Of a stretch of DNA of 64,000 bases, positions 1 to 64,000 are shown piece after piece. This stretch comes from Bacillaceae bacterium (lineage in GTDB: Bacteria > Bacillota > Bacilli > JACDOE01). The notes under the pieces are model-generated. The model did no database searches and was not told the DNA's origin. It saw only the letters and a program-made list of their open reading frames with translations. The position numbers and the translations under genes are program-made. Within the stretch, counting starts at the first letter, position 1; each line of letters opens with the position of its first letter. The DNA is taken from positions 809,205 to 873,204 of the forward strand of contig JACDOE010000001.1 of NCBI GenBank assembly GCA_017656255.1. Reading direction: 5' to 3'.

Positions 1-241
1 GTTTAGCAAATTCTGGAATGTACAGATCCGGATTTTCAATCATCAGATGCACGTCCAGAGGAAGCTCCGTCAGGGGTCTCACAGCCCCGACCACCAGAGG
101 GCCGATGGTAATGTTGGGGACAAAATGACCGTCCATCACATCCACATGGATCCAGTCGGCTCCCCCTTTTTCAACATCCTGTATGTCTTCACCCAGTCTG
201 GAAAAATCAGCTGATAAAATAGATGGTGCTATTTTAATCAA
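1..241 (-). CDS. rpe: Ribulose-phosphate 3-epimerase, N-terminal part (runs off the window)
   Basis: Interconverts ribulose 5-phosphate and xylulose 5-phosphate in the pentose phosphate pathway (cytoplasm). The reverse strand reads (start)[20 protein letters not shown], then [17 protein letters not shown] and DVHLMIENP. These are the conserved N-terminal half of the TIM-barrel epimerase, including the metal-binding His and Asp of HVDVMDG. The start is a TTG at 241-239, with GGAGG about 8 nt upstream inside the end of rsgA. Only 2 nt separate the rsgA stop from this start, so the genes are probably translationally coupled. The rsgA-rpe order matches B. subtilis. The C-terminal two thirds lie outside the window. 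Confidence 0.93.
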
Positions 242-243
242 GA

Positions 244-1134
244 TCAGTACCTCCGCTTCTTCTCATTCATTTCCTGTAAAAACTGCACATAATGTTCGTA
301 TCTTTCCGGATGTATTCCGCCGTTTTCCAGAGCTTCCTGGACCGCACAATCGGGTTCGCTCACATGCAGGCAGCCCCGGAATTTACATTGCGGGGAATAA
401 GCTCTCAGATCGATAAAACAATCGCTTAACTCCTCTTTTTCCATATGCCTGAAATCCAGCTGGCTGAATCCAGGCGTATCGGCCACGGCGCCTCCTTCTT
501 TAAACGGAAGCAACTCGACGTGACGCGTGGTATGGCGTCCCCGTTTTAATTTGGTGCTTACCTGGCCGGTTTCCAGATCACGACCGGGAAAGATTCGGCT
601 TAACAATGACGATTTTCCCACGCCGGAAGGGCCGGCGAATACTGAAATTTTGCCGGCCAGGTGTTTTTTAAGCTGTTCGATTTCTTCATTTTCTTTTGCA
701 CTGGTGGTTATAACGGGATACCCGATGGATTGATAAAGTTGAATCATCGCGTCGATGTCTTCCTGTTTACCTTTTTTGCGTTCCAGATCCATTTTATTGA
801 TGCAGATGAGTGATTGTATCCCGGCATATTCGGTATGCACCAGAATCTTGTCCAGTAAATAAGGATTGAAGGGCGGCTCATCGAATGAAACAACCACGAC
901 AGCCAGATCGATATTGGCAACCGGGGGGCGGATCAATTCGTTTTTCCTCGGAAGCACATTTTGCACATACCCTTCCTTCTCGCCAGTCGGGTCGAATTCT
1001 ACCTGATCACCGACCAGGGGCGTGATGCCCTTTTTTTTAAACAATCCCCTCGCCCGACATTGCCAGACGACGTTGTTTTCATCTGACACATAATAATAAC
1101 CGCTCAGTGCTTTGATGATTCGCCCCTTCGCCAT
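244..1134 (-). CDS. rsgA: Small ribosomal subunit biogenesis GTPase RsgA
   Basis: Circularly permuted GTPase that checks late 30S subunit assembly. It has 296 residues, the usual length. An OB-fold N-terminus (1-70) is followed by G motifs in permuted order: NKMD (113-116, G4), SAK (145-147, G5), GPSGVGKSS (168-176, G1 P-loop) and DTPGF (219-223, G3). A C-terminal zinc knuckle uses C250, C255, H257 and C263. The ATG is preceded by AAGGAGG. It lies between prkC and rpe, as B. subtilis yloQ does. A functional link to the upstream kinase PrkC is known for B. subtilis (phosphorylation of RsgA) but is only inferred here. Confidence 0.97.
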
Positions 1135-1179
1135 ATATCTACCTCCTTCCTCTTTATCTTATGATGGATGGGTCGCCTT

Positions 1180-3123
1180 CTAATCCCGATAGCTAACCAT
1201 TTTCTTCTCCAGCAGGCTTCCGTCCTGATACACCTTGATATAACCATTTTGTCCCGGTGCCAGCACCAGATGGACGCGGAACACCCGGGTCTTCGAAACA
1301 GTCTCGTGAATCTGGGTCAGGTCTTCGCCCCGGGCGTCCGTCACCATGATGGTTACATCCACCTGCTGGTCCCGTTCCACTTCAACTTTGATTGGGTAAT
1401 AAAGCTCTTTGGCATCATCCGGATATCCCTTGCTGATTTTAATGGCTACTTCCGATCCCGGAGATACTTCATCACCGGGCTTGTAGGGAAATTGCCAGTA
1501 CACTTTTCCGGGAGGCTGGTAGCTTTCGCCGTACTGGATGTCTTCAGCCAGTTCCAGTCCATATTTCAGCAAAGTCGCTCTGGCTTCTTCCTCAGTCTTT
1601 CCGATAAGATTCGGCATTTCGATGGTATCTACTCCCTTACTGACCGTAAGGACCACTGTCGTTTCACCGGGGATAACCATTTCACCGGGTGCCGGTTCCT
1701 GACTGATGATTTTCCCGGCGTCAACGGTTTCACTGGATTCCTTCTCCACTTTGATTTCTGCAAATTGATTGGCCAGTTCGGCCTGAACTTTGCGGTAAGG
1801 AAGACCGCGGAAGTCATCCATTTCTACCTTCTTTTTACCCTTGCTGACATAGAGCAGCACCTGCGTATTCTGCTTGACCACCATGCCGGGAGCCGGTTGC
1901 TGTCTGACGACAAATCCTTCCTTGGTCACATCGTGATATATTTCTTTAATGTCAGCCTGAAGTCCGTTCTGTTTTAATTTCTCCACCGCTGCCTCTTGAG
2001 ACAGATTGGCCACGGACGGCGTCGAAACGTCCGGAACATACAGGATGCCCCGTGCATAATTAAAGCCCAGCACCCCTACCAGAACCAGTAGCATCAGGGT
2101 GGACACCCACATCACCGGTCGAATCCAGAAGGACAGCTGCTTTATTCTCCCTTCATGCGGTTCTTCCCCGGACATTTCTTCCTGAAGGTGCTGACGTTCC
2201 ATGGCATTTACCTTTGTATCCAGCATATCTTCAGAAATGGCCGGTAAGATTTTGGTGGCTTCGTCATCGACATCTTCTATGTGAAGCGGCGCCTCATCTG
2301 CCCTTTCTTCCAGCAGGCATGTTTTCAGATCCTCTTCCATTTCCCGCACTGATTGATAGCGTTTGTGAGGATCTTTGGCCAGGGCACGCAACACGACATT
2401 TTCAACACTCTGGGGAATGTCCGGATTTATCTTTTTTGGCGGAACAATGTTTTCCTGCAAATGTTTCAGCGCTACACTGATCGGGCTTTCTCCGGAAAAA
2501 GGCACTTTTCCCGTCAACATTTCATAAAGGACGATTCCCAGTGAATAGATGTCCGATTTTTCTTCAATCATGCCCCCTCTGGCCTGCTCCGGTGAAAAAT
2601 AATGTACAGATCCGATCACGGAACCGGTATGGGTGATCGTATTCGTTGAGACAGCACGTGCAATGCCGAAGTCCGTCACTTTAACCCGACCATGATGGCT
2701 GATTAGAATATTGTGTGGTTTAATATCGCGATGAATAATCCGATTCTGGTGAGCGTGGTCCAGTGCGTCACAGATTTGAATGGCATAATCGACCGCTTCG
2801 CTGACATCGAGAGGAGCCCTCTCCGTGATGATGTCCTTCAGCGTCTGGCCATCTATGCATTCCATAATGATGTAATAGGTGTCATCTTCCTCACCCACAT
2901 CAAAGATACTGACAATATTCGGGTGGGAAAGACTGGCCGCTGACTGGGCCTCACGGCGGAAACGCCGGATAAAATCTTCATCCTGGCCGAATTGCGGACG
3001 TAACACCTTGACGGCAACAGAACGGTTCAGCAGGCGATCATGGGCCTTGTAAACGACTGCCATGCCTCCGCCACCGATCCGCTGCCTGATTTCATAACGG
3101 TCTCCGAGTACCTTTCCGATCAT
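1180..3123 (-). CDS. prkC: Membrane Ser/Thr protein kinase with PASTA repeats (PrkC/Stk1 family)
   Basis: Hanks-type kinase that senses muropeptides or lipid II outside the cell and phosphorylates cytoplasmic targets (growth control, germination). Kinase domain about 1-270: glycine loop IGGGGMAVV (16-24), Lys39, HRDIKPHN (131-138), DFG (151-153), SPEQ (177-180). An acidic linker leads to one membrane segment near 337-357. Three PASTA repeats follow (about 363-430, 431-498, 499-568), each ending in VSKG or ISKG, and then an 80-residue C-terminal beta-type domain beginning YPDDAKELYY. The start codon overlaps the prpC stop in ATGA, so kinase and phosphatase are coupled. Length (647) and architecture match B. 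subtilis PrkC. Confidence 0.97.
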   Translation of the reverse strand: MIGKVLGDRYEIRQRIGGGGMAVVYKAHDRLLNRSVAVKVLRPQFGQDEDFIRRFRREAQSAASLSHPNIVSIFDVGEEDDTYYIIMECIDGQTLKDIITERAPLDVSEAVDYAIQICDALDHAHQNRIIHRDIKPHNILISHHGRVKVTDFGIARAVSTNTITHTGSVIGSVHYFSPEQARGGMIEEKSDIYSLGIVLYEMLTGKVPFSGESPISVALKHLQENIVPPKKINPDIPQSVENVVLRALAKDPHKRYQSVREMEEDLKTCLLEERADEAPLHIEDVDDEATKILPAISEDMLDTKVNAMERQHLQEEMSGEEPHEGRIKQLSFWIRPVMWVSTLMLLVLVGVLGFNYARGILYVPDVSTPSVANLSQEAAVEKLKQNGLQADIKEIYHDVTKEGFVVRQQPAPGMVVKQNTQVLLYVSKGKKKVEMDDFRGLPYRKVQAELANQFAEIKVEKESSETVDAGKIISQEPAPGEMVIPGETTVVLTVSKGVDTIEMPNLIGKTEEEARATLLKYGLELAEDIQYGESYQPPGKVYWQFPYKPGDEVSPGSEVAIKISKGYPDDAKELYYPIKVEVERDQQVDVTIMVTDARGEDLTQIHETVSKTRVFRVHLVLAPGQNGYIKVYQDGSLLEKKMVSYRD

Positions 3124-3893
3124 TGTTCCTCACCTCCCCCGTGACAGGAGGAGTCAGGATGATGGACAATGATGACCGTAACATTATCATCTCCTCCTGC
3201 CTTCAGGGCTTTTTGCACCATTTCATTGGCCTGATCATCGACCTGCTCAAAGGTGGTTAAAATCTGGTTGAGCTCATCATGCACCACCATGTTAGTCAAC
3301 CCATCCGAACAGAGCAACAGCGTTTCTCCGGGCTTCCAGTCGACCATCCGAGTATCCACCACCACTTCCTGTTCCGTTCCCAGCGCGCGGATCAGGACAT
3401 TTTTTTGCGGATGGTGATGCGCCTCTTCTTCCGTGATTTGCCCCTTCCGCTGTAATTCATTGACAAGCGAATGGTCTTCCGTCAGTAAAACAAGCTGGTC
3501 CTCTGTTTTTTTATAGATACGACTGTCGCCGATATGAGCGATGGCCACCCAGTCCGGTGAAGCCAGTGCCGTGACAATGGTGGTTCCCATTCCATGGCAT
3601 TCATCATTTTCAAGGGAATATTGATACACTTCCCGGTTCGCTGTCAGAATGGCCTGTTCAAGTAGGCGGCAGGCTTCCTGTCCGGTTACCCCGTTGTCAA
3701 TCGAGGCAAGTTCACGCTTGACCACCTGAACCGCCATCCTGCTGGCCACATCACCGGCCTGATGTCCTCCCATGCCATCCGCCACAATCGCCAGAACCCA
3801 TCCGGTATCATAATGGATGCAGGCACCGTGATCTTCATTGAGCCGGCGGATACACCCCACATGGGAACGTAAAGCGGTTTCCATCTGGTTCAC
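3120..3893 (-). CDS. prpC: PP2C-type protein phosphatase (Stp/PrpC)
   Basis: Mn/Mg-dependent Ser/Thr phosphatase that reverses phosphorylation by the partner kinase encoded immediately downstream. PPM-family motifs are in order: RRLNEDHG near the N-terminus, VADGMGGHQAGDVAS (metal-binding Asp and Gly), IAHIGDSRIY, LTEDHSLV, LLLCSDGLTNMV and the final GGDDNVTVI with metal-binding Asp. 257 residues, standard for the bacterial family. It abuts rlmN (stop and start adjacent) and overlaps prkC by 4 nt, so it sits inside one transcription unit. Confidence 0.96.
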   Translation of the reverse strand: MNQMETALRSHVGCIRRLNEDHGACIHYDTGWVLAIVADGMGGHQAGDVASRMAVQVVKRELASIDNGVTGQEACRLLEQAILTANREVYQYSLENDECHGMGTTIVTALASPDWVAIAHIGDSRIYKKTEDQLVLLTEDHSLVNELQRKGQITEEEAHHHPQKNVLIRALGTEQEVVVDTRMVDWKPGETLLLCSDGLTNMVVHDELNQILTTFEQVDDQANEMVQKALKAGGDDNVTVIIVHHPDSSCHGGGEEQ

Positions 3894-4985
3894 TCACCCC
3901 TCATTCTTCGACGCATGCTTGGCACGAAGCTGGCCGCATGCAGCTGCGATATCACTGCCGTGTTCCCGGCGGATTGTGGTGTTGACCCCTTTTTGCTGCA
4001 GGATTTTTTGAAAACGCAAAATGTCTTCTTTCGGGGTCCGGACATAATCTCTTTCCGGCACATAGTTCACCGGGATCAGGTTGACATGACACTTCAAATC
4101 GCCGACGAGTTCGGCCAGTTCCTCTGCATGTTCCGGCTGGTCATTCACGCCGCCGAACAGCCCGTACTCAAATGTAATTCGTCGACCGGTGGTTTTAATG
4201 TAGTACCGACAGGCTTCCATCAGTTTTTCCAGCGGATAGGCCCGGTTGATCGGCATCAGTCGGGACCGGATCTCGGTATTGGGGGCATGAAGGGATATGG
4301 CAAGACTGACCTGTAATTTCTGATCGGCAAAATCATAGATTCGGGGCAGAATACCACTGGTGGACACGGTGATGTGACGCTGACCGATGTTCAATCCCCG
4401 TTCATGATTGATAATCGAGATGAATGTCATGAGCGCATCGAAATTCTCAAATGGTTCACCGATCCCCATGACCACGACATGACTGGCCCGACTTCCTTCT
4501 TCATCCAGCATTTCCTGGGCTTTCAACACCTGGGCCACCACCTCTCCGGCAGTCAGGTTTCGTTTCAACCCGCCCAGGGTAGAGGCGCAGAAAGTGCAAC
4601 CGATCCGACATCCAACCTGTGTCGTCACACATACACTGTTTCCATAGTTGTGGCGCATGATGACTGTTTCAATGGCATGACCATCCCGCAGACTGAACAG
4701 AAACTTGATCGTTCCGTCCGCGGAAACCTGACGGGTGATTTCGTCCAGAACATGCATAGAAAACGATTGATCAAGCTTTTCACGAAGTTCTTTGGACAGG
4801 TTGGTCATTTCCTGAAAGGAGTGAACCCGTTTGACATATAACCAGTCATAGATCTGGGAAGCTCGAAAAGCGGGTTCATGGTTATCCTTCAACCAGGATT
4901 TCAACCCTTCAAAAGAAAGGTCATAGATGACCGGCTTTTGCTGTTGGTCTTGATGAACTTGTTCGGGCTTCATGGATTCTTGCAT
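3894..4985 (-). CDS. rlmN: Dual-specificity 23S rRNA A2503 / tRNA A37 C2-methyltransferase
   Basis: Radical SAM enzyme that methylates C2 of A2503 in 23S rRNA and A37 of some tRNAs. The CxxxCxxC cluster site is in [15 protein letters not shown]. The conserved C-terminal Cys (AACGQL) needed for the methyl-cysteine intermediate is present, as are [11 protein letters not shown] and [11 protein letters not shown] chose the ATG at 4985 (363 residues, the B. subtilis YloN length). It has GGTGA about 5 nt upstream, while an in-frame ATG at 5042 would add 19 residues and has only a poor Shine-Dalgarno. Which start is used is not certain. Confidence 0.94.
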
Positions 4986-5113
4986 GATTTCACCAAATTC
5001 CTGCTTGTTATTATATTCATAGCTTTTCCTTTTTGAATACATGTATCAACTTTCGAACATCATTGTACCATAGCTGCGGGTGAAAAGAAAAAAGGAAATC
5101 GCGAGGAAACGCT

Positions 5114-6526
5114 TTATGCCTCTCTCTTTAAACGGGCAATAAAAAACCCGTCGCTTTCAAAATGATGGGGAAGAATCTGAAAATACCCCCGGCTTAAATC
5201 ATACTTTTCCGATAAGACTACTGGCAGAATATCAGCCGTTTCTGTATCCAGTAAAAATTCAGGATGTTCTCTGACAAAACGAAGGACTTGTTGTTCATTT
5301 TCTTTCGGTTCGACAGTACAGGTACTGTAAACCAGCACCCCGCCGGGCCTGACCAGACGGGATATTTCCTCAAGCATCCGGTACTGAACCGAAGCGATAT
5401 CGGCCACATCGGACTCCCGTTTTTTCCATTTTAAATCCGGTTTGCGCCGAATCACGCCCAGCCCGGTACAGGGAGCATCCAGAAGGATACGATCAAACTG
5501 TTTCTCTTCGAGGATAGAAGCCAGGTTCGTCGCATCAGCGGTGATCGTATCAATGATGGTGATGCCCAGCCGGCTGGCATGTTCTTCGATCAAAGCTTTT
5601 TTATGCGGATGGATATCAGCTGCAACAATTTTTCCCCGGTTCTCCATCAATTCTGCCATATGGGTCGTCTTGCCTCCAGGAGCGGCACAGGCATCCAACA
5701 CCTCCATACCGGGCCCCGGGCGGAGTGTCTTACCCACCAGCATGGAACTCTCATCCTGAATCGTACATTTTCCTTCACGAAATGGCGCCGTATCGGCAAC
5801 ATTGCCGATACCGGACACTTTCAGGCTTTCCGGTACCAGCGAAGACGCCTCGATCCGCGCTTCAGGGTACTGATCGGCCAGGTATTGCCTTATTTCATCC
5901 GCCGAAGCTTTAAGGGTATTAACCCGAATTGACGTCAGAGGGGGCTGATTGTTGGCTTCCGCCATTTTCCGCGTGGTTTCTTCTCCGTAGACCTCGAGCC
6001 ATCTTTTGATCATCCATTCCGGATGAGAATACTGAAGGGACAGGCGTCGCTCCAGCGGATAGGTCGAGGGAATTTCAACTTTTTCCGGCTGTCGCAAAAA
6101 AGAGCGGAGTACACCGTTGACAAAGCCGGCGATGCCTTTATGACCCCATTTTTTTGCGATTTCCACAGCCTGATGGACAGTCGCCCGGTCCGGAATCCGC
6201 TCCAGATAATAAATCTGGTAAAAACTGATCCGGAGTAATTGTTTTACCCAGTTATCCAGCCGATTGGTGCCCTGTTTCACAAATTGATCAATCATCCAGT
6301 CCAGCGTATTCAAACGGGAGAGGGTACCATACACCAGCTCCGTTGCCAGTGACTTTTCTTTATGATCCAGCGATACACGCTGAAAGGCCTGGTTTAATTC
6401 CAGGTTGGAGTAGGAATCATGTTCCTCCACCTTTTCCAGCACGTCGATTGCGATTTCTCTGGCACTGGAAGGCGTCATACGTTTCTTGTTTCGTTTTCCT
6501 GTTTTCGGTCCGGTACGACGGCTCAT
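5114..6526 (-). CDS. rsmB: 16S rRNA m5C967 methyltransferase RsmB
   Basis: SAM-dependent RNA (cytosine-5) methyltransferase of the Fmu/RsmB family, 470 residues. A basic N-terminal tail (about 1-20) precedes a NusB-like RNA-binding domain (about 20-150). The Rossmann methyltransferase domain has the SAM loop LDACAAPGGKTTHMAELM, then DAPCTGLGVIRRKPDLKW with the first catalytic Cys (PC) and VYSTCTVEPKENEQQV with the second (TC). The start is preceded by AAGGTGG. It lies 15 nt beyond fmt in the fmt-rsmB-rlmN order typical of Bacilli. Confidence 0.96.
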   Translation of the reverse strand: MSRRTGPKTGKRNKKRMTPSSAREIAIDVLEKVEEHDSYSNLELNQAFQRVSLDHKEKSLATELVYGTLSRLNTLDWMIDQFVKQGTNRLDNWVKQLLRISFYQIYYLERIPDRATVHQAVEIAKKWGHKGIAGFVNGVLRSFLRQPEKVEIPSTYPLERRLSLQYSHPEWMIKRWLEVYGEETTRKMAEANNQPPLTSIRVNTLKASADEIRQYLADQYPEARIEASSLVPESLKVSGIGNVADTAPFREGKCTIQDESSMLVGKTLRPGPGMEVLDACAAPGGKTTHMAELMENRGKIVAADIHPHKKALIEEHASRLGITIIDTITADATNLASILEEKQFDRILLDAPCTGLGVIRRKPDLKWKKRESDVADIASVQYRMLEEISRLVRPGGVLVYSTCTVEPKENEQQVLRFVREHPEFLLDTETADILPVVLSEKYDLSRGYFQILPHHFESDGFFIARLKREA

Positions 6527-6541
6527 GCTGTCATTCCACCT

Positions 6542-7486
6542 TTAACCCAGTTTATCTGCTACGTTCAGCCGGGAACCCACTCCCCGCACAAAATCGCCCA
6601 CCGGCATTCTCCGTTTGCCCGCCGGTTGCAACTCTTTAAGTGTGATGGCTCCCTGCCCCGTTGCCACCACGACGCCTTCTTCGCTGACCTGGACAATGGT
6701 TCCCGGTTCATGCCCGTCCCATTTTTCACCATCGGGCGTTACCTCGGCCCACCAGATCTTTAAAACCTGTCCATTCCAGCGGGTAAAAGCAACCGGCCAC
6801 GGATTTAATCCCCTCACCTGATTGTAAATGGCGATGGCCGGTTTTTCCCAGTCAATTTGTTCATCTTCCCGCTTGATGTTGTAGGCAAAAGTTGCTTTTG
6901 CTTCGTCCTGGGGGATCGGTGTGATTTCACCATTAACCAGACGTGGAATAGTTTCTCCCAGAAGCTCTGCCCCGATTTCACTCAAACGGTCATGCAGGCT
7001 CCCGACCGTATCCCTGTCATCAATGGGAACAGCCCGCTGGCTGAGAATATCTCCGGCATCCAGCCGGTCAATCATGTACATGATTGTGATGCCGGTTTTC
7101 TTTTCTCCATCGATGATCGCTTTATGTATGGGGGCCCCTCCCCGGTATTTCGGCAACAGGGAAGCATGGACATTTATACAGCCGAAACGGGGAAATGCCA
7201 GTATTTTTGAGGGCACGATCTGTCCGTAAGCGGCGGTGACTATCAATTCCGGATTCAGATCCAGTACTTCTTTCACGGCATCGTCCGCCGATAATTTTTC
7301 CGGCTGCAGCACTTTAATACCGTGTTCAAGGGCGGCTACTTTCACCGGTGGCGGGGTCAGCACTTTTTTTCTTCCCTTCGGCCGGTCCGGCTGGGTGACA
7401 ACGGCCACGACCTCATAACCATCCCGGATCAATCGTTCAAGTGAAGGGACACTAAAATCCGGTGTTCCCATGAATATGATTCGCAC
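6542..7486 (-). CDS. fmt: Methionyl-tRNA formyltransferase
   Basis: Transfers formyl from 10-formyl-THF to initiator Met-tRNA. The N-terminal catalytic domain opens with [14 protein letters not shown]. The folate-binding and catalytic loop is [16 protein letters not shown] (Asn and His of the family), followed by [17 protein letters not shown]. The C-terminal OB-fold tRNA-binding domain includes [13 protein letters not shown] place the start at the GTG at 7486 (reading RIIFMG next) because GGGGGAG is about 8 nt upstream. An in-frame GTG 9 nt further up sits on top of the Shine-Dalgarno. It is paired with def, the deformylase. Confidence 0.95.
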
Positions 7487-7523
7487 TGCGGTCACTCCCC
7501 CTCAATCCGTAATTGACTCGTAT

Positions 7524-8000
7524 TTACTCGTTTTTTTCTCTTTCTTCCGGTTCCGTATAAGTTCGAACGGCAAGATCGATAAACAGCACCCCGTTCAGAT
7601 GATCCAGTTCATGTTGCATAGCCCGGGCAAAGAAATCCTCGCCTTCAATGGTAAATTCATTGCCATGGCGATCCTGGGCTTTCATTTTCACTTTTTTGGC
7701 GCGCAGGACATCTCCCATTAAACCCGGGATGCTGAGACAGCCTTCCGGTCCCAGTTGCTCACCTTCTTTTGCCACAATTTCCGGATTGATGAACTCAACC
7801 AGTCCATCACCCACATCCACGACAAAGACGCGTTTCAGAATACCCACCTGTGGTGCTGCCAGGCCGACACCATTGGCATGATACATGGTTTCGGCCATAT
7901 CATCCAGTAATTTATGAAGATTTTGATTGAATTTTTTTACGGTGACACTTTTTTCTCTCAACACGGGGTCGGGATGTTTGACAATCTTACGAATACCCAT
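7524..8000 (-). CDS. def: Peptide deformylase
   Basis: Metal hydrolase that removes the N-formyl group from nascent proteins. All three active-site motifs are present: GVGLAAPQVG (motif 1, G-x-G-L-A-A-x-Q), EGCLSIPG (motif 2, metal-binding Cys) and QHELDHLNG (motif 3, HExxH). 158 residues, in the range of the short type 1 (Def/DefB) proteins. ATG preceded by GGAGG. It lies between priA and fmt, as in B. subtilis. Confidence 0.97.
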   Translation of the reverse strand: MGIRKIVKHPDPVLREKSVTVKKFNQNLHKLLDDMAETMYHANGVGLAAPQVGILKRVFVVDVGDGLVEFINPEIVAKEGEQLGPEGCLSIPGLMGDVLRAKKVKMKAQDRHGNEFTIEGEDFFARAMQHELDHLNGVLFIDLAVRTYTEPEEREKNE

Positions 8001-8055
8001 TCATTTCGCCTCCATTTACAGAAAAAATAAATAGATGAATCCACGATCTTCTTTC

Positions 8056-10515
8056 TCACATGAGATACTGCGGATCGACATCGACGACTATCTGCACGTC
8101 ACCGTGGGAGCGATCCTGTTCAAATTCCCGTACCAGCTGTCCGGCCTGATCCGGAATACCTTGCTCCGAACCGTATTTTAACACACACTGGTAACGATAT
8201 CTATTTTTGATCCGGGCAATCGGGGATGGGACCGGACCCAGAATGGCGACCGTTTTCGGTAGTGCTGATCCGAGGCGGCGGGCGAATTGATCGGCCGTTT
8301 TCACCACTGTCTGTTCGTGTTCATGTATGAATGTAAACAGAATCAATCGGCTGAAAGGCGGGTATTGATTGCGCATCCGTTCTCCGATCTCTTTTTGATA
8401 GAAACCGGTATAGTCATGACCGCGGGCAAACTGGATGCTGTAATGTTCCGGGGTATAAGTCTGAATCACCACTTCCCCTTTAATCTGATGCCGCCCGGCT
8501 CTGCCTCCGACCTGGGTCAGGAGCTGAAACGTTTTTTCCGAAGAACGAAAATCAGGCAGATGCAACACGGTGTCTGCCGCAATGACACCTACCAGGGAAA
8601 CCCGTTCAAAATCCAGTCCCTTGGCGATCATCTGGGTACCCAGCAGCACATCCCCTTTTCCTTCTTTAAAACGGGACAGCAGGGCCTCATGGGCTCCTTT
8701 GCGAGACGTCGTATCCACATCCATCCGGATCACGCGTATGCCCGGAAAATGACGGGACAGTTCTTCTTCCACCCGCTGGGTTCCGGTACCGAAATAACGA
8801 ATGTGCCGGCTGGAACAGCAGGGACACTGATCCGGCTCTTTTTCGGCATATCCGCAGTAGTGGCAGCGCATCGCCCGGTTTTTCCGGTGATAGGTAAGAG
8901 AGATATCGCAGTGAGGGCACTCCATCACATGACCGCAGGAACGGCACATCACGAATGTGGAAAACCCTCTTCGATTTAAAAACAGAACCATTTGTTCCCC
9001 GCGATCCAGTCGATCTTCAATCTTCTCCGTCAGGACCCGGCTGAACATGGATCTGTTTCCGTTTCTAAGTTCCTCTCTCATATCGACCAGCTGGACTTCT
9101 GGCATGGGACGATTGCCGATCCGTTCTTTCAGGGTCAGTAATGTTATTTTTCCTTCCCTTGCTCTATGATATGCTTCCAGTGAGGGAGTGGCACTTCCCA
9201 GCAGCACAACGGCCTGATGATATTTCCCGCGGTACATGGCTATGTCTCGTGCATGGTAGCGGGGGTTTTCTTCCTGTTTGTAGGAAGATTCATGTTCTTC
9301 ATCGATAATGATCAGGCCCAGGTTCTCAAATGGGGCGAATACCGCAGACCGGGCTCCGATGGCGACCCTCGCCTTTCCTTCCTTGATCCGACGCCATTCG
9401 TCAAACCGTTCACCTCCGGAGAGACGGCTGTGAAGGACGGCCACATCTTCACCGAATCTTCCTTTGAAGCGTTCCACCATCTGCGGGGTTAACGAAATTT
9501 CCGGTACGAGCACAATCGCCTGTTTTCCCAGTTCCAGCACTCTTTCGATCACCCGCAGGTAAATTTCCGTTTTCCCGCTCCCGGTGACACCGTGCAACAG
9601 ATACGGATGAAAACGGCCCTGATCGACAGCAGGAAGGATCTGATGTATCACCTGTTTCTGTTCTGCCGTTAATTGAGGCGGCTTTTGCCGTTCGTAGCGG
9701 ATGCCTTCATAGGGGTTGCGGTAGGACTGAACCTCTTCGATTTTGAGAAATCCTTTCTCAACCAGGCGATTGACGGTCTGGCGGATCGTACCCACTTCCG
9801 CAAGCAACTCTTTCAAACGCACACTTCCCATGCCGGGCCGGTGCAGAAAATACCTGAGAATTTCCTTCTGTTTGACCGCCTGTGCCGGAAGCTCGTCAAT
9901 CACCGCCGGCAATTGATTTTCCTCAAGCAACAGGGTCACCACGGAAACCGTTTTTCGGGTCACCCGGTCTTTCACTTCCCGTTCAATGAGGAGCCAGCCC
10001 TCTTTCACACCCTGTTCCAGCCAGTCTTGATCCCCCGGACATTTTTGCAGGAGATGCTTCCATTCTACGTGTTTGATTTCTTTTAACAGTTTGAACGCCT
10101 GCTCTCCTTCTCCGGTCAAAAACACCTGTGTTTCAATGCGCTCCAGTTGTTCGGGGTCCAGTGACACCCATTTTTCATAACGGGAACGCATCACAGCCGG
10201 GACCATACTCTCCAGAGCCGTAAATTTATAGCAAATATAGCGGCGGCTCATCCAGATCCCCAGTTGAACCAGCTCTTCCGTGAGAGGGGGTTCCGGGTCC
10301 GGTACTTCTTCCACATCCCGCAGGCGATCCGGCCCGACAGCCCCGTCGGTATCATCCGTGACAGCAATGACGAACCCCTGAATTTTGCGTGGTCCGAAAG
10401 GCACGATCACCCGACTCCCGACCTGAATGCTGTTCGTCAGGTGATCCGGTATCCGGTAATCAAAGGTTTTGTCCGTATTGAGTACGGGAACATCCACAAC
10501 AACTCTTGCAATCAT
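8056..10515 (-). CDS. priA: Primosomal replication restart helicase PriA
   Basis: 3'-5' superfamily 2 helicase that reloads the replisome at stalled forks. The N-terminal 3'-DNA-binding domain (1-100) and winged-helix region are followed by Walker A GVTGSGKT (309-316) and Walker B DEEH (405-408). Eight zinc-binding cysteines sit at 524, 527, 533, 536, 551, 554, 564 and 567. Then come the helicase C motifs (IAKGLDFERVSLVGV, QVGGRAGR) and the C-terminal domain. 819 residues, full length. The start overlaps the coaBC stop as ATGA. Confidence 0.97.
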   Translation of the reverse strand: MIARVVVDVPVLNTDKTFDYRIPDHLTNSIQVGSRVIVPFGPRKIQGFVIAVTDDTDGAVGPDRLRDVEEVPDPEPPLTEELVQLGIWMSRRYICYKFTALESMVPAVMRSRYEKWVSLDPEQLERIETQVFLTGEGEQAFKLLKEIKHVEWKHLLQKCPGDQDWLEQGVKEGWLLIEREVKDRVTRKTVSVVTLLLEENQLPAVIDELPAQAVKQKEILRYFLHRPGMGSVRLKELLAEVGTIRQTVNRLVEKGFLKIEEVQSYRNPYEGIRYERQKPPQLTAEQKQVIHQILPAVDQGRFHPYLLHGVTGSGKTEIYLRVIERVLELGKQAIVLVPEISLTPQMVERFKGRFGEDVAVLHSRLSGGERFDEWRRIKEGKARVAIGARSAVFAPFENLGLIIIDEEHESSYKQEENPRYHARDIAMYRGKYHQAVVLLGSATPSLEAYHRAREGKITLLTLKERIGNRPMPEVQLVDMREELRNGNRSMFSRVLTEKIEDRLDRGEQMVLFLNRRGFSTFVMCRSCGHVMECPHCDISLTYHRKNRAMRCHYCGYAEKEPDQCPCCSSRHIRYFGTGTQRVEEELSRHFPGIRVIRMDVDTTSRKGAHEALLSRFKEGKGDVLLGTQMIAKGLDFERVSLVGVIAADTVLHLPDFRSSEKTFQLLTQVGGRAGRHQIKGEVVIQTYTPEHYSIQFARGHDYTGFYQKEIGERMRNQYPPFSRLILFTFIHEHEQTVVKTADQFARRLGSALPKTVAILGPVPSPIARIKNRYRYQCVLKYGSEQGIPDQAGQLVREFEQDRSHGDVQIVVDVDPQYLM

Positions 10516-11780
10516 TCAGCCGACGCTCCCAGCCCCAGCTTCAACGCTTCATCCCAGATTTTGTCGGCCAGTTCCCTTTTGGACAGCCGGGGGAGATTTT
10601 GGGAGCGACCGTTTCGGTCGATCAGGGTGACGATATTGGAGTCTGTTTCAAAGCCAGCGCCCTCTTCCAAAATATTATTGGCGACAATGAGATCCAGGTT
10701 CTTTTTCTGGATTTTCATTTTCGCATAATGCTCGACATCATTGGATTCCGCAGCAAACCCGATCAAGAACTGACTGGTTTTCCTCTTTCCCAGGGTTTTC
10801 AGGATGTCCGGTGTCCGTTCCATTTCCACAGTGAATGCGCCGTCCCCTTTTTTAATTTTCTTCTCAGACACCTGAGCCGGTCGGTAATCGGCAACGGCAG
10901 CCGCTTTGGCGACGGCATCTATATCATCATAAACGGATAACACGGCATCATACATGTTCTGCGCCGATTCCGTCTGAATAACCTGTACCCCATCCGGCGG
11001 AACCAGGTGAGTTTTTCCGGTAATCAGAATCACATCGGCCCCCCGGTCCCGGGCGGCTTCAGCCAGGGCATAACCCATTTTTCCCGTGGAACGGTTGGTA
11101 AAAAAGCGCACCGGGTCCACAGCCTCCCGGGTGGGTCCGGCCGTCACCAGTATTTTTAACCCCTTGAGGTCCTTTGTCACAGGCTTCGATTCACCCATGG
11201 TTCCGTTTTCCCCGGATAAAAACCGGTCGATCGTATGCAGAATCTGTTCCGGCTCTTCCAGACGACCTTTGCCGACATAACCACAGGCCAGTTGTCCTTC
11301 GCCCGGTTCAATAAAATGGTAACCCCAGTCGTACAACTTTTTCATGTTTTCCTTGACCGCCGGATGATCATACATATGCACGTTCATGGCCGGTGCAATA
11401 AACACCGGTGCTCTTACAGCGAGAAGGGTGGTGGTCAGCATATCATCGGCGATGCCGCCCGCCAGTTTGCCCAGAAAATTGGCCGTTGCCGGTGCGATGA
11501 TAACGAGATCGGCCCGATCTGCCAGATCGATATGGGAGACAACCCTGGGATCCCGTTCTTCAAAGGTGTCGAGGATCACATGATTCCGTGACAGGGTCTG
11601 GAAGGTTAACGGCTGTACGAACCTGGCGGCAGATTCAGTCATGATCACATGAAGATCCGCTCCGGCCTGGGTTATCTTACTGGCAAGAGCGGCTGCTTTA
11701 TAGGCGGCAATACCACCTGTGACGCCGAGCAATACCGTTTTTCCATCTAAATTGTGATCATACGGGTTCTGATTTATCAT
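10512..11780 (-). CDS. coaBC: Bifunctional phosphopantothenoylcysteine decarboxylase / phosphopantothenate-cysteine ligase
   Basis: Two consecutive CoA biosynthesis steps in one protein. The N-terminal flavoprotein CoaC half starts GKTVLLGVTGGIAAYKA and has PAMNVHMYDHP and the flexible lid ACGYVGKGRLEEP with its catalytic Cys. The CoaB half begins KILVTAGPTREAVDPVRF and includes AAVADYRP and a KIKK lysine motif for CTP-dependent ligation. The preferred start is the ATG at 11780 with AGAGGT about 10 nt upstream; a GTG 9 nt earlier is too near that site. It overlaps priA by 4 nt. An intrinsic terminator separates it from upstream rpoZ. Confidence 0.96.
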   Translation of the reverse strand: MINQNPYDHNLDGKTVLLGVTGGIAAYKAAALASKITQAGADLHVIMTESAARFVQPLTFQTLSRNHVILDTFEERDPRVVSHIDLADRADLVIIAPATANFLGKLAGGIADDMLTTTLLAVRAPVFIAPAMNVHMYDHPAVKENMKKLYDWGYHFIEPGEGQLACGYVGKGRLEEPEQILHTIDRFLSGENGTMGESKPVTKDLKGLKILVTAGPTREAVDPVRFFTNRSTGKMGYALAEAARDRGADVILITGKTHLVPPDGVQVIQTESAQNMYDAVLSVYDDIDAVAKAAAVADYRPAQVSEKKIKKGDGAFTVEMERTPDILKTLGKRKTSQFLIGFAAESNDVEHYAKMKIQKKNLDLIVANNILEEGAGFETDSNIVTLIDRNGRSQNLPRLSKRELADKIWDEALKLGLGASAE

Positions 11781-11820
11781 TGATCTCACAACCTCTCATC
11801 TACATCACGCTGAGTTATGT

Positions 11821-11850
11821 AAAAAAATAACAACCCGTTCAGGTTGTTAT
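11821..11850 (-). terminator. Intrinsic terminator downstream of rpoZ
   Basis: On the minus strand ATAACAACC pairs with GGTTGTTAT around the 6-nt loop TGAACG, followed by seven T residues. It lies 15 nt after the rpoZ stop and before coaBC, so gmk-rpoZ transcripts probably end or are attenuated here. The coaBC-priA-def genes then need read-through or their own promoter. Confidence 0.85.
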
Positions 11851-11865
11851 CCTGTCACGCTCGAT

Positions 11866-12063
11866 TTATTTCCTCTGTTCATAGGAAACTTTACCTGTCA
11901 CAATCTCTTCAAGCGCAACCCCTACAAATTTTTTGGACTTCGGTTCTTCGATGAGAACTCTGGCGTTGTCTCTCAATTGACGTGCCCTTTTTGAAGCGAT
12001 GGACACCAGTGTATATTTACTGTCTACTTTTTTAACCAGTTCATCAATAGAAGGGTAAAGCAT
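11866..12063 (-). CDS. rpoZ: RNA polymerase omega subunit
   Basis: Small RNA polymerase subunit that assists assembly of beta prime. 65 residues; the segment IDELVKKVDSKYTLVSIASK followed by RARQL matches the conserved omega N-terminal helices, and the tail KKFVGVALEEIVTGKVSYE is typical of Bacilli. ATG with GGGAGG upstream. It directly follows gmk, as in most bacteria, with 22 nt between them. Confidence 0.96.
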   Translation of the reverse strand: MLYPSIDELVKKVDSKYTLVSIASKRARQLRDNARVLIEEPKSKKFVGVALEEIVTGKVSYEQRK

Positions 12064-12085
12064 GTCAATAACCTCCCTTGTATTA

Positions 12086-12700
12086 TTAAGTGGAATGAAT
12101 CCAGTTCTTGAACCGGGAAATCTGCCGTTCTTTTTTCAGGTGTTCTGCTGTGATGATGGCTTCAATCTGCTGAACCGCCAGTTCAACCCGGTCATTCACC
12201 ACCACATAGTGATAACGATCCATCATATCAATTTCCTTTTTGGCCGCCTCCAGCCTGTTGTTAATGGTCTCGTCGGTTTCAGTCCCTCTTCCTTTAATCC
12301 GGTTGCGAAGCTCTTCGAGATCAGGCGGAGCCAGAAAGATAAATACGCCTTCCGGAAATTTTTCTTTAACCTGCAGGGCACCCTGGACCTCAATTTCGAG
12401 GATAACATCCTTCCCCTGCTCAAGGGTATCTTCAACAAACTGCCTGGGTGTTCCGTAATAGTTTCCCACATATTCGGCCCATTCGAGCAGCTGGTTGTTG
12501 CGGATCATGTTCTCAAATTCTTCCCGGCTTTTGAAGAAGTAATTGATGCCTTCTCTTTCCCCTTCCCGGGGTGCCCGGGTTGTGGCTGAAACCGAATAGA
12601 CCAGTTCAGGCACTTGCCTGCGGAGTTCGGCACAGACCGTCCCTTTTCCCACACCGGAGGGACCGGACAATACAAAAAGAATTCCCCTTTGCGGCTCCAT
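12086..12700 (-). CDS. gmk: Guanylate kinase
   Basis: Phosphorylates GMP to GDP with ATP. P-loop [10 protein letters not shown] near residues 13-22. The GMP-binding segment [19 protein letters not shown], the lid-adjacent [20 protein letters not shown] and the C-terminal RLEAAKKEI are typical. 204 residues. ATG with GAGGAGG upstream, 13 nt after remA. The remA-gmk-rpoZ order is conserved in B. subtilis. Confidence 0.97.
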
Positions 12701-12713
12701 CTGTTACCTCCTC

Positions 12714-12974
12714 TTATTCTTCGTCGTCTACGTCTTTTGAACCCAGCCGCTGCGCAACTGTTTCCGGTTGTACGGCTGAAAGAATAACGTGATCGCTGTC
12801 CATGATGATCACAGCCCGTGTCCTTCTTCCATAAGTGGCATCTATCAGCATGTTTCGATCGCGTGCTTCCTGGATGATTCGTTTAATGGGAGCGGATTCA
12901 GGGCTTACGATAGAAATAATGCGATTGGCCGAAACAATATTTCCGAAACCAATATTAATCAATTTGATCGACAT
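12714..12974 (-). CDS. remA: Extracellular matrix regulatory protein RemA
   Basis: DNA-binding activator of biofilm matrix and osmoprotection genes in B. subtilis (RemA/YlzA, DUF370). 86 residues. The family signature is clear: [20 protein letters not shown], then [12 protein letters not shown] and [19 protein letters not shown] preceded by AGGAGG. Between yicC and gmk as in B. subtilis. Target genes cannot be inferred from this window. Confidence 0.95.
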
Positions 12975-13061
12975 GTCAAACCTCCTACCACAGACACCTC
13001 TACACCTTCAGATGACCTGATTCATCTGTTCTTATACTGGATTATAGAGGAAAAACAAAAT

Positions 13062-13943
13062 TTATTCTATATTTTGCACCTGTTCTTTCATTTTTTCCAG
13101 TTCCGCCTTTAATTCTACGACTTTGCGGCTGATCACAAGGTCGTTGGCCTTAGAACCGATGGTATTCACTTCCCGGTTCATCTCCTGGAGTAAAAAGTCC
13201 AGTTTCCGCCCGACGGGATCAGACAGATCCAGCGTCTCCAGAAATTGAGCACAATGGCTTTCCAGCCGTGTCAACTCTTCATCAATATCAGCCCTGTCGG
13301 CAAAAACAGCCACTTCCGTCATCAGACGGGATTCATCCGCCTCCATCTGATTATGTAAAAAATCAGTGACCCGCTGATATACTCTTTCGCGATAATCTTC
13401 CACCACGACCGGTGCCCTGTCTTTAACGTCCTGCAACAGGTTTTGAACCGTCTCGACTCTGCCGACAAGATCTTCTCTCAATTGTTTCCCTTCTGCCTTT
13501 CTCATATCCAGCAGTCGGTCGCAGGCCATGGTAACGGCACGTAAAAGCGGCTCCCTGTACGAATCGAGATCTTCCACATGCTCATTGATAGTCAGTACCT
13601 CGGGAAATTGCATCAGATCCAGGGCGGTGAGCGTGTCTTTTAAATTATATCTGCCATTCATCTGTTCATGGATTTGATGATATTCATCCGCCAGATTCCA
13701 GTTGACTGTCAGGGAGTTGGAAAGCCGTTCAGGGTCTTCAATCGTCACATATACATCGACACGGCCCCGCTTCACTTTCTCCTGAACTTTTTTCTTGATC
13801 GGATCTTCGAGGGAGACAAACTCTCTCGGCATCCGAACGGAAATCTCACAGAAACGATGATTAACGGAACGCATCTCAACCTGAAACTTTTTCTGATCTT
13901 CGCTGTACTCAGCCTGACCATAACCTGTCATGCTTTTAATCAT
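13062..13943 (-). CDS. yicC: YicC/YloC family endoribonuclease-like protein
   Basis: YicC-family protein (B. subtilis YloC); members have been reported to act as endoribonucleases. N-terminus (start)IKSMTGYGQAEY, central LTRLESHCAQFLETL, and C-terminal VGRKLDFLLQEMNREVNTIG followed by SKA are family hallmarks. I chose the ATG at 13943 (293 residues), with GGAAGTGA upstream. This gives the canonical N-terminus and leaves 17 nt after dapF; an upstream in-frame start at 13973 would overlap dapF and lies against its Shine-Dalgarno. Confidence 0.93.
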   Translation of the reverse strand: MIKSMTGYGQAEYSEDQKKFQVEMRSVNHRFCEISVRMPREFVSLEDPIKKKVQEKVKRGRVDVYVTIEDPERLSNSLTVNWNLADEYHQIHEQMNGRYNLKDTLTALDLMQFPEVLTINEHVEDLDSYREPLLRAVTMACDRLLDMRKAEGKQLREDLVGRVETVQNLLQDVKDRAPVVVEDYRERVYQRVTDFLHNQMEADESRLMTEVAVFADRADIDEELTRLESHCAQFLETLDLSDPVGRKLDFLLQEMNREVNTIGSKANDLVISRKVVELKAELEKMKEQVQNIE

Positions 13944-13960
13944 CTTATCACTTCCATCAT

Positions 13961-14800
13961 CTATTTCAACCATTCCCCCACAAATACTTCTTCCGCAGGT
14001 CCGGTCATATAAACATGCCCGTCCTGTTCACACCACTCGATTAACAAATCGCCGCCCTCCAAATGAACAAGGACACGGCGTTCTGTTTTCCGGTTCAGTG
14101 CGCCGGCTACCGCAGCCGCACAGGCGCCTGTACCGCATGCCAGGGTCTGTCCGACCCCTCTCTCCCATACACGCATATCCATCTCGGTAGGAGATTGAAC
14201 CGTGACAAACTCCACATTGGTTTTGTGGGGAAAATGTTCATGTTGTTCAATTAACGGACCCCATTTTTCTACCTGAAAGGAATCCGCCTGATCGACAAAC
14301 GTCACGGCATGGGGATTCCCCATGGAAACGGGTGTATACTCAAATTCTTTCCCGGCAACGGCCAGGGAGTTCCTGATCGCGTTCGGGTCGGAAACATCCC
14401 CGCCGGATAACGAATCAGTCAGGATCTCCGGACGTCCCATATCGACCCTGATGCGATTGACCCGGTCCTTTTTATCTATTTCAAGCCAGACCTGCTGAAT
14501 TCCTGCCAGCGTTTCAACAGACATCTGTTTTTTTCGAAGCTGTTTATGTTCATAGGCATATTTGGCTACACAGCGTATGGCATTCCCGCACTGCTCCGCT
14601 TCCGTTCCATCGGCGTTCATAATCCGCATCGTCACATCCGCTTTCTGCGAAGGAAGGACAAACACCAGGCCATCCGCGCCGATCCCGAAATGGCGGTCAC
14701 ACATGTCAATCGCCATGCGGTCTACCTGCTCCGGAAGTTTGTCCAGATGGCCAATCACGATAAAATCATTACCCAGTCCGTGCATTTTGACAAATTTCAT
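13961..14800 (-). CDS. dapF: Diaminopimelate epimerase
   Basis: Converts LL- to meso-diaminopimelate for lysine and peptidoglycan synthesis. Two half-domains each carry one catalytic cysteine: AEQCGNAIRC (first) and LACGTGACA (second). N-terminus KFVKMHGLGNDFIVI and the loop MGNPHAVTFV are conserved. 279 residues. Meso-DAP is the residue that MurE, encoded at 60.6-62.1 kb, is expected to add. Confidence 0.96.
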   Translation of the reverse strand: MKFVKMHGLGNDFIVIGHLDKLPEQVDRMAIDMCDRHFGIGADGLVFVLPSQKADVTMRIMNADGTEAEQCGNAIRCVAKYAYEHKQLRKKQMSVETLAGIQQVWLEIDKKDRVNRIRVDMGRPEILTDSLSGGDVSDPNAIRNSLAVAGKEFEYTPVSMGNPHAVTFVDQADSFQVEKWGPLIEQHEHFPHKTNVEFVTVQSPTEMDMRVWERGVGQTLACGTGACAAAVAGALNRKTERRVLVHLEGGDLLIEWCEQDGHVYMTGPAEEVFVGEWLK

Positions 14801-14843
14801 CGTTTCCCCTGAATCTCCTTTATCTATCGGTTATTTATGCTTT

Positions 14844-17621
14844 CTATTTTACAAGAAATGAGTAAAAATTGTTAGCCCATCTCGCTGGTGTTTTGCGAAA
14901 CATTTTGAACAGAATCAAATTGAGAATTCCCGCCAGAAAAGTGGGAATCGCTGAAAAGATGAGAATGATGATCCATTCTTCGATACCGAGGGAAACCGTT
15001 TTAAACACGGGCTGAAGTTGATCAATATAAATGACGCCGAGCATCAGAATGACGGAGACGATAACGGAAAGCACCAGCCACTTGTTTTCCAGCAGGTTAC
15101 GGTGAAAAACCGATTTTTCACTGCGACAGTCAAAAACATGGATCAACTGGGCCATGACCAGGGTGGTAAACGCCATTGTCTGCGCTTTCACCAATTGATC
15201 AGGCTCCTGTTGAAGCGAAAGCCAGAAAACAGCCAGCGTCGAAATGCCGATTAAAAATCCCCGGCTGACAATTTTCCATCCCAGTCCACGGGAGAAAACA
15301 CTCTCGTTTTTCGGCCGGGGCGGGCGATTCATCACATCTTCTTCGGCTGAATCAACACCGAGGGCCATCGCCGGCAACCCGTCCGTGACCAGGTTGACCC
15401 ACAGAATCTGGATCGGTACCAGGGGCAACGGCATCCCGGCCATCATCGCCATAAACATCACCAGAATCTCTCCGACATTGGATGCCAGCAGGTAACGAAT
15501 AAACTTGCGGATATTGTCATAGATGTTGCGCCCTTCTTCAATGGCGGCCTTGATCGTGGCAAAATTGTCATCCGCCAGGATCAGTGACGATGCTTCCCGG
15601 GTTACATCGGTCCCGGTAATTCCCATGGCAACGCCAATATCGGCCGCTTTGATGGCCGGTGCATCATTCACGCCATCGCCGGTCATGGCCACCACATGTC
15701 CCCGGCTCTGCAGCGCCTTTACAATACGCAACTTGTGTTCCGGAGACACCCGGGCATAGACGCGGATATCATTCACTTTTTCTTTCAATTCTGTATCGGA
15801 CATATTATATAAATCCTGTCCATTTACTGTCAACCCGCCGGAATCCAGGATTCCCAGCTGAGCGGCAATGGCCTCTGCCGTTGCCTGATGGTCTCCGGTG
15901 ATCATGACGGTCCGGATACCGGCCTGCCGGCAATGGGCGATGGCTTCCCTGACTTCCCGGCGCGGCGGATCGATCATGCCCATCAACCCGACAAACACAA
16001 GGTTTCGTTCGGCATCCCGTTCACTTTTGACCTGTTCACCGGCGGCCAGATCCCGGTAGGCTACCGCCAGGTTACGCAGGGCCTTTCCCGCCAACTGATC
16101 ATTCATGTGCAGGATTTTCTGTCTCAGGGACGGGGTCATCCGCTGTATCCTTCCCTGATACAACAGATAGGTGCATTTCTGCAACAATACATCCGGCGCT
16201 CCTTTTGCCACGACCCGGCGCTGTCCTTTCTGACGTTCGGCGATGACTGACATCATTTTGCGCGTCGAGTCAAAGGGAAACTCTTCCACGCGCCGCCATT
16301 CCCTGAGGACATCTTCCTTACGGATGCCGGCTTTGCGGGCGGCTACCAGCAGGGCCCCTTCGGTGGGGTCTCCCTTGATATCCCAGCCATTTCCCTGCTT
16401 TTTGCGAAACACAGAACGCTTTTGCTCATGTATCAGTTCACTGTTATTGCAGAGTACTCCGTAAAGTAGCAGTTGATACAGCGGTGAATTTTTCCGGATC
16501 GAAATTTCTTTTCCATCCTGAAAAAAGTTGCCTGCCGGGTGATACCCGCTCCCTGTCACCTCCACCGGATTACCCCGGTCCGTCCAGAGATGGGTCACCG
16601 TCATTTTATTCTGGGTCAGGGTCCCGGTTTTATCGGAACAGATAACCGTGGCACACCCCAGGGTTTCTACGGAAGGTAGTTTTCTGACGATGGCCCTTCG
16701 TTTGATCATGCGTTGCACGCCGAGGGCGAGGGCGATGGTCACAATGGCCGGCAGTCCTTCCGGGATGGCAGCTACCGCAAGGCTGACTCCCGCCAGAAAC
16801 ATTTGATAGGGACTGTGTCCGTGCCAGATGCCGGCTACCACCACCAACACCGTCAGGGCAATGGCGACGCCGACCAGCACTTTCCCCAGTTGTTCCAGAC
16901 GTTTCTGCAGCGGGGTCTGCAGAGAATCGGTAGACTGCAGCAGATCGGCGATTTTTCCCATCTCCGTGGACATGCCGGTGGCCACCACAACCCCGCGGCC
17001 GGAACCCTGAGTGACCATGGTTCCCATAAACGCCATATTTTCCTGATCGCCCAGGGGAATGTTCGGTTTGTCAATGGGCTGATCATGTTTCTGAACAGAC
17101 AGGGATTCTCCGGTCAGTGCTGATTCTTCGATCTGCAGGCCTTTTGCCGACAGAATCCGAATATCCGCCGGAACCCGGTCCCCGCCTTCAAACACGACAA
17201 TATCTCCTGGGACCAGTTCCTTCGCCGCTATTTCCTGCATGTTGCCGTCCCGAATAACTCTGGCCATGGGAGCAGTCAATTCCTTCAGGGCCTTCAGCGA
17301 TTTTTCCGCCCGAAATTCCTGCACAAATCCAAGGATACCGTTGATCACCACGATGGCAATGATGGTGATCGCATCCGTATATTCCCCGAGCAGGCCGGAG
17401 ATCAACGTGGCCGCCAGTAATACCAGCACCATAAAATCTTTAAATTGATTCAAAAGGAGGGTAAAAGGCGAGATCCGGTCCTTTTCTTTAATCTCATTTT
17501 CGCCGGTTTTATCCAGTCTCTTTTGCGCTTCTTTTGACGTGAGCCCTTTTCCCGCATCTGATTTCAATATGGCAAGCACTTCTGTTTTGTCCAGGCTATA
17601 CCATTCACGTTGTTTTCGCAC
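14844..17621 (-). CDS. Calcium-transporting P-type ATPase (SERCA-like, PIIA)
   Basis: Cation pump of the SERCA type, 925 residues, similar in place and size to B. subtilis YloB. Cation_ATPase_N domain (about 5-75), TGES (170-173) in the actuator domain, PEGLP (287-291) in M4, phosphorylated Asp330 in SDKTGTLT. Then come GDPTEGALLVAA (nucleotide binding), MITGDHQATA, the hinge MTGDGVNDAPAIK and six C-terminal membrane segments. PEGLP in M4, and NVGE and a VNLVTDGLPA segment in M5-M6, fit Ca2+ coordination. GTG start with AAAGGAGG upstream. Ca2+ specificity is inferred from motifs. Confidence 0.93.
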   Translation of the reverse strand: MRKQREWYSLDKTEVLAILKSDAGKGLTSKEAQKRLDKTGENEIKEKDRISPFTLLLNQFKDFMVLVLLAATLISGLLGEYTDAITIIAIVVINGILGFVQEFRAEKSLKALKELTAPMARVIRDGNMQEIAAKELVPGDIVVFEGGDRVPADIRILSAKGLQIEESALTGESLSVQKHDQPIDKPNIPLGDQENMAFMGTMVTQGSGRGVVVATGMSTEMGKIADLLQSTDSLQTPLQKRLEQLGKVLVGVAIALTVLVVVAGIWHGHSPYQMFLAGVSLAVAAIPEGLPAIVTIALALGVQRMIKRRAIVRKLPSVETLGCATVICSDKTGTLTQNKMTVTHLWTDRGNPVEVTGSGYHPAGNFFQDGKEISIRKNSPLYQLLLYGVLCNNSELIHEQKRSVFRKKQGNGWDIKGDPTEGALLVAARKAGIRKEDVLREWRRVEEFPFDSTRKMMSVIAERQKGQRRVVAKGAPDVLLQKCTYLLYQGRIQRMTPSLRQKILHMNDQLAGKALRNLAVAYRDLAAGEQVKSERDAERNLVFVGLMGMIDPPRREVREAIAHCRQAGIRTVMITGDHQATAEAIAAQLGILDSGGLTVNGQDLYNMSDTELKEKVNDIRVYARVSPEHKLRIVKALQSRGHVVAMTGDGVNDAPAIKAADIGVAMGITGTDVTREASSLILADDNFATIKAAIEEGRNIYDNIRKFIRYLLASNVGEILVMFMAMMAGMPLPLVPIQILWVNLVTDGLPAMALGVDSAEEDVMNRPPRPKNESVFSRGLGWKIVSRGFLIGISTLAVFWLSLQQEPDQLVKAQTMAFTTLVMAQLIHVFDCRSEKSVFHRNLLENKWLVLSVIVSVILMLGVIYIDQLQPVFKTVSLGIEEWIIILIFSAIPTFLAGILNLILFKMFRKTPARWANNFYSFLVK

Positions 17622-17682
17622 CCCAGGTCCTCCTTTGACTTTAGCAGGTCTTCTAGACTAACATTATTCAGACAAGCAGAAA

Positions 17683-17700
17683 AAAATGCCCGGGGGGCAA
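17683..17700 (-). terminator. Terminator-like hairpin in the leader of the Ca-ATPase gene
   Basis: On the minus strand TGCCC and GGGCA form a short G+C-rich stem followed by seven T residues. It lies between the putative promoter at 17733-17761 and the ATPase start, so it may be an attenuator. A GCCCG element just upstream in the leader could pair with the CGGGC arm as an alternative. The stem is only 5 bp, so the call is tentative. Confidence 0.4.
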
Positions 17701-17732
17701 TCAGGATTTTTGATCGGGCCGGGTGTGTAAGT

Positions 17733-17761
17733 GTTATACACTGTTCAGAAGTTGAAAACAA
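17733..17761 (-). promoter_or_regulatory. Putative sigma-A promoter of the Ca-ATPase / dapF operon
   Basis: Minus strand -35 TTGTTT (17761-17756) and -10 TATAAC (17738-17733) with a 17-nt spacer. It would give a leader of about 105 nt before the ATPase start. The opposite strand of this divergent region has a TATAAT-like box but no suitably spaced -35. Confidence 0.5.
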
Positions 17762-17817
17762 CGTATAATAGAGTAAAGGTTAAGTGACTCATTACTTTTT
17801 TTGACAGGGAGAATGTG

Positions 17818-18321
17818 ATGTACGTTTATCTGTGGATGACAGTCAATGCTTTGATTATTCTGGTGACCACATTTTATATCTGGATGCTTGATCCGCCAGA
17901 TCTAAAACTGGTTCTACTGGCTCAGTTTCTGGGACAGGCGGCTTTTCTTTTATTCCTGGTTAATGTCAACATGTACTTTATTTTTCTGGTGATTCGAAAA
18001 TCACCGATCAGAAGCTGGAAAGTAAGGCTGGCTGCCGTGTCCCGAATCATGATGAAGTTCCATATTCCGATCGGATTGACGGGAACGGTGCTGATTCTTT
18101 TTCATGCCGGTCTTCTTTTAAACGTTGCCGGTTCATATCTCGGTTATGTTCACCCGAAGCTGGTCACAGGTTACACGGCTCTCTTAATGCTCGCCGTCAC
18201 TTTGTTCGGCGGATGGTTGCGGCACAGGCGGGCTTCCGGTTTTCGCAGAAAATTCCATCTTTCCGCCGCCCTGATATTTGCCGCGGTTGTCCTGATTCAT
18301 CTGTTTTCGTCCATCAATTGA
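17818..18321 (+). CDS. Five-helix membrane protein with two H-X13-H helices (putative di-haem cytochrome b-like)
   Basis: I do not recognise a named family with certainty. 167 residues, five predicted membrane segments (about 4-24, 31-59, 83-107, 114-133, 147-164), with basic cytoplasmic-type loops at 60-80 and 135-146. Helix 3 has H82 and H96, helix 5 has H147 and H161; each pair is 14 residues apart on one helix face. That is the haem-ligand spacing of ferric reductase, NOX and MsrQ-type domains, which also use alternating helices. No flavin domain is attached. ATG at 17818 follows GGGAG by about 6 nt; a GTG 3 nt earlier is possible. It lies divergent to the Ca-ATPase and 37 nt before rqcH, probably cotranscribed. 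Function is inference only. Confidence 0.8.
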   Translation: MYVYLWMTVNALIILVTTFYIWMLDPPDLKLVLLAQFLGQAAFLLFLVNVNMYFIFLVIRKSPIRSWKVRLAAVSRIMMKFHIPIGLTGTVLILFHAGLLLNVAGSYLGYVHPKLVTGYTALLMLAVTLFGGWLRHRRASGFRRKFHLSAALIFAAVVLIHLFSSIN

Positions 18322-18358
18322 TCCCGTATGGTATGATAAATGAACGAGGTGAACATCC

Positions 18359-20095
18359 ATGGCATTTGACGGAATCGTAACCCGGGCCGTGACCCGCGAA
18401 CTGTCGGAGGAACTTGAAACCGGCCGGATATCTAAAATCTATCAACCGCGAGAGATGGATCTGTGTTTTGTGATCCGAATGCAAAAGGAAAATAAAAAAT
18501 TGTTTATATCAGCCAATCCTTCATTTCCCCGTATTCATCTGACTGAAAAGACGTTCTCCAACCCGCTCAATCCGCCGATGTTTTGCATGCTTTTGCGCAA
18601 ACATTGTGAAGGCGGGATCATCGAACGGATTCGGCAGGTTGACATGGAGCGGATCATTCATATCGACATCAAAACACGGGATGAACTGGGCGACTGGAAG
18701 GTTGTCCGGCTGATTGTGGAAATCATGGGGCGGCACAGTAATATCATCCTGATCGACCCGGATCGTAATCTGATCCTGGACGGGATACATCACGTCACCC
18801 CGGCCGTCAGCCGTTACCGGACCATTTTGCCCGGAAAAGACTACGTGGCACCCCCGGAACAGAACAAAGCCAGTCCACTGGACGTGGATCGGGAACAGTT
18901 TATCCGCGGGATGGATTTAAATGCAGGAAAAATGGATAAGCAAATCGTACAGCGTTTTTCCGGAATCAGCCCTTTGATTGCAAGGGAAATCCTGCACCGG
19001 GCCGGACTGCCGACCCGGGAAAATCTCTGGAGAGAATTTTCACAGCTGATGCACGACATCAAGGAACACCGATATGAACCGATACTTGTCCACGGGCAGG
19101 AGAAAAGTTATTTTTCCGTGATTCGTTTGACGCACGTAACAGATGGACTTGAACCGGATCGTATCAAGACATTCCCTACTGTAAGCCGTCTTCTGGAAAC
19201 CTATTATCATGAACGGGCGGAACGGGATGCGGTGCGGCAGAGAGTTCACGATTTGACCCGCTTTTTGACCAATGAAATCAACAAGAACCAGAAAAAGATC
19301 AAAAAGCTGGAACAGACCATGCGTGACGCCGAAACGGCGGACAAGTGGAAACTGTATGGAGAACTGATCACCGCATACATGCACCAGATTAAAAAAGGCG
19401 ACAAATCGGTGCGTGTGATTAATTATTATGAGGAGGACCAGCCGGAAATCGACATCCCGCTGGACCCGGAAAAAAGTCCGGCAGACAATGCCCAGCATTA
19501 TTTCAAGAAATACAACAAGACTAAAACCGGTCTTAAAGCTGCCCGGGAACAACTGACCAAAACCAGAGAGGAAATTGATTATCTCGAAGGCGTGCTGGTT
19601 CAGCTGGATCAGGCGACGATGAAAGAAGTGGAAGATGTCCGGGAAGAACTGGAGGAACAGGGGTACCTGCGCAAACGCAAGCCGGGAAAACAGGATCGCC
19701 GCAAGAAAAAAGAAAAACCCGTGCCGGAACGGTTCGTATCATCGGAAGGCATCGAGATCCTGGTGGGTAAAAATAACAAACAGAACGAATATCTGACCAA
19801 CCGACTGGCGTCCTCCCGCGATACCTGGCTTCATACGAAAGATATTCCGGGGTCCCATGTGGTGATCCGGGCGGAACAGTTCGGGGAACAGACCCTCCTG
19901 GAAGCAGCAGAACTGGCCGCTTACTTCAGCAAAGCGCGACAGTCCAGCCAGGTTCCCGTTGATTATACTCTGATCAAGCATGTCAAAAAACCGAACGGAA
20001 GCAAACCCGGGTATGTCATCTATGATAATCAGAAAACAGTTTATGTCACACCGGATGAGGCCACTCTTCGCCGGTTGAAAAAACAGGAAGCCTGA
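18359..20095 (+). CDS. rqcH: Ribosome quality control protein RqcH (NFACT family, YloA/FbpA)
   Basis: Binds 50S subunits carrying stalled peptidyl-tRNA and directs addition of C-terminal alanine tails. 578 residues. NFACT-N domain begins MAFDGIVTRAVTRELSEEL; the HhH-like and long coiled-coil middle domains lie near 170-420 (for example ETYYHERAERDAVRQRVHDL). A basic linker (RKRKPGKQDRRKKKEK) precedes the NFACT-R domain, which has the signature NKQNEYLTNRLASSRDTWLH followed by TKDIPGSHVVIR. ATG with GAGGTGA upstream. It adjoins the yloB-yloC-like genes as in B. subtilis. Older annotations call it fibronectin-binding protein. Confidence 0.96.
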   Translation: MAFDGIVTRAVTRELSEELETGRISKIYQPREMDLCFVIRMQKENKKLFISANPSFPRIHLTEKTFSNPLNPPMFCMLLRKHCEGGIIERIRQVDMERIIHIDIKTRDELGDWKVVRLIVEIMGRHSNIILIDPDRNLILDGIHHVTPAVSRYRTILPGKDYVAPPEQNKASPLDVDREQFIRGMDLNAGKMDKQIVQRFSGISPLIAREILHRAGLPTRENLWREFSQLMHDIKEHRYEPILVHGQEKSYFSVIRLTHVTDGLEPDRIKTFPTVSRLLETYYHERAERDAVRQRVHDLTRFLTNEINKNQKKIKKLEQTMRDAETADKWKLYGELITAYMHQIKKGDKSVRVINYYEEDQPEIDIPLDPEKSPADNAQHYFKKYNKTKTGLKAAREQLTKTREEIDYLEGVLVQLDQATMKEVEDVREELEEQGYLRKRKPGKQDRRKKKEKPVPERFVSSEGIEILVGKNNKQNEYLTNRLASSRDTWLHTKDIPGSHVVIRAEQFGEQTLLEAAELAAYFSKARQSSQVPVDYTLIKHVKKPNGSKPGYVIYDNQKTVYVTPDEATLRRLKKQEA

Positions 20096-20194
20096 GCGGA
20101 GGTTGGAGGCCGGAGGTCAGAAGCCGGGATCCGGATTTAAGATAGCAAAAGTTTTTCCACTATCATCCGTTTTTCCAATCGTTTTCTAAACAAC

Positions 20195-20240
20195 AAAAAA
20201 CATCCCGATCCACGTGCATGATGGATCGGGATGTTTGTTA
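20195..20240 (-). terminator. Strong intrinsic terminator at the end of the pyr operon
   Basis: CATCCCGATCC (20201-20211) pairs with GGATCGGGATG (20223-20233) around an 11-nt loop. On the minus strand it is followed by six T residues (TTTTTTG), which ends the pyr transcript. On the plus strand it is followed by TTTGTT, so it may also serve rqcH from the opposite side. Confidence 0.9.
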
Positions 20241-20257
20241 TAAGTATGTGGTTCGGT

Positions 20258-20497
20258 TCATGTACCAGGCCCCTGGATATCGAACAGTTCCGGCTGTACC
20301 ACATCATCCCTGGTGTGCCGGTGCTCAATCTTTCGTTTCTGCTCCGGAATGATGGATACAATCTGTTCTTCCCGCAGGGTGAAAATACGTTTTTCCCTGT
20401 CGCGAATTTCCAGCTTACCGTACTGCCAGGACAGAATATCGCCGATGATTCTCGATTTATACTTTTGCTGTAGCAGGTACGTAATCTTAAACATCAT
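20258..20497 (-). CDS. Unrecognised 79-residue protein, last gene of the pyr operon
   Basis: I do not recognise this protein. It starts with a double ATG preceded by GGGAGTGG at normal spacing and ends 18 nt before the operon terminator, so it looks like a true gene. It is charged and soluble, with no signal peptide or membrane segment. The first half alternates hydrophobic and charged residues (KITYLLQQKYKSRIIGDILS, then WQYGKLEIRD), suggesting a small beta-rich fold; the tail RKIEHRHTRDDVVQPELFD looks disordered. A 91-nt gap separates it from pyrE. A link to pyrimidine metabolism is suggested only by position. Confidence 0.65.
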   Translation of the reverse strand: MMFKITYLLQQKYKSRIIGDILSWQYGKLEIRDREKRIFTLREEQIVSIIPEQKRKIEHRHTRDDVVQPELFDIQGPGT

Positions 20498-20588
20498 GCT
20501 TTTCCACTCCCAACATACGGTCGGTCAGGGACTGATTGCCTGTTTCTTTAGTTCGACATACGTACCCGTCTTTCCTGCATGGCTTCTC

Positions 20589-21176
20589 CTAAGATTTTGC
20601 GATATTCCGGCTTCCCGGTTTTTCAGCAGGTGACGCGCCTTCTTTACAGAGCGGGCAATCCTCAGGCAGATAGGTTTCAATCTCGATAGGAAGAAGGGCA
20701 TGCAACGGATAACCAAAATCGACGTTCCCGTTACTCCGGTCCACCATCACGGCGACCCCGACAATTTCTCCTCCCGCCTGTTCCACAACCTCAATTACTT
20801 CTTTAACCGAGCCTCCGGTGGTTACAACGTCCTCTACGATCAGGACGCGGGTACCCGGTTCAATGTTGAATCCCCGGCGCAGCGTCATCTTGCCATTTTC
20901 ACGTTCTGTAAAAATGCTTTTCACACCCAGCTGGCGAGCCGTCTCATATGCGACAATTACACCCCCCATCGCCGGTCCGACGACGGTTTCGATGTTTTGG
21001 TCCTGAAAAGCTTCAGCCAGGTCGCGGCACACCTTTTCCGCCTTGTCCGGGTATTGTAAAAGCTGGGCACACTGCATGTACTTTGCGCTATGACGACCTG
21101 ACGTCAATAAAAAATGGCCTTCCTTGAGCACGCCGGTCTCTTTAAAGATGTTCAACAATTCATCTCTGGTAAGCAT
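20589..21176 (-). CDS. pyrE: Orotate phosphoribosyltransferase
   Basis: Makes OMP from orotate and PRPP, the fifth step of UMP synthesis. The PRPP-binding motif is VLIVEDVVTTGGSV; the N-terminal HFLLTSGRHSAKYMQ and FTERENGKMTLRRGF are conserved OPRTase segments. The ATG at 21176 (195 residues, starting LTRDELL after Met) has AAAGGAG 8 nt upstream and leaves 31 nt after pyrF; an in-frame extension to 21221 would run into pyrF. The C-terminus after ETYLPEDCPLC is slightly extended. Confidence 0.96.
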   Translation of the reverse strand: MLTRDELLNIFKETGVLKEGHFLLTSGRHSAKYMQCAQLLQYPDKAEKVCRDLAEAFQDQNIETVVGPAMGGVIVAYETARQLGVKSIFTERENGKMTLRRGFNIEPGTRVLIVEDVVTTGGSVKEVIEVVEQAGGEIVGVAVMVDRSNGNVDFGYPLHALLPIEIETYLPEDCPLCKEGASPAEKPGSRNIAKS

Positions 21177-21207
21177 GTTCACCGCTCCTTTACCTTCTAT
21201 CTTTTTA

Positions 21208-23705
<2,498 letters not shown>

Positions 23706-23713
<8 letters not shown>

Positions 23714-26700
23714 CGTAAGCCAGCTCCTTCTGTCCGACCTCCGGCAGAGCTTCTGTGACAAAGCTGATTGTTTCCAGCACATGCAGCAGTGCTTTTGCCG
23801 TATCGAGCGAGGTCAGGCATACAATTTCATTTTCTGCAGACTCCCGGCGGATTCGGAATCCGTCACGTTCCGGTTTCTTCCCTTTTGTCAGGGTATTGAT
23901 CACGATCTGGGCTTCCCCTTCCCTGATCACATCCAGAATCGTCGGAGAGCCTTCCCGGATTTTGTTAACCCGGGTAACCTGCATCCCTTTCTCTTTCAGA
24001 TAACGGGCGGTTCCATCCGTGGCCAGCAGTTTAAACCCGAGGTCATGGAAACCTCTGATGATCTCCGTTGCCTCCTCTTTATCTTTGTCCGCTACGGTGA
24101 CGAGAATCGTACCGAGGGAAGGAATTTTCATGCCGGATGCAATCAATCCCTTGTAAAGGGCTTTTGCCAGGCTCCGGTCTCTTCCCATCACTTCTCCTGT
24201 TGATTTCATTTCCGGCCCCAGTGTGGTATCGACCCGGCGCAGCTTGGCAAAGGAGAATACCGGTACTTTGACCGACACATGGTTATCTTCCGGATGAAGC
24301 CCGCTTTCATATCCCTGTTCCGCCAGGCTGATGCCCAGGACCGCCTTGGTCGCCACATTAGCCATGGGGATACCGGTTACTTTACTGAGAAAAGGCACGG
24401 TTCTTGAAGAACGCGGGTTGACTTCGAGGACATACACGTTGTCCTGATAAATCACGTACTGAATGTTGACCAGTCCTTTAATCTGAAGGGCACGTGCAAT
24501 CCGCGCCGTCATGTCAACCAGTTTTTCACGCATTTGCTGACTGATGGATTGCGGCGGATACACGGCAATGGAGTCACCGGAATGGACCCCGGCCCGTTCA
24601 ATGTGTTCCATGATGCCGGGGATTAGCACATTTTCCCCGTCGGCAATCGCATCCACTTCCACTTCCGTTCCCAGCAAGTAGCGGTCGATCAGAACGGGAT
24701 GCTGGGGGTTGACTTTAACCGCTTCTTCCATATAGTGAAGCAGTTCCGTTTCGTTATACACAATTTCCATCGCTCTTCCCCCCAGAACATAGGAGGGGCG
24801 AACCAGTACCGGATAACCCAGTGAATTGGCCGTACTGACTGCCTGATCGACGGATGTGACTGTTTTACCCGGCGGCTGATCAATGTTTAAGCTTCCCATC
24901 AGGCGTTCAAATTTTTCACGGTCTTCGGCGGCATCGATGTGTTCCAGGTCCGTACCCAGGATTTTGACGCCGGCCCGGGCCAGTCCCTCGGCCAGGTTGA
25001 TTGCTGTCTGGCCACCGAATTGCACAATCACACCCTCCGGTTGTTCCGCCTCAATCACTTGTAACACATCCTCGAGATAAAGCGGTTCAAAGTAGAGTCG
25101 GTCGGATGTATTGAAGTCCGTGGATACCGTCTCCGGATTGTTGTTGATGATCACGGCTTCATAACCGGCTTCCTTGATGGCCCATACCGCATGAACCGTG
25201 GCGTAGTCAAACTCGATTCCCTGCCCGATCCGGATCGGTCCGGAACCCAGCACCACGATTTTACGTTTGTCGGAAGGCTCATGTTCATCCTCTGTATCAT
25301 AGGAAGCATAATAGTAAGGCGTTTCAGCCGGAAATTCAGCCGCGCAGGTATCGACCATTTTATACACCGGTTTGATAGCGAATCTGCGCCGTTTTTCCAG
25401 AACCTCTTCTTCAGCCATATCAAAAATTTCCGCCAGTTTGCGATCGGTAAATCCGGTTTGTTTGGCTTCCAAAAGCAGTTCCTGATTCAGTTCACCATCG
25501 CTTCTGGCTATATCCTGCAACCGTTGTTCCAGCTTGATGATATTCTGAATTTTATAGAGGAAAAAGAGATCAATCTTCGTCAGTTCATTAATTCTGTCGA
25601 TGGTGTAACCCCGGCGCAGGGCTTCTGCCACCAGAAACAACCTTTCATCATCCGCCTGCACCAGCCGTTGTTCCAGTTGTTCCTCTGCGAACGATCCCGC
25701 TTCAGGCAGCTCCAGATGGTGGACACCGATCTCCAGAGAACGAACCGCTTTTAACAGGGATTCTTCCAGGGATCGCCCGATAGCCATCACTTCTCCGGTC
25801 GCTTTCATCTGGGTTCCCAGTTTCCGGTTGGCACTGACGAATTTATCGAAAGGCCAGCGCGGAATCTTGGTAACCACGTAATCCAGAGCCGGTTCAAAGC
25901 AGGCATAAGTTCGCCCGGTTATCGGGTTTTTCAATTCGTCCATGGTATAGCCGATGGCGATTTTGGCTGCCATTTTGGCGATGGGATACCCCGTCGCTTT
26001 GGATGCGAGTGCACTGGAGCGGCTCACCCGGGGATTCACTTCGATGACATAGTATTGATAACTTTCCGGGTCCAGTGCAAATTGAACGTTACAGCCCCCT
26101 TCGATTTCAAGGGCATTGATGATTTTCAGGGAAGCGGAACGTAACATCTGGTATTCTACATCACTCAGGGTCTGGCTGGGTGCTACCACAATGCTGTCCC
26201 CGGTATGAACACCGACCGGATCAATGTTTTCCATGTTACAGACCACAATGCAGTTGCCGGCGGAATCACGCATTACTTCGTATTCGATTTCTTTGTAACC
26301 CAGCAAGCTTTTTTCAATCAGACACTGGGAAATGGGGCTGTATTTCAATCCGTTGGTCACCGTTTCGATGAGAGATTCACGGTCTTCGGCGATGCCGCCG
26401 CCCGTTCCTCCCAGCGTGTATGCCGGACGAACGATCACCGGATAGCCGATACGTTCCGCAAATTCAATCGCTTCATCCACCGTATGAATAATCTCACTTT
26501 CCGTCACCGGCTCTCCGATTTCATTCATCAGGGTACGAAACTGATCGCGATCCTCCGCTTTCTGAATCGAGGACAGGTTGGTCCCCAGAAGTTGAACCCC
26601 TTCTTCTTCGAGGATCCCTTTCTCGGCCAGTTCCACAGCCAGATTGAGTCCAGTCTGACCACCGAGGGTTGGAAGTAGCCCGTCCGGTTGCTCCTGGCGG

Positions 26701-26933
26701 ATGACCCGGGCCAGGAAGTCCACGGTGAGCGGTTCGATATAAACTTTGTCCGCCATCGCCGTATCGGTCATAATCGTTGCCGGATTACTGTTGACCAGCA
26801 CCACTTCCATCCCTTCTTCTTTCAATGCCTGACAGGCCTGGGTTCCGGCATAGTCAAATTCTGCCGCCTGTCCGATGACGATGGGGCCGGAGCCGATGAC
26901 GAGAATTTTTTTGATGTCACTGGTTTTAGGCAT
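23706..26933 (-). CDS. carB: Carbamoyl-phosphate synthase, large subunit
   Basis: Forms carbamoyl phosphate from bicarbonate, ATP and ammonia supplied by CarA. 1,075 residues, full length. Two homologous ATP-grasp halves each begin with a [20 protein letters not shown]-type segment (about residues 9 and 550). Glycine-rich loops include [13 protein letters not shown] and [13 protein letters not shown]. The C-terminal MGS-like regulatory domain starts near [15 protein letters not shown]. As part of the PyrR-controlled operon it corresponds to the pyrimidine-specific PyrAB of B. subtilis. It overlaps carA by 8 nt. Confidence 0.97.
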
Positions 26934-28023
26934 GCTGTTTCACCCCTTTAGATTGCTGCATCATGTCCATAAACTGATCAAACAGATAACTGGAATCTTC
27001 CGGTCCGGGAGAGGCTTCCGGATGGTACTGCACGGAAAAAGCCGGATATTTTTTATGCTTTAAACCTTCCACCGTTTCATCATTCAGAGCCAGATGGGTG
27101 ATTTCCAGATCCGTCTGTGCCACTGATTCGGCGCTGACGGCATATCCGTGGTTCTGGGAAGTGATATAGACTCTTCCCTGTTTAAGATCTTTAACCGGAT
27201 GATTGCTGCCGCGATGGCCAAACTTCATTTTTTCCGTATCCGCACCGGATGCCAGGGCAAATAACTGGTGACCCAGACAGATGCCGAAAATCGGATAGTC
27301 CCCCAGCAGTTCCCGAATCGTATCCGCCGCACCGGGTACGTTTTTGGGATCCCCGGGTCCATTGGACAACATGATACCGTCCGGCTGGATCCGGCGAATT
27401 TCGTCAGCCGTTACGTTGTACGGAACCACCGTCACATCACACCCCCGGTTAACCAGTTCCCGCAGAATGCCCTGTTTGCTTCCGTAATCAATCAGAACCA
27501 CACGGGGCCCTTTAGCCGGACAGCGATAAGATCTGCCGGTGGAAACCACTTCGACCTGGTTGGTCATCAACGGCGTCTCTTTTAACTGGTTTATAAGGAC
27601 ATCATCCGACTCCCCAGATGTGGTGATCATCCCTTTAAGGGTGCCGTGTTCCCGGATAATCCGTGTCAGTTTGCGTGTATCAATTCCGGCGATTCCCGGA
27701 ATCTCAAATTCTTTTAAAAACTGATCCAGTGTGATTCCGGAACGCCAGTTACTCGGAAATTCGGCATATTCTTTGACCACAAACCCATGTACGTACGGAC
27801 GGATGGATTCAAAATCGTTCCGGTTAATCCCGTAATTTCCGATCAGGGGATATGTCATGGTGACAATCTGACCGCAGTAAGACGGGTCAGTCAGGATCTC
27901 CTGATACCCTGTCATTCCGGTGTTAAACACCACTTCACCGGTGGAATCCGTCTCATGGCCGAATGCTGTTCCTCTAAACACAACGCCATTTTCCAATATT
28001 AATCTCGCCTGTTTCTCTCCCAT
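26926..28023 (-). CDS. carA: Carbamoyl-phosphate synthase, small (glutaminase) subunit
   Basis: Hydrolyses glutamine and channels ammonia to CarB. N-terminal CPSase domain ([31 protein letters not shown]), C-terminal class I amidotransferase with Cys249 in GICLGHQ and His334/Glu336 in YHPEASPG. 365 residues. ATG with AAAGGGG upstream, 4 nt after the pyrC stop. Corresponds to PyrAA of B. subtilis. Confidence 0.97.
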
Positions 28024-28027
28024 CCTT

Positions 28028-29350
28028 CTATCCCCTTTCTTTTATAAAATTTTCCTCCTGCCATACGATCTGCCCGTTTAACATCGTCATCACCGGCCAG
28101 CCTTTTAACTTCCATCCGTGAAAAGGAGTGTTCTTTCCTTTGCTCAAAAATTTTTCCCGATCAACCTGTTTCTCTGTTTCCAGATCAATGACGGTAATGT
28201 CGGCAGGGGCTCCTTCTTTCAACTCGCCCCAGGGCAGCCCGAACAATTCAGCAGGCTTTCGAGTCATCCGGTACAGAATTTCTTCCAGGGTAAACATCCC
28301 GGTTTTCACCAGATGAGTGTAGAGGAGCGGGAAGGCCGTCTCCAGCCCGACAATCCCGAACGGTGCCCGGTAAATGTCCTGATCTTTTTCCTCCCGGGTA
28401 TGGGGCGCGTGATCGGTGACGATAATATCGATGGTTCCGTCTTTCAAACCTTCCAGGAGTGCCTGCCGATCCCGCTCGGAACGAAGCGGCGGGTTCATTT
28501 TAAAATCGGTGTTTACCCGGCCATCCGCATCCGGTGCCGGAATATCTTCATCGGTCAAAAGCAGGTGATGGGGGCAGACTTCGGCTGTCACATTAATCCC
28601 ACGGGCCTTGGCTTCCCTGACCATCCACACTGATTGTTCAGTACTGATATGGCAGACATGGTAATGAGCCCCTGTGGCTTCTGCCAGCAGGATATCCCGG
28701 GCGATATGCACAGACTCCGCTTCATTGGGAATACCGCGAATACCGTGTTTTTCGGCATAGCTACCCTGATGGATAGCTCCGCCCCGCGCCAGGGAATTGT
28801 CTTCACAGTGGGCAACCACCGGCAGTCCCAGTTTTGTTGCCTCGGCCATGGCATCCATCATCATCCGGCCCTCCTGCACACCGACACCATCGTCGGACAG
28901 GGCGACTACACCGGCTTCTTTAAGCGCCTGCATATCAGTCAATTCTTTGCCCAGTTCCCGAACCGTAATGGCTCCCATGGGAAGGACCCGTGCCGAGCCC
29001 TGTTTATCCGCTTTTTCACGAATATAGGTGACCGTTTCCGGGTTATCGGTAACCGGTCTGGAATTAGGCATGCAGGCAACCGTGGTAAATCCACCCCGGG
29101 CTGCCGCTCTTGTACCGGTCACGATATCTTCTTTGGCTTCAAAACCTGGATCGCGAAGGTGGACGTGCATATCGATAAATCCGGCTGAGATCAGCTTTCC
29201 TTTGAGATCAATCGTTTCTGTATTTTTTTCCGTATGGGGAGGTTCACTGCTTTCCCAGATCTTCTCAATCCGGCCGTCTTCCACCAGAACGTGAACCGTC
29301 ATTTCCGTTCCGTTTTTTACATATTTACCGTTTGCAAGTAAGGTTGCCAT
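28028..29350 (-). CDS. pyrC: Dihydroorotase (class I)
   Basis: Cyclises carbamoyl aspartate to dihydroorotate. Metal-dependent amidohydrolase: zinc ligands His62 and His64 in FIDMHVHLRDPG, later His in VVAHCEDN and VCHISTEQSV, and Asp in IIVTDHAPH. 440 residues, typical of the Bacillus class I enzyme. The start (ATG 29350, GGAGG 10 nt upstream) lies 34 nt inside the end of pyrB in another frame, an unusually long overlap for this operon. Confidence 0.96.
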   Translation of the reverse strand: MATLLANGKYVKNGTEMTVHVLVEDGRIEKIWESSEPPHTEKNTETIDLKGKLISAGFIDMHVHLRDPGFEAKEDIVTGTRAAARGGFTTVACMPNSRPVTDNPETVTYIREKADKQGSARVLPMGAITVRELGKELTDMQALKEAGVVALSDDGVGVQEGRMMMDAMAEATKLGLPVVAHCEDNSLARGGAIHQGSYAEKHGIRGIPNEAESVHIARDILLAEATGAHYHVCHISTEQSVWMVREAKARGINVTAEVCPHHLLLTDEDIPAPDADGRVNTDFKMNPPLRSERDRQALLEGLKDGTIDIIVTDHAPHTREEKDQDIYRAPFGIVGLETAFPLLYTHLVKTGMFTLEEILYRMTRKPAELFGLPWGELKEGAPADITVIDLETEKQVDREKFLSKGKNTPFHGWKLKGWPVMTMLNGQIVWQEENFIKERG

Positions 29351-30282
29351 ATTTCCATCCCTCCAAGTGCTCTTTCCATAACTGCCATTCGCGTATAGAC
29401 GCCGTTTTCCATCTGTTTCAGAATCAGTGATTTCTCGCTTTCCACCAGCTCATCGGCAATTTCCACGCCGCGGTTGACCGGGGCCGGATGCATAATCACC
29501 GCTTCTTTTTTCATCTGCTCCGCCCGCTCCAGGGTCAGGCCGTATTGACGCTGATAGATTTCGGGAGAAGAGAAGAGTTCGCCGTCATGGCGTTCGAGCT
29601 GGATACGCAGCATCATGACCACATCCGCCCGGCGAATCGCCTCATCCACCGGCAGCACCCGGATTCGTTCCGGATAAGCCACGCCTTCTTTTTGCGGATC
29701 GATAATCATCTGTTCCGGACCGCTCAGCATCACGTCTGCACCCAGACGCGGAAGTCCCCACAGGTGGGAGCGGGCCACTCTGCTGTGTCGCAGATCTCCG
29801 ATGATGGCAACCTGAAGCCCTTTCAGACTTCCAAAATGCTGCTTCATGGTCAACACATCCAGTAAAAATTGGGTGGGATGAGCGTTCACCCCGTCCCCGG
29901 CGTTGATCAATCGTATGTTGACCCGGTCCGCCAGCGGTTCGAGGATGCGGCTTTCTCGATGGCGGACAACCGCCGCTTCAACACCCATGCTCTCCAGCGT
30001 TTTCAGCGTATCATACAGGGTTTCTCCTTTGGTGACACTGGATGATTCCGCCGAAAACTGAAGCACATTCAGCCCCAGTTTTTTCTGGGCGACTTCAAAG
30101 GAAAAGCGGGTTCTGGTACTCGGTTCAAAAAACAGATTGACGGCAAACTTACCTGCAAGCGGTAAGGGGCCGGACGGACTTTTCTGTTCCGACCAGTGCT
30201 CGGCCCTTTTCAACAACATCTCGATTTCCTGATGTTCCAGACTTTTAATATCCAGCAGATGTTTTCCAACCGGTTTGTTCAT
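29317..30282 (-). CDS. pyrB: Aspartate carbamoyltransferase, catalytic subunit
   Basis: Condenses carbamoyl phosphate and aspartate, the committed step. Carbamoyl phosphate motif FFEPSTRTRFSFE, HPTQFLLDVLTM, and aspartate-loop MHPAPVNRGVEI. 321 residues. No PyrI regulatory subunit is seen, as usual in Bacilli. ATG with GGGGAGGAG upstream; the gene is preceded by a PyrR-controlled attenuator. Confidence 0.97.
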   Translation of the reverse strand: MNKPVGKHLLDIKSLEHQEIEMLLKRAEHWSEQKSPSGPLPLAGKFAVNLFFEPSTRTRFSFEVAQKKLGLNVLQFSAESSSVTKGETLYDTLKTLESMGVEAAVVRHRESRILEPLADRVNIRLINAGDGVNAHPTQFLLDVLTMKQHFGSLKGLQVAIIGDLRHSRVARSHLWGLPRLGADVMLSGPEQMIIDPQKEGVAYPERIRVLPVDEAIRRADVVMMLRIQLERHDGELFSSPEIYQRQYGLTLERAEQMKKEAVIMHPAPVNRGVEIADELVESEKSLILKQMENGVYTRMAVMERALGGMEIWQPYLQTVNM

Positions 30283-30313
30283 GTTGATCTCCTCCCCGTT
30301 AGATAACTCTTAT

Positions 30314-30345
30314 AAAAAAACTCCTGACCGGAAACCGGTCAGGAG
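30314..30345 (-). terminator. Attenuator terminator in the pyrP-pyrB intergenic leader
   Basis: On the minus strand CTCCTGACCGG pairs with CCGGTCAGGAG, then seven T residues follow. Together with the PyrR-binding loop 80-110 nt upstream it forms the second attenuation site of the operon: PyrR-UMP favours this terminator. Confidence 0.93.
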
Positions 30346-30427
30346 TTGGGTAGGCTTAAAGAGGGACACTCCGGGTACTCGGGCAGCCAGTATTTCCGGA
30401 GAATCCCCTGTTTCAAAAGCTCCGAAC

Positions 30428-30458
30428 ATCCTTTCCAGTCTCACGGGACTGAATTAAA
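30428..30458 (-). promoter_or_regulatory. PyrR-binding anti-antiterminator loop before pyrB
   Basis: Minus-strand motif TTCAGTCCCGTGAGACTGG followed by AAAGGAT matches the PyrR-binding stem-loop (TCAGTCC ... GACTGG). Bound PyrR would block the antiterminator and stop transcription before pyrB when UMP/UTP is high. The loop is in the 230-nt pyrP-pyrB gap, which otherwise holds only the terminator at 30314-30345. Confidence 0.9.
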
Positions 30459-30512
30459 GGCATGCTAGTGTTAAATTGTGTGTTTTTCTCATATTCCGTT
30501 ATTCAATCGGAC

Positions 30513-31874
30513 TCAGGAAGCCATTTTTTCTTCCTGTGCCGGAGATTTTTCCCCAAAGGCGCTTTCTTTACCCGGGAGAACCGCATGCAGGATCATCCCC
30601 AGGATCGTCGCCATCGCAATATTATCAATGGTCAGGTTGGCGATGAAGTCGTTCCAGGTAATACTGTGGAAGTCCAGCTTAAATCCACCGATTCCTGTTA
30701 CGGCGATGATCGCCGTGATGACCATATTCCGTTTGTCGGACAGATCAATGCGATTTTCCACATACATCCGAACTCCCTGGGAGGCGATGATACCGAACAG
30801 GATGATGGTTACGCCGCCCAGGACCGGTTTGGGAATCGTCATCAGCACGGCGGACACTTTGCCCAGGAAGGCGAACAGGATGGCAAACACCGCTGCTCCC
30901 GCCAGCACAACCCAGCTGTAAACCCGAGTGATGGCCAGAACCCCCATGTTTTCCCCGTAGGTGGTGTTCGGGGGGCCGCCGAAGAAGGCAGCCAGCGATG
31001 TTGCCAGACCATCACCGAGCAATGTCCGATGCAGCCCCGGTTTTTTCATCAGGTCACGATCCATGATTTTGCCGGTTACGAGCAGGTGACCGATATGCTC
31101 GGCGATCGTCACCATCGCGACCGGAACGATGATAAATGCTGCCATCCAGGCAGAGGGAGAGGAAATGGCATCAAACAGCTGGATGGTCAGCATGTGATCT
31201 TCCCACATCTCCTTAGGACCGATGATAACCGGTGCTTCCTTAATCACCTGGAAGTTGATCATTTCCGGATACCGCATCCAGGTGTAGAGGTATCCCACAA
31301 TCATGCCCGCCAAAATAGGAATAACCGATAAAAATCCGCGGAAGAAGTTCATGGCCACGACGGTCACAATCAGCGTGATGAACGCCACTTCCACCGACTT
31401 CAGCGAATACACTTCTTCATCCACTACGGTCGGATCCAAAAGGGCCCAGTTTACAGCGACACCGGACAGGCTCAGTCCGATTACCACGATCACAGACGCA
31501 ATCACTACCGGAGGCAGGATGGCATCCAGCCATTTAATCCCGGCTACTGAGATAATGGCCGATACCAGTACATAGACCAGCCCTGCCAGCAGACAGCCCA
31601 GCATGGCGGCTCCGAACCCTTCCGTCGTCGCAACCGTTATAATCGGGCCGATGAAGGCAAAGGAGGAACCCAGATAGTTCGGTACAGCCCCCTTTGTTAT
31701 GATGAGAAAAAGAAGTGTTCCCAATCCACTGGTCAGAAGCGCTACCGAGATATCAAGTCCAGTAATCAGGGGAACCAGGACAGTCGCCCCAAACATCGCA
31801 AACAGGTGCTGCAGACTGAGCGGAATCAGACGTTGAACCGCAGGTGTTTCGTGTACGTCAACATATGATTTCAT
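30513..31874 (-). CDS. pyrP: Uracil permease (NCS2/UraA family)
   Basis: Proton-uracil symporter of the inner membrane, 453 residues with about 14 membrane segments. Family segments include LFAMFGATVLVPLITGLD near the N-terminus, the substrate-site region VAMVTIAEHIGHL and the second half-helix motif GGPPNTTYGENMGVLAITRV. Start at the ATG at 31874 with AAGGAGG 9 nt upstream; an in-frame codon 24 nt earlier lacks support. Only 39 nt separate it from pyrR, too little for the attenuator found here in B. subtilis. Confidence 0.96.
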   Translation of the reverse strand: MKSYVDVHETPAVQRLIPLSLQHLFAMFGATVLVPLITGLDISVALLTSGLGTLLFLIITKGAVPNYLGSSFAFIGPIITVATTEGFGAAMLGCLLAGLVYVLVSAIISVAGIKWLDAILPPVVIASVIVVIGLSLSGVAVNWALLDPTVVDEEVYSLKSVEVAFITLIVTVVAMNFFRGFLSVIPILAGMIVGYLYTWMRYPEMINFQVIKEAPVIIGPKEMWEDHMLTIQLFDAISSPSAWMAAFIIVPVAMVTIAEHIGHLLVTGKIMDRDLMKKPGLHRTLLGDGLATSLAAFFGGPPNTTYGENMGVLAITRVYSWVVLAGAAVFAILFAFLGKVSAVLMTIPKPVLGGVTIILFGIIASQGVRMYVENRIDLSDKRNMVITAIIAVTGIGGFKLDFHSITWNDFIANLTIDNIAMATILGMILHAVLPGKESAFGEKSPAQEEKMAS

Positions 31875-31913
31875 GTGTGTGTTCCTCCTTTTTATCATGC
31901 GATATCATTTCTT

Positions 31914-32510
<597 letters not shown>

Positions 32511-32516
32511 TCACAC

Positions 32517-32546
32517 AAAAAAACTTCCTGTCCGACTGACAGGAAG
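32517..32546 (-). terminator. Attenuator terminator upstream of pyrR
   Basis: Minus-strand CTTCCTGTC pairs with GACAGGAAG around a 5-nt loop, then seven T residues follow. It lies 43 nt before the pyrR start and is the output of the first PyrR switch. Confidence 0.93.
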
Positions 32547-32620
32547 CTGTTTCCACATAACATGTGTACAGATATCCATACGTGTTCATGTGCCTGAGCA
32601 CACGAAACCCTTAGAAACGC

Positions 32621-32650
32621 CAACCTTGCCAGCCTCTCTGGACTGATTTA
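32621..32650 (-). promoter_or_regulatory. PyrR-binding anti-antiterminator loop before pyrR
   Basis: Minus-strand TCAGTCCAGAGAGGCTGGCA followed by AGGTTG is almost the B. subtilis PyrR-binding consensus. It lies about 27 nt after the predicted transcription start and 75 nt before the attenuator terminator. The 320-nt gap between pyrR and the amidase gene holds this leader, the terminator and the operon promoter; the remaining 90 nt next to the amidase show nothing further that I can support. Confidence 0.93.
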
Positions 32651-32683
32651 AAGGTTCTGGATTATTCAATTCTTATCGTTCAA

Positions 32684-32713
32684 ATTATCCCATAAACCAC
32701 GGGATAAAGTCAA
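32684..32713 (-). promoter_or_regulatory. Sigma-A promoter of the pyr operon
   Basis: Minus-strand -35 TTGACT (32713-32708), 18-nt spacer, -10 GATAAT (32689-32684) with an extended-10 TGG just before it. Predicted start near 32677, giving a leader of about 200 nt that contains the PyrR loop and terminator. Confidence 0.8.
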
Positions 32714-32803
32714 TGCTTTTTTTAATCTTCATCATTCGCCCATTTTATATTATGATGTTGATTATAACATTGTTCGACATCCTGGTATATGAGGTGATCC
32801 TAT

Positions 32804-33559
32804 TTGAAGTCCATTTTCAGGACGGCTTTCATTTTTATGCTGACCATCTTGATGGTGGCTTGCTCCCATACGGATCATCAAGCGGAGCAAACCATGACGG
32901 ATCATAGACCGGAACAAGATGTGCCTCCTCCCTCTGTCAAAGATACGCGTCCGGCTGTCGTGATCGATCCGGGTCACGGCGGAGAGGAAACCGGAGCCAT
33001 CGGCTGGCATACCGGGGTCCCGGAAAAGCAAATCACGCTGGCGATCGCCGGATACTGCCGCGACTATCTGAGACAACAGAATATCCGGGTGATCATGACC
33101 CGATCATCCGACCGGATGATGAATGCGGAAAGTAAAGATCACGACCTGCATGACCGGGCGCAGCTGGCGGACAAGGTGGAGGCGGATCTTTTCGTTAGTA
33201 TCCATGCGGATCAATATGATGAAACCGTTCACGGGTCCAAGGTGTTTTACAGTGAAATCAACCCCTATACCGATCAAAGCCAGGAACTGGCGGGGTACGT
33301 TTTTGATGAATTGATCGGAGAACTGGGTTCCAGGCCGCTGGGTGTCTTTATGGAAGACTTTATCGTCCTCAGAGAAAATTCAGTCCCGGCTATCCTGGTC
33401 GAGACCGGTTTCGTCTCCCATCGTGAAGAAGAGCAAAAACTGATCACCCCGTCCTACCAGAAAAAAGCAGGTATGGCCATCGCAAAAGGAATCATGGCAT
33501 ACCTGAAGCATGAGGGACTGCTTAAACCTGAATCTGAAAAGTCGAAAGATGTTCACTAA
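32804..33559 (+). CDS. N-acetylmuramoyl-L-alanine amidase lipoprotein (Amidase_3, CwlD-like)
   Basis: Zinc amidase that cuts the bond between N-acetylmuramic acid and L-Ala of peptidoglycan. 251 residues. Signal peptide 1-19 ending in lipobox LMVAC (lipid-anchored Cys20). Catalytic domain about 50-240: VVIDPGHGGEETGAIG (zinc His and Glu), SIHADQYD (zinc His) and ILVETGFVSH (catalytic Glu). No cell-wall-binding repeats, as in CwlD. TTG start with GAGGTGAT upstream. It is a single gene on the plus strand between pyrR and the IS, and its natural terminator seems to have been interrupted by the IS. Whether it acts in spore cortex formation is unknown. Confidence 0.92.
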   Translation: MKSIFRTAFIFMLTILMVACSHTDHQAEQTMTDHRPEQDVPPPSVKDTRPAVVIDPGHGGEETGAIGWHTGVPEKQITLAIAGYCRDYLRQQNIRVIMTRSSDRMMNAESKDHDLHDRAQLADKVEADLFVSIHADQYDETVHGSKVFYSEINPYTDQSQELAGYVFDELIGELGSRPLGVFMEDFIVLRENSVPAILVETGFVSHREEEQKLITPSYQKKAGMAIAKGIMAYLKHEGLLKPESEKSKDVH

Positions 33560-35029
33560 GAAAAGACACCCACGCGGGTGTTTCAGACTGAAGACAAAAG
33601 CCCTTTGTTCGGGAACGAACAAAGGGCTTTTTGGACTTAAAATTAATAAATGATCTCTATTTTTGTGAGAATGACCTCTCCCTGAGGTCGATTTCCATAT
33701 CCAATTGGCCAACTTCTTTAAATTCATGGCAGCAAAAGCTAGCATCGCCTGCATCGTCACCTTATCCCGTCCGCGCAAGGTGGTCCAACGCAAACCATGC
33801 TTCTCTTTCAAGTCTGCAAATACACGTTCAATTGTTTCTTTTCTCATTTCGTAAATCTTTTTGTTGTACTCCGTATGACGAAGGTGGTCGGCTTCCTCTA
33901 CATGTTCTTCCCATATGTGTCGGCCAATTCGCTTCGTGTAATCTTTACTTTCCGTGCACCGCTCTCGTAACGGACAATTCATACAATCCTTTGGATCAGA
34001 TTGGTAAATTCGGTACCCGTCACGATTGGTCGTTGTGTATGTTAATACCTTGTTCATTGGGCATATGTAACAATCGTAATATTCATCATACGCATACTGA
34101 TGTTTCCGGAGGAATCCTTTTTTGGTCTGGGGACGTTTATATGGCATCACAGGGCGGATTTCCTCATCCTTCAAACGTTTTGCAATATAAGGTGTTTTGT
34201 ATCCCGCATCCATCGCAGCGGCATATGGGGTTCCCACTCGTTTTTTGATCTCGTCCAGAATATCATCAAACACCTGACTGTCATGGACATTTCCCGGCGT
34301 TACTTTTACACCCAGTACAAACCCTTTCTTGTCGCAAGCTGTGTGAAGCGAATAAGCAAAGACGCGTTCTTTTTCATTCTTCACAAACAGGCCACTATCC
34401 GGATCTGTCGTACTGATCTTTCTTTCCTTCACTTCAATGTTTTGTTTTTTTTTAAGCGGTTTTTTACCCTGCTTCATGCGATCTTCATTAATTTCTTTAT
34501 CCAACTGTTCCTGGTAAGCCTTACTTTCAACCTTAACCGCCTTTTTAATGTATTTCTTTTTATTGGCACTGGCTTTGACATGGGTAGAATCTATAAACAC
34601 AGCTTCCGGATCAACCAGACTGTGATGAACCGCTTCTTCCAGGATACGTGTAAATATTTGCTCGAAGATATCGGTCCCTTTAAACCTTCTGGCATAGTTT
34701 TTCCCGAACGTCGAGAAGTGAGGAACTTTTTGAGTAAAGTCGTACCCGATGAACCAGCGGTATGCGACATTCGTTTCAATTTCTGTAATGGTCTGGCGCA
34801 TGGATCGAATGCCAAAAAGATATTGGATCAGCACAATTTTGAACAACACCACAGGGTCGATACTGGGGCGCCCATGATCAGCACTATATTTATCTTCAAC
34901 CAGATCATAAATAAAACTGAAATCAATAGCTGCTTCTATTTTCCGAACCAAATGATCTTTGGGAACCAATTCATCCAAAGACACGATGGATAATTGATAT
35001 CTGCCCTGATCTTCCTGTTTGCTTAACAT
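33380..35029 (-). CDS. IS1182-family DDE transposase with read-out into flanking DNA
   Basis: Transposase with N-terminal DUF772-type domain (LVPKDHLVRKIE, GRPSIDPVVLFKIVLIQYLF) and DDE_Tnp_1 catalytic domain: VFIDSTHVKA (Asp), AAMDAGYKT (Asp) and IERVFADLKEKHGLR (Glu). A cysteine-rich segment CMNCPLRERC is usual. The ATG at 35029 has GGGGAGGA upstream. Odd: after MNLKKLANWIWKS the frame has no stop within the IS. It reads through the terminal hairpin (KSPLFVPEQRAF), leaves the IS at 33582 and ends at 33380 antisense to the amidase gene. About 67 codons are therefore host-derived. The IS-encoded part is about 483 residues, normal for the family. It may be active. Confidence 0.88.
   Translation of the reverse strand: MLSKQEDQGRYQLSIVSLDELVPKDHLVRKIEAAIDFSFIYDLVEDKYSADHGRPSIDPVVLFKIVLIQYLFGIRSMRQTITEIETNVAYRWFIGYDFTQKVPHFSTFGKNYARRFKGTDIFEQIFTRILEEAVHHSLVDPEAVFIDSTHVKASANKKKYIKKAVKVESKAYQEQLDKEINEDRMKQGKKPLKKKQNIEVKERKISTTDPDSGLFVKNEKERVFAYSLHTACDKKGFVLGVKVTPGNVHDSQVFDDILDEIKKRVGTPYAAAMDAGYKTPYIAKRLKDEEIRPVMPYKRPQTKKGFLRKHQYAYDEYYDCYICPMNKVLTYTTTNRDGYRIYQSDPKDCMNCPLRERCTESKDYTKRIGRHIWEEHVEEADHLRHTEYNKKIYEMRKETIERVFADLKEKHGLRWTTLRGRDKVTMQAMLAFAAMNLKKLANWIWKSTSGRGHSHKNRDHLLILSPKSPLFVPEQRAFVFSLKHPRGCLFLVNIFRLFRFRFKQSLMLQVCHDSFCDGHTCFFLVGRGDQFLLFFTMGDETGLDQDSRD
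33564..33581. repeat. Left copy of the 18-bp target duplication (terminator hairpin)
   Basis: AGACACCCACGCGGGTGT, identical to 35112-35129 in the same orientation. The ACACCC/GGGTGT arms form a terminator stem. Joining the two copies without the IS recreates AAAAGACACCC-ACGC-GGGTGTCTTTTTG, a bidirectional terminator between convergent genes. In this copy the T-run on the amidase side has been replaced by IS sequence (GTGTTTCAGAC). Confidence 0.85.
33596..33631. terminator. Bidirectional terminator-like hairpin inside the left end of the IS
   Basis: AAAAGCCCTTTGTTC (33596-33610) pairs with GAACAAAGGGCTTTT (33617-33631), a 15-bp perfect stem with a 6-nt loop and T-runs on both strands. It can stop the transposase transcript and also read-through coming from the amidase. 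Confidence 0.85.
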
Positions 35030-35072
35030 CTTGCTTCCTCCCCAAACCTTGTCTCTCATTCATAATGATAAA

Positions 35073-35110
35073 TAAAAAAGCCTGCCGACGAAAGACTTTG
35101 TCGACAGGCT
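35073..35110 (-). terminator. Terminator-like hairpin inside the right end of the IS
   Basis: Minus-strand AGCCTGTCGAC pairs with GTCGGCAGGCT (one mismatch), followed by TTTTTTA. It stands upstream of the transposase start and would block transcription entering the IS from the DUF4015-type gene. Confidence 0.75.
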
Positions 35111-35111
35111 G

Positions 35112-35129
35112 AGACACCCACGCGGGTGT
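35112..35129. repeat. Right copy of the 18-bp target duplication (terminator hairpin)
   Basis: AGACACCCACGCGGGTGT, identical to 33564-33581. This copy keeps the plus-strand T-run (CTTTTTG), but on the minus strand, where it should end the lipoprotein gene at 35146, it is now followed by CAGCC of the IS instead of CTTTTC. Confidence 0.85.
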
Positions 35130-35145
35130 CTTTTTGTTTACTTAA

Positions 35146-36651
35146 CTATTCAGTCACGGTCTGGTTCTGTGTTTCAGCTGAATCGGATTGACCCTCTTCT
35201 GCTGTGCCGGAATCTTCAGTTTCACTGGACTGGTTTTCAACGCTTTCCCCTTCAGATGAAACCGGTTGCTCACTTTGCTCGAGTGCTTCCTTTTCTTTGG
35301 CCAGCCTCTCTTCTTCAATCTGCTGCCTTAACAATTCATCCTGCCTGAGGATTTCTTCTTTTTTCTGCTGGTCGATTTCCGGCGTATAATCGACACCCGG
35401 CGTATATTTATTACCGGCATTCCATATCAGGTACTCCCGGATTCCCGCTTCGTTCAAGGCCCGGATCTGGGCTTCTACGTCAGCTTTACCATATGTTTTG
35501 TAATTTCCTGCTCCCAGCCACCTCGCAGTAAAATCCTGAATCCACGGACGGGAAGTCGGCGGGTTCTCCAGTCGGAACAATTTTTCCTTTTCTTTGACCA
35601 CATAATTCTGAACGAGGCGATAAGGTTCGAGATCAGGTTTTGGAATCCCGAGATTGTAAGGTCCCCAGTGAGACGGATAAATCATCGAAGAGATGACATC
35701 AACATGCTCACTGATTCTCGAAAAGCTCTGTCCGATATTGGGTGCGGAATCCAGGGTAACCGTATAACCGAAGACATCGACGGACATGGCGACACCCAGG
35801 GGAGCCAGTTGTTCCTTGGCATAGGCCACAAAATCGGTGACAGCCTGTACCCGTGCTTCGATCGGATCCTGTTGATGGGCCGCTACATAGTCTCCGTATT
35901 GATACTCCAGTTGCTTGTTGTGAAATCCTTCAGGAAAACGGACATAATCAAACTGAACTTCCGGAAAGCCAAGTTCAATCGCCTTTTTGGCGACCGCCAC
36001 ATTATACTCCCAGACCTCTTTCATATACGGATTGACAAACGCCTCTTTTCTCCCGTTTTTCCAGACCGCCCCGTACTGTTTAAAAGACAGATCCGGCCTC
36101 TGGGAAGCCAGGACGGAATCTTTAAATACGACGATCCGGGCAATGGGATAGATATTGTGCTCCGAGAGTGTTTTCAGAAGGGCTTCCGGATCCTTGATGA
36201 TCGGTTTGGCATTTAACCGGAGCGGGGAATCTTCAGGTTCATCCTCCGGTATGAACGTAATATTGCCGTAATCGTCCTTGATATCGATCACCATCGCATT
36301 CAGGTCCGTGGAATCAACCAGTTGAACCAGTTCCTCAAACCGGCTTCCACCGGCGGAATGCCCGGTGACATAAATCCCCCGAACAGCATCAGGGTATGAA
36401 AAAGACGGTTTTTGTTTCTCCGGCTTGACCACCTGCTCATTTTCATCTTGATCGGGATCGGTGGCGTCTTCATTCGGTTCGGTTTCGTCTGAGAGATCAT
36501 CCTGTTCTGAGGGGTCCGTTTTCTTATCGTTGTCCGATTCCGATTTTTCCTGCGGGTCCGGGTCAGGTTGCGTAACAGGCGTACCAGTTCCGCATGCGGA
36601 CAACAGGATGACGATGAGTAATAACATAAGAGCAGGCCAGAATTTTTTCAT
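35146..36651 (-). CDS. Lipoprotein with putative glycoside hydrolase domain (DUF4015)
   Basis: Secreted, membrane-anchored protein of 501 residues. Signal peptide 1-19 with lipobox LLSAC; a very acidic Asp/Glu/Pro-rich linker (about 21-85). The DUF4015 / GH13-like barrel begins VRGIYVTGHSAGG near 90 and continues through MVIDIKDDYGNITF, FPEVQFDYVRFPEG, MSVDVFGYTV and SSMIYPSHWGP to about 430. It ends with a Glu/Gln-rich low-complexity tail of about 60 residues. ATG with AAAGGAGA upstream. Substrate unknown; a role at the cell wall is inferred from location and anchoring. It is convergent with the amidase gene across the IS. Confidence 0.88.
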   Translation of the reverse strand: MKKFWPALMLLLIVILLSACGTGTPVTQPDPDPQEKSESDNDKKTDPSEQDDLSDETEPNEDATDPDQDENEQVVKPEKQKPSFSYPDAVRGIYVTGHSAGGSRFEELVQLVDSTDLNAMVIDIKDDYGNITFIPEDEPEDSPLRLNAKPIIKDPEALLKTLSEHNIYPIARIVVFKDSVLASQRPDLSFKQYGAVWKNGRKEAFVNPYMKEVWEYNVAVAKKAIELGFPEVQFDYVRFPEGFHNKQLEYQYGDYVAAHQQDPIEARVQAVTDFVAYAKEQLAPLGVAMSVDVFGYTVTLDSAPNIGQSFSRISEHVDVISSMIYPSHWGPYNLGIPKPDLEPYRLVQNYVVKEKEKLFRLENPPTSRPWIQDFTARWLGAGNYKTYGKADVEAQIRALNEAGIREYLIWNAGNKYTPGVDYTPEIDQQKKEEILRQDELLRQQIEEERLAKEKEALEQSEQPVSSEGESVENQSSETEDSGTAEEGQSDSAETQNQTVTE

Positions 36652-36827
36652 GTCTCAGTCTCCTTTTGTGGGTTCAAAAATATTCTTAATTTTACAATAT
36701 TAATAAAGAGGTTCGGGCAGACTTTTTGTAATGAAAAAGTTACACTTTTTTCTCTACAAATTTAGTGTCCTACGAATCAGGCAGGGTGTCAAGAGATGTC
36801 GAATACTTTTGTAGAAAAATCAGCACA

Positions 36828-36869
36828 TTTCTGTTACAAACATACCCGCAAGTATGTTTGTAACAGAAA
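36828..36869. repeat. 18-bp perfect inverted repeat after rluD
   Basis: TTTCTGTTACAAACATAC (36828-36845) and its exact complement at 36852-36869 surround the 6-nt loop CCGCAA. It lies 2 nt beyond the rluD stop. It is unusually long and A+T-rich for a terminator, and the minus-strand T-run (TGATTTTTC) begins only about 6 nt after the stem. Likely the rluD terminator; a protein-binding site is an alternative. The remaining ~175 nt up to the lipoprotein gene is A+T-rich with a small AAAAAGT/ACTTTTT palindrome. Confidence 0.75.
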
Positions 36870-36871
36870 AC

Positions 36872-37792
36872 TTATTCCGTACGTAAACGGGTCAGGATCG
36901 AAGCCATATCCTCGGGAAGAGGAGCGTCAAACTCCAGATATTGATCCGTACGAGGATGACGAAAACCCAGTACACCGGCATGAAGCGCCTGGCCCTGAAT
37001 GGGCAGGCTGTTTTTGGGGCCATATTTGGGGTCTCCGGCAACCGGGTGACCGATGTATTTCATATGTACCCGGATCTGGTGGGTTCTTCCGGTTTCCAGT
37101 TTCAGATCTATCAGGGTATAGTCTTTAAACCGTTCTTTAACCACAAAATGGGTGACAGCGGGCTTACTGTTTTTAAAAACAACGGCCATCTGCTGTCGAT
37201 TCTTCGGGTCACGCCCGATGGGCGCATCCACTTTTCCGCGGTCATGGGAAATGACGCCATGTACCAGAGCGGTATAGATGCGGGTCACCGTATGCTCTTT
37301 CAACTGGCTGGCCAGGGATTCATGGGCCATGTCATTTTTGGCTACCATCAGCAAACCGGATGTATCCTTATCAATCCGGTGCACGATCCCCGGACGCAGA
37401 ACACCGTTAATGCCAGACAGATCCCGGCAATGATAAAGCAGTCCGTTCACCAGTGTTCCGCTGTAGTGACCGGGAGCGGGATGTACGACCAGGCCCCGCG
37501 GTTTGTTGACCACGATGACATCGCCATCCTCATAGACAATATCGAGATCCATTTTCTCCGGTTCCACATTCAATTCTCTGGGAGGCGGAATGCGAATGGT
37601 AATCTCATCATGTTCCGCCACCCGGTAATTGCCTTTAATCGCCATACTGTTGACCGTTACCCGCTTCTCTTTAATCCACTGCTGTACCCGGGTTCTGGAC
37701 CAGTCTTCATCCTGCTGTGCCAGAAATTTATCGATTCTCTCCCCGGTGTCGCGATCTTCTACAACAAAATCATGCCGTTCAAAATTTTCCAT
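36872..37792 (-). CDS. rluD: RluA/RluD-family pseudouridine synthase
   Basis: Isomerises uridines in 23S rRNA (probably 1911/1915/1917 if RluD-like). N-terminal S4 RNA-binding domain (ERIDKFLAQQDEDWSRTRVQ), catalytic segment HRIDKDTSGLLMVAKN with nucleophilic Asp, then LKLETGRTHQIRVHM and HAGVLGFRHPRT. I chose the ATG at 37792 (306 residues) because AGGAGA is 7 nt upstream; an ATG 6 nt earlier touches the Shine-Dalgarno. It corresponds to B. subtilis ylyB and follows lspA by 25 nt. Confidence 0.95.
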   Translation of the reverse strand: MENFERHDFVVEDRDTGERIDKFLAQQDEDWSRTRVQQWIKEKRVTVNSMAIKGNYRVAEHDEITIRIPPPRELNVEPEKMDLDIVYEDGDVIVVNKPRGLVVHPAPGHYSGTLVNGLLYHCRDLSGINGVLRPGIVHRIDKDTSGLLMVAKNDMAHESLASQLKEHTVTRIYTALVHGVISHDRGKVDAPIGRDPKNRQQMAVVFKNSKPAVTHFVVKERFKDYTLIDLKLETGRTHQIRVHMKYIGHPVAGDPKYGPKNSLPIQGQALHAGVLGFRHPRTDQYLEFDAPLPEDMASILTRLRTE

Positions 37793-37817
37793 ACCCATTC
37801 TCCTGTATCCCTGTATC

Positions 37818-38279
37818 TTAAATACGGACTCTTGATTTTTTCTTCGATTCCAGGAATGTATCCAAAATAAAAAGTCCGACCCCGATCACAATTGCTGAAT
37901 CCGCGATATTAAAAATCGGGTAGTTAATCAGCCGGAAGTCGAGAAAATCCACAACTTCCCCGGTCATCAGCCGATCGGCAAAATTGCCCAGTGCTCCACC
38001 CAGAATCAGGGGGAGTGCCCATGCCATTCGACCGTTCATTTCTCTTGACGTTTGAATATAATAAATGATGCCGACAACCACGATGATGGTGACAATGATA
38101 AAGAACCAGCGCTGGTCCTGCAGAATACCGAATGCAGCACCGCGGTTACGGTGGGATGTGAAATGAAAAACCCCTTCCCAGATGGGAATGGTCTCCCCTT
38201 CATTCATCCACTTTAACACTGCCAGTTTCGACAGTTGATCCACCACAAATACAAAGACCGCTATCAGATAAGTATACAC
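37818..38279 (-). CDS. lspA: Lipoprotein signal peptidase
   Basis: Aspartyl protease of the membrane that cleaves signal peptides of lipid-modified prolipoproteins (such as the two lipoproteins encoded at 32.8 and 35.1 kb). Four membrane segments in 153 residues. Catalytic Asp102 in GNFADR and Asp127 in FNIADSA; N-terminal DQLSKL and HFTSHRNRGAAFG are conserved. GTG start with GGAGG upstream. Confidence 0.97.
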   Translation of the reverse strand: MYTYLIAVFVFVVDQLSKLAVLKWMNEGETIPIWEGVFHFTSHRNRGAAFGILQDQRWFFIIVTIIVVVGIIYYIQTSREMNGRMAWALPLILGGALGNFADRLMTGEVVDFLDFRLINYPIFNIADSAIVIGVGLFILDTFLESKKKSRVRI

Positions 38280-38376
38280 CCTTGCTCCTCCAGTCGTTTA
38301 GAATCAACTTGACAACTAGCATTTTAGCATAGCGGGTTGGTCACGACAAGAACGGAGCCACTCCCCTGACGGCGTT

Positions 38377-39099
38377 TTAATCCCACGCATCTTCATCACC
38401 GCGGACGATGCCTTCCCCCTCATCCCGGTCTACATATCGGTGGTAGGCCTGATTATCGGCAACGTCATATTCCTCTCCCGCTCCACCGTCTTCATCGGTG
38501 ATGATGAAACCTTCCACCTGGTCCACATACCCGATCGGCTCATCACTTTCAATATACATATCGTTATAGTCGAGTCCATCATGAAAAAAATCGGCGGGAT
38601 TGGACGTCCCGTAATGGGCAACGGCCTGCCAGGCATCCTCTCCGTCAAACTGGGTATCATCACCCTGTTTATCGAGACTGGTTCGACCGAACGGGGGCTG
38701 CAAAAACTCTTCTTCCACCGGCCGGTCACGAGAGACATGATCATCCACCGCATGATCCACACAATACCGGGCTGTCGGCTGGGCCTGCATCCGCTCAAAC
38801 GGAATTTCCTTTCCGCAGGTCAGACATATCCCATAGGTCCCTTCAGCTATTCGACGGAAAGCCTCCTCAATTTGTTGCAAATGGTGTTCATCATTTTCAT
38901 TGAGGGTGAGGTCTTTCTCCCGTTCAAACATTTCCGTTCCAATATCCGCAGGATGATTGTCGTACATGGAAAACTCCTTGATGGCGTCCCCCATAGATGA
39001 TTCCAGATCATAGTGGTGATTATGCTGAAGACGACGTTCAATCTCATCTTTTTCTTCAAGTAGTTGCGCTTTGAGTTGTTCAAGCTGCGTCCTGTCCAT
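38377..39099 (-). CDS. TraR/DksA-type zinc-finger protein (YteA/YlyA family)
   Basis: Putative RNA-polymerase-associated regulator; YlyA of B. subtilis holds the same place (ileS-ylyA-lspA). 240 residues from the ATG at 39099 (GGGAGGA 8 nt upstream). An N-terminal helical coiled coil (EQLKAQLLEEKDEIERRLQ) is followed by the zinc finger CLTCGKEIPFERM ... RYCVDH, in which the fourth ligand is His. An acidic C-terminal half (about 130-240, rich in Asp, Glu, Tyr) is typical of YteA-like proteins and probably flexible. Target promoters unknown. Confidence 0.88.
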   Translation of the reverse strand: MDRTQLEQLKAQLLEEKDEIERRLQHNHHYDLESSMGDAIKEFSMYDNHPADIGTEMFEREKDLTLNENDEHHLQQIEEAFRRIAEGTYGICLTCGKEIPFERMQAQPTARYCVDHAVDDHVSRDRPVEEEFLQPPFGRTSLDKQGDDTQFDGEDAWQAVAHYGTSNPADFFHDGLDYNDMYIESDEPIGYVDQVEGFIITDEDGGAGEEYDVADNQAYHRYVDRDEGEGIVRGDEDAWD

Positions 39100-39184
39100 G
39101 ACGGGGTTCCTCCCTTTCCTCAGGTTCACTTTTATGGATAGTGTAGCCTGACAAAAAGGGCGGTAATCAGGTAAAAGAAGGAGA

Positions 39185-39215
39185 TGAAAAAGGCCCGCTT
39201 GCTAAAAGCGGGCCT
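39185..39215 (-). terminator. Intrinsic terminator after ileS
   Basis: Minus-strand AGGCCCGCTT pairs with AAGCGGGCCT around a 5-nt loop, followed by TTTTTC. It begins 9 nt after the ileS stop and separates ileS from ylyA. Confidence 0.93.
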
Positions 39216-39223
39216 GCTGTCAT

Positions 39224-42001
39224 TTATTCAGCCAGATGAGCATAATGTTCTTTGACGGTGGTCACGCAGCGTTCGCACAGGGCCGGGTGATCGGGATCCT
39301 GACCGACTTCCGGTTTCACCATCCAGCAGCGTTCACATTTTTCTCCCGGTGCCACTGCCACTTTGACCTTGATGCCTTCCAGGTCCATGGCGTCTTCCGG
39401 TGCTTGTTCACTCGGCTCATGCAATTCAAGGCCGGATACGATCATTAACTCCTCAAGATTTTCGAAGGTCTTGAGCAGTTCGAAAGTTTCTGTTTCTGGA
39501 TAAAGATGCAGATAGGCTCCCAGAGAGTTTCCGATCACTTTGTCACGCCGTGCTTCTTCGAGAGCCTTGAATACCTCATCGCGAACGTCAATCAGGCGAT
39601 CCCATTTTTGCTCCAATTCATCATCGAAGTAATCGGCGTTCACTTCCGGCATATCGGTCAACTGGACGCTTTCCACCTGCTGGCCGGGAATATGTTTCCA
39701 TACTTCATCGGCCGTATGTGGAATAATCGGGGCCACCAGTTTAACCAGTGCGTTCAGAACCTCATACATCACCGTCTGAGCTGCTTTTCTCTGTGTCGCA
39801 TTCGGCGCACTGGTATAAAGTCTGTCTTTGGATATATCCAGGTAGAACGAGCTCAAGTCAATCGTACAGAAATTGTGAATGGTATGGAACACAGTATGGA
39901 ACTGGTATTCATCATAAGCTTTCTTGACGCGTTCAATCACGTGCTGCATCTTGATCATGATGAAACGGTCCAGTTCCGTCAGTTCGTTAAGTTCAACCCG
40001 ATCCGTTTCCGGGTTAAAATCATTCAGATTACCGAGCAAGAACCGGAATGTATTGCGGATCTTGCGATAAATTTCAGCAATCTGTTTGAGAATCGAATCC
40101 GAAATACGGACATCTGCCTGATAATCCACGGAAGCTACCCAGAGACGCAAAATATCTGCCCCCAGCTGGTCCATGATCTTCTGGGGAACCACGACATTAC
40201 CCAGGGATTTGGACATTTTGCGACCTTCTCCGTCCAATACAAAACCATGGCTCAATACGGATTTGTATGGCGCACGGCCGTTAACGGCCACGCTGGTCAA
40301 CAGGGAAGAGTTGAACCATCCCCGGTACTGGTCGGATCCTTCAAGATACATGTCTGCCGGCCAGGTGAGATCTTCACGTTCCCGCAGGACGGATTCATGG
40401 CTGGATCCCGAATCAAACCAGACATCCATGATATCCGTCTCTTTACGGAACTCCTGGCCACCACATTTCGGACAAACCGTTCCTTCCGGAAGCAATTCCG
40501 CTTCACTTTTCGTAAACCACGCGGAAGAACCTTCTTTTTCAAAGATACCGGCAATATGATCAATGGTCTCGTCATTGATCAGTTCATGTTGACAGGACTT
40601 GCAATAGAAAATCGGAATCGGCACACCCCAGACCCGCTGTCTGGAAATACACCAGTCACCACGGTCGGCGATCATGTTGCCCAGACGCGTTTCTCCCCAG
40701 GCAGGAATCCAGTCCACATCCTTGATCGCTTCCAGCGCTTCTTTCCGAAATCCGTCGATGGAAGCAAACCATTGTTCGGTGGCCCGGTAGATCACCGGTT
40801 TTTTGGTGCGCCAGTCATGTGGATACTGGTGCGTAATAAAGGTCAGTTTTAAAAGGGCGCCTGCTTCTTCAAGCTTCTCTGTAACAGCTTTATTGGCATC
40901 ATCATAGAACATGCCTTCGAAGCCGGGCGCTTCTTTTGTAAAGACCCCTTTTTCATCCACCGGACACAGAACGCCGAGATCATATTTCTGCCCCAGCAAA
41001 AAGTCTTCTTCCCCGTGTCCCGGAGCCGTATGGACGCAACCTGTACCCGAGTCCAGCGTTACATGGTCTCCCAGAACCACAGGAGACTCCCGGTCATAGA
41101 ACGGGTGGCGGCATACAACCCCTTCCAGTTCTTCGCCTTTAAAGGTTGAGAGAACCTGATAATCTTCCCATCCAATCACTTTCGCCACTTCTTCCAGCAG
41201 ACCGGAAGCGAGGACTAACCGGTCACCCTGTACCTCAACCAGGGTATATTCCAGTTCCGGGTGAAGGGCAATGGCCAGGTTGGCCGGAATGGTCCAGGGT
41301 GTGGTTGTCCAGATGACCACGGATGCATCCGAATCCAGCTTCGCTTTTCCGTCTTGAACCTGGAATTTGACATAGATGGACGGGGAACGTTTGTCTTTAT
41401 ATTCAATTTCCGCTTCGGCCAGAGCGGTTTCTGAAGACGGGGACCAGTAGACGGACTTCAGCCCTTTATAAATATAACCCTTTTTCGCCATTTCCCCGAA
41501 AACGCGAATCTGACGCGCTTCATACTCCGGCTTCAGGGTGATGTAAGGGTTGTCCCAATCTCCGCGTACACCGAGGCGTTTGAACTGCTCCCGCTGCTTA
41601 TCGATATACGTATAGGCGTAATCCGTGCAGTACTGACGAAATTCGGTCGGCGATACTTTATGCCGGTCTATCTTCTTATTCACCGTCACCGCATGCTCAA
41701 TCGGCAACCCGTGTGTATCCCAGCCCGGGACATAAGGTGCATCGTAACCGTTCATAGATTTAAAACGAACGATCATATCTTTTAATACTTTGTTGAGAGC
41801 ATGCCCCATGTGGATATCCCCGTTTGCATAGGGAGGGCCGTCATGCAGAATAAACTTCGGACGTCCCTCATTACGTTTCTGTACCTTTTCATAGATATTA
41901 ATCTCGTCCCACCATTTCTGCATATCCGGCTCCCGTTTCGGGAGATTGCCACGCATCGGGAATTCCGTTTGCGGCATCAACAATGTCTCTTTGTAATCCA
42001 T
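39224..42001 (-). CDS. ileS: Isoleucyl-tRNA synthetase
   Basis: Class I synthetase, 925 residues, bacterial type. The HIGH-equivalent is [11 protein letters not shown] near 65, the KMSKS loop [10 protein letters not shown] near 590. CP1 editing domain includes [20 protein letters not shown], anticodon-binding domain in the C-terminal third, and a final zinc site [10 protein letters not shown] ... CERC. ATG with GGGAGG upstream. Expression is controlled by a T-box leader, and the gene is flanked by terminators on both sides, so it forms its own transcription unit. Confidence 0.98.
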
Positions 42002-42033
42002 CCCTATTCCTCCCTTATCGATATTCGCACAAA

Positions 42034-42339
42034 TTAAAAAGCCTCCTCACCCCGGAAGGGACGAGCAGGCTCGCGGTACCACCCTTGTTGATCTAAAAAG
42101 GAAACAAAAGTCCTCTTTAAATCCTCTCTTTCATCCGTAACGGGGATGAACACGTCCATGTCTACTCGGGAATACCTTTCGCATGGAAACTCAAGGGTGA
42201 TCTTCCAGAAAACGTTCTGCACCGGGCTTCCACCATCCCCGGCTCGCTTGGCAGAAATCTGTTCTCTGTACTCTCCCTCTCATCGTTTATGACACTGTTT
42301 AAAATGTGACACGTCCAAAAAACAACTTATGCTTTATGC
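42034..42339 (-). ncRNA. T-box leader (isoleucine) of ileS
   Basis: The minus strand has the invariant T-box AAGGGTGGTACCGCG at 42086-42072, directly followed by the terminator AGCCTGCTCGTCCC paired with GGGGTGAGGAGGCT and TTTTT (42071-42034). Stem I carries the AGAG-type bulges (GATGAGAGGGAGAGTAC) and a specifier loop in GGAAGATCACCCTTGAG with ATC (42201-42199) as the isoleucine codon. Uncharged tRNA-Ile binding would favour the antiterminator. The 547-nt gap before ileS holds this leader, the promoter and the older terminator described next to it. Confidence 0.95.
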
Positions 42340-42345
42340 TATGAA

Positions 42346-42374
42346 ATTATATGTAAAAACGAAACCAGCGTCAA
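42346..42374 (-). promoter_or_regulatory. Sigma-A promoter of ileS
   Basis: Minus-strand -35 TTGACG (42374-42369), 17-nt spacer, perfect -10 TATAAT (42351-42346). Start predicted near 42339, just before stem I of the T-box. Confidence 0.9.
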
Positions 42375-42405
42375 GATACCCAGCGGGATTATTTCATTTC
42401 TTCGT

Positions 42406-42443
42406 AAAAAAGCCTCCCCATTCCCCCCAGGGACGAGAAGGCT
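42406..42443 (-). terminator. Terminator after divIVA that resembles the T-box terminator
   Basis: Minus-strand AGCCTTCTCGTCCCT with a G.U-rich complementary arm ending GGGGAGGCT and TTTTTT. It ends the divIVA transcript, upstream of the ileS promoter. The 15-nt arm (42443-42429) matches the ileS T-box terminator arm (42071-42057) at 14 of 15 positions, but there is no GGTGGTACCGCG before it, so it is a terminator derived from, or parallel to, a T-box. Confidence 0.85.
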
Positions 42444-42548
42444 CCTGTTTTACCGTTACCGTATTGACAGGAGAATCAGATAAAGTCAGGTCATATCAAC
42501 ACATTCTTGACAGATCACCTGTGATTTATTCAGAACATACGGGCTTTT

Positions 42549-43061
42549 TTAAGAGGTCGTTTCTTCTTCGGGCTGTTTAACCGAAACATCTTCCAGCTCG
42601 GTATCAAGCAATTCATCCCATTTGCCGTTGTCCAGCATCTCCATTTGTACCTCCAGCAGAGAGCGGAAACGCATGCGGTAAACAGATGCTTTCTTCTTCA
42701 GTTCATCGATTTCCATGGTAATGGCCCGGGATTTGGACAGGGCTTCATTGACGATGCGGTCGGCATTTTTCTCCGCTTCTTTTATAATAAGCTCCGCCTC
42801 TTTTTTGGCATTGGCTTTCACTTCTTCCGCTGTTTCCTGGGCAACGACAATCGATTTGCTCAGGCTATCCTCAATGTTGGAAAATTGTTCAAGCTTTTCC
42901 TGCATAGCCTGAACTTTTTCTTCCAGTTCCTTTTTCTCTTTTAAATGAAGTTCAAAGTCTTTAATAATCTGATCCAGAAATTCATTCACTTCATCAATGT
43001 CATATCCCCGGAACGCTTTGCTGAATTCCTTGTTATGAATGTCCAACGGCGTTAACGGCAA
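42549..43061 (-). CDS. divIVA: Cell division initiation protein DivIVA
   Basis: Coiled-coil protein that binds curved membrane at poles and septa. 170 residues. The lipid-binding N-terminus reads PLTPLDIHNKEFSKAFRGYD followed by IDEVNEFLDQI after the start Met. Two long coiled coils follow (about 30-60 and 65-140) and an acidic tail. I chose the TTG at 43061: it gives the family N-terminus and has AAGGAGG 8 nt upstream, whereas the GTG at 43070 overlaps that site. Confidence 0.96.
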   Translation of the reverse strand: MPLTPLDIHNKEFSKAFRGYDIDEVNEFLDQIIKDFELHLKEKKELEEKVQAMQEKLEQFSNIEDSLSKSIVVAQETAEEVKANAKKEAELIIKEAEKNADRIVNEALSKSRAITMEIDELKKKASVYRMRFRSLLEVQMEMLDNGKWDELLDTELEDVSVKQPEEETTS

Positions 43062-43148
43062 TGGTGCCACCTCCTTAAAATCTCTTTATTGGTATTCTAC
43101 AAAGATGACATAAATCCTTCTCTGTCTACAATTTTCAATTTTATTTTT

Positions 43149-43925
43149 TCAAACGTATTTTCCGATCTCAAGAATGTAACGGCCTTTTCGGGATTTTCCC
43201 TGTATATCCAACACCTGATAGCGCCCAAATCCTTTTAACGACACAACATCACCCGGTTCCAGGGAAAGAGACGGCGTCTCCACCTGTTTCCAGTTCACTT
43301 TCAGCCGCCCGTTTTTGATGGGCTGGACCACTTTGGAGCGAGAGAGATGGTAGACTTCACTGGTAATGGCATCCACCCGGGGAGATGATACGGAGATTGT
43401 CTGAATTTCCTGTTCGCGCCGGGGAGGCTTAATCCGGTCAAGCTCGACGATGTCAGCGGAAACCTGCACCCGGTTGACCTGATGCAGATGAAGTCGAACA
43501 AAATCAGCAATCTCATCAGCGACAATCAGCTGACAACGATCATCATCAATAAGAAGAAGATCTCCGAACTTGTCCCTTTTTACCCCGAGCCCGAGCACCG
43601 CTCCCAGATAGTCACGGTGACTCAGTTTGATATAACGGTTTCCATGCGTGATTTCGATGAGGGCCAGCCCGAATTCCTGTGCTTCGGGCTCCACATATTC
43701 GGGGTAAATGACGGCCCGTTGTCGCTCCGCTCCTTCATATCCGCCGAAAAACCGAACATAGACACCGGTCTCATGGCCCACAACCGACCGGACAATAAAA
43801 GCCTGTCGGGGGTCAAGAAAATCAGTGGTCCTGATTTGATAGCGCTCACGGACCTGATCCGTCCATTCCATTATCCGTTCGACAAACGGTCGTTCTTCTT
43901 CCCGAAAATGATCAAAGAAACTCAT
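43149..43925 (-). CDS. ylmH: YlmH, S4-domain RNA-binding protein
   Basis: 258 residues from the ATG at 43925 (GGTGGAG 9 nt upstream, giving the usual MSFFDHFREEER start; a GTG 15 nt further up is less likely). An N-terminal YlmH domain (about 1-170, with THGNRYIKLSHRDYLGAVLG followed by LGVKRDKFGDL) precedes a C-terminal S4 domain (VYHLSRSKVVQPIKNGRLKV). In B. subtilis YlmH binds 50S-peptidyl-tRNA and can support RqcH-dependent alanine tailing; rqcH is also in this window. It sits in the divIVA-sepF cluster. Confidence 0.93.
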   Translation of the reverse strand: MSFFDHFREEERPFVERIMEWTDQVRERYQIRTTDFLDPRQAFIVRSVVGHETGVYVRFFGGYEGAERQRAVIYPEYVEPEAQEFGLALIEITHGNRYIKLSHRDYLGAVLGLGVKRDKFGDLLLIDDDRCQLIVADEIADFVRLHLHQVNRVQVSADIVELDRIKPPRREQEIQTISVSSPRVDAITSEVYHLSRSKVVQPIKNGRLKVNWKQVETPSLSLEPGDVVSLKGFGRYQVLDIQGKSRKGRYILEIGKYV

Positions 43926-43946
43926 CGACTTTAACTCCACCCCATC

Positions 43947-44219
43947 CTATAAAAGGTAGGCCAGAATGGCCAATAGTCCCTGCTCGGCAAAATACAACGT
44001 CATCAGGGCAATGATGGGAGAGATGTCGATCATGCCGCCGATCGGCGGAACCAGAGAGCGAAAAGGGCGAAGATAAGGTTCAACGAGGCGTCCCAGCATC
44101 TGTCCGAGGGGAGATCCCTGCATCTGAGGGACCCAGGACATGAGAATGTAGGCGAAAATCAAATACATATAGATTTGAAAAAGAAACTGAATGATTTGTT
44201 TGATTGCGTCGAAATCCAT
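43947..44219 (-). CDS. ylmG: YggT-family membrane protein YlmG
   Basis: Small inner-membrane protein, 90 residues, with two hydrophobic segments (about 7-27 and 65-88) and the connecting signature LMSWVPQMQGSPLGQMLGRL followed by VEPYLRPFRSLVPP. Genetically linked to cell division genes in Gram-positive bacteria and to nucleoid distribution in plastids; the molecular role is not settled. ATG with AGAGGTGAG upstream. Lies between sepF and ylmH. Confidence 0.93.
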   Translation of the reverse strand: MDFDAIKQIIQFLFQIYMYLIFAYILMSWVPQMQGSPLGQMLGRLVEPYLRPFRSLVPPIGGMIDISPIIALMTLYFAEQGLLAILAYLL

Positions 44220-44284
44220 ATCTTCTCACCTCTGTTATTTCAATCGTTGCTCCAGCATCGTATCTGAAATAGATCCTTCGACTT

Positions 44285-44635
44285 CTACATTTTTGGTGTC
44301 AGCAAAAAGGTGTGTGCGCCGATTTTCTGAATTTCTCCATTTAATGCATAAACCGTCCCGCTGAGAAAATCAATGATTCTCCTCGCTTCATCATCATCCA
44401 CCTGGTTCAGATTCATAATCACCGGTCTTTTGTTACGCAAATGATCTGCCGTCTGCTGTGCCTCTTCAAACGAATAGGGTTCCTTCAACACCAGCCGCGT
44501 GCTCGTTTTGGCCTGGGACAGGCTGACGACATTACTCCGTCGACCGGGTACATGATCGAGTTCACGATCGTCCGGTACGGGCTCTTTTCCATCATACAAC
44601 CCCAAAAAATCAAGGATTCTTGAAAATACGCTCAA
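44285..44635 (-). CDS. sepF: Cell division protein SepF
   Basis: Membrane anchor and bundler of FtsZ that acts with FtsA. An N-terminal amphipathic helix (SVFSRILDFLGLYD) binds membrane; a linker to about 40 is followed by the SepF core (LVLKEPYSFEEAQQTADHLR, PVIMNLNQVDDDEARRIIDF, GTVYALNGEIQKIG). 116 residues, shorter than the B. subtilis protein, mainly in the linker. TTG start with AAGGAAG and GGAG upstream. Confidence 0.95.
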   Translation of the reverse strand: MSVFSRILDFLGLYDGKEPVPDDRELDHVPGRRSNVVSLSQAKTSTRLVLKEPYSFEEAQQTADHLRNKRPVIMNLNQVDDDEARRIIDFLSGTVYALNGEIQKIGAHTFLLTPKM

Positions 44636-44665
44636 TTCTCCGCACTTCCTTTCCCGAAAAGGAAT

Positions 44666-45349
44666 CTAAGGATGAAACAGGACCGATCCGATCCTGACAA
44701 ATGTCGCGCCTTCTTCCACGGCAACCTCAAAATCCTGTGACATCCCCATAGATAAATGTTCGAGATGAATTCCCGGAATATGGGCCTGATTTATTTTTTC
44801 TTTTAATTGACGCAATTCGCGGAAGATGGGACGGGTTTCTTCCGGGTCGTCGACGATCGGGGCCATGGTCATCAATCCGATGACATTCACATGTTCCTTT
44901 TGACCGGCTTCCCTCATGAAATCCATCACCTGATTGGGAAGAAGGCCGTATTTGCTTTCTTCACCAGAGATATTGACCTGGACAAAACAGGGAACCCTGA
45001 CGTCCTTCTGTCTTCCCCTTTTATCAATTTCTTTCAACAGCGAAATCCGATCGAGGGAATGTATGTAATGAAATTTACCAATTACATCTTTGACTTTGTT
45101 GGTCTGAAGGTGTCCGATAAAATGCCAGGTCCCCCGGTCTCCCAGTTCATCAAATTTGGGAATGGCGTGTTGAACCCGATTTTCGCCGACATGCTCGATT
45201 CCCAGACCCATCACCCGTTTCATCTCGTCGGTGGACACATATTTGGTCACAGCGACCACATTGACTTCTTCAGGGTCTCTTCCACTACGCCTGCAGGCTG
45301 CTGTTATCCTTTCCTGAATATGGTGTAAGCGTTGCTCAAGATCTTCCAA
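44666..45349 (-). CDS. ylmE: PLP-binding protein YlmE (YggS/PLPBP family)
   Basis: Pyridoxal phosphate homeostasis protein with alanine-racemase-like barrel fold; no racemase activity is known for the family. 227 residues. PLP lysine is Lys36 in VAVTKYVS; GLGIEHVGENRVQ, WHFIGHLQTNKVK, FVQVNISGEESKYG and LSMGMSQDFEVAVEEGATFV are conserved. TTG start with GGAGGTG 7 nt upstream. In the ylmC-ylmD-ylmE-sepF order of Bacilli. Confidence 0.96.
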   Translation of the reverse strand: MEDLEQRLHHIQERITAACRRSGRDPEEVNVVAVTKYVSTDEMKRVMGLGIEHVGENRVQHAIPKFDELGDRGTWHFIGHLQTNKVKDVIGKFHYIHSLDRISLLKEIDKRGRQKDVRVPCFVQVNISGEESKYGLLPNQVMDFMREAGQKEHVNVIGLMTMAPIVDDPEETRPIFRELRQLKEKINQAHIPGIHLEHLSMGMSQDFEVAVEEGATFVRIGSVLFHP

Positions 45350-45367
45350 TCAATCGCACCTCCAGAT

Positions 45368-46195
45368 TTATTCATCCATGATTCCGATAAATGAAGCCAT
45401 TCTCCCTGTTTTCCCTCCTTCTTTCCGGTGGGAATAGAACAGGTCGGTTCTGCAACTCGTGCAATATCGAGATAATTCGATATGGGATGGTGATATTCCT
45501 GCCCTCTCCAGCAAGATTCGATTGGATTCTTTCAAGTCCAGCATAAATGTGTTTGCCCCTTCAGGCGTCAGGATGTGTTGAACATCCTCCTGCAAAAGTT
45601 CCTGAAAACGGTCCGCCACCCGGTGATCCACCTCATAACAACAGGGGCCGATGGACGGTCCGATGGCGACATGTATTGTATTCACATCGGAACCTGGATC
45701 CCGCTTAAGAGTCTCTACCATTTCAACAGCAATTCCAGCCGCCGTTCCACGCCAGCCGGCATGGGCCAGACCCACCACGCGACGAACGGGATCCACAAAA
45801 TACAGGGGGACACAGTCCGCATAAAAAGAGGTCAGCATAATCCCTGCCGCCGTTGTATAAAGCCCGTCTGTTTCCGGGACTGCACTTTCCACATCCAAAC
45901 GGCCGCTGCCGGCATTGTTTCGATCAATGCGGGTAATCCGCTTTCCATGGACCTGATTGGCGCAGGTCCACGTTTCATAAGAAAAACCAGCTTTTTGAGC
46001 CAGTTGTTTACGGTTTTCAATCACATCGTCTTTCTCGTCCCCCACGTGCATCCCCAGATTAAGTTCATTGAAAGGAGGACCGCTTACGCCTCCAAGACGG
46101 GTACTGATTCCCGCTTTTAAGAATGGAAATTTCCTTATCCAGGTAGAAATGTACAGGAGGCTCTCTGTTTCACCCGGTGTTTGAAACGGTTCCAT
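45368..46195 (-). CDS. ylmD: Polyphenol oxidase/PgeF family protein YlmD
   Basis: Copper/zinc protein of the laccase-domain (DUF152) family; purine nucleosidase or muropeptide-editing activity has been reported for members. 275 residues. Metal motifs: NQVHG, ADCVPLYFVD, GLAHAGWRGT. Start at the ATG at 46195 with GGGAGTGG 7 nt upstream; a longer frame to 46222 would place this Shine-Dalgarno inside the gene. Follows a terminator after ylmC. Confidence 0.93.
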   Translation of the reverse strand: MEPFQTPGETESLLYISTWIRKFPFLKAGISTRLGGVSGPPFNELNLGMHVGDEKDDVIENRKQLAQKAGFSYETWTCANQVHGKRITRIDRNNAGSGRLDVESAVPETDGLYTTAAGIMLTSFYADCVPLYFVDPVRRVVGLAHAGWRGTAAGIAVEMVETLKRDPGSDVNTIHVAIGPSIGPCCYEVDHRVADRFQELLQEDVQHILTPEGANTFMLDLKESNRILLERAGISPSHIELSRYCTSCRTDLFYSHRKEGGKTGRMASFIGIMDE

Positions 46196-46239
46196 CCATG
46201 ATCCACTCCCTTTTAATAACATATTATCACATCAGACAT

Positions 46240-46272
46240 AAAAAAAGCACACCGTTCGGAGTGTGTGCTTTC
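46240..46272 (-). terminator. Intrinsic terminator between ylmC and ylmD
   Basis: Minus-strand AGCACAC pairs with GTGTGCT around a 10-nt loop, followed by TTTTTTTAT. It ends the ylmC transcript about 17 nt after its stop; ylmD and genes beyond then need a promoter of their own or read-through. Confidence 0.9.
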
Positions 46273-46288
46273 TTAAAATATACGTCCA

Positions 46289-46570
46289 TTAATACGGTTG
46301 ATATTCATCATCACTGTTCTGGAGAAGCCCCGGTGATTCTTCGAGTCGGACCAGAACAACATCCTTGCCGATCTTGACGATGTTTTTCCACGGAATGACC
46401 ACATCATTACCGGAACTGAACAAACCGAGAAACTTTCCCGGCCCGGGTATTACAATGGCTTCCACCCTGCCCTGATTCAAGTTCAACTCCAGGTCGGAAA
46501 CATTCCCCAGCCTTTTGCCATCCAGGACATTCACCACATCTTTCGTTTGAAATTCCGATATCTTCATCAT
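46289..46570 (-). CDS. ylmC: YlmC/YmxH family sporulation protein (PRC-barrel)
   Basis: Small PRC-barrel protein, 93 residues from the double ATG at 46570. Conserved: KISEFQTKDVVNVLDGKRLG, VSDLELNLNQGRVEAIVIPG and VVIPWKNIVKIGKDVVLV. Members are associated with sporulation in Bacilli; the biochemical role is unknown. GGGTGGG upstream of the chosen start; a start at 46588 is possible but unsupported by a Shine-Dalgarno. Terminators lie on both sides, so it is probably monocistronic. Confidence 0.9.
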   Translation of the reverse strand: MMKISEFQTKDVVNVLDGKRLGNVSDLELNLNQGRVEAIVIPGPGKFLGLFSSGNDVVIPWKNIVKIGKDVVLVRLEESPGLLQNSDDEYQPY

Positions 46571-46667
46571 CCATGTCCCACCCAACATTCTATACTTGAC
46601 GTTAGAATCGAAAGATACCTTATCTTAGTTTATGTATATGTCTAAAATAGTGAAAATGTCCTCATCA

Positions 46668-46713
46668 TAAAAAAAGACCTTCAAAAGAGGGGCGTCTTTC
46701 CCTTTTGAAGGTC
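46668..46713 (-). terminator. Intrinsic terminator after sigG
   Basis: Minus-strand GACCTTCAAAAG (46713-46702) pairs with CTTTTGAAGGTC (46687-46676), followed by seven T residues. It starts 20 nt after the sigG stop. Confidence 0.93.
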
Positions 46714-46733
46714 GGGTTGATTCACATCGGGTG

Positions 46734-47510
46734 TTACTTGACATGTTTTTGCATCTGGGCGATGGCCGCTTTTTCCAGGCGTGAAACCTGTGCCTGGGAG
46801 ATGCCGATTTCCTCGGCCACTTCCATCTGGGTTTTTCCTTCAAAAAAACGCATTGACAGAATCAGTTTTTCGCGGTCATTTAACCGATGCATCGCTTCAT
46901 GCAATGCAATTTCTTCTACCCACTGAACGTCCTTGTTTTTTTCATCACTGATCTGATCCATGACATAAATCGGATCGCCCCCATCCTGATAGATGGGTTC
47001 AAAAAGGGATACCGGATCCTGAATGGCATCCAGTGCGAATACCACGTCTTCCTTGGGAACATTGAGTGCTTCAGATATTTCATAAACGGTCGGTTCTCTG
47101 GCATTTTTGTTGGTCAGGTTATCTCTGACCTGCAACGCTTTATAGGCAATATCTCTGAGAGAACGGGAAACCCGAATCGGATTGTTGTCCCGAAGATAAC
47201 GCCTGATTTCGCCGATGATCATCGGAACGGCATACGTGGAAAATTTAACATTCTGGGATAAATCAAAATTGTCGATTGCCTTCATCAACCCGATACAACC
47301 GACCTGAAAAAGATCATCGACAAATTCCCCCCGATTGTTAAAACGCTGAATAACGCTTAAAACCAGGCGCAGATTTCCGTTGACCAGTTTCTCCCGCGCT
47401 TCATACTCTCCATTTTGCAGGCGCTTGAACAGATCTCTCATTTCTTCATTGGTCAATACCGGAAGCTTTGATGTATCCACGCCACAAATTTCAACTTTAT
47501 TTCGTGCCAA
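46734..47510 (-). CDS. sigG: RNA polymerase sporulation sigma factor SigG
   Basis: Late forespore sigma factor. 258 residues. The N-terminal anti-sigma-contact segment ARNKVEICGVDTSKLPVLTN is the SigG hallmark. Region 2 (LVNGNLRLVLSVIQRFNNRG, FVDDLFQVGCIGLMKAIDNF), region 3 and region 4 helix-turn-helix (TQMEVAEEIGISQAQVSRLE) are present. TTG start with GGAGGGGG upstream. That Shine-Dalgarno lies in a small hairpin, and a sigma-F-like promoter precedes it. Follows sigE by 73 nt, as in B. subtilis. Confidence 0.97.
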   Translation of the reverse strand: MARNKVEICGVDTSKLPVLTNEEMRDLFKRLQNGEYEAREKLVNGNLRLVLSVIQRFNNRGEFVDDLFQVGCIGLMKAIDNFDLSQNVKFSTYAVPMIIGEIRRYLRDNNPIRVSRSLRDIAYKALQVRDNLTNKNAREPTVYEISEALNVPKEDVVFALDAIQDPVSLFEPIYQDGGDPIYVMDQISDEKNKDVQWVEEIALHEAMHRLNDREKLILSMRFFEGKTQMEVAEEIGISQAQVSRLEKAAIAQMQKHVK

Positions 47511-47518
47511 TGTTCCCC

Positions 47519-47530
47519 CTCCTCAAGGAG
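47519..47530 (-). promoter_or_regulatory. Hairpin sequestering the sigG ribosome-binding site
   Basis: Minus-strand CTCC (47530-47527), loop TTGA, GGAG (47522-47519). The GGAG arm is the start of the sigG Shine-Dalgarno. A stem-loop over the sigG leader reduces translation in B. subtilis; this looks like the same device. The stem is short (4-5 bp), so the effect is inferred. Confidence 0.55.
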
Positions 47531-47545
47531 CAGTTCGTTAATGTT

Positions 47546-47574
47546 AAGTATCTCCTGAGGAAGGAATTTTATGC
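47546..47574 (-). promoter_or_regulatory. Putative sigma-F promoter of sigG
   Basis: Minus-strand -35 GCATA (47574-47570) and -10 GGAGATACTT (47555-47546), which fits the sigma-F pattern GGnrAnAnTw at every defined position. The spacer is 14 nt, about one shorter than usual. Located between sigE and sigG, where the sigma-F promoter of B. subtilis spoIIIG lies. Confidence 0.6.
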
Positions 47575-47583
47575 ATAACGGCA

Positions 47584-48306
47584 TCAGACCATTTTATTGA
47601 ATTCTTTTCTCAACCTTTTGATAATTCTTTTTTCCAGGCGTGAAATGTAGGACTGGGAAATTCCGAGCATATCGGCGACATCTTTTTGTGTTTTTTCTTC
47701 ACCGCCGTTTAATCCAAACCGCAGTTCCATGATATTTCTTTCCCTCTCAGACAGCTTGTCGAGCGCCTTTCTCAATAACTTCCGATCCACCTGCTCTTCA
47801 ATATTTTTATGGATGGTATCACTTTCCGTACCCAGTATGTCGGACAACAACAGTTCATTGCCGTCCCAGTCGATGTTGAGCGGTTCATCGAATGAGACTT
47901 CGGAACGGACTTTATTGTTCCGTCGCAAGAACATCAGGATTTCATTTTCAATACAGCGGGAAGCGTAAGTGGCCAGTTTGATTTTTTTCTCAGGGTCAAA
48001 GGTATTGACCGCCTTGATCAGGCCGATGGTTCCGATACTGACCAGATCTTCAATGTTAATCCCCGTATTTTCAAATTTGCGGGCAATATAAACGACCAGC
48101 CGCAGATTACGTTCTATCAGCATGGATCGGACCGCCGAATCTCCCTCGGGCAATTTTTTGAGCAAATATTCTTCCTCTTCCCGTGATAACGGTGGCGGAA
48201 GCGCTTCGCTACCTCCGATATAATAGATTTCCTCCGCTCTCGCTCCGATGAATATGAGAAAACGGTACCAGGATAATTGAATAAAAAGTTTGATCTTTAC
48301 CAGCAA
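47584..48306 (-). CDS. sigE: RNA polymerase sporulation sigma factor SigE (pro-SigE)
   Basis: Early mother-cell sigma factor made as an inactive precursor. 240 residues. The membrane-associating pro-sequence is about 27 residues ([20 protein letters not shown]), cut before the conserved [14 protein letters not shown]. Region 2 ([20 protein letters not shown]), region 2.4 and the region 4 helix-turn-helix ([20 protein letters not shown]) are complete. TTG start, GGGGAGG upstream within the end of spoIIGA, 2 nt gap; coupled to its protease gene. Confidence 0.97.
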
Positions 48307-48308
48307 TG

Positions 48309-49271
48309 CTATACCTCCCCCATTTGTTGAATGGACTGGTGATCTGAAACGAGATGTTGTTCGTGAACCAGATCCGGATGAATAATCGCCTGATAATCAC
48401 CGTGTGAGGCCAGCTTTTCCGGATTGATCCCGACCAGAACTTTCTCAGGCGAGTAAACGTGATCCTCCATGTGGATCCATACACCATCCGGACGAAAGGC
48501 CAGTAAAAAATCCATTTTGCCCATCACGCCGCGAAAAGGAATGACTCGAAATGTATTGGCCCAATCCGCATCCAACCCGGTGAAAAAATCATGATCTTCC
48601 ATCACGTTAACCCCTTCCCTTACTTTGTCCACGAACGACGAGGGCAACAGGTCTTTGACCTGTTCCATCTCTATGATCATGACCGGAACCCGGGTCAGGG
48701 GTTCATATAATTTGTTCCCTGTATCGACCAGACCTTCACAGGTCACATTTTGTTGATTCATTTCGATCAATACACGTGCTTTATAGCGGGCCATTCTTTT
48801 ACTGCGCCCGATTCCATGGTAGGTTCGGACGGCCAGCCAGACGATAAGCGGAATGCCCACCGCGAGCAGACTGAATGTGACCGGGTGAAAAACTCCCTGT
48901 GTCTGGACAAGTGCCACGCCCGACAGCATCTCCATTTTCCCCTGTAAAAAGAAATGGAGAGCAAGAATGCCTCCGCCGATTAAAAATGAAACAAAATAAA
49001 AAAGGGTCAGGTTCCACAGAAAGGCTGTCCACCGGTGAAATCCGAAAACAATGCATATAATGACCATCGAGAATAATAATTTGATAGCAAACGTATATAA
49101 AAAAGATAAAGGCGGAAAAAATAAAAACACTGTGTACCCGGCACCGACAAGAGCACCCAGAATAAGCCTGCGGGACGATACTGTTCTTCTGGCAAAGAAA
49201 GCCGTTAAGCGAAGCAGGATCAAATCAATGATGAAATTAAGCAAAAACGCCACATCGAGATAAACGACCAC
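48309..49271 (-). CDS. spoIIGA: Pro-sigma-E processing aspartic protease SpoIIGA
   Basis: Septal membrane protease that activates pro-SigE after a signal from the forespore (SpoIIR). 320 residues from the GTG at 49271. Five N-terminal membrane segments (about 1-150) begin [20 protein letters not shown]. The C-terminal protease domain has catalytic Asp in [14 protein letters not shown] and [28 protein letters not shown]. The start is weak: AGGAGG is 12 nt upstream. An open frame continues to 49412, but the promoter signals at 49302-49335 lie within that extension, so a start upstream of them is unlikely. Confidence 0.93.
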
Positions 49272-49301
49272 TACATCCGAATACCTCCTTTCAATGAGAA
49301 C

Positions 49302-49368
49302 AGTATAGTACATGGCTGTTCCAAAGTCTGTTGAAACGTGCCGGGCAACCGTCACTTTTTTAGTCGAA
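49302..49368 (-). promoter_or_regulatory. Spo0A-dependent spoIIG promoter
   Basis: Minus-strand -10 TATACT (49307-49302). A Spo0A-box-like TTCAACA (49335-49329) sits where a -35 would overlap it; its -35-like hexamer (49335-49330) is 22 nt from the -10, the abnormal spacing known for B. subtilis spoIIG. A second box-like TTCGACT lies at 49368-49362. Consensus box is TTCGACA. Confidence 0.65.
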
Positions 49369-49410
49369 AAAAAAAGACATATGCGGTTGGAAATAATCCC
49401 TTTAAAATGC

Positions 49411-49446
49411 AAAAAAGCTTTCGCTGTTCTTTCAGCGAAAGCTTTT
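49411..49446. terminator. Intrinsic terminator after ftsZ
   Basis: AAAAGCTTTCGCTG (49413-49426) and its complement CAGCGAAAGCTTTT (49433-49446) form a 14-bp stem. On the minus strand it is followed by TTTTTTG and ends the ftsAZ transcript 18 nt after ftsZ. The 190-nt ftsZ-spoIIGA gap holds this and the spoIIG promoter. Confidence 0.93.
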
Positions 49447-49464
49447 CAATTGACTGATTTTGTG

Positions 49465-50562
49465 TTATTTTTTCCGGCGACGGTTGCGAAGGAACGCCGG
49501 GATATCGAGACTGTCATTGACGCCTGAGAATGGCTTGACATCATTGACATTGATCCGTTCTTCCTGATCTCTGGCTGTACTGCCGATTCCCTGACCGGAC
49601 TGTTTCGCTTTTTCATCAAAACCGGTGGCGATCACAGTTACCACGATTTCATCCTTGAGATCTTCATTGATAACCGCTCCGAAGATCATATTCACTTCAT
49701 CGTCAGAAGCAGAAGCCACGATATCCGCCGCTTCATTAACTTCATAAAGACTGAGATTGGCGCCCCCTGTAATATTCATCAGGACACCGTGTGCACCATC
49801 GATGGACGTTTCAAGCAGCGGGCTGCAGATCGCTTTCTTCGCCGCTTCCGCAGCCCTGTTTTCACCGGAAGCCACGCCGATTCCCATCAGGGCAGAACCT
49901 TTGTCGGTCATGATAGTCTTCACATCGGCAAAATCCAGGTTGATTAATCCGGGAACCGCGATCAAATCGGAAATCCCCTGGACACCCTGCCGCAGTACGT
50001 TGTCCGCTTCCCGGAAAGCTTCCAGCATCGGTGTATTTTTATCAACAATTTCAAGCAGGCGGTCATTGGGGATCACAATCAACGTATCCACTTTATCCTT
50101 AAGCGCCTCAATCCCCTGTTCAGCCTGAACCGATCGTTTGCGTCCCTCAAAAGTGAACGGACGGGTGACCACACCGACTGTGAGCGCTCCGATCTCTTTG
50201 GATATCTCGGCAATGACGGCTGCGGCACCCGTACCGGTACCACCACCCATGCCAGCCGTGACGAATACCATATCGGCACCCCGAAGCACATTTTCAATGG
50301 CCTCGCGACTTTCTTCGGCAGCCTTTTTTCCGATCTCAGGGTTTGCTCCTGCCCCCAGACCGCGGGTTAATTTTTCGCCCAGTTGAAGTTTGTGCTCAGC
50401 TTGGGACAGGTGAAGGGCCTGAGCATCTGTATTAGCCGCAATAAATTGAACTCCCTGAACTCCGGCTTCAATCATACGGTTGACGGCATTGCTGCCACCG
50501 CCGCCAACGCCAATAACTTTAATCTGGGCGAGTTGATCCATTTCCATATCAAATTCCAACAT
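49465..50562 (-). CDS. ftsZ: Cell division protein FtsZ
   Basis: Tubulin-like GTPase that forms the Z-ring. 365 residues. GTP-binding [15 protein letters not shown] (16-30), tubulin signature GGGTGTG (106-112), T7-loop segment [14 protein letters not shown] short linker leads to the conserved C-terminal peptide [13 protein letters not shown], which binds FtsA and SepF (both encoded nearby). ATG with GAGGGGGA upstream. Confidence 0.98.
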
Positions 50563-50594
50563 ATAGAAGTCCCCCTCACTTGTCGTCCGAGTAA

Positions 50595-51842
50595 TTATAT
50601 AAATTCGCTAAACCAGTTTTTGACACGTTCGATCATGCCGCTTCCTTTATCCCTGTCCGTCCTGCGTGATGAGGAACCGGAAAGATTCTGAGAAGCATTC
50701 GACTGCTGTAAAGAAAGTTTGCTGATGGCATATTTAATCAGCCCAACCCCATTGGTGAAAGATGGAGACCTTACACCGATATAATCCGGCACTGCCACCC
50801 GAACGGAGGATTGAAGTTCTTCCCTGGCCAGTTCGAGTACGCCGGGCATGGAGGCAACGCCTCCAGTAATCACATAGCCACCCGGGATTTCTCCCTGATA
50901 ACCCAGTCTTGAAACTTCGTCATCAACGAGATTGAAGATTTCAGCCACACGGGGTTCGATAATACTGGCCAGATCCACCTGTGTGAATTCTTTTTCCAGG
51001 TCACTGCCGATTCGTTTGACTTTAAACACTTCATCTTCAGTCGCTTCATCGATCAGGGCACAGCCATATTTCTGCTGCAGTTGTTCGGCAATACCCGTCT
51101 CTGTTCTCAGTCCGATTGCGATGTCATTTGTTATGTATTCACCGCCGACAGGCAGGACCGATGTCGCGGCCAGTATTCCCTGTTCAAACAGGGAAACGGT
51201 CGTAATTCCCTTGCCGATGTCCACCAGGACAACGCCCATGTTTTTCTCATCGTCGGACAGTGCAATCTGGCTGGAAGCCAGTGGCTGAAGATACAGGCCC
51301 ATGATTGTTAAACCGGCACGGTTAACACATCTCAGTAGATTATGGATCACGGTTTTGGAACCGGTAATGATCGTTCCCATCATTTCCAGCCTGACCCCGA
51401 TCATGCCTCTGGGATCACGGATTCCACCCAGCCCGTCCACCACAAATTCTCTGGGAACCACATCGATGATTTCCCGTTCAGGCGGAATTGCGACAACTTT
51501 CGACGCCTGCATGACACGATCAATATCTTCGTCTCCGATTTCCCGATCTTCATTGGAAACGGCGACGACTCCCTGGGTAGGTTGCAGTTCAATATGATTG
51601 CCGGTGATCCCTACAACCACTTCGTCTATCGTGACGTCTACCATTCGTTCAGCCTGATCGACGGCCTCCCGGATGGATTGAACAGTTTGATCTATATCAA
51701 CGATGGCGCCTTTCTTAATCCCGTGTGAATCTGCTGAACCAACACCGATAATATTGATGCTGCCGTTATTGATTTCTCCAATGATTACACGTACCTTGGA
51801 TGTACCAATATCTAAACTGACGATATATTCATTGCTGCTCAA
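50595..51842 (-). CDS. ftsA: Cell division protein FtsA
   Basis: Actin-like membrane tether of FtsZ. 415 residues. Phosphate-1 loop [20 protein letters not shown]2 domain, adenosine motif [15 protein letters not shown], and a C-terminal amphipathic helix ([11 protein letters not shown]). I chose the TTG at 51842 (reading [12 protein letters not shown]), with GGGGAGGT 8 nt upstream; an upstream in-frame TTG at 51860 places that site inside the gene. Forms an operon with ftsZ, 32 nt apart. Confidence 0.97.
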
Positions 51843-51898
51843 GCAGTGGCACCTCCCCAACTAGAACAGTATCGAAACATAATTCCCGCTCCTTAACT

Positions 51899-51927
51899 TA
51901 TTTCGCTACAGGTTCTGGTTTCCCTTT
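51899..51927 (-). promoter_or_regulatory. Candidate sigma-H promoter of ftsAZ
   Basis: Minus-strand AAAGGGAAA (51927-51919) and AGCGAAATA (51907-51899) with 11 nt between them, close to the sigma-H pattern RnAGGAwWW / RnnGAATww. In B. subtilis a sigma-H promoter raises ftsAZ expression at the start of sporulation. Confidence 0.45.
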
Positions 51928-51985
51928 TTTTTAAGCAATTTTTTTATTAAATTTCTCTTATTTTTTCATCTGGAAATGGTAAAAA

Positions 51986-52333
51986 TCAGCTGGAACCCTT
52001 GAACCATCTGGATAACAAAATTCGACGAATTACTGCAAGATTGTTAAATAATCGCACACCGAATGCAAAAATAGCAGCCAGATACAGATCGACTCCCAGA
52101 TAAACCCCCAGAAACGCCAGAAAGGCAGCAAGCAGGGTATTAAAAAAGAAACCCGACATAAAAACTTTAATATCGAAATGATGTTCCAGATTGGCCCGGA
52201 TTCCCCCGAACACCGAATCCATCGATGCCAGCACAGCAATAGACAGATAATTGCTGTATTCCGGAGGTACGCGCAGTTCCAGTGACAGGCCCAGAACAAT
52301 GCCAAGTATCAAACCCAGTATCGGTAACCACAT
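51986..52333 (-). CDS. sbp: Small basic protein Sbp (DUF1290)
   Basis: Membrane protein of 115 residues with three to four hydrophobic segments. Signature MDSVFGGIRANLEHHFDIKV and C-terminal GVRLFNNLAVIRR of the DUF1290 family. Function unknown; it lies between ftsA and the DUF881 pair in most Bacilli. GGGGGA upstream of the ATG at 52333, with slightly long spacing. Confidence 0.92.
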   Translation of the reverse strand: MWLPILGLILGIVLGLSLELRVPPEYSNYLSIAVLASMDSVFGGIRANLEHHFDIKVFMSGFFFNTLLAAFLAFLGVYLGVDLYLAAIFAFGVRLFNNLAVIRRILLSRWFKGSS

Positions 52334-52371
52334 AACGACATTTAATCCCCCTTAAAACTAGCTGATCCGGA

Positions 52372-53106
52372 TCACGATTCGGTGCCGGAGGCCGGTTCCA
52401 TGTAACGAATCTCTATATCACCGTCAAACGGCGGAACAACCAGATTTTCTCTCTTCTGTACGGTCAAGACTTTATTGATCACCTGAAAATACTCATGCAT
52501 TCCTGTTACTTTAATGGTTGATATCAAGGTATCCGGATCGCCGATAACTTTCAGATGATATGGCATGGTCACCGGGTAAGTGTCCACCTGAATCTGTCCA
52601 CCGATGCTCCGGATGGCCGAGGTTGCCGTCAGTCTTCGCCCGTTGATCGAAATGGCCTTTGCGCCGTTATAGAACAATTCATTGACCAGCGTTCGCAGAT
52701 CTTCATCGACCACAACCGTGGCAACTCCCTGTCCGCCTTCAGGCAAATCCGGCCCTCCTGTCATGGATGGATCATTCTGGATCGTGATGATAATACCCGG
52801 ACCGCTGACCGCCTTTACGCCGGCAAATGCTTTAACCTGCTCCAGTTCTTCTCTCATCACCGATAATTGGTCCGTTTCATTCACCGATGTCTCATATTCA
52901 TAGAGGAGCAGTTCATATTTTGACAGATCGGAGAGTAATTGCTGATGACGTTCCATTTCTTCCCGAAGTTGCTGGCGTAATTGTGAGATATCCCGTGATT
53001 CTGACTGATTCGGTTCATAGTAGGTTTGATATTGGGCAGCAATCATCAATCCGATGATGGTCGTAATTCCCGTAATCAAAATGATTGCTGTACGTTGATT
53101 TTTCAT
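52372..53106 (-). CDS. ylxX: DUF881 family protein (YlxX-like)
   Basis: 244 residues: one N-terminal membrane segment (about 7-25), a coiled coil (about 38-85, rich in Gln, Glu, Arg), then the extracytoplasmic DUF881 domain with VSGPGIIITIQNDPS-like and LVNELFYNGAKAISINGRRL motifs. Paralogue of the next gene (ylxW). The role in division or wall synthesis is inferred only from constant linkage to the dcw cluster. ATG with AGAGGTG upstream. Confidence 0.9.
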   Translation of the reverse strand: MKNQRTAIILITGITTIIGLMIAAQYQTYYEPNQSESRDISQLRQQLREEMERHQQLLSDLSKYELLLYEYETSVNETDQLSVMREELEQVKAFAGVKAVSGPGIIITIQNDPSMTGGPDLPEGGQGVATVVVDEDLRTLVNELFYNGAKAISINGRRLTATSAIRSIGGQIQVDTYPVTMPYHLKVIGDPDTLISTIKVTGMHEYFQVINKVLTVQKRENLVVPPFDGDIEIRYMEPASGTES

Positions 53107-53146
53107 AAATTAGGGCACCTCTTTCCAGGCATCTCACTGTCATACT

Positions 53147-53869
53147 TTACAGGTCTTCTCCGGGAAATTGAACCGAGACATCTCCGACGTACCCCGGAAC
53201 CGTCACTTGTTGATGTCGGGTAATATCTACCTGAATCGTCCAGGCTCTCAACACTTCCGCCACGCCGCCGGGCATCTCAAGGGCCGTATAGAGGGTGTCC
53301 GGATCCCCGATAGCCGTTATTTCAAACGGAATCGTTGATTTGACGCCATTAACGATGATAGTTGGCCCGACACAGCGAATCGCCGAATGGCTGACGAGAC
53401 GCTGTCCGTTAATACTGACAGCTTCCGCCCCTGCTGCAAACAGTTCATTCACCACTCGGCGCACGTCCTGCTCATGGACGATATAATTTGTTACATCTTC
53501 GTGTGCCGAGGCGTTTTTACTGTCATTCAAAACGACTTTAACACCGGGACCTGTCACTTCCATGAGGCCGCTGATCATCCGGTATTTTTCCAACTCTTTT
53601 AAAATCCCGCGTCCTGTCCCCTGTCTTTCAGCCAGTTGCTTTTCCAGTTCGGCCACTTTGTTTTTCAAGATATTCAGCTGTTGCTCATATTTTCGGTTGG
53701 TTTCCTGTTCTTCCAGGAGCTTTTCCTGTATTTCCTGCTGATCCAACCACTTTCTATCATTATACTGTTGCTGCCCGTTTTCTTTAGATACCTGCATGTT
53801 ATAAGAAAATAAAAAGCCGAGTACAAGCAACACCAGGGTTAAATAAACATGAATTTTACGGACTCTCAT
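53147..53869 (-). CDS. ylxW: DUF881 family protein (YlxW-like)
   Basis: 240 residues from the ATG at 53869 (GGGGAGG 9-10 nt upstream). N-terminal membrane segment (about 6-25), coiled coil (about 33-85, LEEQETNRKYEQQLNILKNK), DUF881 domain with VTGPGVKVVLNDSK and VVNELFAAGAEAVSINGQRL. Overlaps the end of divIB by 14 nt and so is coupled to it. Function unknown. Confidence 0.9.
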   Translation of the reverse strand: MRVRKIHVYLTLVLLVLGFLFSYNMQVSKENGQQQYNDRKWLDQQEIQEKLLEEQETNRKYEQQLNILKNKVAELEKQLAERQGTGRGILKELEKYRMISGLMEVTGPGVKVVLNDSKNASAHEDVTNYIVHEQDVRRVVNELFAAGAEAVSINGQRLVSHSAIRCVGPTIIVNGVKSTIPFEITAIGDPDTLYTALEMPGGVAEVLRAWTIQVDITRHQQVTVPGYVGDVSVQFPGEDL

Positions 53870-54665
53870 GTTGCGTTTCCTCCCCGGCCGCATTTTCTTC
53901 CGGTTCCATCTCCTCTTTTACGGTCGTGGACGGCTCATAAGGAACAAACCATTTCCCATCCAGCAACGTCACAATTCCATTTGATTTCCCCTCTTCTTCC
54001 AGATATCGCACAAAAGAAGGGTACCAGTTCATGTTTTGGGAAAAATCCCGAATGGACGTGTGAACTTCGTTTCCGTCTTTCATATAGAGCCGCAGGCGAT
54101 ACGGGTCCGTATCGGAAGGCCAGTGTTGAATTTCGGATATTTTGGCTGCAACCCCCCGGTCCAGTGATTTCAACTCGGATGCCAGCTGTTCAAGCAGATC
54201 ATCCCGCTTAAACGATGTGACAATCGGACGATCGATCACCCCGTCCCAATCTGCCGGCAATGTTTTTCCGTTCTCAAGAAGGGGCAACAGGCGACCATTT
54301 TTCCCGACCAAAAAGGCGACATTACGGTATTCCTGAATCTCAACCCGGACTCTGCCGGGAAAATCCCGGTCCACATTCGCCTGATCCACGGCGAGGAGCT
54401 GCTCGATTTGTTGTTCTACTTCATCCGTATCGATTCCGAAAAAAGGCATGTCCGGTTGCAGACCGGAAGCGGACAGAATAGTTTCATCCCGAAGCAGTTC
54501 GTTCCCCGTTATCTCAATCTCACTCACTTTACTGAGCGGCGAACGAAGGAAAAGGATCACCAGTACGGTTGTAAAGAAAAGATAGATTAATAGTAAAAAC
54601 GTTCGATTTGTTCTTTTAGTTGCATGACGTTTGCGAATCCGTGGTATATGTTCAGACTGGCGCAT
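53856..54665 (-). CDS. divIB: Cell division protein DivIB/FtsQ
   Basis: Single-span divisome protein, 269 residues. Basic cytoplasmic N-terminus (IPRIRKRHATKRTNR), membrane segment about 24-42 (FLLLIYLFFTTVLVILFL), POTRA domain (VSEIEITGNELLRDETILSA), beta domain, and acidic C-terminal tail. I chose the ATG at 54665 with GGAGGG 5 nt upstream. An open frame runs further up to 54761, but through a terminator-like hairpin, so it is probably leader. Confidence 0.94.
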   Translation of the reverse strand: MRQSEHIPRIRKRHATKRTNRTFLLLIYLFFTTVLVILFLRSPLSKVSEIEITGNELLRDETILSASGLQPDMPFFGIDTDEVEQQIEQLLAVDQANVDRDFPGRVRVEIQEYRNVAFLVGKNGRLLPLLENGKTLPADWDGVIDRPIVTSFKRDDLLEQLASELKSLDRGVAAKISEIQHWPSDTDPYRLRLYMKDGNEVHTSIRDFSQNMNWYPSFVRYLEEEGKSNGIVTLLDGKWFVPYEPSTTVKEEMEPEENAAGEETQHESP

Positions 54666-54686
54666 GGGATCCCTCCAAAAATTTTG

Positions 54687-54714
54687 AAAAGCGGCATACG
54701 TGATCATATGCCGC
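54687..54714 (-). terminator. Terminator-like hairpin in the divIB leader
   Basis: Minus-strand GCGGCATA (54714-54707) pairs with TATGCCGC (54698-54691), followed by TTTTC and then AAAATTTTT. It lies between a good promoter (54797-54824) and the divIB Shine-Dalgarno, so it could attenuate divIB transcription or be the murB terminator. Confidence 0.6.
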
Positions 54715-54796
54715 CATGAACCCTGTTTCAACGCTGTTTCGACCTTTTTTGTTGTACCCAAGACGTGATGTTCTGTCTCCTGTTGTTTTTACCCTC

Positions 54797-54824
54797 ATTA
54801 TAACACGGGTAACCTTCTTTTCAA
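54797..54824 (-). promoter_or_regulatory. Sigma-A promoter upstream of divIB
   Basis: Minus-strand -35 TTGAAA (54824-54819), 16-nt spacer, perfect -10 TATAAT (54802-54797). Start predicted near 54790, giving a leader of about 125 nt in the 242-nt murB-divIB gap. Confidence 0.75.
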
Positions 54825-54907
54825 GCCGGAACTGAACAGTCACCAGTCAACAATATGTTGAGACGCCCCCTGCCTGTCCTGATCTTCAGCTTCTAACCTT
54901 TCGGGCT

Positions 54908-55816
54908 TCATTCCTCACCGACAACCCGGACTTCGGGTACCATGTCAATATCATATTTTTCTTTAATAGTCCGCTTGACATGTTCGATAATGGACAGGAC
55001 GTCCCGTGCCCTGGCGTTTCCGTGATTGACAATAAAGTTGGCATGAATGTCGGAAATCTGGGCATCTCCGACGCGATACCCCTTTAACCCGGCCGACTCG
55101 ATCAATCGTCCGGCATAATCTCCCTGCGGATTACGAAAGACACTGCCGGCACAGGGAAGTTTAAGGGGCTGGGTATGCATGCGTCGATCTTTGTATGAGG
55201 CCATCGCCGCCGCAATTTCTTTCCGGTCACCATATTGCAGTTGAAACGTAACTTCGGTCACAATGCCGCCGATTTTGGTTTGCAGCACAGAGGTCCGGTA
55301 CTGAAACTCCAGTTCTTCCCCGGTAAATCTTTTTAATTCCCCATCAGCCAGCAGAATTTCGGCATCGACGAGGATACGGGATACATCTGAACCGTGAGCA
55401 CCTGCGTTCATAAAGATGGCACCACCCACCGTTCCGGGAATACCTCCGGCAAATTCCAGACCTTTGAGCCCCATTTTGCCTGCCATGATAGCAAGCCGAA
55501 TAAATGAATAACCGGCACCAACATGTATGCGTTCTCCTTCAAAACGGAGATGATTTAACCCCTCAGCCAGTTTAAATACCACACCCCGGATGCCGCCGTC
55601 CCGGATCAGCAGGTTGGATCCCTTTCCGATGACGAACCAGGGAACCTGATGCTCATGGACCAGTTTCATGCTTTTAACCAGGCCATCTTTGTCCCCGGGG
55701 ATAATCAGGACATCTGCCGGTCCCCCGATTTTCCAGGTCGTATGATTGGATAACGGTTCATTCTCCAGTACCGTTCCCACATTCGCTTCTTTGAGATGTT
55801 TCACGAGTTCCCTCAC
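54908..55816 (-). CDS. murB: UDP-N-acetylenolpyruvoylglucosamine reductase
   Basis: FAD enzyme that reduces UDP-GlcNAc-enolpyruvate to UDP-MurNAc. 302 residues, type II (Gram-positive). FAD segments NHTTWKIGGPADVLI and LEFAGGIPGTVGGAIFMNAG; catalytic Ser in CAGSVFRNPQG; C-terminal PEVRVVGE with catalytic Glu. GTG start with GGGGG upstream. Follows murG by 89 nt. Confidence 0.96.
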   Translation of the reverse strand: MRELVKHLKEANVGTVLENEPLSNHTTWKIGGPADVLIIPGDKDGLVKSMKLVHEHQVPWFVIGKGSNLLIRDGGIRGVVFKLAEGLNHLRFEGERIHVGAGYSFIRLAIMAGKMGLKGLEFAGGIPGTVGGAIFMNAGAHGSDVSRILVDAEILLADGELKRFTGEELEFQYRTSVLQTKIGGIVTEVTFQLQYGDRKEIAAAMASYKDRRMHTQPLKLPCAGSVFRNPQGDYAGRLIESAGLKGYRVGDAQISDIHANFIVNHGNARARDVLSIIEHVKRTIKEKYDIDMVPEVRVVGEE

Positions 55817-55905
55817 AAGTTTCGAACCCCCTGCGCTATCCTTGTCTGGACCCCATTACGTTATATTGTATTCTATGATCCGGCAAATGCCGGTGTGACA
55901 CTCGC

Positions 55906-57000
55906 CTAAGAAAGAAGCCGGTCCATTTCTTCAACCATCCGGGGAGCCGCATCCGGTTTGCCCATTTTTTCAGCGGCGCTCTTCATTTTGGTCCACAGCT
56001 GTTCGTTCTCAAGGATCCGTTTGATCTGGTCCAGTAACAGGCGGCCCTCCAGATCCCTTTCCAGTACCATCACGGATGCGCCCTGTTCTTCCATCCATCT
56101 CGCATTTTTCTCCTGATGGTTATTGGTAACATACGGAGATGGAATCAGGATGGACGGAATCCCAAGCGATGTAATCTCGGCAAGAAATGAGGCACCGGCC
56201 CGGTTGACAATTAAATCCGTCGCCGCCAGTACTTCCGGCATATTATAGAGAAAAGGGCGAATGGTTACATTGGACAATTGATCTAAATCTCCCAGCTGTT
56301 CTTTCATTTTTTCATAATGGACATCTCCGGTGACATAGATAAAATGAATGTTTGGCTCCCGTTCAAAATCCGGCAGGACGGACAGAACCGCTTCATTGAT
56401 CGGTTCCGCTCCCCGGCTGCCTCCTGCGATCAGCACGATTTTTTTATCATGCGGAAGGTGAAGGGACTGCCTCCCTTTGATCGGATCTGCATCCTTGACA
56501 TCGGTGGCCCGCGGATTACCGGTCACCACCACTTTGTCTTCCGGAAAATATTTGGCCGATCCGGCAAAAGAGACACAGATCCGGTCTGCAAAGCGAGCCA
56601 GAAACTGATTGGTCAGACCGGGGATCACATTCTGTTCATGAATCATGGTCGGAACCGACATGCGGCTGGCGGCATACACCACCGGCCCGGCCACATATCC
56701 CCCGGTTCCGACTACCATATCCGGTCGAAAGGAACGTATTCGCTTTTTCATGCTGTGAACACCTTTGAGAAAAAGATAGAGTGTTCGAAGATTATGAAAC
56801 GATAATTTTCGTTTAAAACCGGTTATCTCGATTGATTCAAAGGGGATCCCTTCCCGGGGAACAATCTCAGCTTCCAGTCCCCGGGAGGTTCCCACATATA
56901 ACAATTCCGCATCCGGATGTTCTTTTTTAATCTGTTTCGCAAACGCAAGAGCCGGATAGATGTGTCCTCCGGTTCCGCCTCCCGTCAGCATGACTCTCAT
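55906..57000 (-). CDS. murG: Lipid II synthase MurG
   Basis: Membrane-associated glycosyltransferase that adds GlcNAc to lipid I. 364 residues from the ATG at 57000 (GGGAG 8 nt upstream, reading RVMLTGGGTGGHIYPALA). C-terminal UDP-GlcNAc site includes NRAGASFLAEITSLGIPSIL and YVTNNHQEKNA. An in-frame start 18 nt earlier overlaps spoVE and lacks a Shine-Dalgarno. Confidence 0.96.
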   Translation of the reverse strand: MRVMLTGGGTGGHIYPALAFAKQIKKEHPDAELLYVGTSRGLEAEIVPREGIPFESIEITGFKRKLSFHNLRTLYLFLKGVHSMKKRIRSFRPDMVVGTGGYVAGPVVYAASRMSVPTMIHEQNVIPGLTNQFLARFADRICVSFAGSAKYFPEDKVVVTGNPRATDVKDADPIKGRQSLHLPHDKKIVLIAGGSRGAEPINEAVLSVLPDFEREPNIHFIYVTGDVHYEKMKEQLGDLDQLSNVTIRPFLYNMPEVLAATDLIVNRAGASFLAEITSLGIPSILIPSPYVTNNHQEKNARWMEEQGASVMVLERDLEGRLLLDQIKRILENEQLWTKMKSAAEKMGKPDAAPRMVEEMDRLLS

Positions 57001-57014
57001 ATTTTGCACTCCCA

Positions 57015-58109
57015 TCAACGAGAATACCGGGTGATGTTGAGCAGGATGCCGACACCGGTCAGCATCAGGGTCAAAGATGAGCCTCCATAACTGAGAAACG
57101 GAAGCGTGATTCCGGTAACCGGAAACATCCCTGTCACCACTCCGATATTGATGATTACCTGTAAGGCAATCATACCAACAATGCCTGTTGCAAGTAAACT
57201 CCCGAATAGATCAGGTGCTGTAATGGCGGCCCTCATTCCTCTCCATAGTAACAGGAGAAACAGAAGAAGTACCGTCGAGCCGCCGAGAAACCCCAGCTCT
57301 TCGGCGAGAATGGAAAAGATAAAATCATTGTAAGGCTCCGGCAGATAATTAAATTTCTGACGGCTCATCCCCAGACCCAGCCCCATAAACCCTCCGGGTC
57401 CGATAGCATACAGAGACTGGATCAGTTGATAACCCGCCCCCTGCGGGTCCTGCCAGGGATCCAGAAAAGCGACGATCCGCTGGATTCGATAGGGAGCGGA
57501 CAGAATAAGACCGGCAAATCCAATCAATCCCGCCAGTCCCAGAGCCATGAGATGCCCGATTCTCGCCCCGGTTATGTAGATCATCACCAGAGACGTCCCC
57601 ACCAGCACGGCACCGGTTCCCAGATCAGGCTGAAGCATGATCAGGCCGAACACGCCGCCTACAATCCCGAGAGCCGGCATGAGTCCCCGGGAAAAGGTGA
57701 CGATTTTTTTCTGATTCTCGGAAAGCCAGCGTGCCAGGAAAATGGCCATGGCCAGTTTGGAAAATTCGGCGGGCTGAATCCCGAAAGACCCGATACCCAG
57801 CCAACTTTTCGCCCCGTTGACTTCTTTTCCGATCAAGAGGACCAGAACCAGAAGGGCAACGGCGATCAACAGGCCGATTCCGGCCCATTTTTTCCATACC
57901 CAGTAATCAATGTTCATCGTCACATACATGGCGAAAAGGCCAAGTACCGCAAAAACCATCTGCCGTTTTGTAAAATAGTAGTAATCACCGTCATGTTCAT
58001 GATAGGAAATAACTGCACTGGAACTGTAAACCATGATAATCCCGATGGATAACAAAAGAAGGGTACACAGAATCATAATCAGGTCAGGGGTCGATCTTGC
58101 TTTAGGCAC
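57015..58109 (-). CDS. spoVE: SEDS-family glycosyltransferase SpoVE/FtsW
   Basis: Lipid II flippase/polymerase family protein with about ten membrane segments, 364 residues. Conserved: GIIMVYSSSAVIS, LGIGSFGIQPAEFSKLAM, LQPDLGTGAVLVGTSL, GPGGFMGLGLGMSRQKF followed by YLPEPYNDFIFSILAEELGF, and LPFLSYGGSSL. Located between murD and murG like B. subtilis spoVE, which works in spore cortex synthesis with SpoVD, encoded in the same cluster. Sequence alone does not exclude FtsW. GTG start at 58109; a TTG 6 nt earlier is closer to the GAGGTG site. Confidence 0.92.
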   Translation of the reverse strand: MPKARSTPDLIMILCTLLLLSIGIIMVYSSSAVISYHEHDGDYYYFTKRQMVFAVLGLFAMYVTMNIDYWVWKKWAGIGLLIAVALLVLVLLIGKEVNGAKSWLGIGSFGIQPAEFSKLAMAIFLARWLSENQKKIVTFSRGLMPALGIVGGVFGLIMLQPDLGTGAVLVGTSLVMIYITGARIGHLMALGLAGLIGFAGLILSAPYRIQRIVAFLDPWQDPQGAGYQLIQSLYAIGPGGFMGLGLGMSRQKFNYLPEPYNDFIFSILAEELGFLGGSTVLLLFLLLLWRGMRAAITAPDLFGSLLATGIVGMIALQVIINIGVVTGMFPVTGITLPFLSYGGSSLTLMLTGVGILLNITRYSR

Positions 58110-58144
58110 AGGCAAAACACCTCATCTAGTCAGATTGCCTGATT

Positions 58145-59536
58145 TCAAGACAGGCTCGTTCTAAGATTATGCACGGCCTGCTTAAAAATGCGTCCCCTTT
58201 CTTCAAAAGATGTGTACATATCCCAACTGGCACATGCCGGAGATAGCAAGACAACCTCACCAGGACGGGCGATACGGGAAGCAAGCAGAACCGCTTCTTC
58301 CACATTATCGACAAGATGTCGTTCATCAATTCCTGCCTGTTTTCCCATACGGTCAAGTTTTGGTGCGCTTTCCCCGTATGTAATCAACGCCCTGACTTTT
58401 TCTGAGACCACCCCGGTCATATCCATGAAAGCGATCCCGCGGTCCAGTCCCCCCGCTATCCAGACAACCGGCCGGTCAAAAGCCTTGAGTCCGGTCATGG
58501 TCGCTCTGGGATTGGTCGCTTTGGAATCGTTATAGTAGTCGACCTCATTGATGCGATCCACAAATTCAATGCGGTGCTCCACCCCTTTAAAAGATGCAAT
58601 CACCTGTTTCATCACTTCCGGACGTACGCCGGCCACACCGGCAATGGCGACCGCCGCCAGGACGTTTTCCAGACTGTGGTCACCGGGCATGCGGATATCA
58701 TGAACATCCATCACATGATGGTCCGTTCCCTGTTCATCCCGATAAATAATCTTTTTTTCTTTCACAAAAGCACCACGTTCCACTTCTTCCTGCCGGCTGA
58801 ACCAAAACAGGCGGGATGGCACCTGTGAGGCCAGTTCGCGAAGCATTTTCTGGTCACGGTTCAGGATGGCGACATCCGACTTCGCCTGACGTCGAAAAAT
58901 ATTCATTTTGGAATCGATATAATCTTCCATGGAACCATGATAATCCAGGTGAGCTTCATAGATGTTCAATAAACAGGCGATCGCCGGTTTAAACGCATCG
59001 GTTCCTTTTAACTGGAAACTGCTCAGTTCAGACACCAGTACCTGATCCGGTCTGGCTTCCAGCGCTTTTTCCGAGAGAACGGTCCCGATGTTTCCGGCGA
59101 CCACCGGTTTTAACCCGCCTGCTTTCAAGATTTCACCGGTGAGGGTTGTGGTGGTCGTTTTTCCATTAGAACCGGTGATGGCAATAATCGGGGCATCCGA
59201 TATCTGATAGGCCACCTCAATTTCCGTCACGATGGGAATCCCAATTTGAAGGGCCTGTTGAACCGGGGTGATTGTATAGGGAATACCCGGATTTTTCACA
59301 ACAAGATCCACCCCCGGGTGGATCAGATCATCGGGATGATGCCCGCAGATCACGTTCACCCCCATTTTTTCCAGATCTTCCGCGCCATGGCAATCCTTTC
59401 GGTCTTTAACATCATTGACGGTTACCTGTGCGCCGAATTCATGAAGCAGTCTGGCGACGGCCGCACCGCTTTTGGCCATGCCCAGTACCACGATGTTTTT
59501 TCCGCTGTAGGTTTGAATTCCTCTGTTTTTACCCAT
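58145..59536 (-). CDS. murD: UDP-N-acetylmuramoylalanine-D-glutamate ligase
   Basis: Adds D-Glu to UDP-MurNAc-L-Ala. 463 residues. N-terminal NIVVLGMAKSGAAVARLL, ATP loop ITGSNGKTTTTTL, HLDYHGSMEDYIDSK, HRIEFVDRINEVDYYNDSKA followed by TNPRAT, and LLSPACASWDMY. ATG with AGGAG about 12 nt upstream. Confidence 0.97.
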   Translation of the reverse strand: MGKNRGIQTYSGKNIVVLGMAKSGAAVARLLHEFGAQVTVNDVKDRKDCHGAEDLEKMGVNVICGHHPDDLIHPGVDLVVKNPGIPYTITPVQQALQIGIPIVTEIEVAYQISDAPIIAITGSNGKTTTTTLTGEILKAGGLKPVVAGNIGTVLSEKALEARPDQVLVSELSSFQLKGTDAFKPAIACLLNIYEAHLDYHGSMEDYIDSKMNIFRRQAKSDVAILNRDQKMLRELASQVPSRLFWFSRQEEVERGAFVKEKKIIYRDEQGTDHHVMDVHDIRMPGDHSLENVLAAVAIAGVAGVRPEVMKQVIASFKGVEHRIEFVDRINEVDYYNDSKATNPRATMTGLKAFDRPVVWIAGGLDRGIAFMDMTGVVSEKVRALITYGESAPKLDRMGKQAGIDERHLVDNVEEAVLLASRIARPGEVVLLSPACASWDMYTSFEERGRIFKQAVHNLRTSLS

Positions 59537-59568
59537 TCGAACTAAGCACTCCTGACTTTCAATACCCG

Positions 59569-60531
59569 TTATTTAAGTACTTCCAGATAAATGCCGACGC
59601 CGGCAAACAGGATGGAGACAAACCAGAATGTCACCACCACTCGCCATTCCGACCACCCGCCCAGTTCAAAATGATGATGAAGCGGGCTCATGCGAAAAAT
59701 CCGTTTTCCCCTCAATTTGAACGAAATCACCTGAAGGGCGACGGATAAGGTTTCAATGACGAACAGACCGCCGACAATCGCAAGCAGAATCTCGGTCTTG
59801 GTCATCACCGCCACAGCTGCCAGCGCGCCACCGAGTGCCAGGGAACCGGTATCTCCCATAAATACCCTGGCCGGATGAGCATTAAACACAAGAAAACCCA
59901 GTACCGCTCCGACGACGGCGGCACTGAAAATGGCAATATCAATATAGCTGGATAACCACGCGATAATGGCAAAAGCACCGAACGCAACGGCACTGGTACC
60001 GGCCAGCAAGCCGTCCAGCCCGTCCGTGAGGTTCACGGCGTTAGCCGCCCCGATCAGAATAAAGATCAAAAACGGGAGGTAAAGCCAGCCGAGCTCAATT
60101 CCCCAGTTTGTTCCGGGAAAATAGATCGCCGTATCATGCTGTTTATCCATGAGAAAATAGAAAAAGACGATGGCCACCAGAAGTTGGCCGAACAATTTCT
60201 GTCTGGCGGTGAGCCCCAGATTTCGCTTGAGAGAAATTTTGATAAAATCATCTAAAAATCCGATCAATCCATACCCAAGCGTCACAAACATAATTAAAAA
60301 GATATCAAAAGAACGATTGGCAAACTTGAGCACGGTAAAAGACAGGGCCAGTAAAATAATCGTCCCGCCCATCGTCGGTGTCCCGGCCTTTTTAAAATGA
60401 GAACTGGGGCCTTCTTCCCGAATACTCTGACCGAATTTCAGTCTCCGGAGGACAGGGATAAACAGGGGGCCCAGTACAACGGCTATTAAGAAAGATGCTG
60501 CGATAGAAAAAAGCAGGATCTGTAGAGGCAT
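59569..60531 (-). CDS. mraY: Phospho-N-acetylmuramoyl-pentapeptide transferase MraY
   Basis: Integral membrane enzyme that makes lipid I from UDP-MurNAc-pentapeptide and undecaprenyl phosphate. 320 residues, about ten membrane segments. Catalytic motifs LGFLDDFIK-type ([12 protein letters not shown]), [18 protein letters not shown], and [12 protein letters not shown] near the end. ATG with GGTGGAGG immediately upstream. murE precedes it by 61 nt; murF is absent here. Confidence 0.97.
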
Positions 60532-60592
60532 CCTCCACCCCCCCTTTCTATTTCTTGAAGTTCATCGCACGTCACGTATGACACGGGATAGA

Positions 60593-62089
60593 TTACTTAC
60601 TTTCGATGGACCAAATGGCCTCTCTCGCCACTTCCCGATCATCAAAGGGAAGGACCTGATCCTTGATGATCTGATAGGTTTCATGTCCTTTTCCGGCAAT
60701 CAGGACTATGTCCCCCGGTTTTGCCTGTTCAACAGCTTTAAAAATCGCTTTCCTGCGGTCCACAATGGTTTGATAGGCCTCTTCCGAAACCCGGTTCTCC
60801 ACCAATCCCTGTACCATATCCTGAATGATCGCTTCCGGGTCTTCGGAACGGGGATTATCGGATGTGATCACGACCCGGTCTGAATACCGGGCGGCAATCT
60901 GGGCCATCAGGGGACGTTTGGCTCGGTCGCGGTCTCCGCCGCATCCCACCACGCAATAGACATGGCCGTCCGTCAGTTCACGAACAGTCTGCAGGACATT
61001 TTCCAGACTATCCGGTGTATGCGCGTAATCCACAATCACAGAAAAGCCCTGGCCTTCATCCACTTTTTCAAATCGTCCGCTGACCCCTTTCACTTCTTCG
61101 AGACTATGTACAATGGTATCCAGATCAATCCCTTCGGCCAGACAGACGGCGGTCGCAGCCAGTGCATTATAAACGCTGAATTTACCGATTAACTGGAGGG
61201 AAACCTTACGGCTTCCTTTAAACGTATCCAGTACAAAACGAGTTCCCTTTCCGCTCATCTCGATCTCAACAGCTCTCACATCAGCGGGCCGGTCAATTCC
61301 GTATGTGATCACCTGGGCAGAGGTTGCCACAGCGTATTCCAGTGAAGCGGGATCATCCACATTGAGAGTGGCATGCTTCATATCATCCCGGTCGTAACGA
61401 TTTCCCATCTGCGAAAAGAGAAGGGATTTCGCATACCGGTATTTATCCATGGTACCGTGAAAATCAAGATGATCCTGAGTCAGATTGGTAAACAGAGCGG
61501 CATGAAAATCACATCCCCGGACTCGGCCCAGTTCCAGAGCATGGGAAGAGACTTCCATCACGGCATAATCCGTTCCCCCATCCACCATCCGTTTAAAAGC
61601 TCGCTGTAATTCGACCACATCCGGTGTTGTATTCTTCACTTCTTCTTGCCTGCCGTTAATCTTCATATACATGGTCCCGATCAAGCCGGTCTGATAGCCG
61701 GCATCCTGCAGAATCTTCTCGATCAGATGTGTGGTGGTAGTCTTGCCATTGGTTCCGGTCACCCCGATCAGTTTCAGGTGATGTGTCGGCTGGCCGTAGA
61801 ATAAATCCGCCAGCACCGCCATGGTTCGGCGTGTGTCGGGAACCCGGATCTGCACCACCTCAGGATCGAGATCGAGAAATCGTTCCACCAGCAGCGCAAC
61901 CGCTCCTTTATCCACGGCATCCCTCGCAAAATCATGACCATCCACGGTAAAACCCGGTAAACAGATGAAAAGATCCCCTTCCCCCACCTGACGAGAATCT
62001 ACTTCCACCCCTTTGATTTCCAGATCAGCCGGTATCGGCCGGTTCAATTCCCTGATCAAGACGGATTCTATCAATTGCTTCAGCTGCAT
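60593..62089 (-). CDS. murE: UDP-N-acetylmuramoyl-tripeptide synthetase, meso-DAP-adding
   Basis: Adds the third stem-peptide residue. 498 residues from the ATG at 62089 (GGAGG 9 nt upstream; an extension to 62137 is not supported). N-terminal DSRQVGEGDLFICLPG, ATP loop GVTGTNGKTTTTHLI, and the substrate selector DNPRSEDP, whose DNPR is the meso-diaminopimelate signature. This fits dapF in the same window. Confidence 0.96.
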   Translation of the reverse strand: MQLKQLIESVLIRELNRPIPADLEIKGVEVDSRQVGEGDLFICLPGFTVDGHDFARDAVDKGAVALLVERFLDLDPEVVQIRVPDTRRTMAVLADLFYGQPTHHLKLIGVTGTNGKTTTTHLIEKILQDAGYQTGLIGTMYMKINGRQEEVKNTTPDVVELQRAFKRMVDGGTDYAVMEVSSHALELGRVRGCDFHAALFTNLTQDHLDFHGTMDKYRYAKSLLFSQMGNRYDRDDMKHATLNVDDPASLEYAVATSAQVITYGIDRPADVRAVEIEMSGKGTRFVLDTFKGSRKVSLQLIGKFSVYNALAATAVCLAEGIDLDTIVHSLEEVKGVSGRFEKVDEGQGFSVIVDYAHTPDSLENVLQTVRELTDGHVYCVVGCGGDRDRAKRPLMAQIAARYSDRVVITSDNPRSEDPEAIIQDMVQGLVENRVSEEAYQTIVDRRKAIFKAVEQAKPGDIVLIAGKGHETYQIIKDQVLPFDDREVAREAIWSIESK

Positions 62090-62168
62090 CTCTTGTTTCC
62101 TCCTTCTATCAGTATGGACATAAACCCCGGCAGACAATCAAAGGTTAAGGGGCGGCATCCTTTATATT

Positions 62169-64000
62169 TTAATCTCCTTTTTGTAATTTGTCACCCGGTT
62201 GATCACCCAGATAGAGGCGAATGGTGACCCCTTCTTCGACACGGGTTCCCGGTTCCGGTGCCTGATGAATTACATATTTTCCCTTTCCGGATACCTGGAT
62301 CGGAAAAGTATAATGTTTGCGCTGGAGTTCCTGGACGTTCATACCGGTTAAATCCGGTATGGTCATCCACTTTTTATCCATCCCGTAACGATATTCTTTC
62401 GGGATCTGATTGTCACGCGGTTTGACATCCAGATAACGGAGACTGGATTCAAGAATATTTTGCACAACCGGAGCCGCCACGGTTCCCCCGAACTGGACGG
62501 TTCCTTTCGGATTATTGACCGCCACATAGACGACGATTTCCGGATCATCTGCCGGCGCAAAACCGATAAAAGAAACTATGTGTTTGGACCTCGAGTAAGC
62601 CCCGTTTTCCACCACCTGGGCGGTACCGGTTTTGCCACCCACCCGGTAGCCGTCAATATAGGCATTGCGTCCGGTCCCTCTGGCAACCACACTTTCCAGG
62701 GCATAACGCACTTTTTCTGACGTTTCGGGGGAGATCACCTGTCTGACTACTTCCGGTTCACGGACCTCTACCGTCTCACCGGTGACAGGCGAGACCCATT
62801 TTTTCGCGAGATAAGGCCGATACAATTTTCCGCCATTAATCGCGGCGGACACCGCTGTGATCTGCTGAATGGGAGTGACCGATACCCCCTGTCCGAATGA
62901 GGTGGTGGCCAGTTCAACCGGACCCACCCGGTTCAACTTGAACAAAACCCCATTTTCTTCACCGATTAAATCAATCCCGGTTTTTTGTCCGAATCCAAAC
63001 TGGTGAATGTAATCGAATAGTTCCTCTTTTCCCAGTTTCTGGCCCAGTGAAACAAAGCCCGGGTTACATGAATTTTCGACGACTTCCAGGTAACTCTGGG
63101 AACCGTGCCCGCCTCTTTTCCAGCATCGAATGTTGGCACCGGCCACCTTGATAAACCCGGGGTCATGGAAATGGTCCCGCTCCAGGTCCACTTTGTTCTC
63201 TTCCAGTGCTGCCGCCAGGGTGATGATCTTGAATGTGGAACCCGGTTCATACGTCTTCCAGATGGGTAAATTCCGATTATAGACTTCGGAAGGATAGTCC
63301 TGATAATGCATGGGGTCAAAATCGGGGCGGCTTGCCATGCCAAGGATGGCTCCGCTGTCAGGATCCATGGCAATGGCAAGGGCGTCATCCGGCTGATAGA
63401 CGAGCTCGACCTGATCCAGTTCGCGTTCGAGGACAGCCTGAATGTTAACGTCGAGGGTCAGTTCCAGATTCAGACCATCACGGGGAGGCTGAAACTGTTC
63501 CGGTTGTCCCGGCATCCGCTCTCCCCCGGCTTCCGCGTAGAACGATATATATCCCCGTTGTCCTTTCAATTTGTCATCGTAAACCATTTCAATGCCGGTC
63601 AGACCCTGATTGTCAATCCCGGTAAATCCAAGGACATGCGAGGCAAAGGCTCCCCGGGGATAATAACGCTTACTGTCTTCCATGATCAGTATCCCGGGCA
63701 GGTTCAACTTCATGATTTGCCGGGCTTTTTCGTCTGAAATTTTTCTGCCTCCGGGAACACGCACCATCAACTGGCGTTCGGTAATCTTCTTGTAGATGTC
63801 CTCCTGGCTTCTCTCAAGGATGGGTGCAAGATTTTTTGCAGTTGCGGCAGGGTCCTGGATTTGAGCGGGAACAGCCATCACCGAAGGAACACTGATATTA
63901 TATGCCAGCACTTCCCCGTTCCGGTCCAGTATTTTTCCTCTTTTCGGTTCAAAAGGGAGGTCACGGCTCCACAGTTCCTCGGCATGTTCTTTCAGCCATT
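62169..64000 (-). CDS. spoVD: Class B penicillin-binding protein SpoVD (PBP with one PASTA domain), N-terminus outside window
   Basis: Transpeptidase for septal or spore peptidoglycan. The frame runs to the window edge: the first visible residues are WLKEHAEELWSRDLPFEPKR and then GKILDRNG, so the membrane anchor lies outside. Dimerisation domain with PFEPKRGKILDRNGEVLA; transpeptidase active-site SxxK in EPGSTFKII, SxN in ENSCNPGF, KTG in GGKTGTAQVV. One C-terminal PASTA domain (MTIPDLTGMNVQELQRKHY to the end) fits SpoVD better than PBP2B, which has two. It lies directly before murE, as in B. subtilis. Confidence 0.93.
   Translation of the reverse strand, partial: WLKEHAEELWSRDLPFEPKRGKILDRNGEVLAYNISVPSVMAVPAQIQDPAATAKNLAPILERSQEDIYKKITERQLMVRVPGGRKISDEKARQIMKLNLPGILIMEDSKRYYPRGAFASHVLGFTGIDNQGLTGIEMVYDDKLKGQRGYISFYAEAGGERMPGQPEQFQPPRDGLNLELTLDVNIQAVLERELDQVELVYQPDDALAIAMDPDSGAILGMASRPDFDPMHYQDYPSEVYNRNLPIWKTYEPGSTFKIITLAAALEENKVDLERDHFHDPGFIKVAGANIRCWKRGGHGSQSYLEVVENSCNPGFVSLGQKLGKEELFDYIHQFGFGQKTGIDLIGEENGVLFKLNRVGPVELATTSFGQGVSVTPIQQITAVSAAINGGKLYRPYLAKKWVSPVTGETVEVREPEVVRQVISPETSEKVRYALESVVARGTGRNAYIDGYRVGGKTGTAQVVENGAYSRSKHIVSFIGFAPADDPEIVVYVAVNNPKGTVQFGGTVAAPVVQNILESSLRYLDVKPRDNQIPKEYRYGMDKKWMTIPDLTGMNVQELQRKHYTFPIQVSGKGKYVIHQAPEPGTRVEEGVTIRLYLGDQPGDKLQKGD

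Follow-up and report, generated by a model that had tools for sequence, protein, structure and literature searches.

What does a small membrane protein with two pairs of histidines do, and is its work linked to that of the ribosome quality control gene behind it? The question is raised by a stretch of 64,000 nucleotides from a Bacillaceae bacterium (the whole of which is called the window here). On its + strand, positions 17818..18321 (ATG start, stop codon included) encode a 167-aa four-histidine membrane protein, which, like its gene, is designated HX; its delimitation follows from the ORF list and the homologue alignment. A GTG lies one codon upstream of the ATG (ORF 17815/17818-18321), and the ATG at 17818 is the point from which homologues align. 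The genome contains a single HX copy. Upstream lies a divergent gene (14844..17621, − strand, from the ORF list), the product of which we take to be a P-type ATPase (YloB-like). Downstream, after a gap of 37 nt and on the same strand, follows an rqcH-like gene (18359..20095, +), to which the EfbA and RqcH_arch models give sub-threshold matches. Since the + strand shows no terminator-like site in the interval from HX to rqcH, the two could be cotranscribed in this genome; still, both neighbours were judged to stand outside the system discussed below.

Two histidine pairs, each with 13 residues between its members (H-x13-H), within hydrophobic stretches were found in HX alone among the 153 ORFs of the window (≥80 aa, six frames). 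Two such pairs at any position were reached by 182 of 20,000 shuffles of HX's own amino acid composition.

The four histidines and their conservation

Homologues were taken from 31 named loci, from 7 of 61 genomes and from 29 of the 398 class genomes (the genome of the window organism being included in both latter sets), and from the taxonomic family of genome G402, in which 31 of 111 genomes gave a hit and 16 of these 31 were fetched. The final alignment comprised 71 sequences, that is, the window protein and 70 others, ∼20 of them being remote relatives with weak matches. Outside it were a duplicate (L001), broken or partial genes (L031, L032 and L046), a split copy (L144), two loci in the wrong frame (L047 and L048), re-fetched genes, and the unfetched part of the 31 family hits. 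Two working alignments of 20 (A1) and 28 (A2) rows were chosen from the sequences available. The nearest named relatives are ∼50–55% identical to the window protein. None of 60 relatives compared belongs to the same genus, family or order as the window organism; within these homologue sets, the organism is isolated. Disrupted, split or C-terminal-remnant HX genes were present in L031, L032, L046/L075 and L144, which suggests that HX is dispensable in some genomes.

In the first-pass annotation, five hydrophobic helices had been recognized, with H82 and H96 on helix 3 (TM3) and H147 and H161 on helix 5 (TM5), the members of both pairs being 14 residues apart. The ORF and the AlphaFold2 model analyzed with DSSP confirmed this arrangement, and the homologues agreed with it: all four histidines, each pair separated by exactly 13 residues, were present in 71 of 71 aligned sequences. 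The invariance across homologues that the annotation had proposed to check was thus observed; the four histidines, kept at 13/13 spacing throughout, are not a product of chance. On TM3, His82 (codon 18061..18063, +) is the predicted cytoplasm-side and His96 (18103..18105, +) the predicted outer-side haem ligand; on TM5, the corresponding predicted ligands are His147 (18256..18258, +) and His161 (18298..18300, +), respectively. G118 and G132 were likewise invariant. Midway between the two TM5 histidines lies Phe154 (18277..18279, +), a phenylalanine in 64 of the 71 sequences and a candidate inter-haem aromatic by analogy with Phe215 of NOX2. An amphipathic cytoplasmic segment (residues 65–80; 18010..18057, +), helical in the model according to DSSP, carries conserved basic residues (K68 in 61, K80 in 53 and R76 in 47 of the 71 sequences). 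That basic residues mark the cytoplasmic helix ends had also been noticed before, and indeed basic stretches precede both H82 and H147.

Kinship with the ferric reductase domain

The window protein matched no Pfam family above the curated cut-off and no NCBIfam family above its cut-off. The ferric reductase domain (FRD) model, PF01794, was absent from its Pfam matches at E ≤ 10, the sole match being unrelated and weak. When applied to 20 HX members, the PF01794 model found one at E 0.48; among the remote relatives, L038 reached E 0.0056 with it, still short of the cut-off. Comparison of profiles by hhalign, which the first-pass annotation had suggested, gave a different picture. A profile of 35 HX family members aligned with one built from short PF01794 proteins of related genomes (17 of 20 such loci, L092, L096 and L103 being dropped because of length or wrong frame) with a probability of 91% and an E of 9.7e-7 (for a single pair) over 91 columns, as opposed to ≤0.2% for the controls DUF418, ArsB, MFS and oxidoreductase. 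In this alignment, H82 and H96 fall on the first and second TM3 histidines of FRD and H147 on the first of TM5, whereas H161 meets the fourth ligand, the second histidine of TM5, across a one-residue gap. This gap has its counterpart in the spacing: TM3 has x13 in both families, but TM5 has x13 in 71 of 71 HX sequences and x12 in 19 of 19 PF01794 proteins of related genomes (19 of the 20 loci, L103 being dropped), of which 16 carry HHHH and three RHHH. Cytochrome b6 was considered as the parent family and rejected at an hhalign probability of 0.3%, obtained with a thin PF13631 alignment (Neff 1.8). A second four-histidine family with 13/13 spacing (178–201 aa; L052–L059, L061–L064 and L068) proved to be a remote homologue of HX (hhalign 98.5%). 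As profile homology to FRD is present, while the PF01794 model does not recognize the window protein and the TM5 spacing deviates, the HX family is best called a divergent, remote sister of the FRD superfamily, which should work like a short FRD.

The AlphaFold2 model (28-row natural-sequence alignment) had a mean pLDDT of 90 and a pTM of 0.82. Its helices (residues 2–23, 30–61, 65–80, 82–108, 113–137 and 141–163) correspond to five predicted membrane helices plus the amphipathic segment 65–80. In VIA-align, the best matches of the model were cytochrome b561 (Z 12.6; 3.1 Å, 148 residues) and Dcytb (Z 12.1); the other matches listed included, besides unrelated helical bundles, b6 (Z 10.4), SpNOX (Z 9.9; 5.3 Å), NOX5 (Z 9.8; ∼6 Å), CcmF (Z 9.3) and superoxide oxidase (CybB; Z 9.1). 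Z values of helical bundles below ∼13 can be generic, and designed helical bundles reach 11.4 against the HX model, with unrelated bundles scoring like SpNOX and NOX5; the structural comparison is therefore supportive only. Foldseek found no match to the model at E ≤ 0.001, and the family profile found nothing among solved structures (PDB chains) at E ≤ 10.

Stand-alone FRD proteins, namely short bFRE and YedZ, have already been described, and a few of the short forms retain all four histidines, according to PMC3591440. HX resembles the short bFRE (PF01794) in having two His pairs on alternate helices, in its similar size and in that the short ones have no flavin domain either; it differs from them in the two features that set it apart above, TM5 spacing and recognition by PF01794. 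MsrQ/YedZ, again, belongs to the FRD superfamily as a small haem protein of the membrane that lacks a flavin domain of its own, but the first histidine of YedZ is replaced by arginine (both points from PMC3591440), whereas His82 is invariant in HX; moreover, no msrP-like gene was recognized among the HX neighbours scanned, which are a subset of all neighbours. In NOX2, the haem ligands are His101, 115, 209 and 222, and electron transfer is aided by Phe215, which sits between the haems (PMC9568551 and PMC3591440). SpNOX and eukaryotic NOX share with HX the four histidines on two alternate helices and an aromatic (Phe215 in NOX2; PMC9568551) that in HX would likewise lie between the haems, but HX has no FAD/NADPH domain, and while its TM3 histidines are 14 residues apart as in NOX2, those of TM5 are spaced by 14 residues, compared with 13 in NOX2. 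With cytochrome b561, Dcytb and CybB, which are likewise small, membrane-bound and devoid of a flavin domain, the comparison was one of overall fold scores. The menaquinol cytochrome b6-like subunit (PF13631) has H-x13-H on its first histidine helix, but x14 (read by eye) in the second pair, as opposed to x13 in HX.

Nitrogen-oxide genes in genomes with HX

Among the genes that accompany HX in other genomes are those for DUF2249, which we take to be identical with COG4309. For COG4309, relevance to NO reductase function has been proposed (PMC1274295), and DUF2249 genes of a haloarchaeon rise under denitrification (PMC11218638). Across 398 genomes of the class, DUF2249 was present in 81, qNorB (PF22085) in 40 and a haem-copper-like protein in 67. 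When all 29 class hits to HX were considered, DUF2249 accompanied 12 (p 0.006) and qNorB six (p 0.058). The eight strict genomes with a close HX, a cut that was set after the table had been seen and that includes one genome (G070) with HX in pieces, contained DUF2249 in seven (p 8e-5), qNorB in four (p 0.005) and the haem-copper-like protein in seven cases (p 2e-5). The 21 weaker class hits showed no enrichment (DUF2249 in 5, p 0.43; qNorB in 2, p 0.65). More than half of these 21 belong to the longer, 178–201 aa, four-histidine family.

In the named HX genomes, DUF2249 was present in 22 of 24, both exceptions being Paenibacillus MAGs with divergent copies; this count is based on 24 of the 31 named loci (left out were L002, L011, L014, L021, L024, L031 and L032). 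As a control for ancestry, the comparison was confined to the 111 genomes of a single taxonomic family: DUF2249 was present in 29 of the 31 that carry HX, versus 44 of the 80 that do not (p 5e-5, a value in which kinship below the family level remains). The HX family was present without DUF2249 in five genomes (G019, G418, G420, G487 and G519).

Physical linkage was found in a few lineages. HX closes an operon in L070, where it is preceded by two genes for DUF2249, one for a haem-copper-oxidase-like (HCO-like) protein of 412 aa and one for DUF59 (PF01883), with successive gaps of 26, 15, 18 and 4 nt. The HCO-like protein (L070:7559-8797) had a weak COX1 match below cut-off and matched no NCBIfam family at E ≤ 0.01. 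Relatives of it occur in DUF2249/DUF59 operons and account for the 67 of 398 class genomes given above. In L030/L084, qNorB, DUF2249 and HX follow each other on one strand; in L072, DUF2249 comes directly after HX, with qNorB ∼6 kb upstream, and in L075, from the same genus, DUF2249 follows the HX copy in pieces. YgbA_NO is the convergent neighbour of HX in L028, and YgbA lies ∼3 kb away in L015 and, from a remnant HX, in L032. Altogether, nitrogen-oxide genes were within the locus in 6 of 38 loci (a count that takes in the HX locus of the window, six loci with flanks of 1.5 kb and broken copies) and in none of 16 further HX regions of 14–15 kb each, so that linkage is a minority pattern. Most HX loci have unrelated neighbours, which change between lineages, and the HX locus of the window has no nitrogen-oxide gene as neighbour. 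The genome of the window organism does contain such a cluster, located on another contig (C9; cluster at 7085–13796 within L083, which is C9 6000–24000): two DUF2249 genes, a haem-copper-like gene and DUF59 lie on one strand, qNorB is divergent, and a TIGR04053 radical SAM gene follows.

Upstream regions were scanned with Crp/Fnr, FNR and NsrR consensus strings. TGTGA-N6-TCACA-like sites were found upstream of HX in 9 of 48 regions versus 11 of 248 control upstream regions (p 0.0016), the scan covering 33 loci and then 15 of the 16 family loci, and the controls coming solely from named and 61-genome loci. Sites with 9 of 10 positions, 61–81 nt before HX, accounted for 8 of the 33 loci (Anoxybacillus, Fredinandcohnia and other Bacillus-type lineages, Ammoniphilus) and one of the 15; collapsed by lineage (by eye), the signal of the 33 loci was weaker (p 0.019). 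Similar sites lie around the nitrogen-oxide clusters of these genomes, and the cluster in L091 comes with a Crp/Fnr-type regulator (matches below cut-off). Upstream of HX in the window, there was no Crp/Fnr-like site (best 7 of 10) and no NsrR site. A palindrome noticed there by eye, at ∼−41 relative to what may be a −10 box, was dropped, its five-base arms being expected by chance, and a sigma-70 scan found promoter-like sites no more often than in shuffles.

Alternative readings and a proposed function

The gene order in the window invites the reading that HX is a partner in ribosome quality control, joined to RqcH in one operon for a shared function under stress, and the close, codirectional spacing without an intervening + strand terminator-like site agrees with it. 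The first-pass annotation had likewise entertained rqcH as a partner and proposed a survey of the linkage. However, RqcH was absent, at E ≤ 1e-4, from all 65 stretches around homologues (flanks of ∼1.5–10 kb, some overlapping; other named and 61-genome loci, 12 wider and 16 family regions, a set without a foreign rqcH as positive control). The pairing is seen in the window only and the neighbours of HX vary between lineages, so the linkage is not conserved; a functional link was rejected, and such a partnership is extremely improbable. By co-occurrence, and by adjacency in a few lineages, the HX family tends to track nitrogen-oxide genes, not rqcH.

Another reading is that HX is a general, quinone-linked di-haem oxidoreductase that works in the manner of cytochrome b561 or of the superoxide oxidase (CybB) of E. 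coli: electrons would be exchanged between the menaquinone pool and small oxidants or metals on the outside, and the NO correlation would simply reflect larger respiratory genomes. Cytochrome b561 and Dcytb are the top structural matches, superoxide oxidase is among them as well, neighbours are unrelated and changing at most loci, and HX occurs in genomes without DUF2249. Yet DUF2249 enrichment persists within a single taxonomic family, and the L070 operon, the adjacency in several lineages and the Crp/Fnr-like sites all point to nitrogen oxides; furthermore, among FRD, cytochrome b6 and the four control families, the profile homology is to FRD. We regard this reading as unlikely, though it deserves to be taken seriously. 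The histidines might also serve metal binding or haem chaperoning rather than electron transfer, with which the appearance of CcmF among the structural matches would be compatible. The histidine spacing (13/13, on alternate helices), the TM5 aromatic and the FRD match, however, are more in keeping with electron-transfer cytochromes and make such a role highly improbable.

As predicted from sequence and structural model, HX is very probably a two-haem protein that conducts electrons through the membrane. The reading preferred here, to which we assign a probability of roughly 0.6, is that HX is a stand-alone membrane shuttle which moves electrons over two b haems and serves nitrogen-oxide metabolism in several lineages. 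The suggestion that the protein is an FRD-like di-haem protein standing alone, without a flavin domain, is supported, with haem binding predicted, by the invariant histidines, the FRD profile and the structural neighbours. For its mechanism, from haem binding and ligand pairing to the direction of flow, the electron donor and the acceptor, and for whatever role the window copy might have with NO, we infer the following. Two b haems would be stacked across the membrane, one held by H82 and H147 near the cytoplasm, the other by H96 and H161 near the outside, with F154 between them, and electrons would cross the membrane singly. Because HX has no flavin domain built in, its electrons should be supplied by a quinol or by a reductase separate from it, most likely menaquinol or a cytoplasmic enzyme. 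The acceptor would be at the outer face or within the membrane; the L070 operon makes the HCO-like protein a candidate partner. Pairing of the two is not obligate, as 67 of 398 class genomes have an HCO-like protein and only 29 any HX hit. Among genomes of the Bacilli type, HX would find its main use in settings of nitrogen-oxide respiration or detoxification. A more specific proposal is that HX is a dedicated di-haem shuttle from menaquinol to a DUF2249/DUF59-assisted haem-copper-like complex, a new NO-reducing or NO-sensing complex of Bacilli. It is a speculative one, which we think quite unlikely to hold in full; if it were true, HX would be an overlooked component of nitric oxide respiration.

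Stand-alone FRD proteins as such are known already; we rate as new the four-histidine 13/13 variant with its nitrogen-oxide tie in these bacteria, since no description of such a family tied to nitrogen-oxide genes was found in the open-access literature searched. The analysis removes a misleading association with rqcH. One rule, H-x13-H twice, defines a small, predicted di-haem b family and sets it apart from the classic ferric-reductase domains compared here. The NO link is testable in cultured Neobacillus or Calidifontibacillus, and HX may turn out to be a missing electron carrier in Gram-positive denitrification, alongside DUF2249, DUF59 and haem-copper-like proteins.
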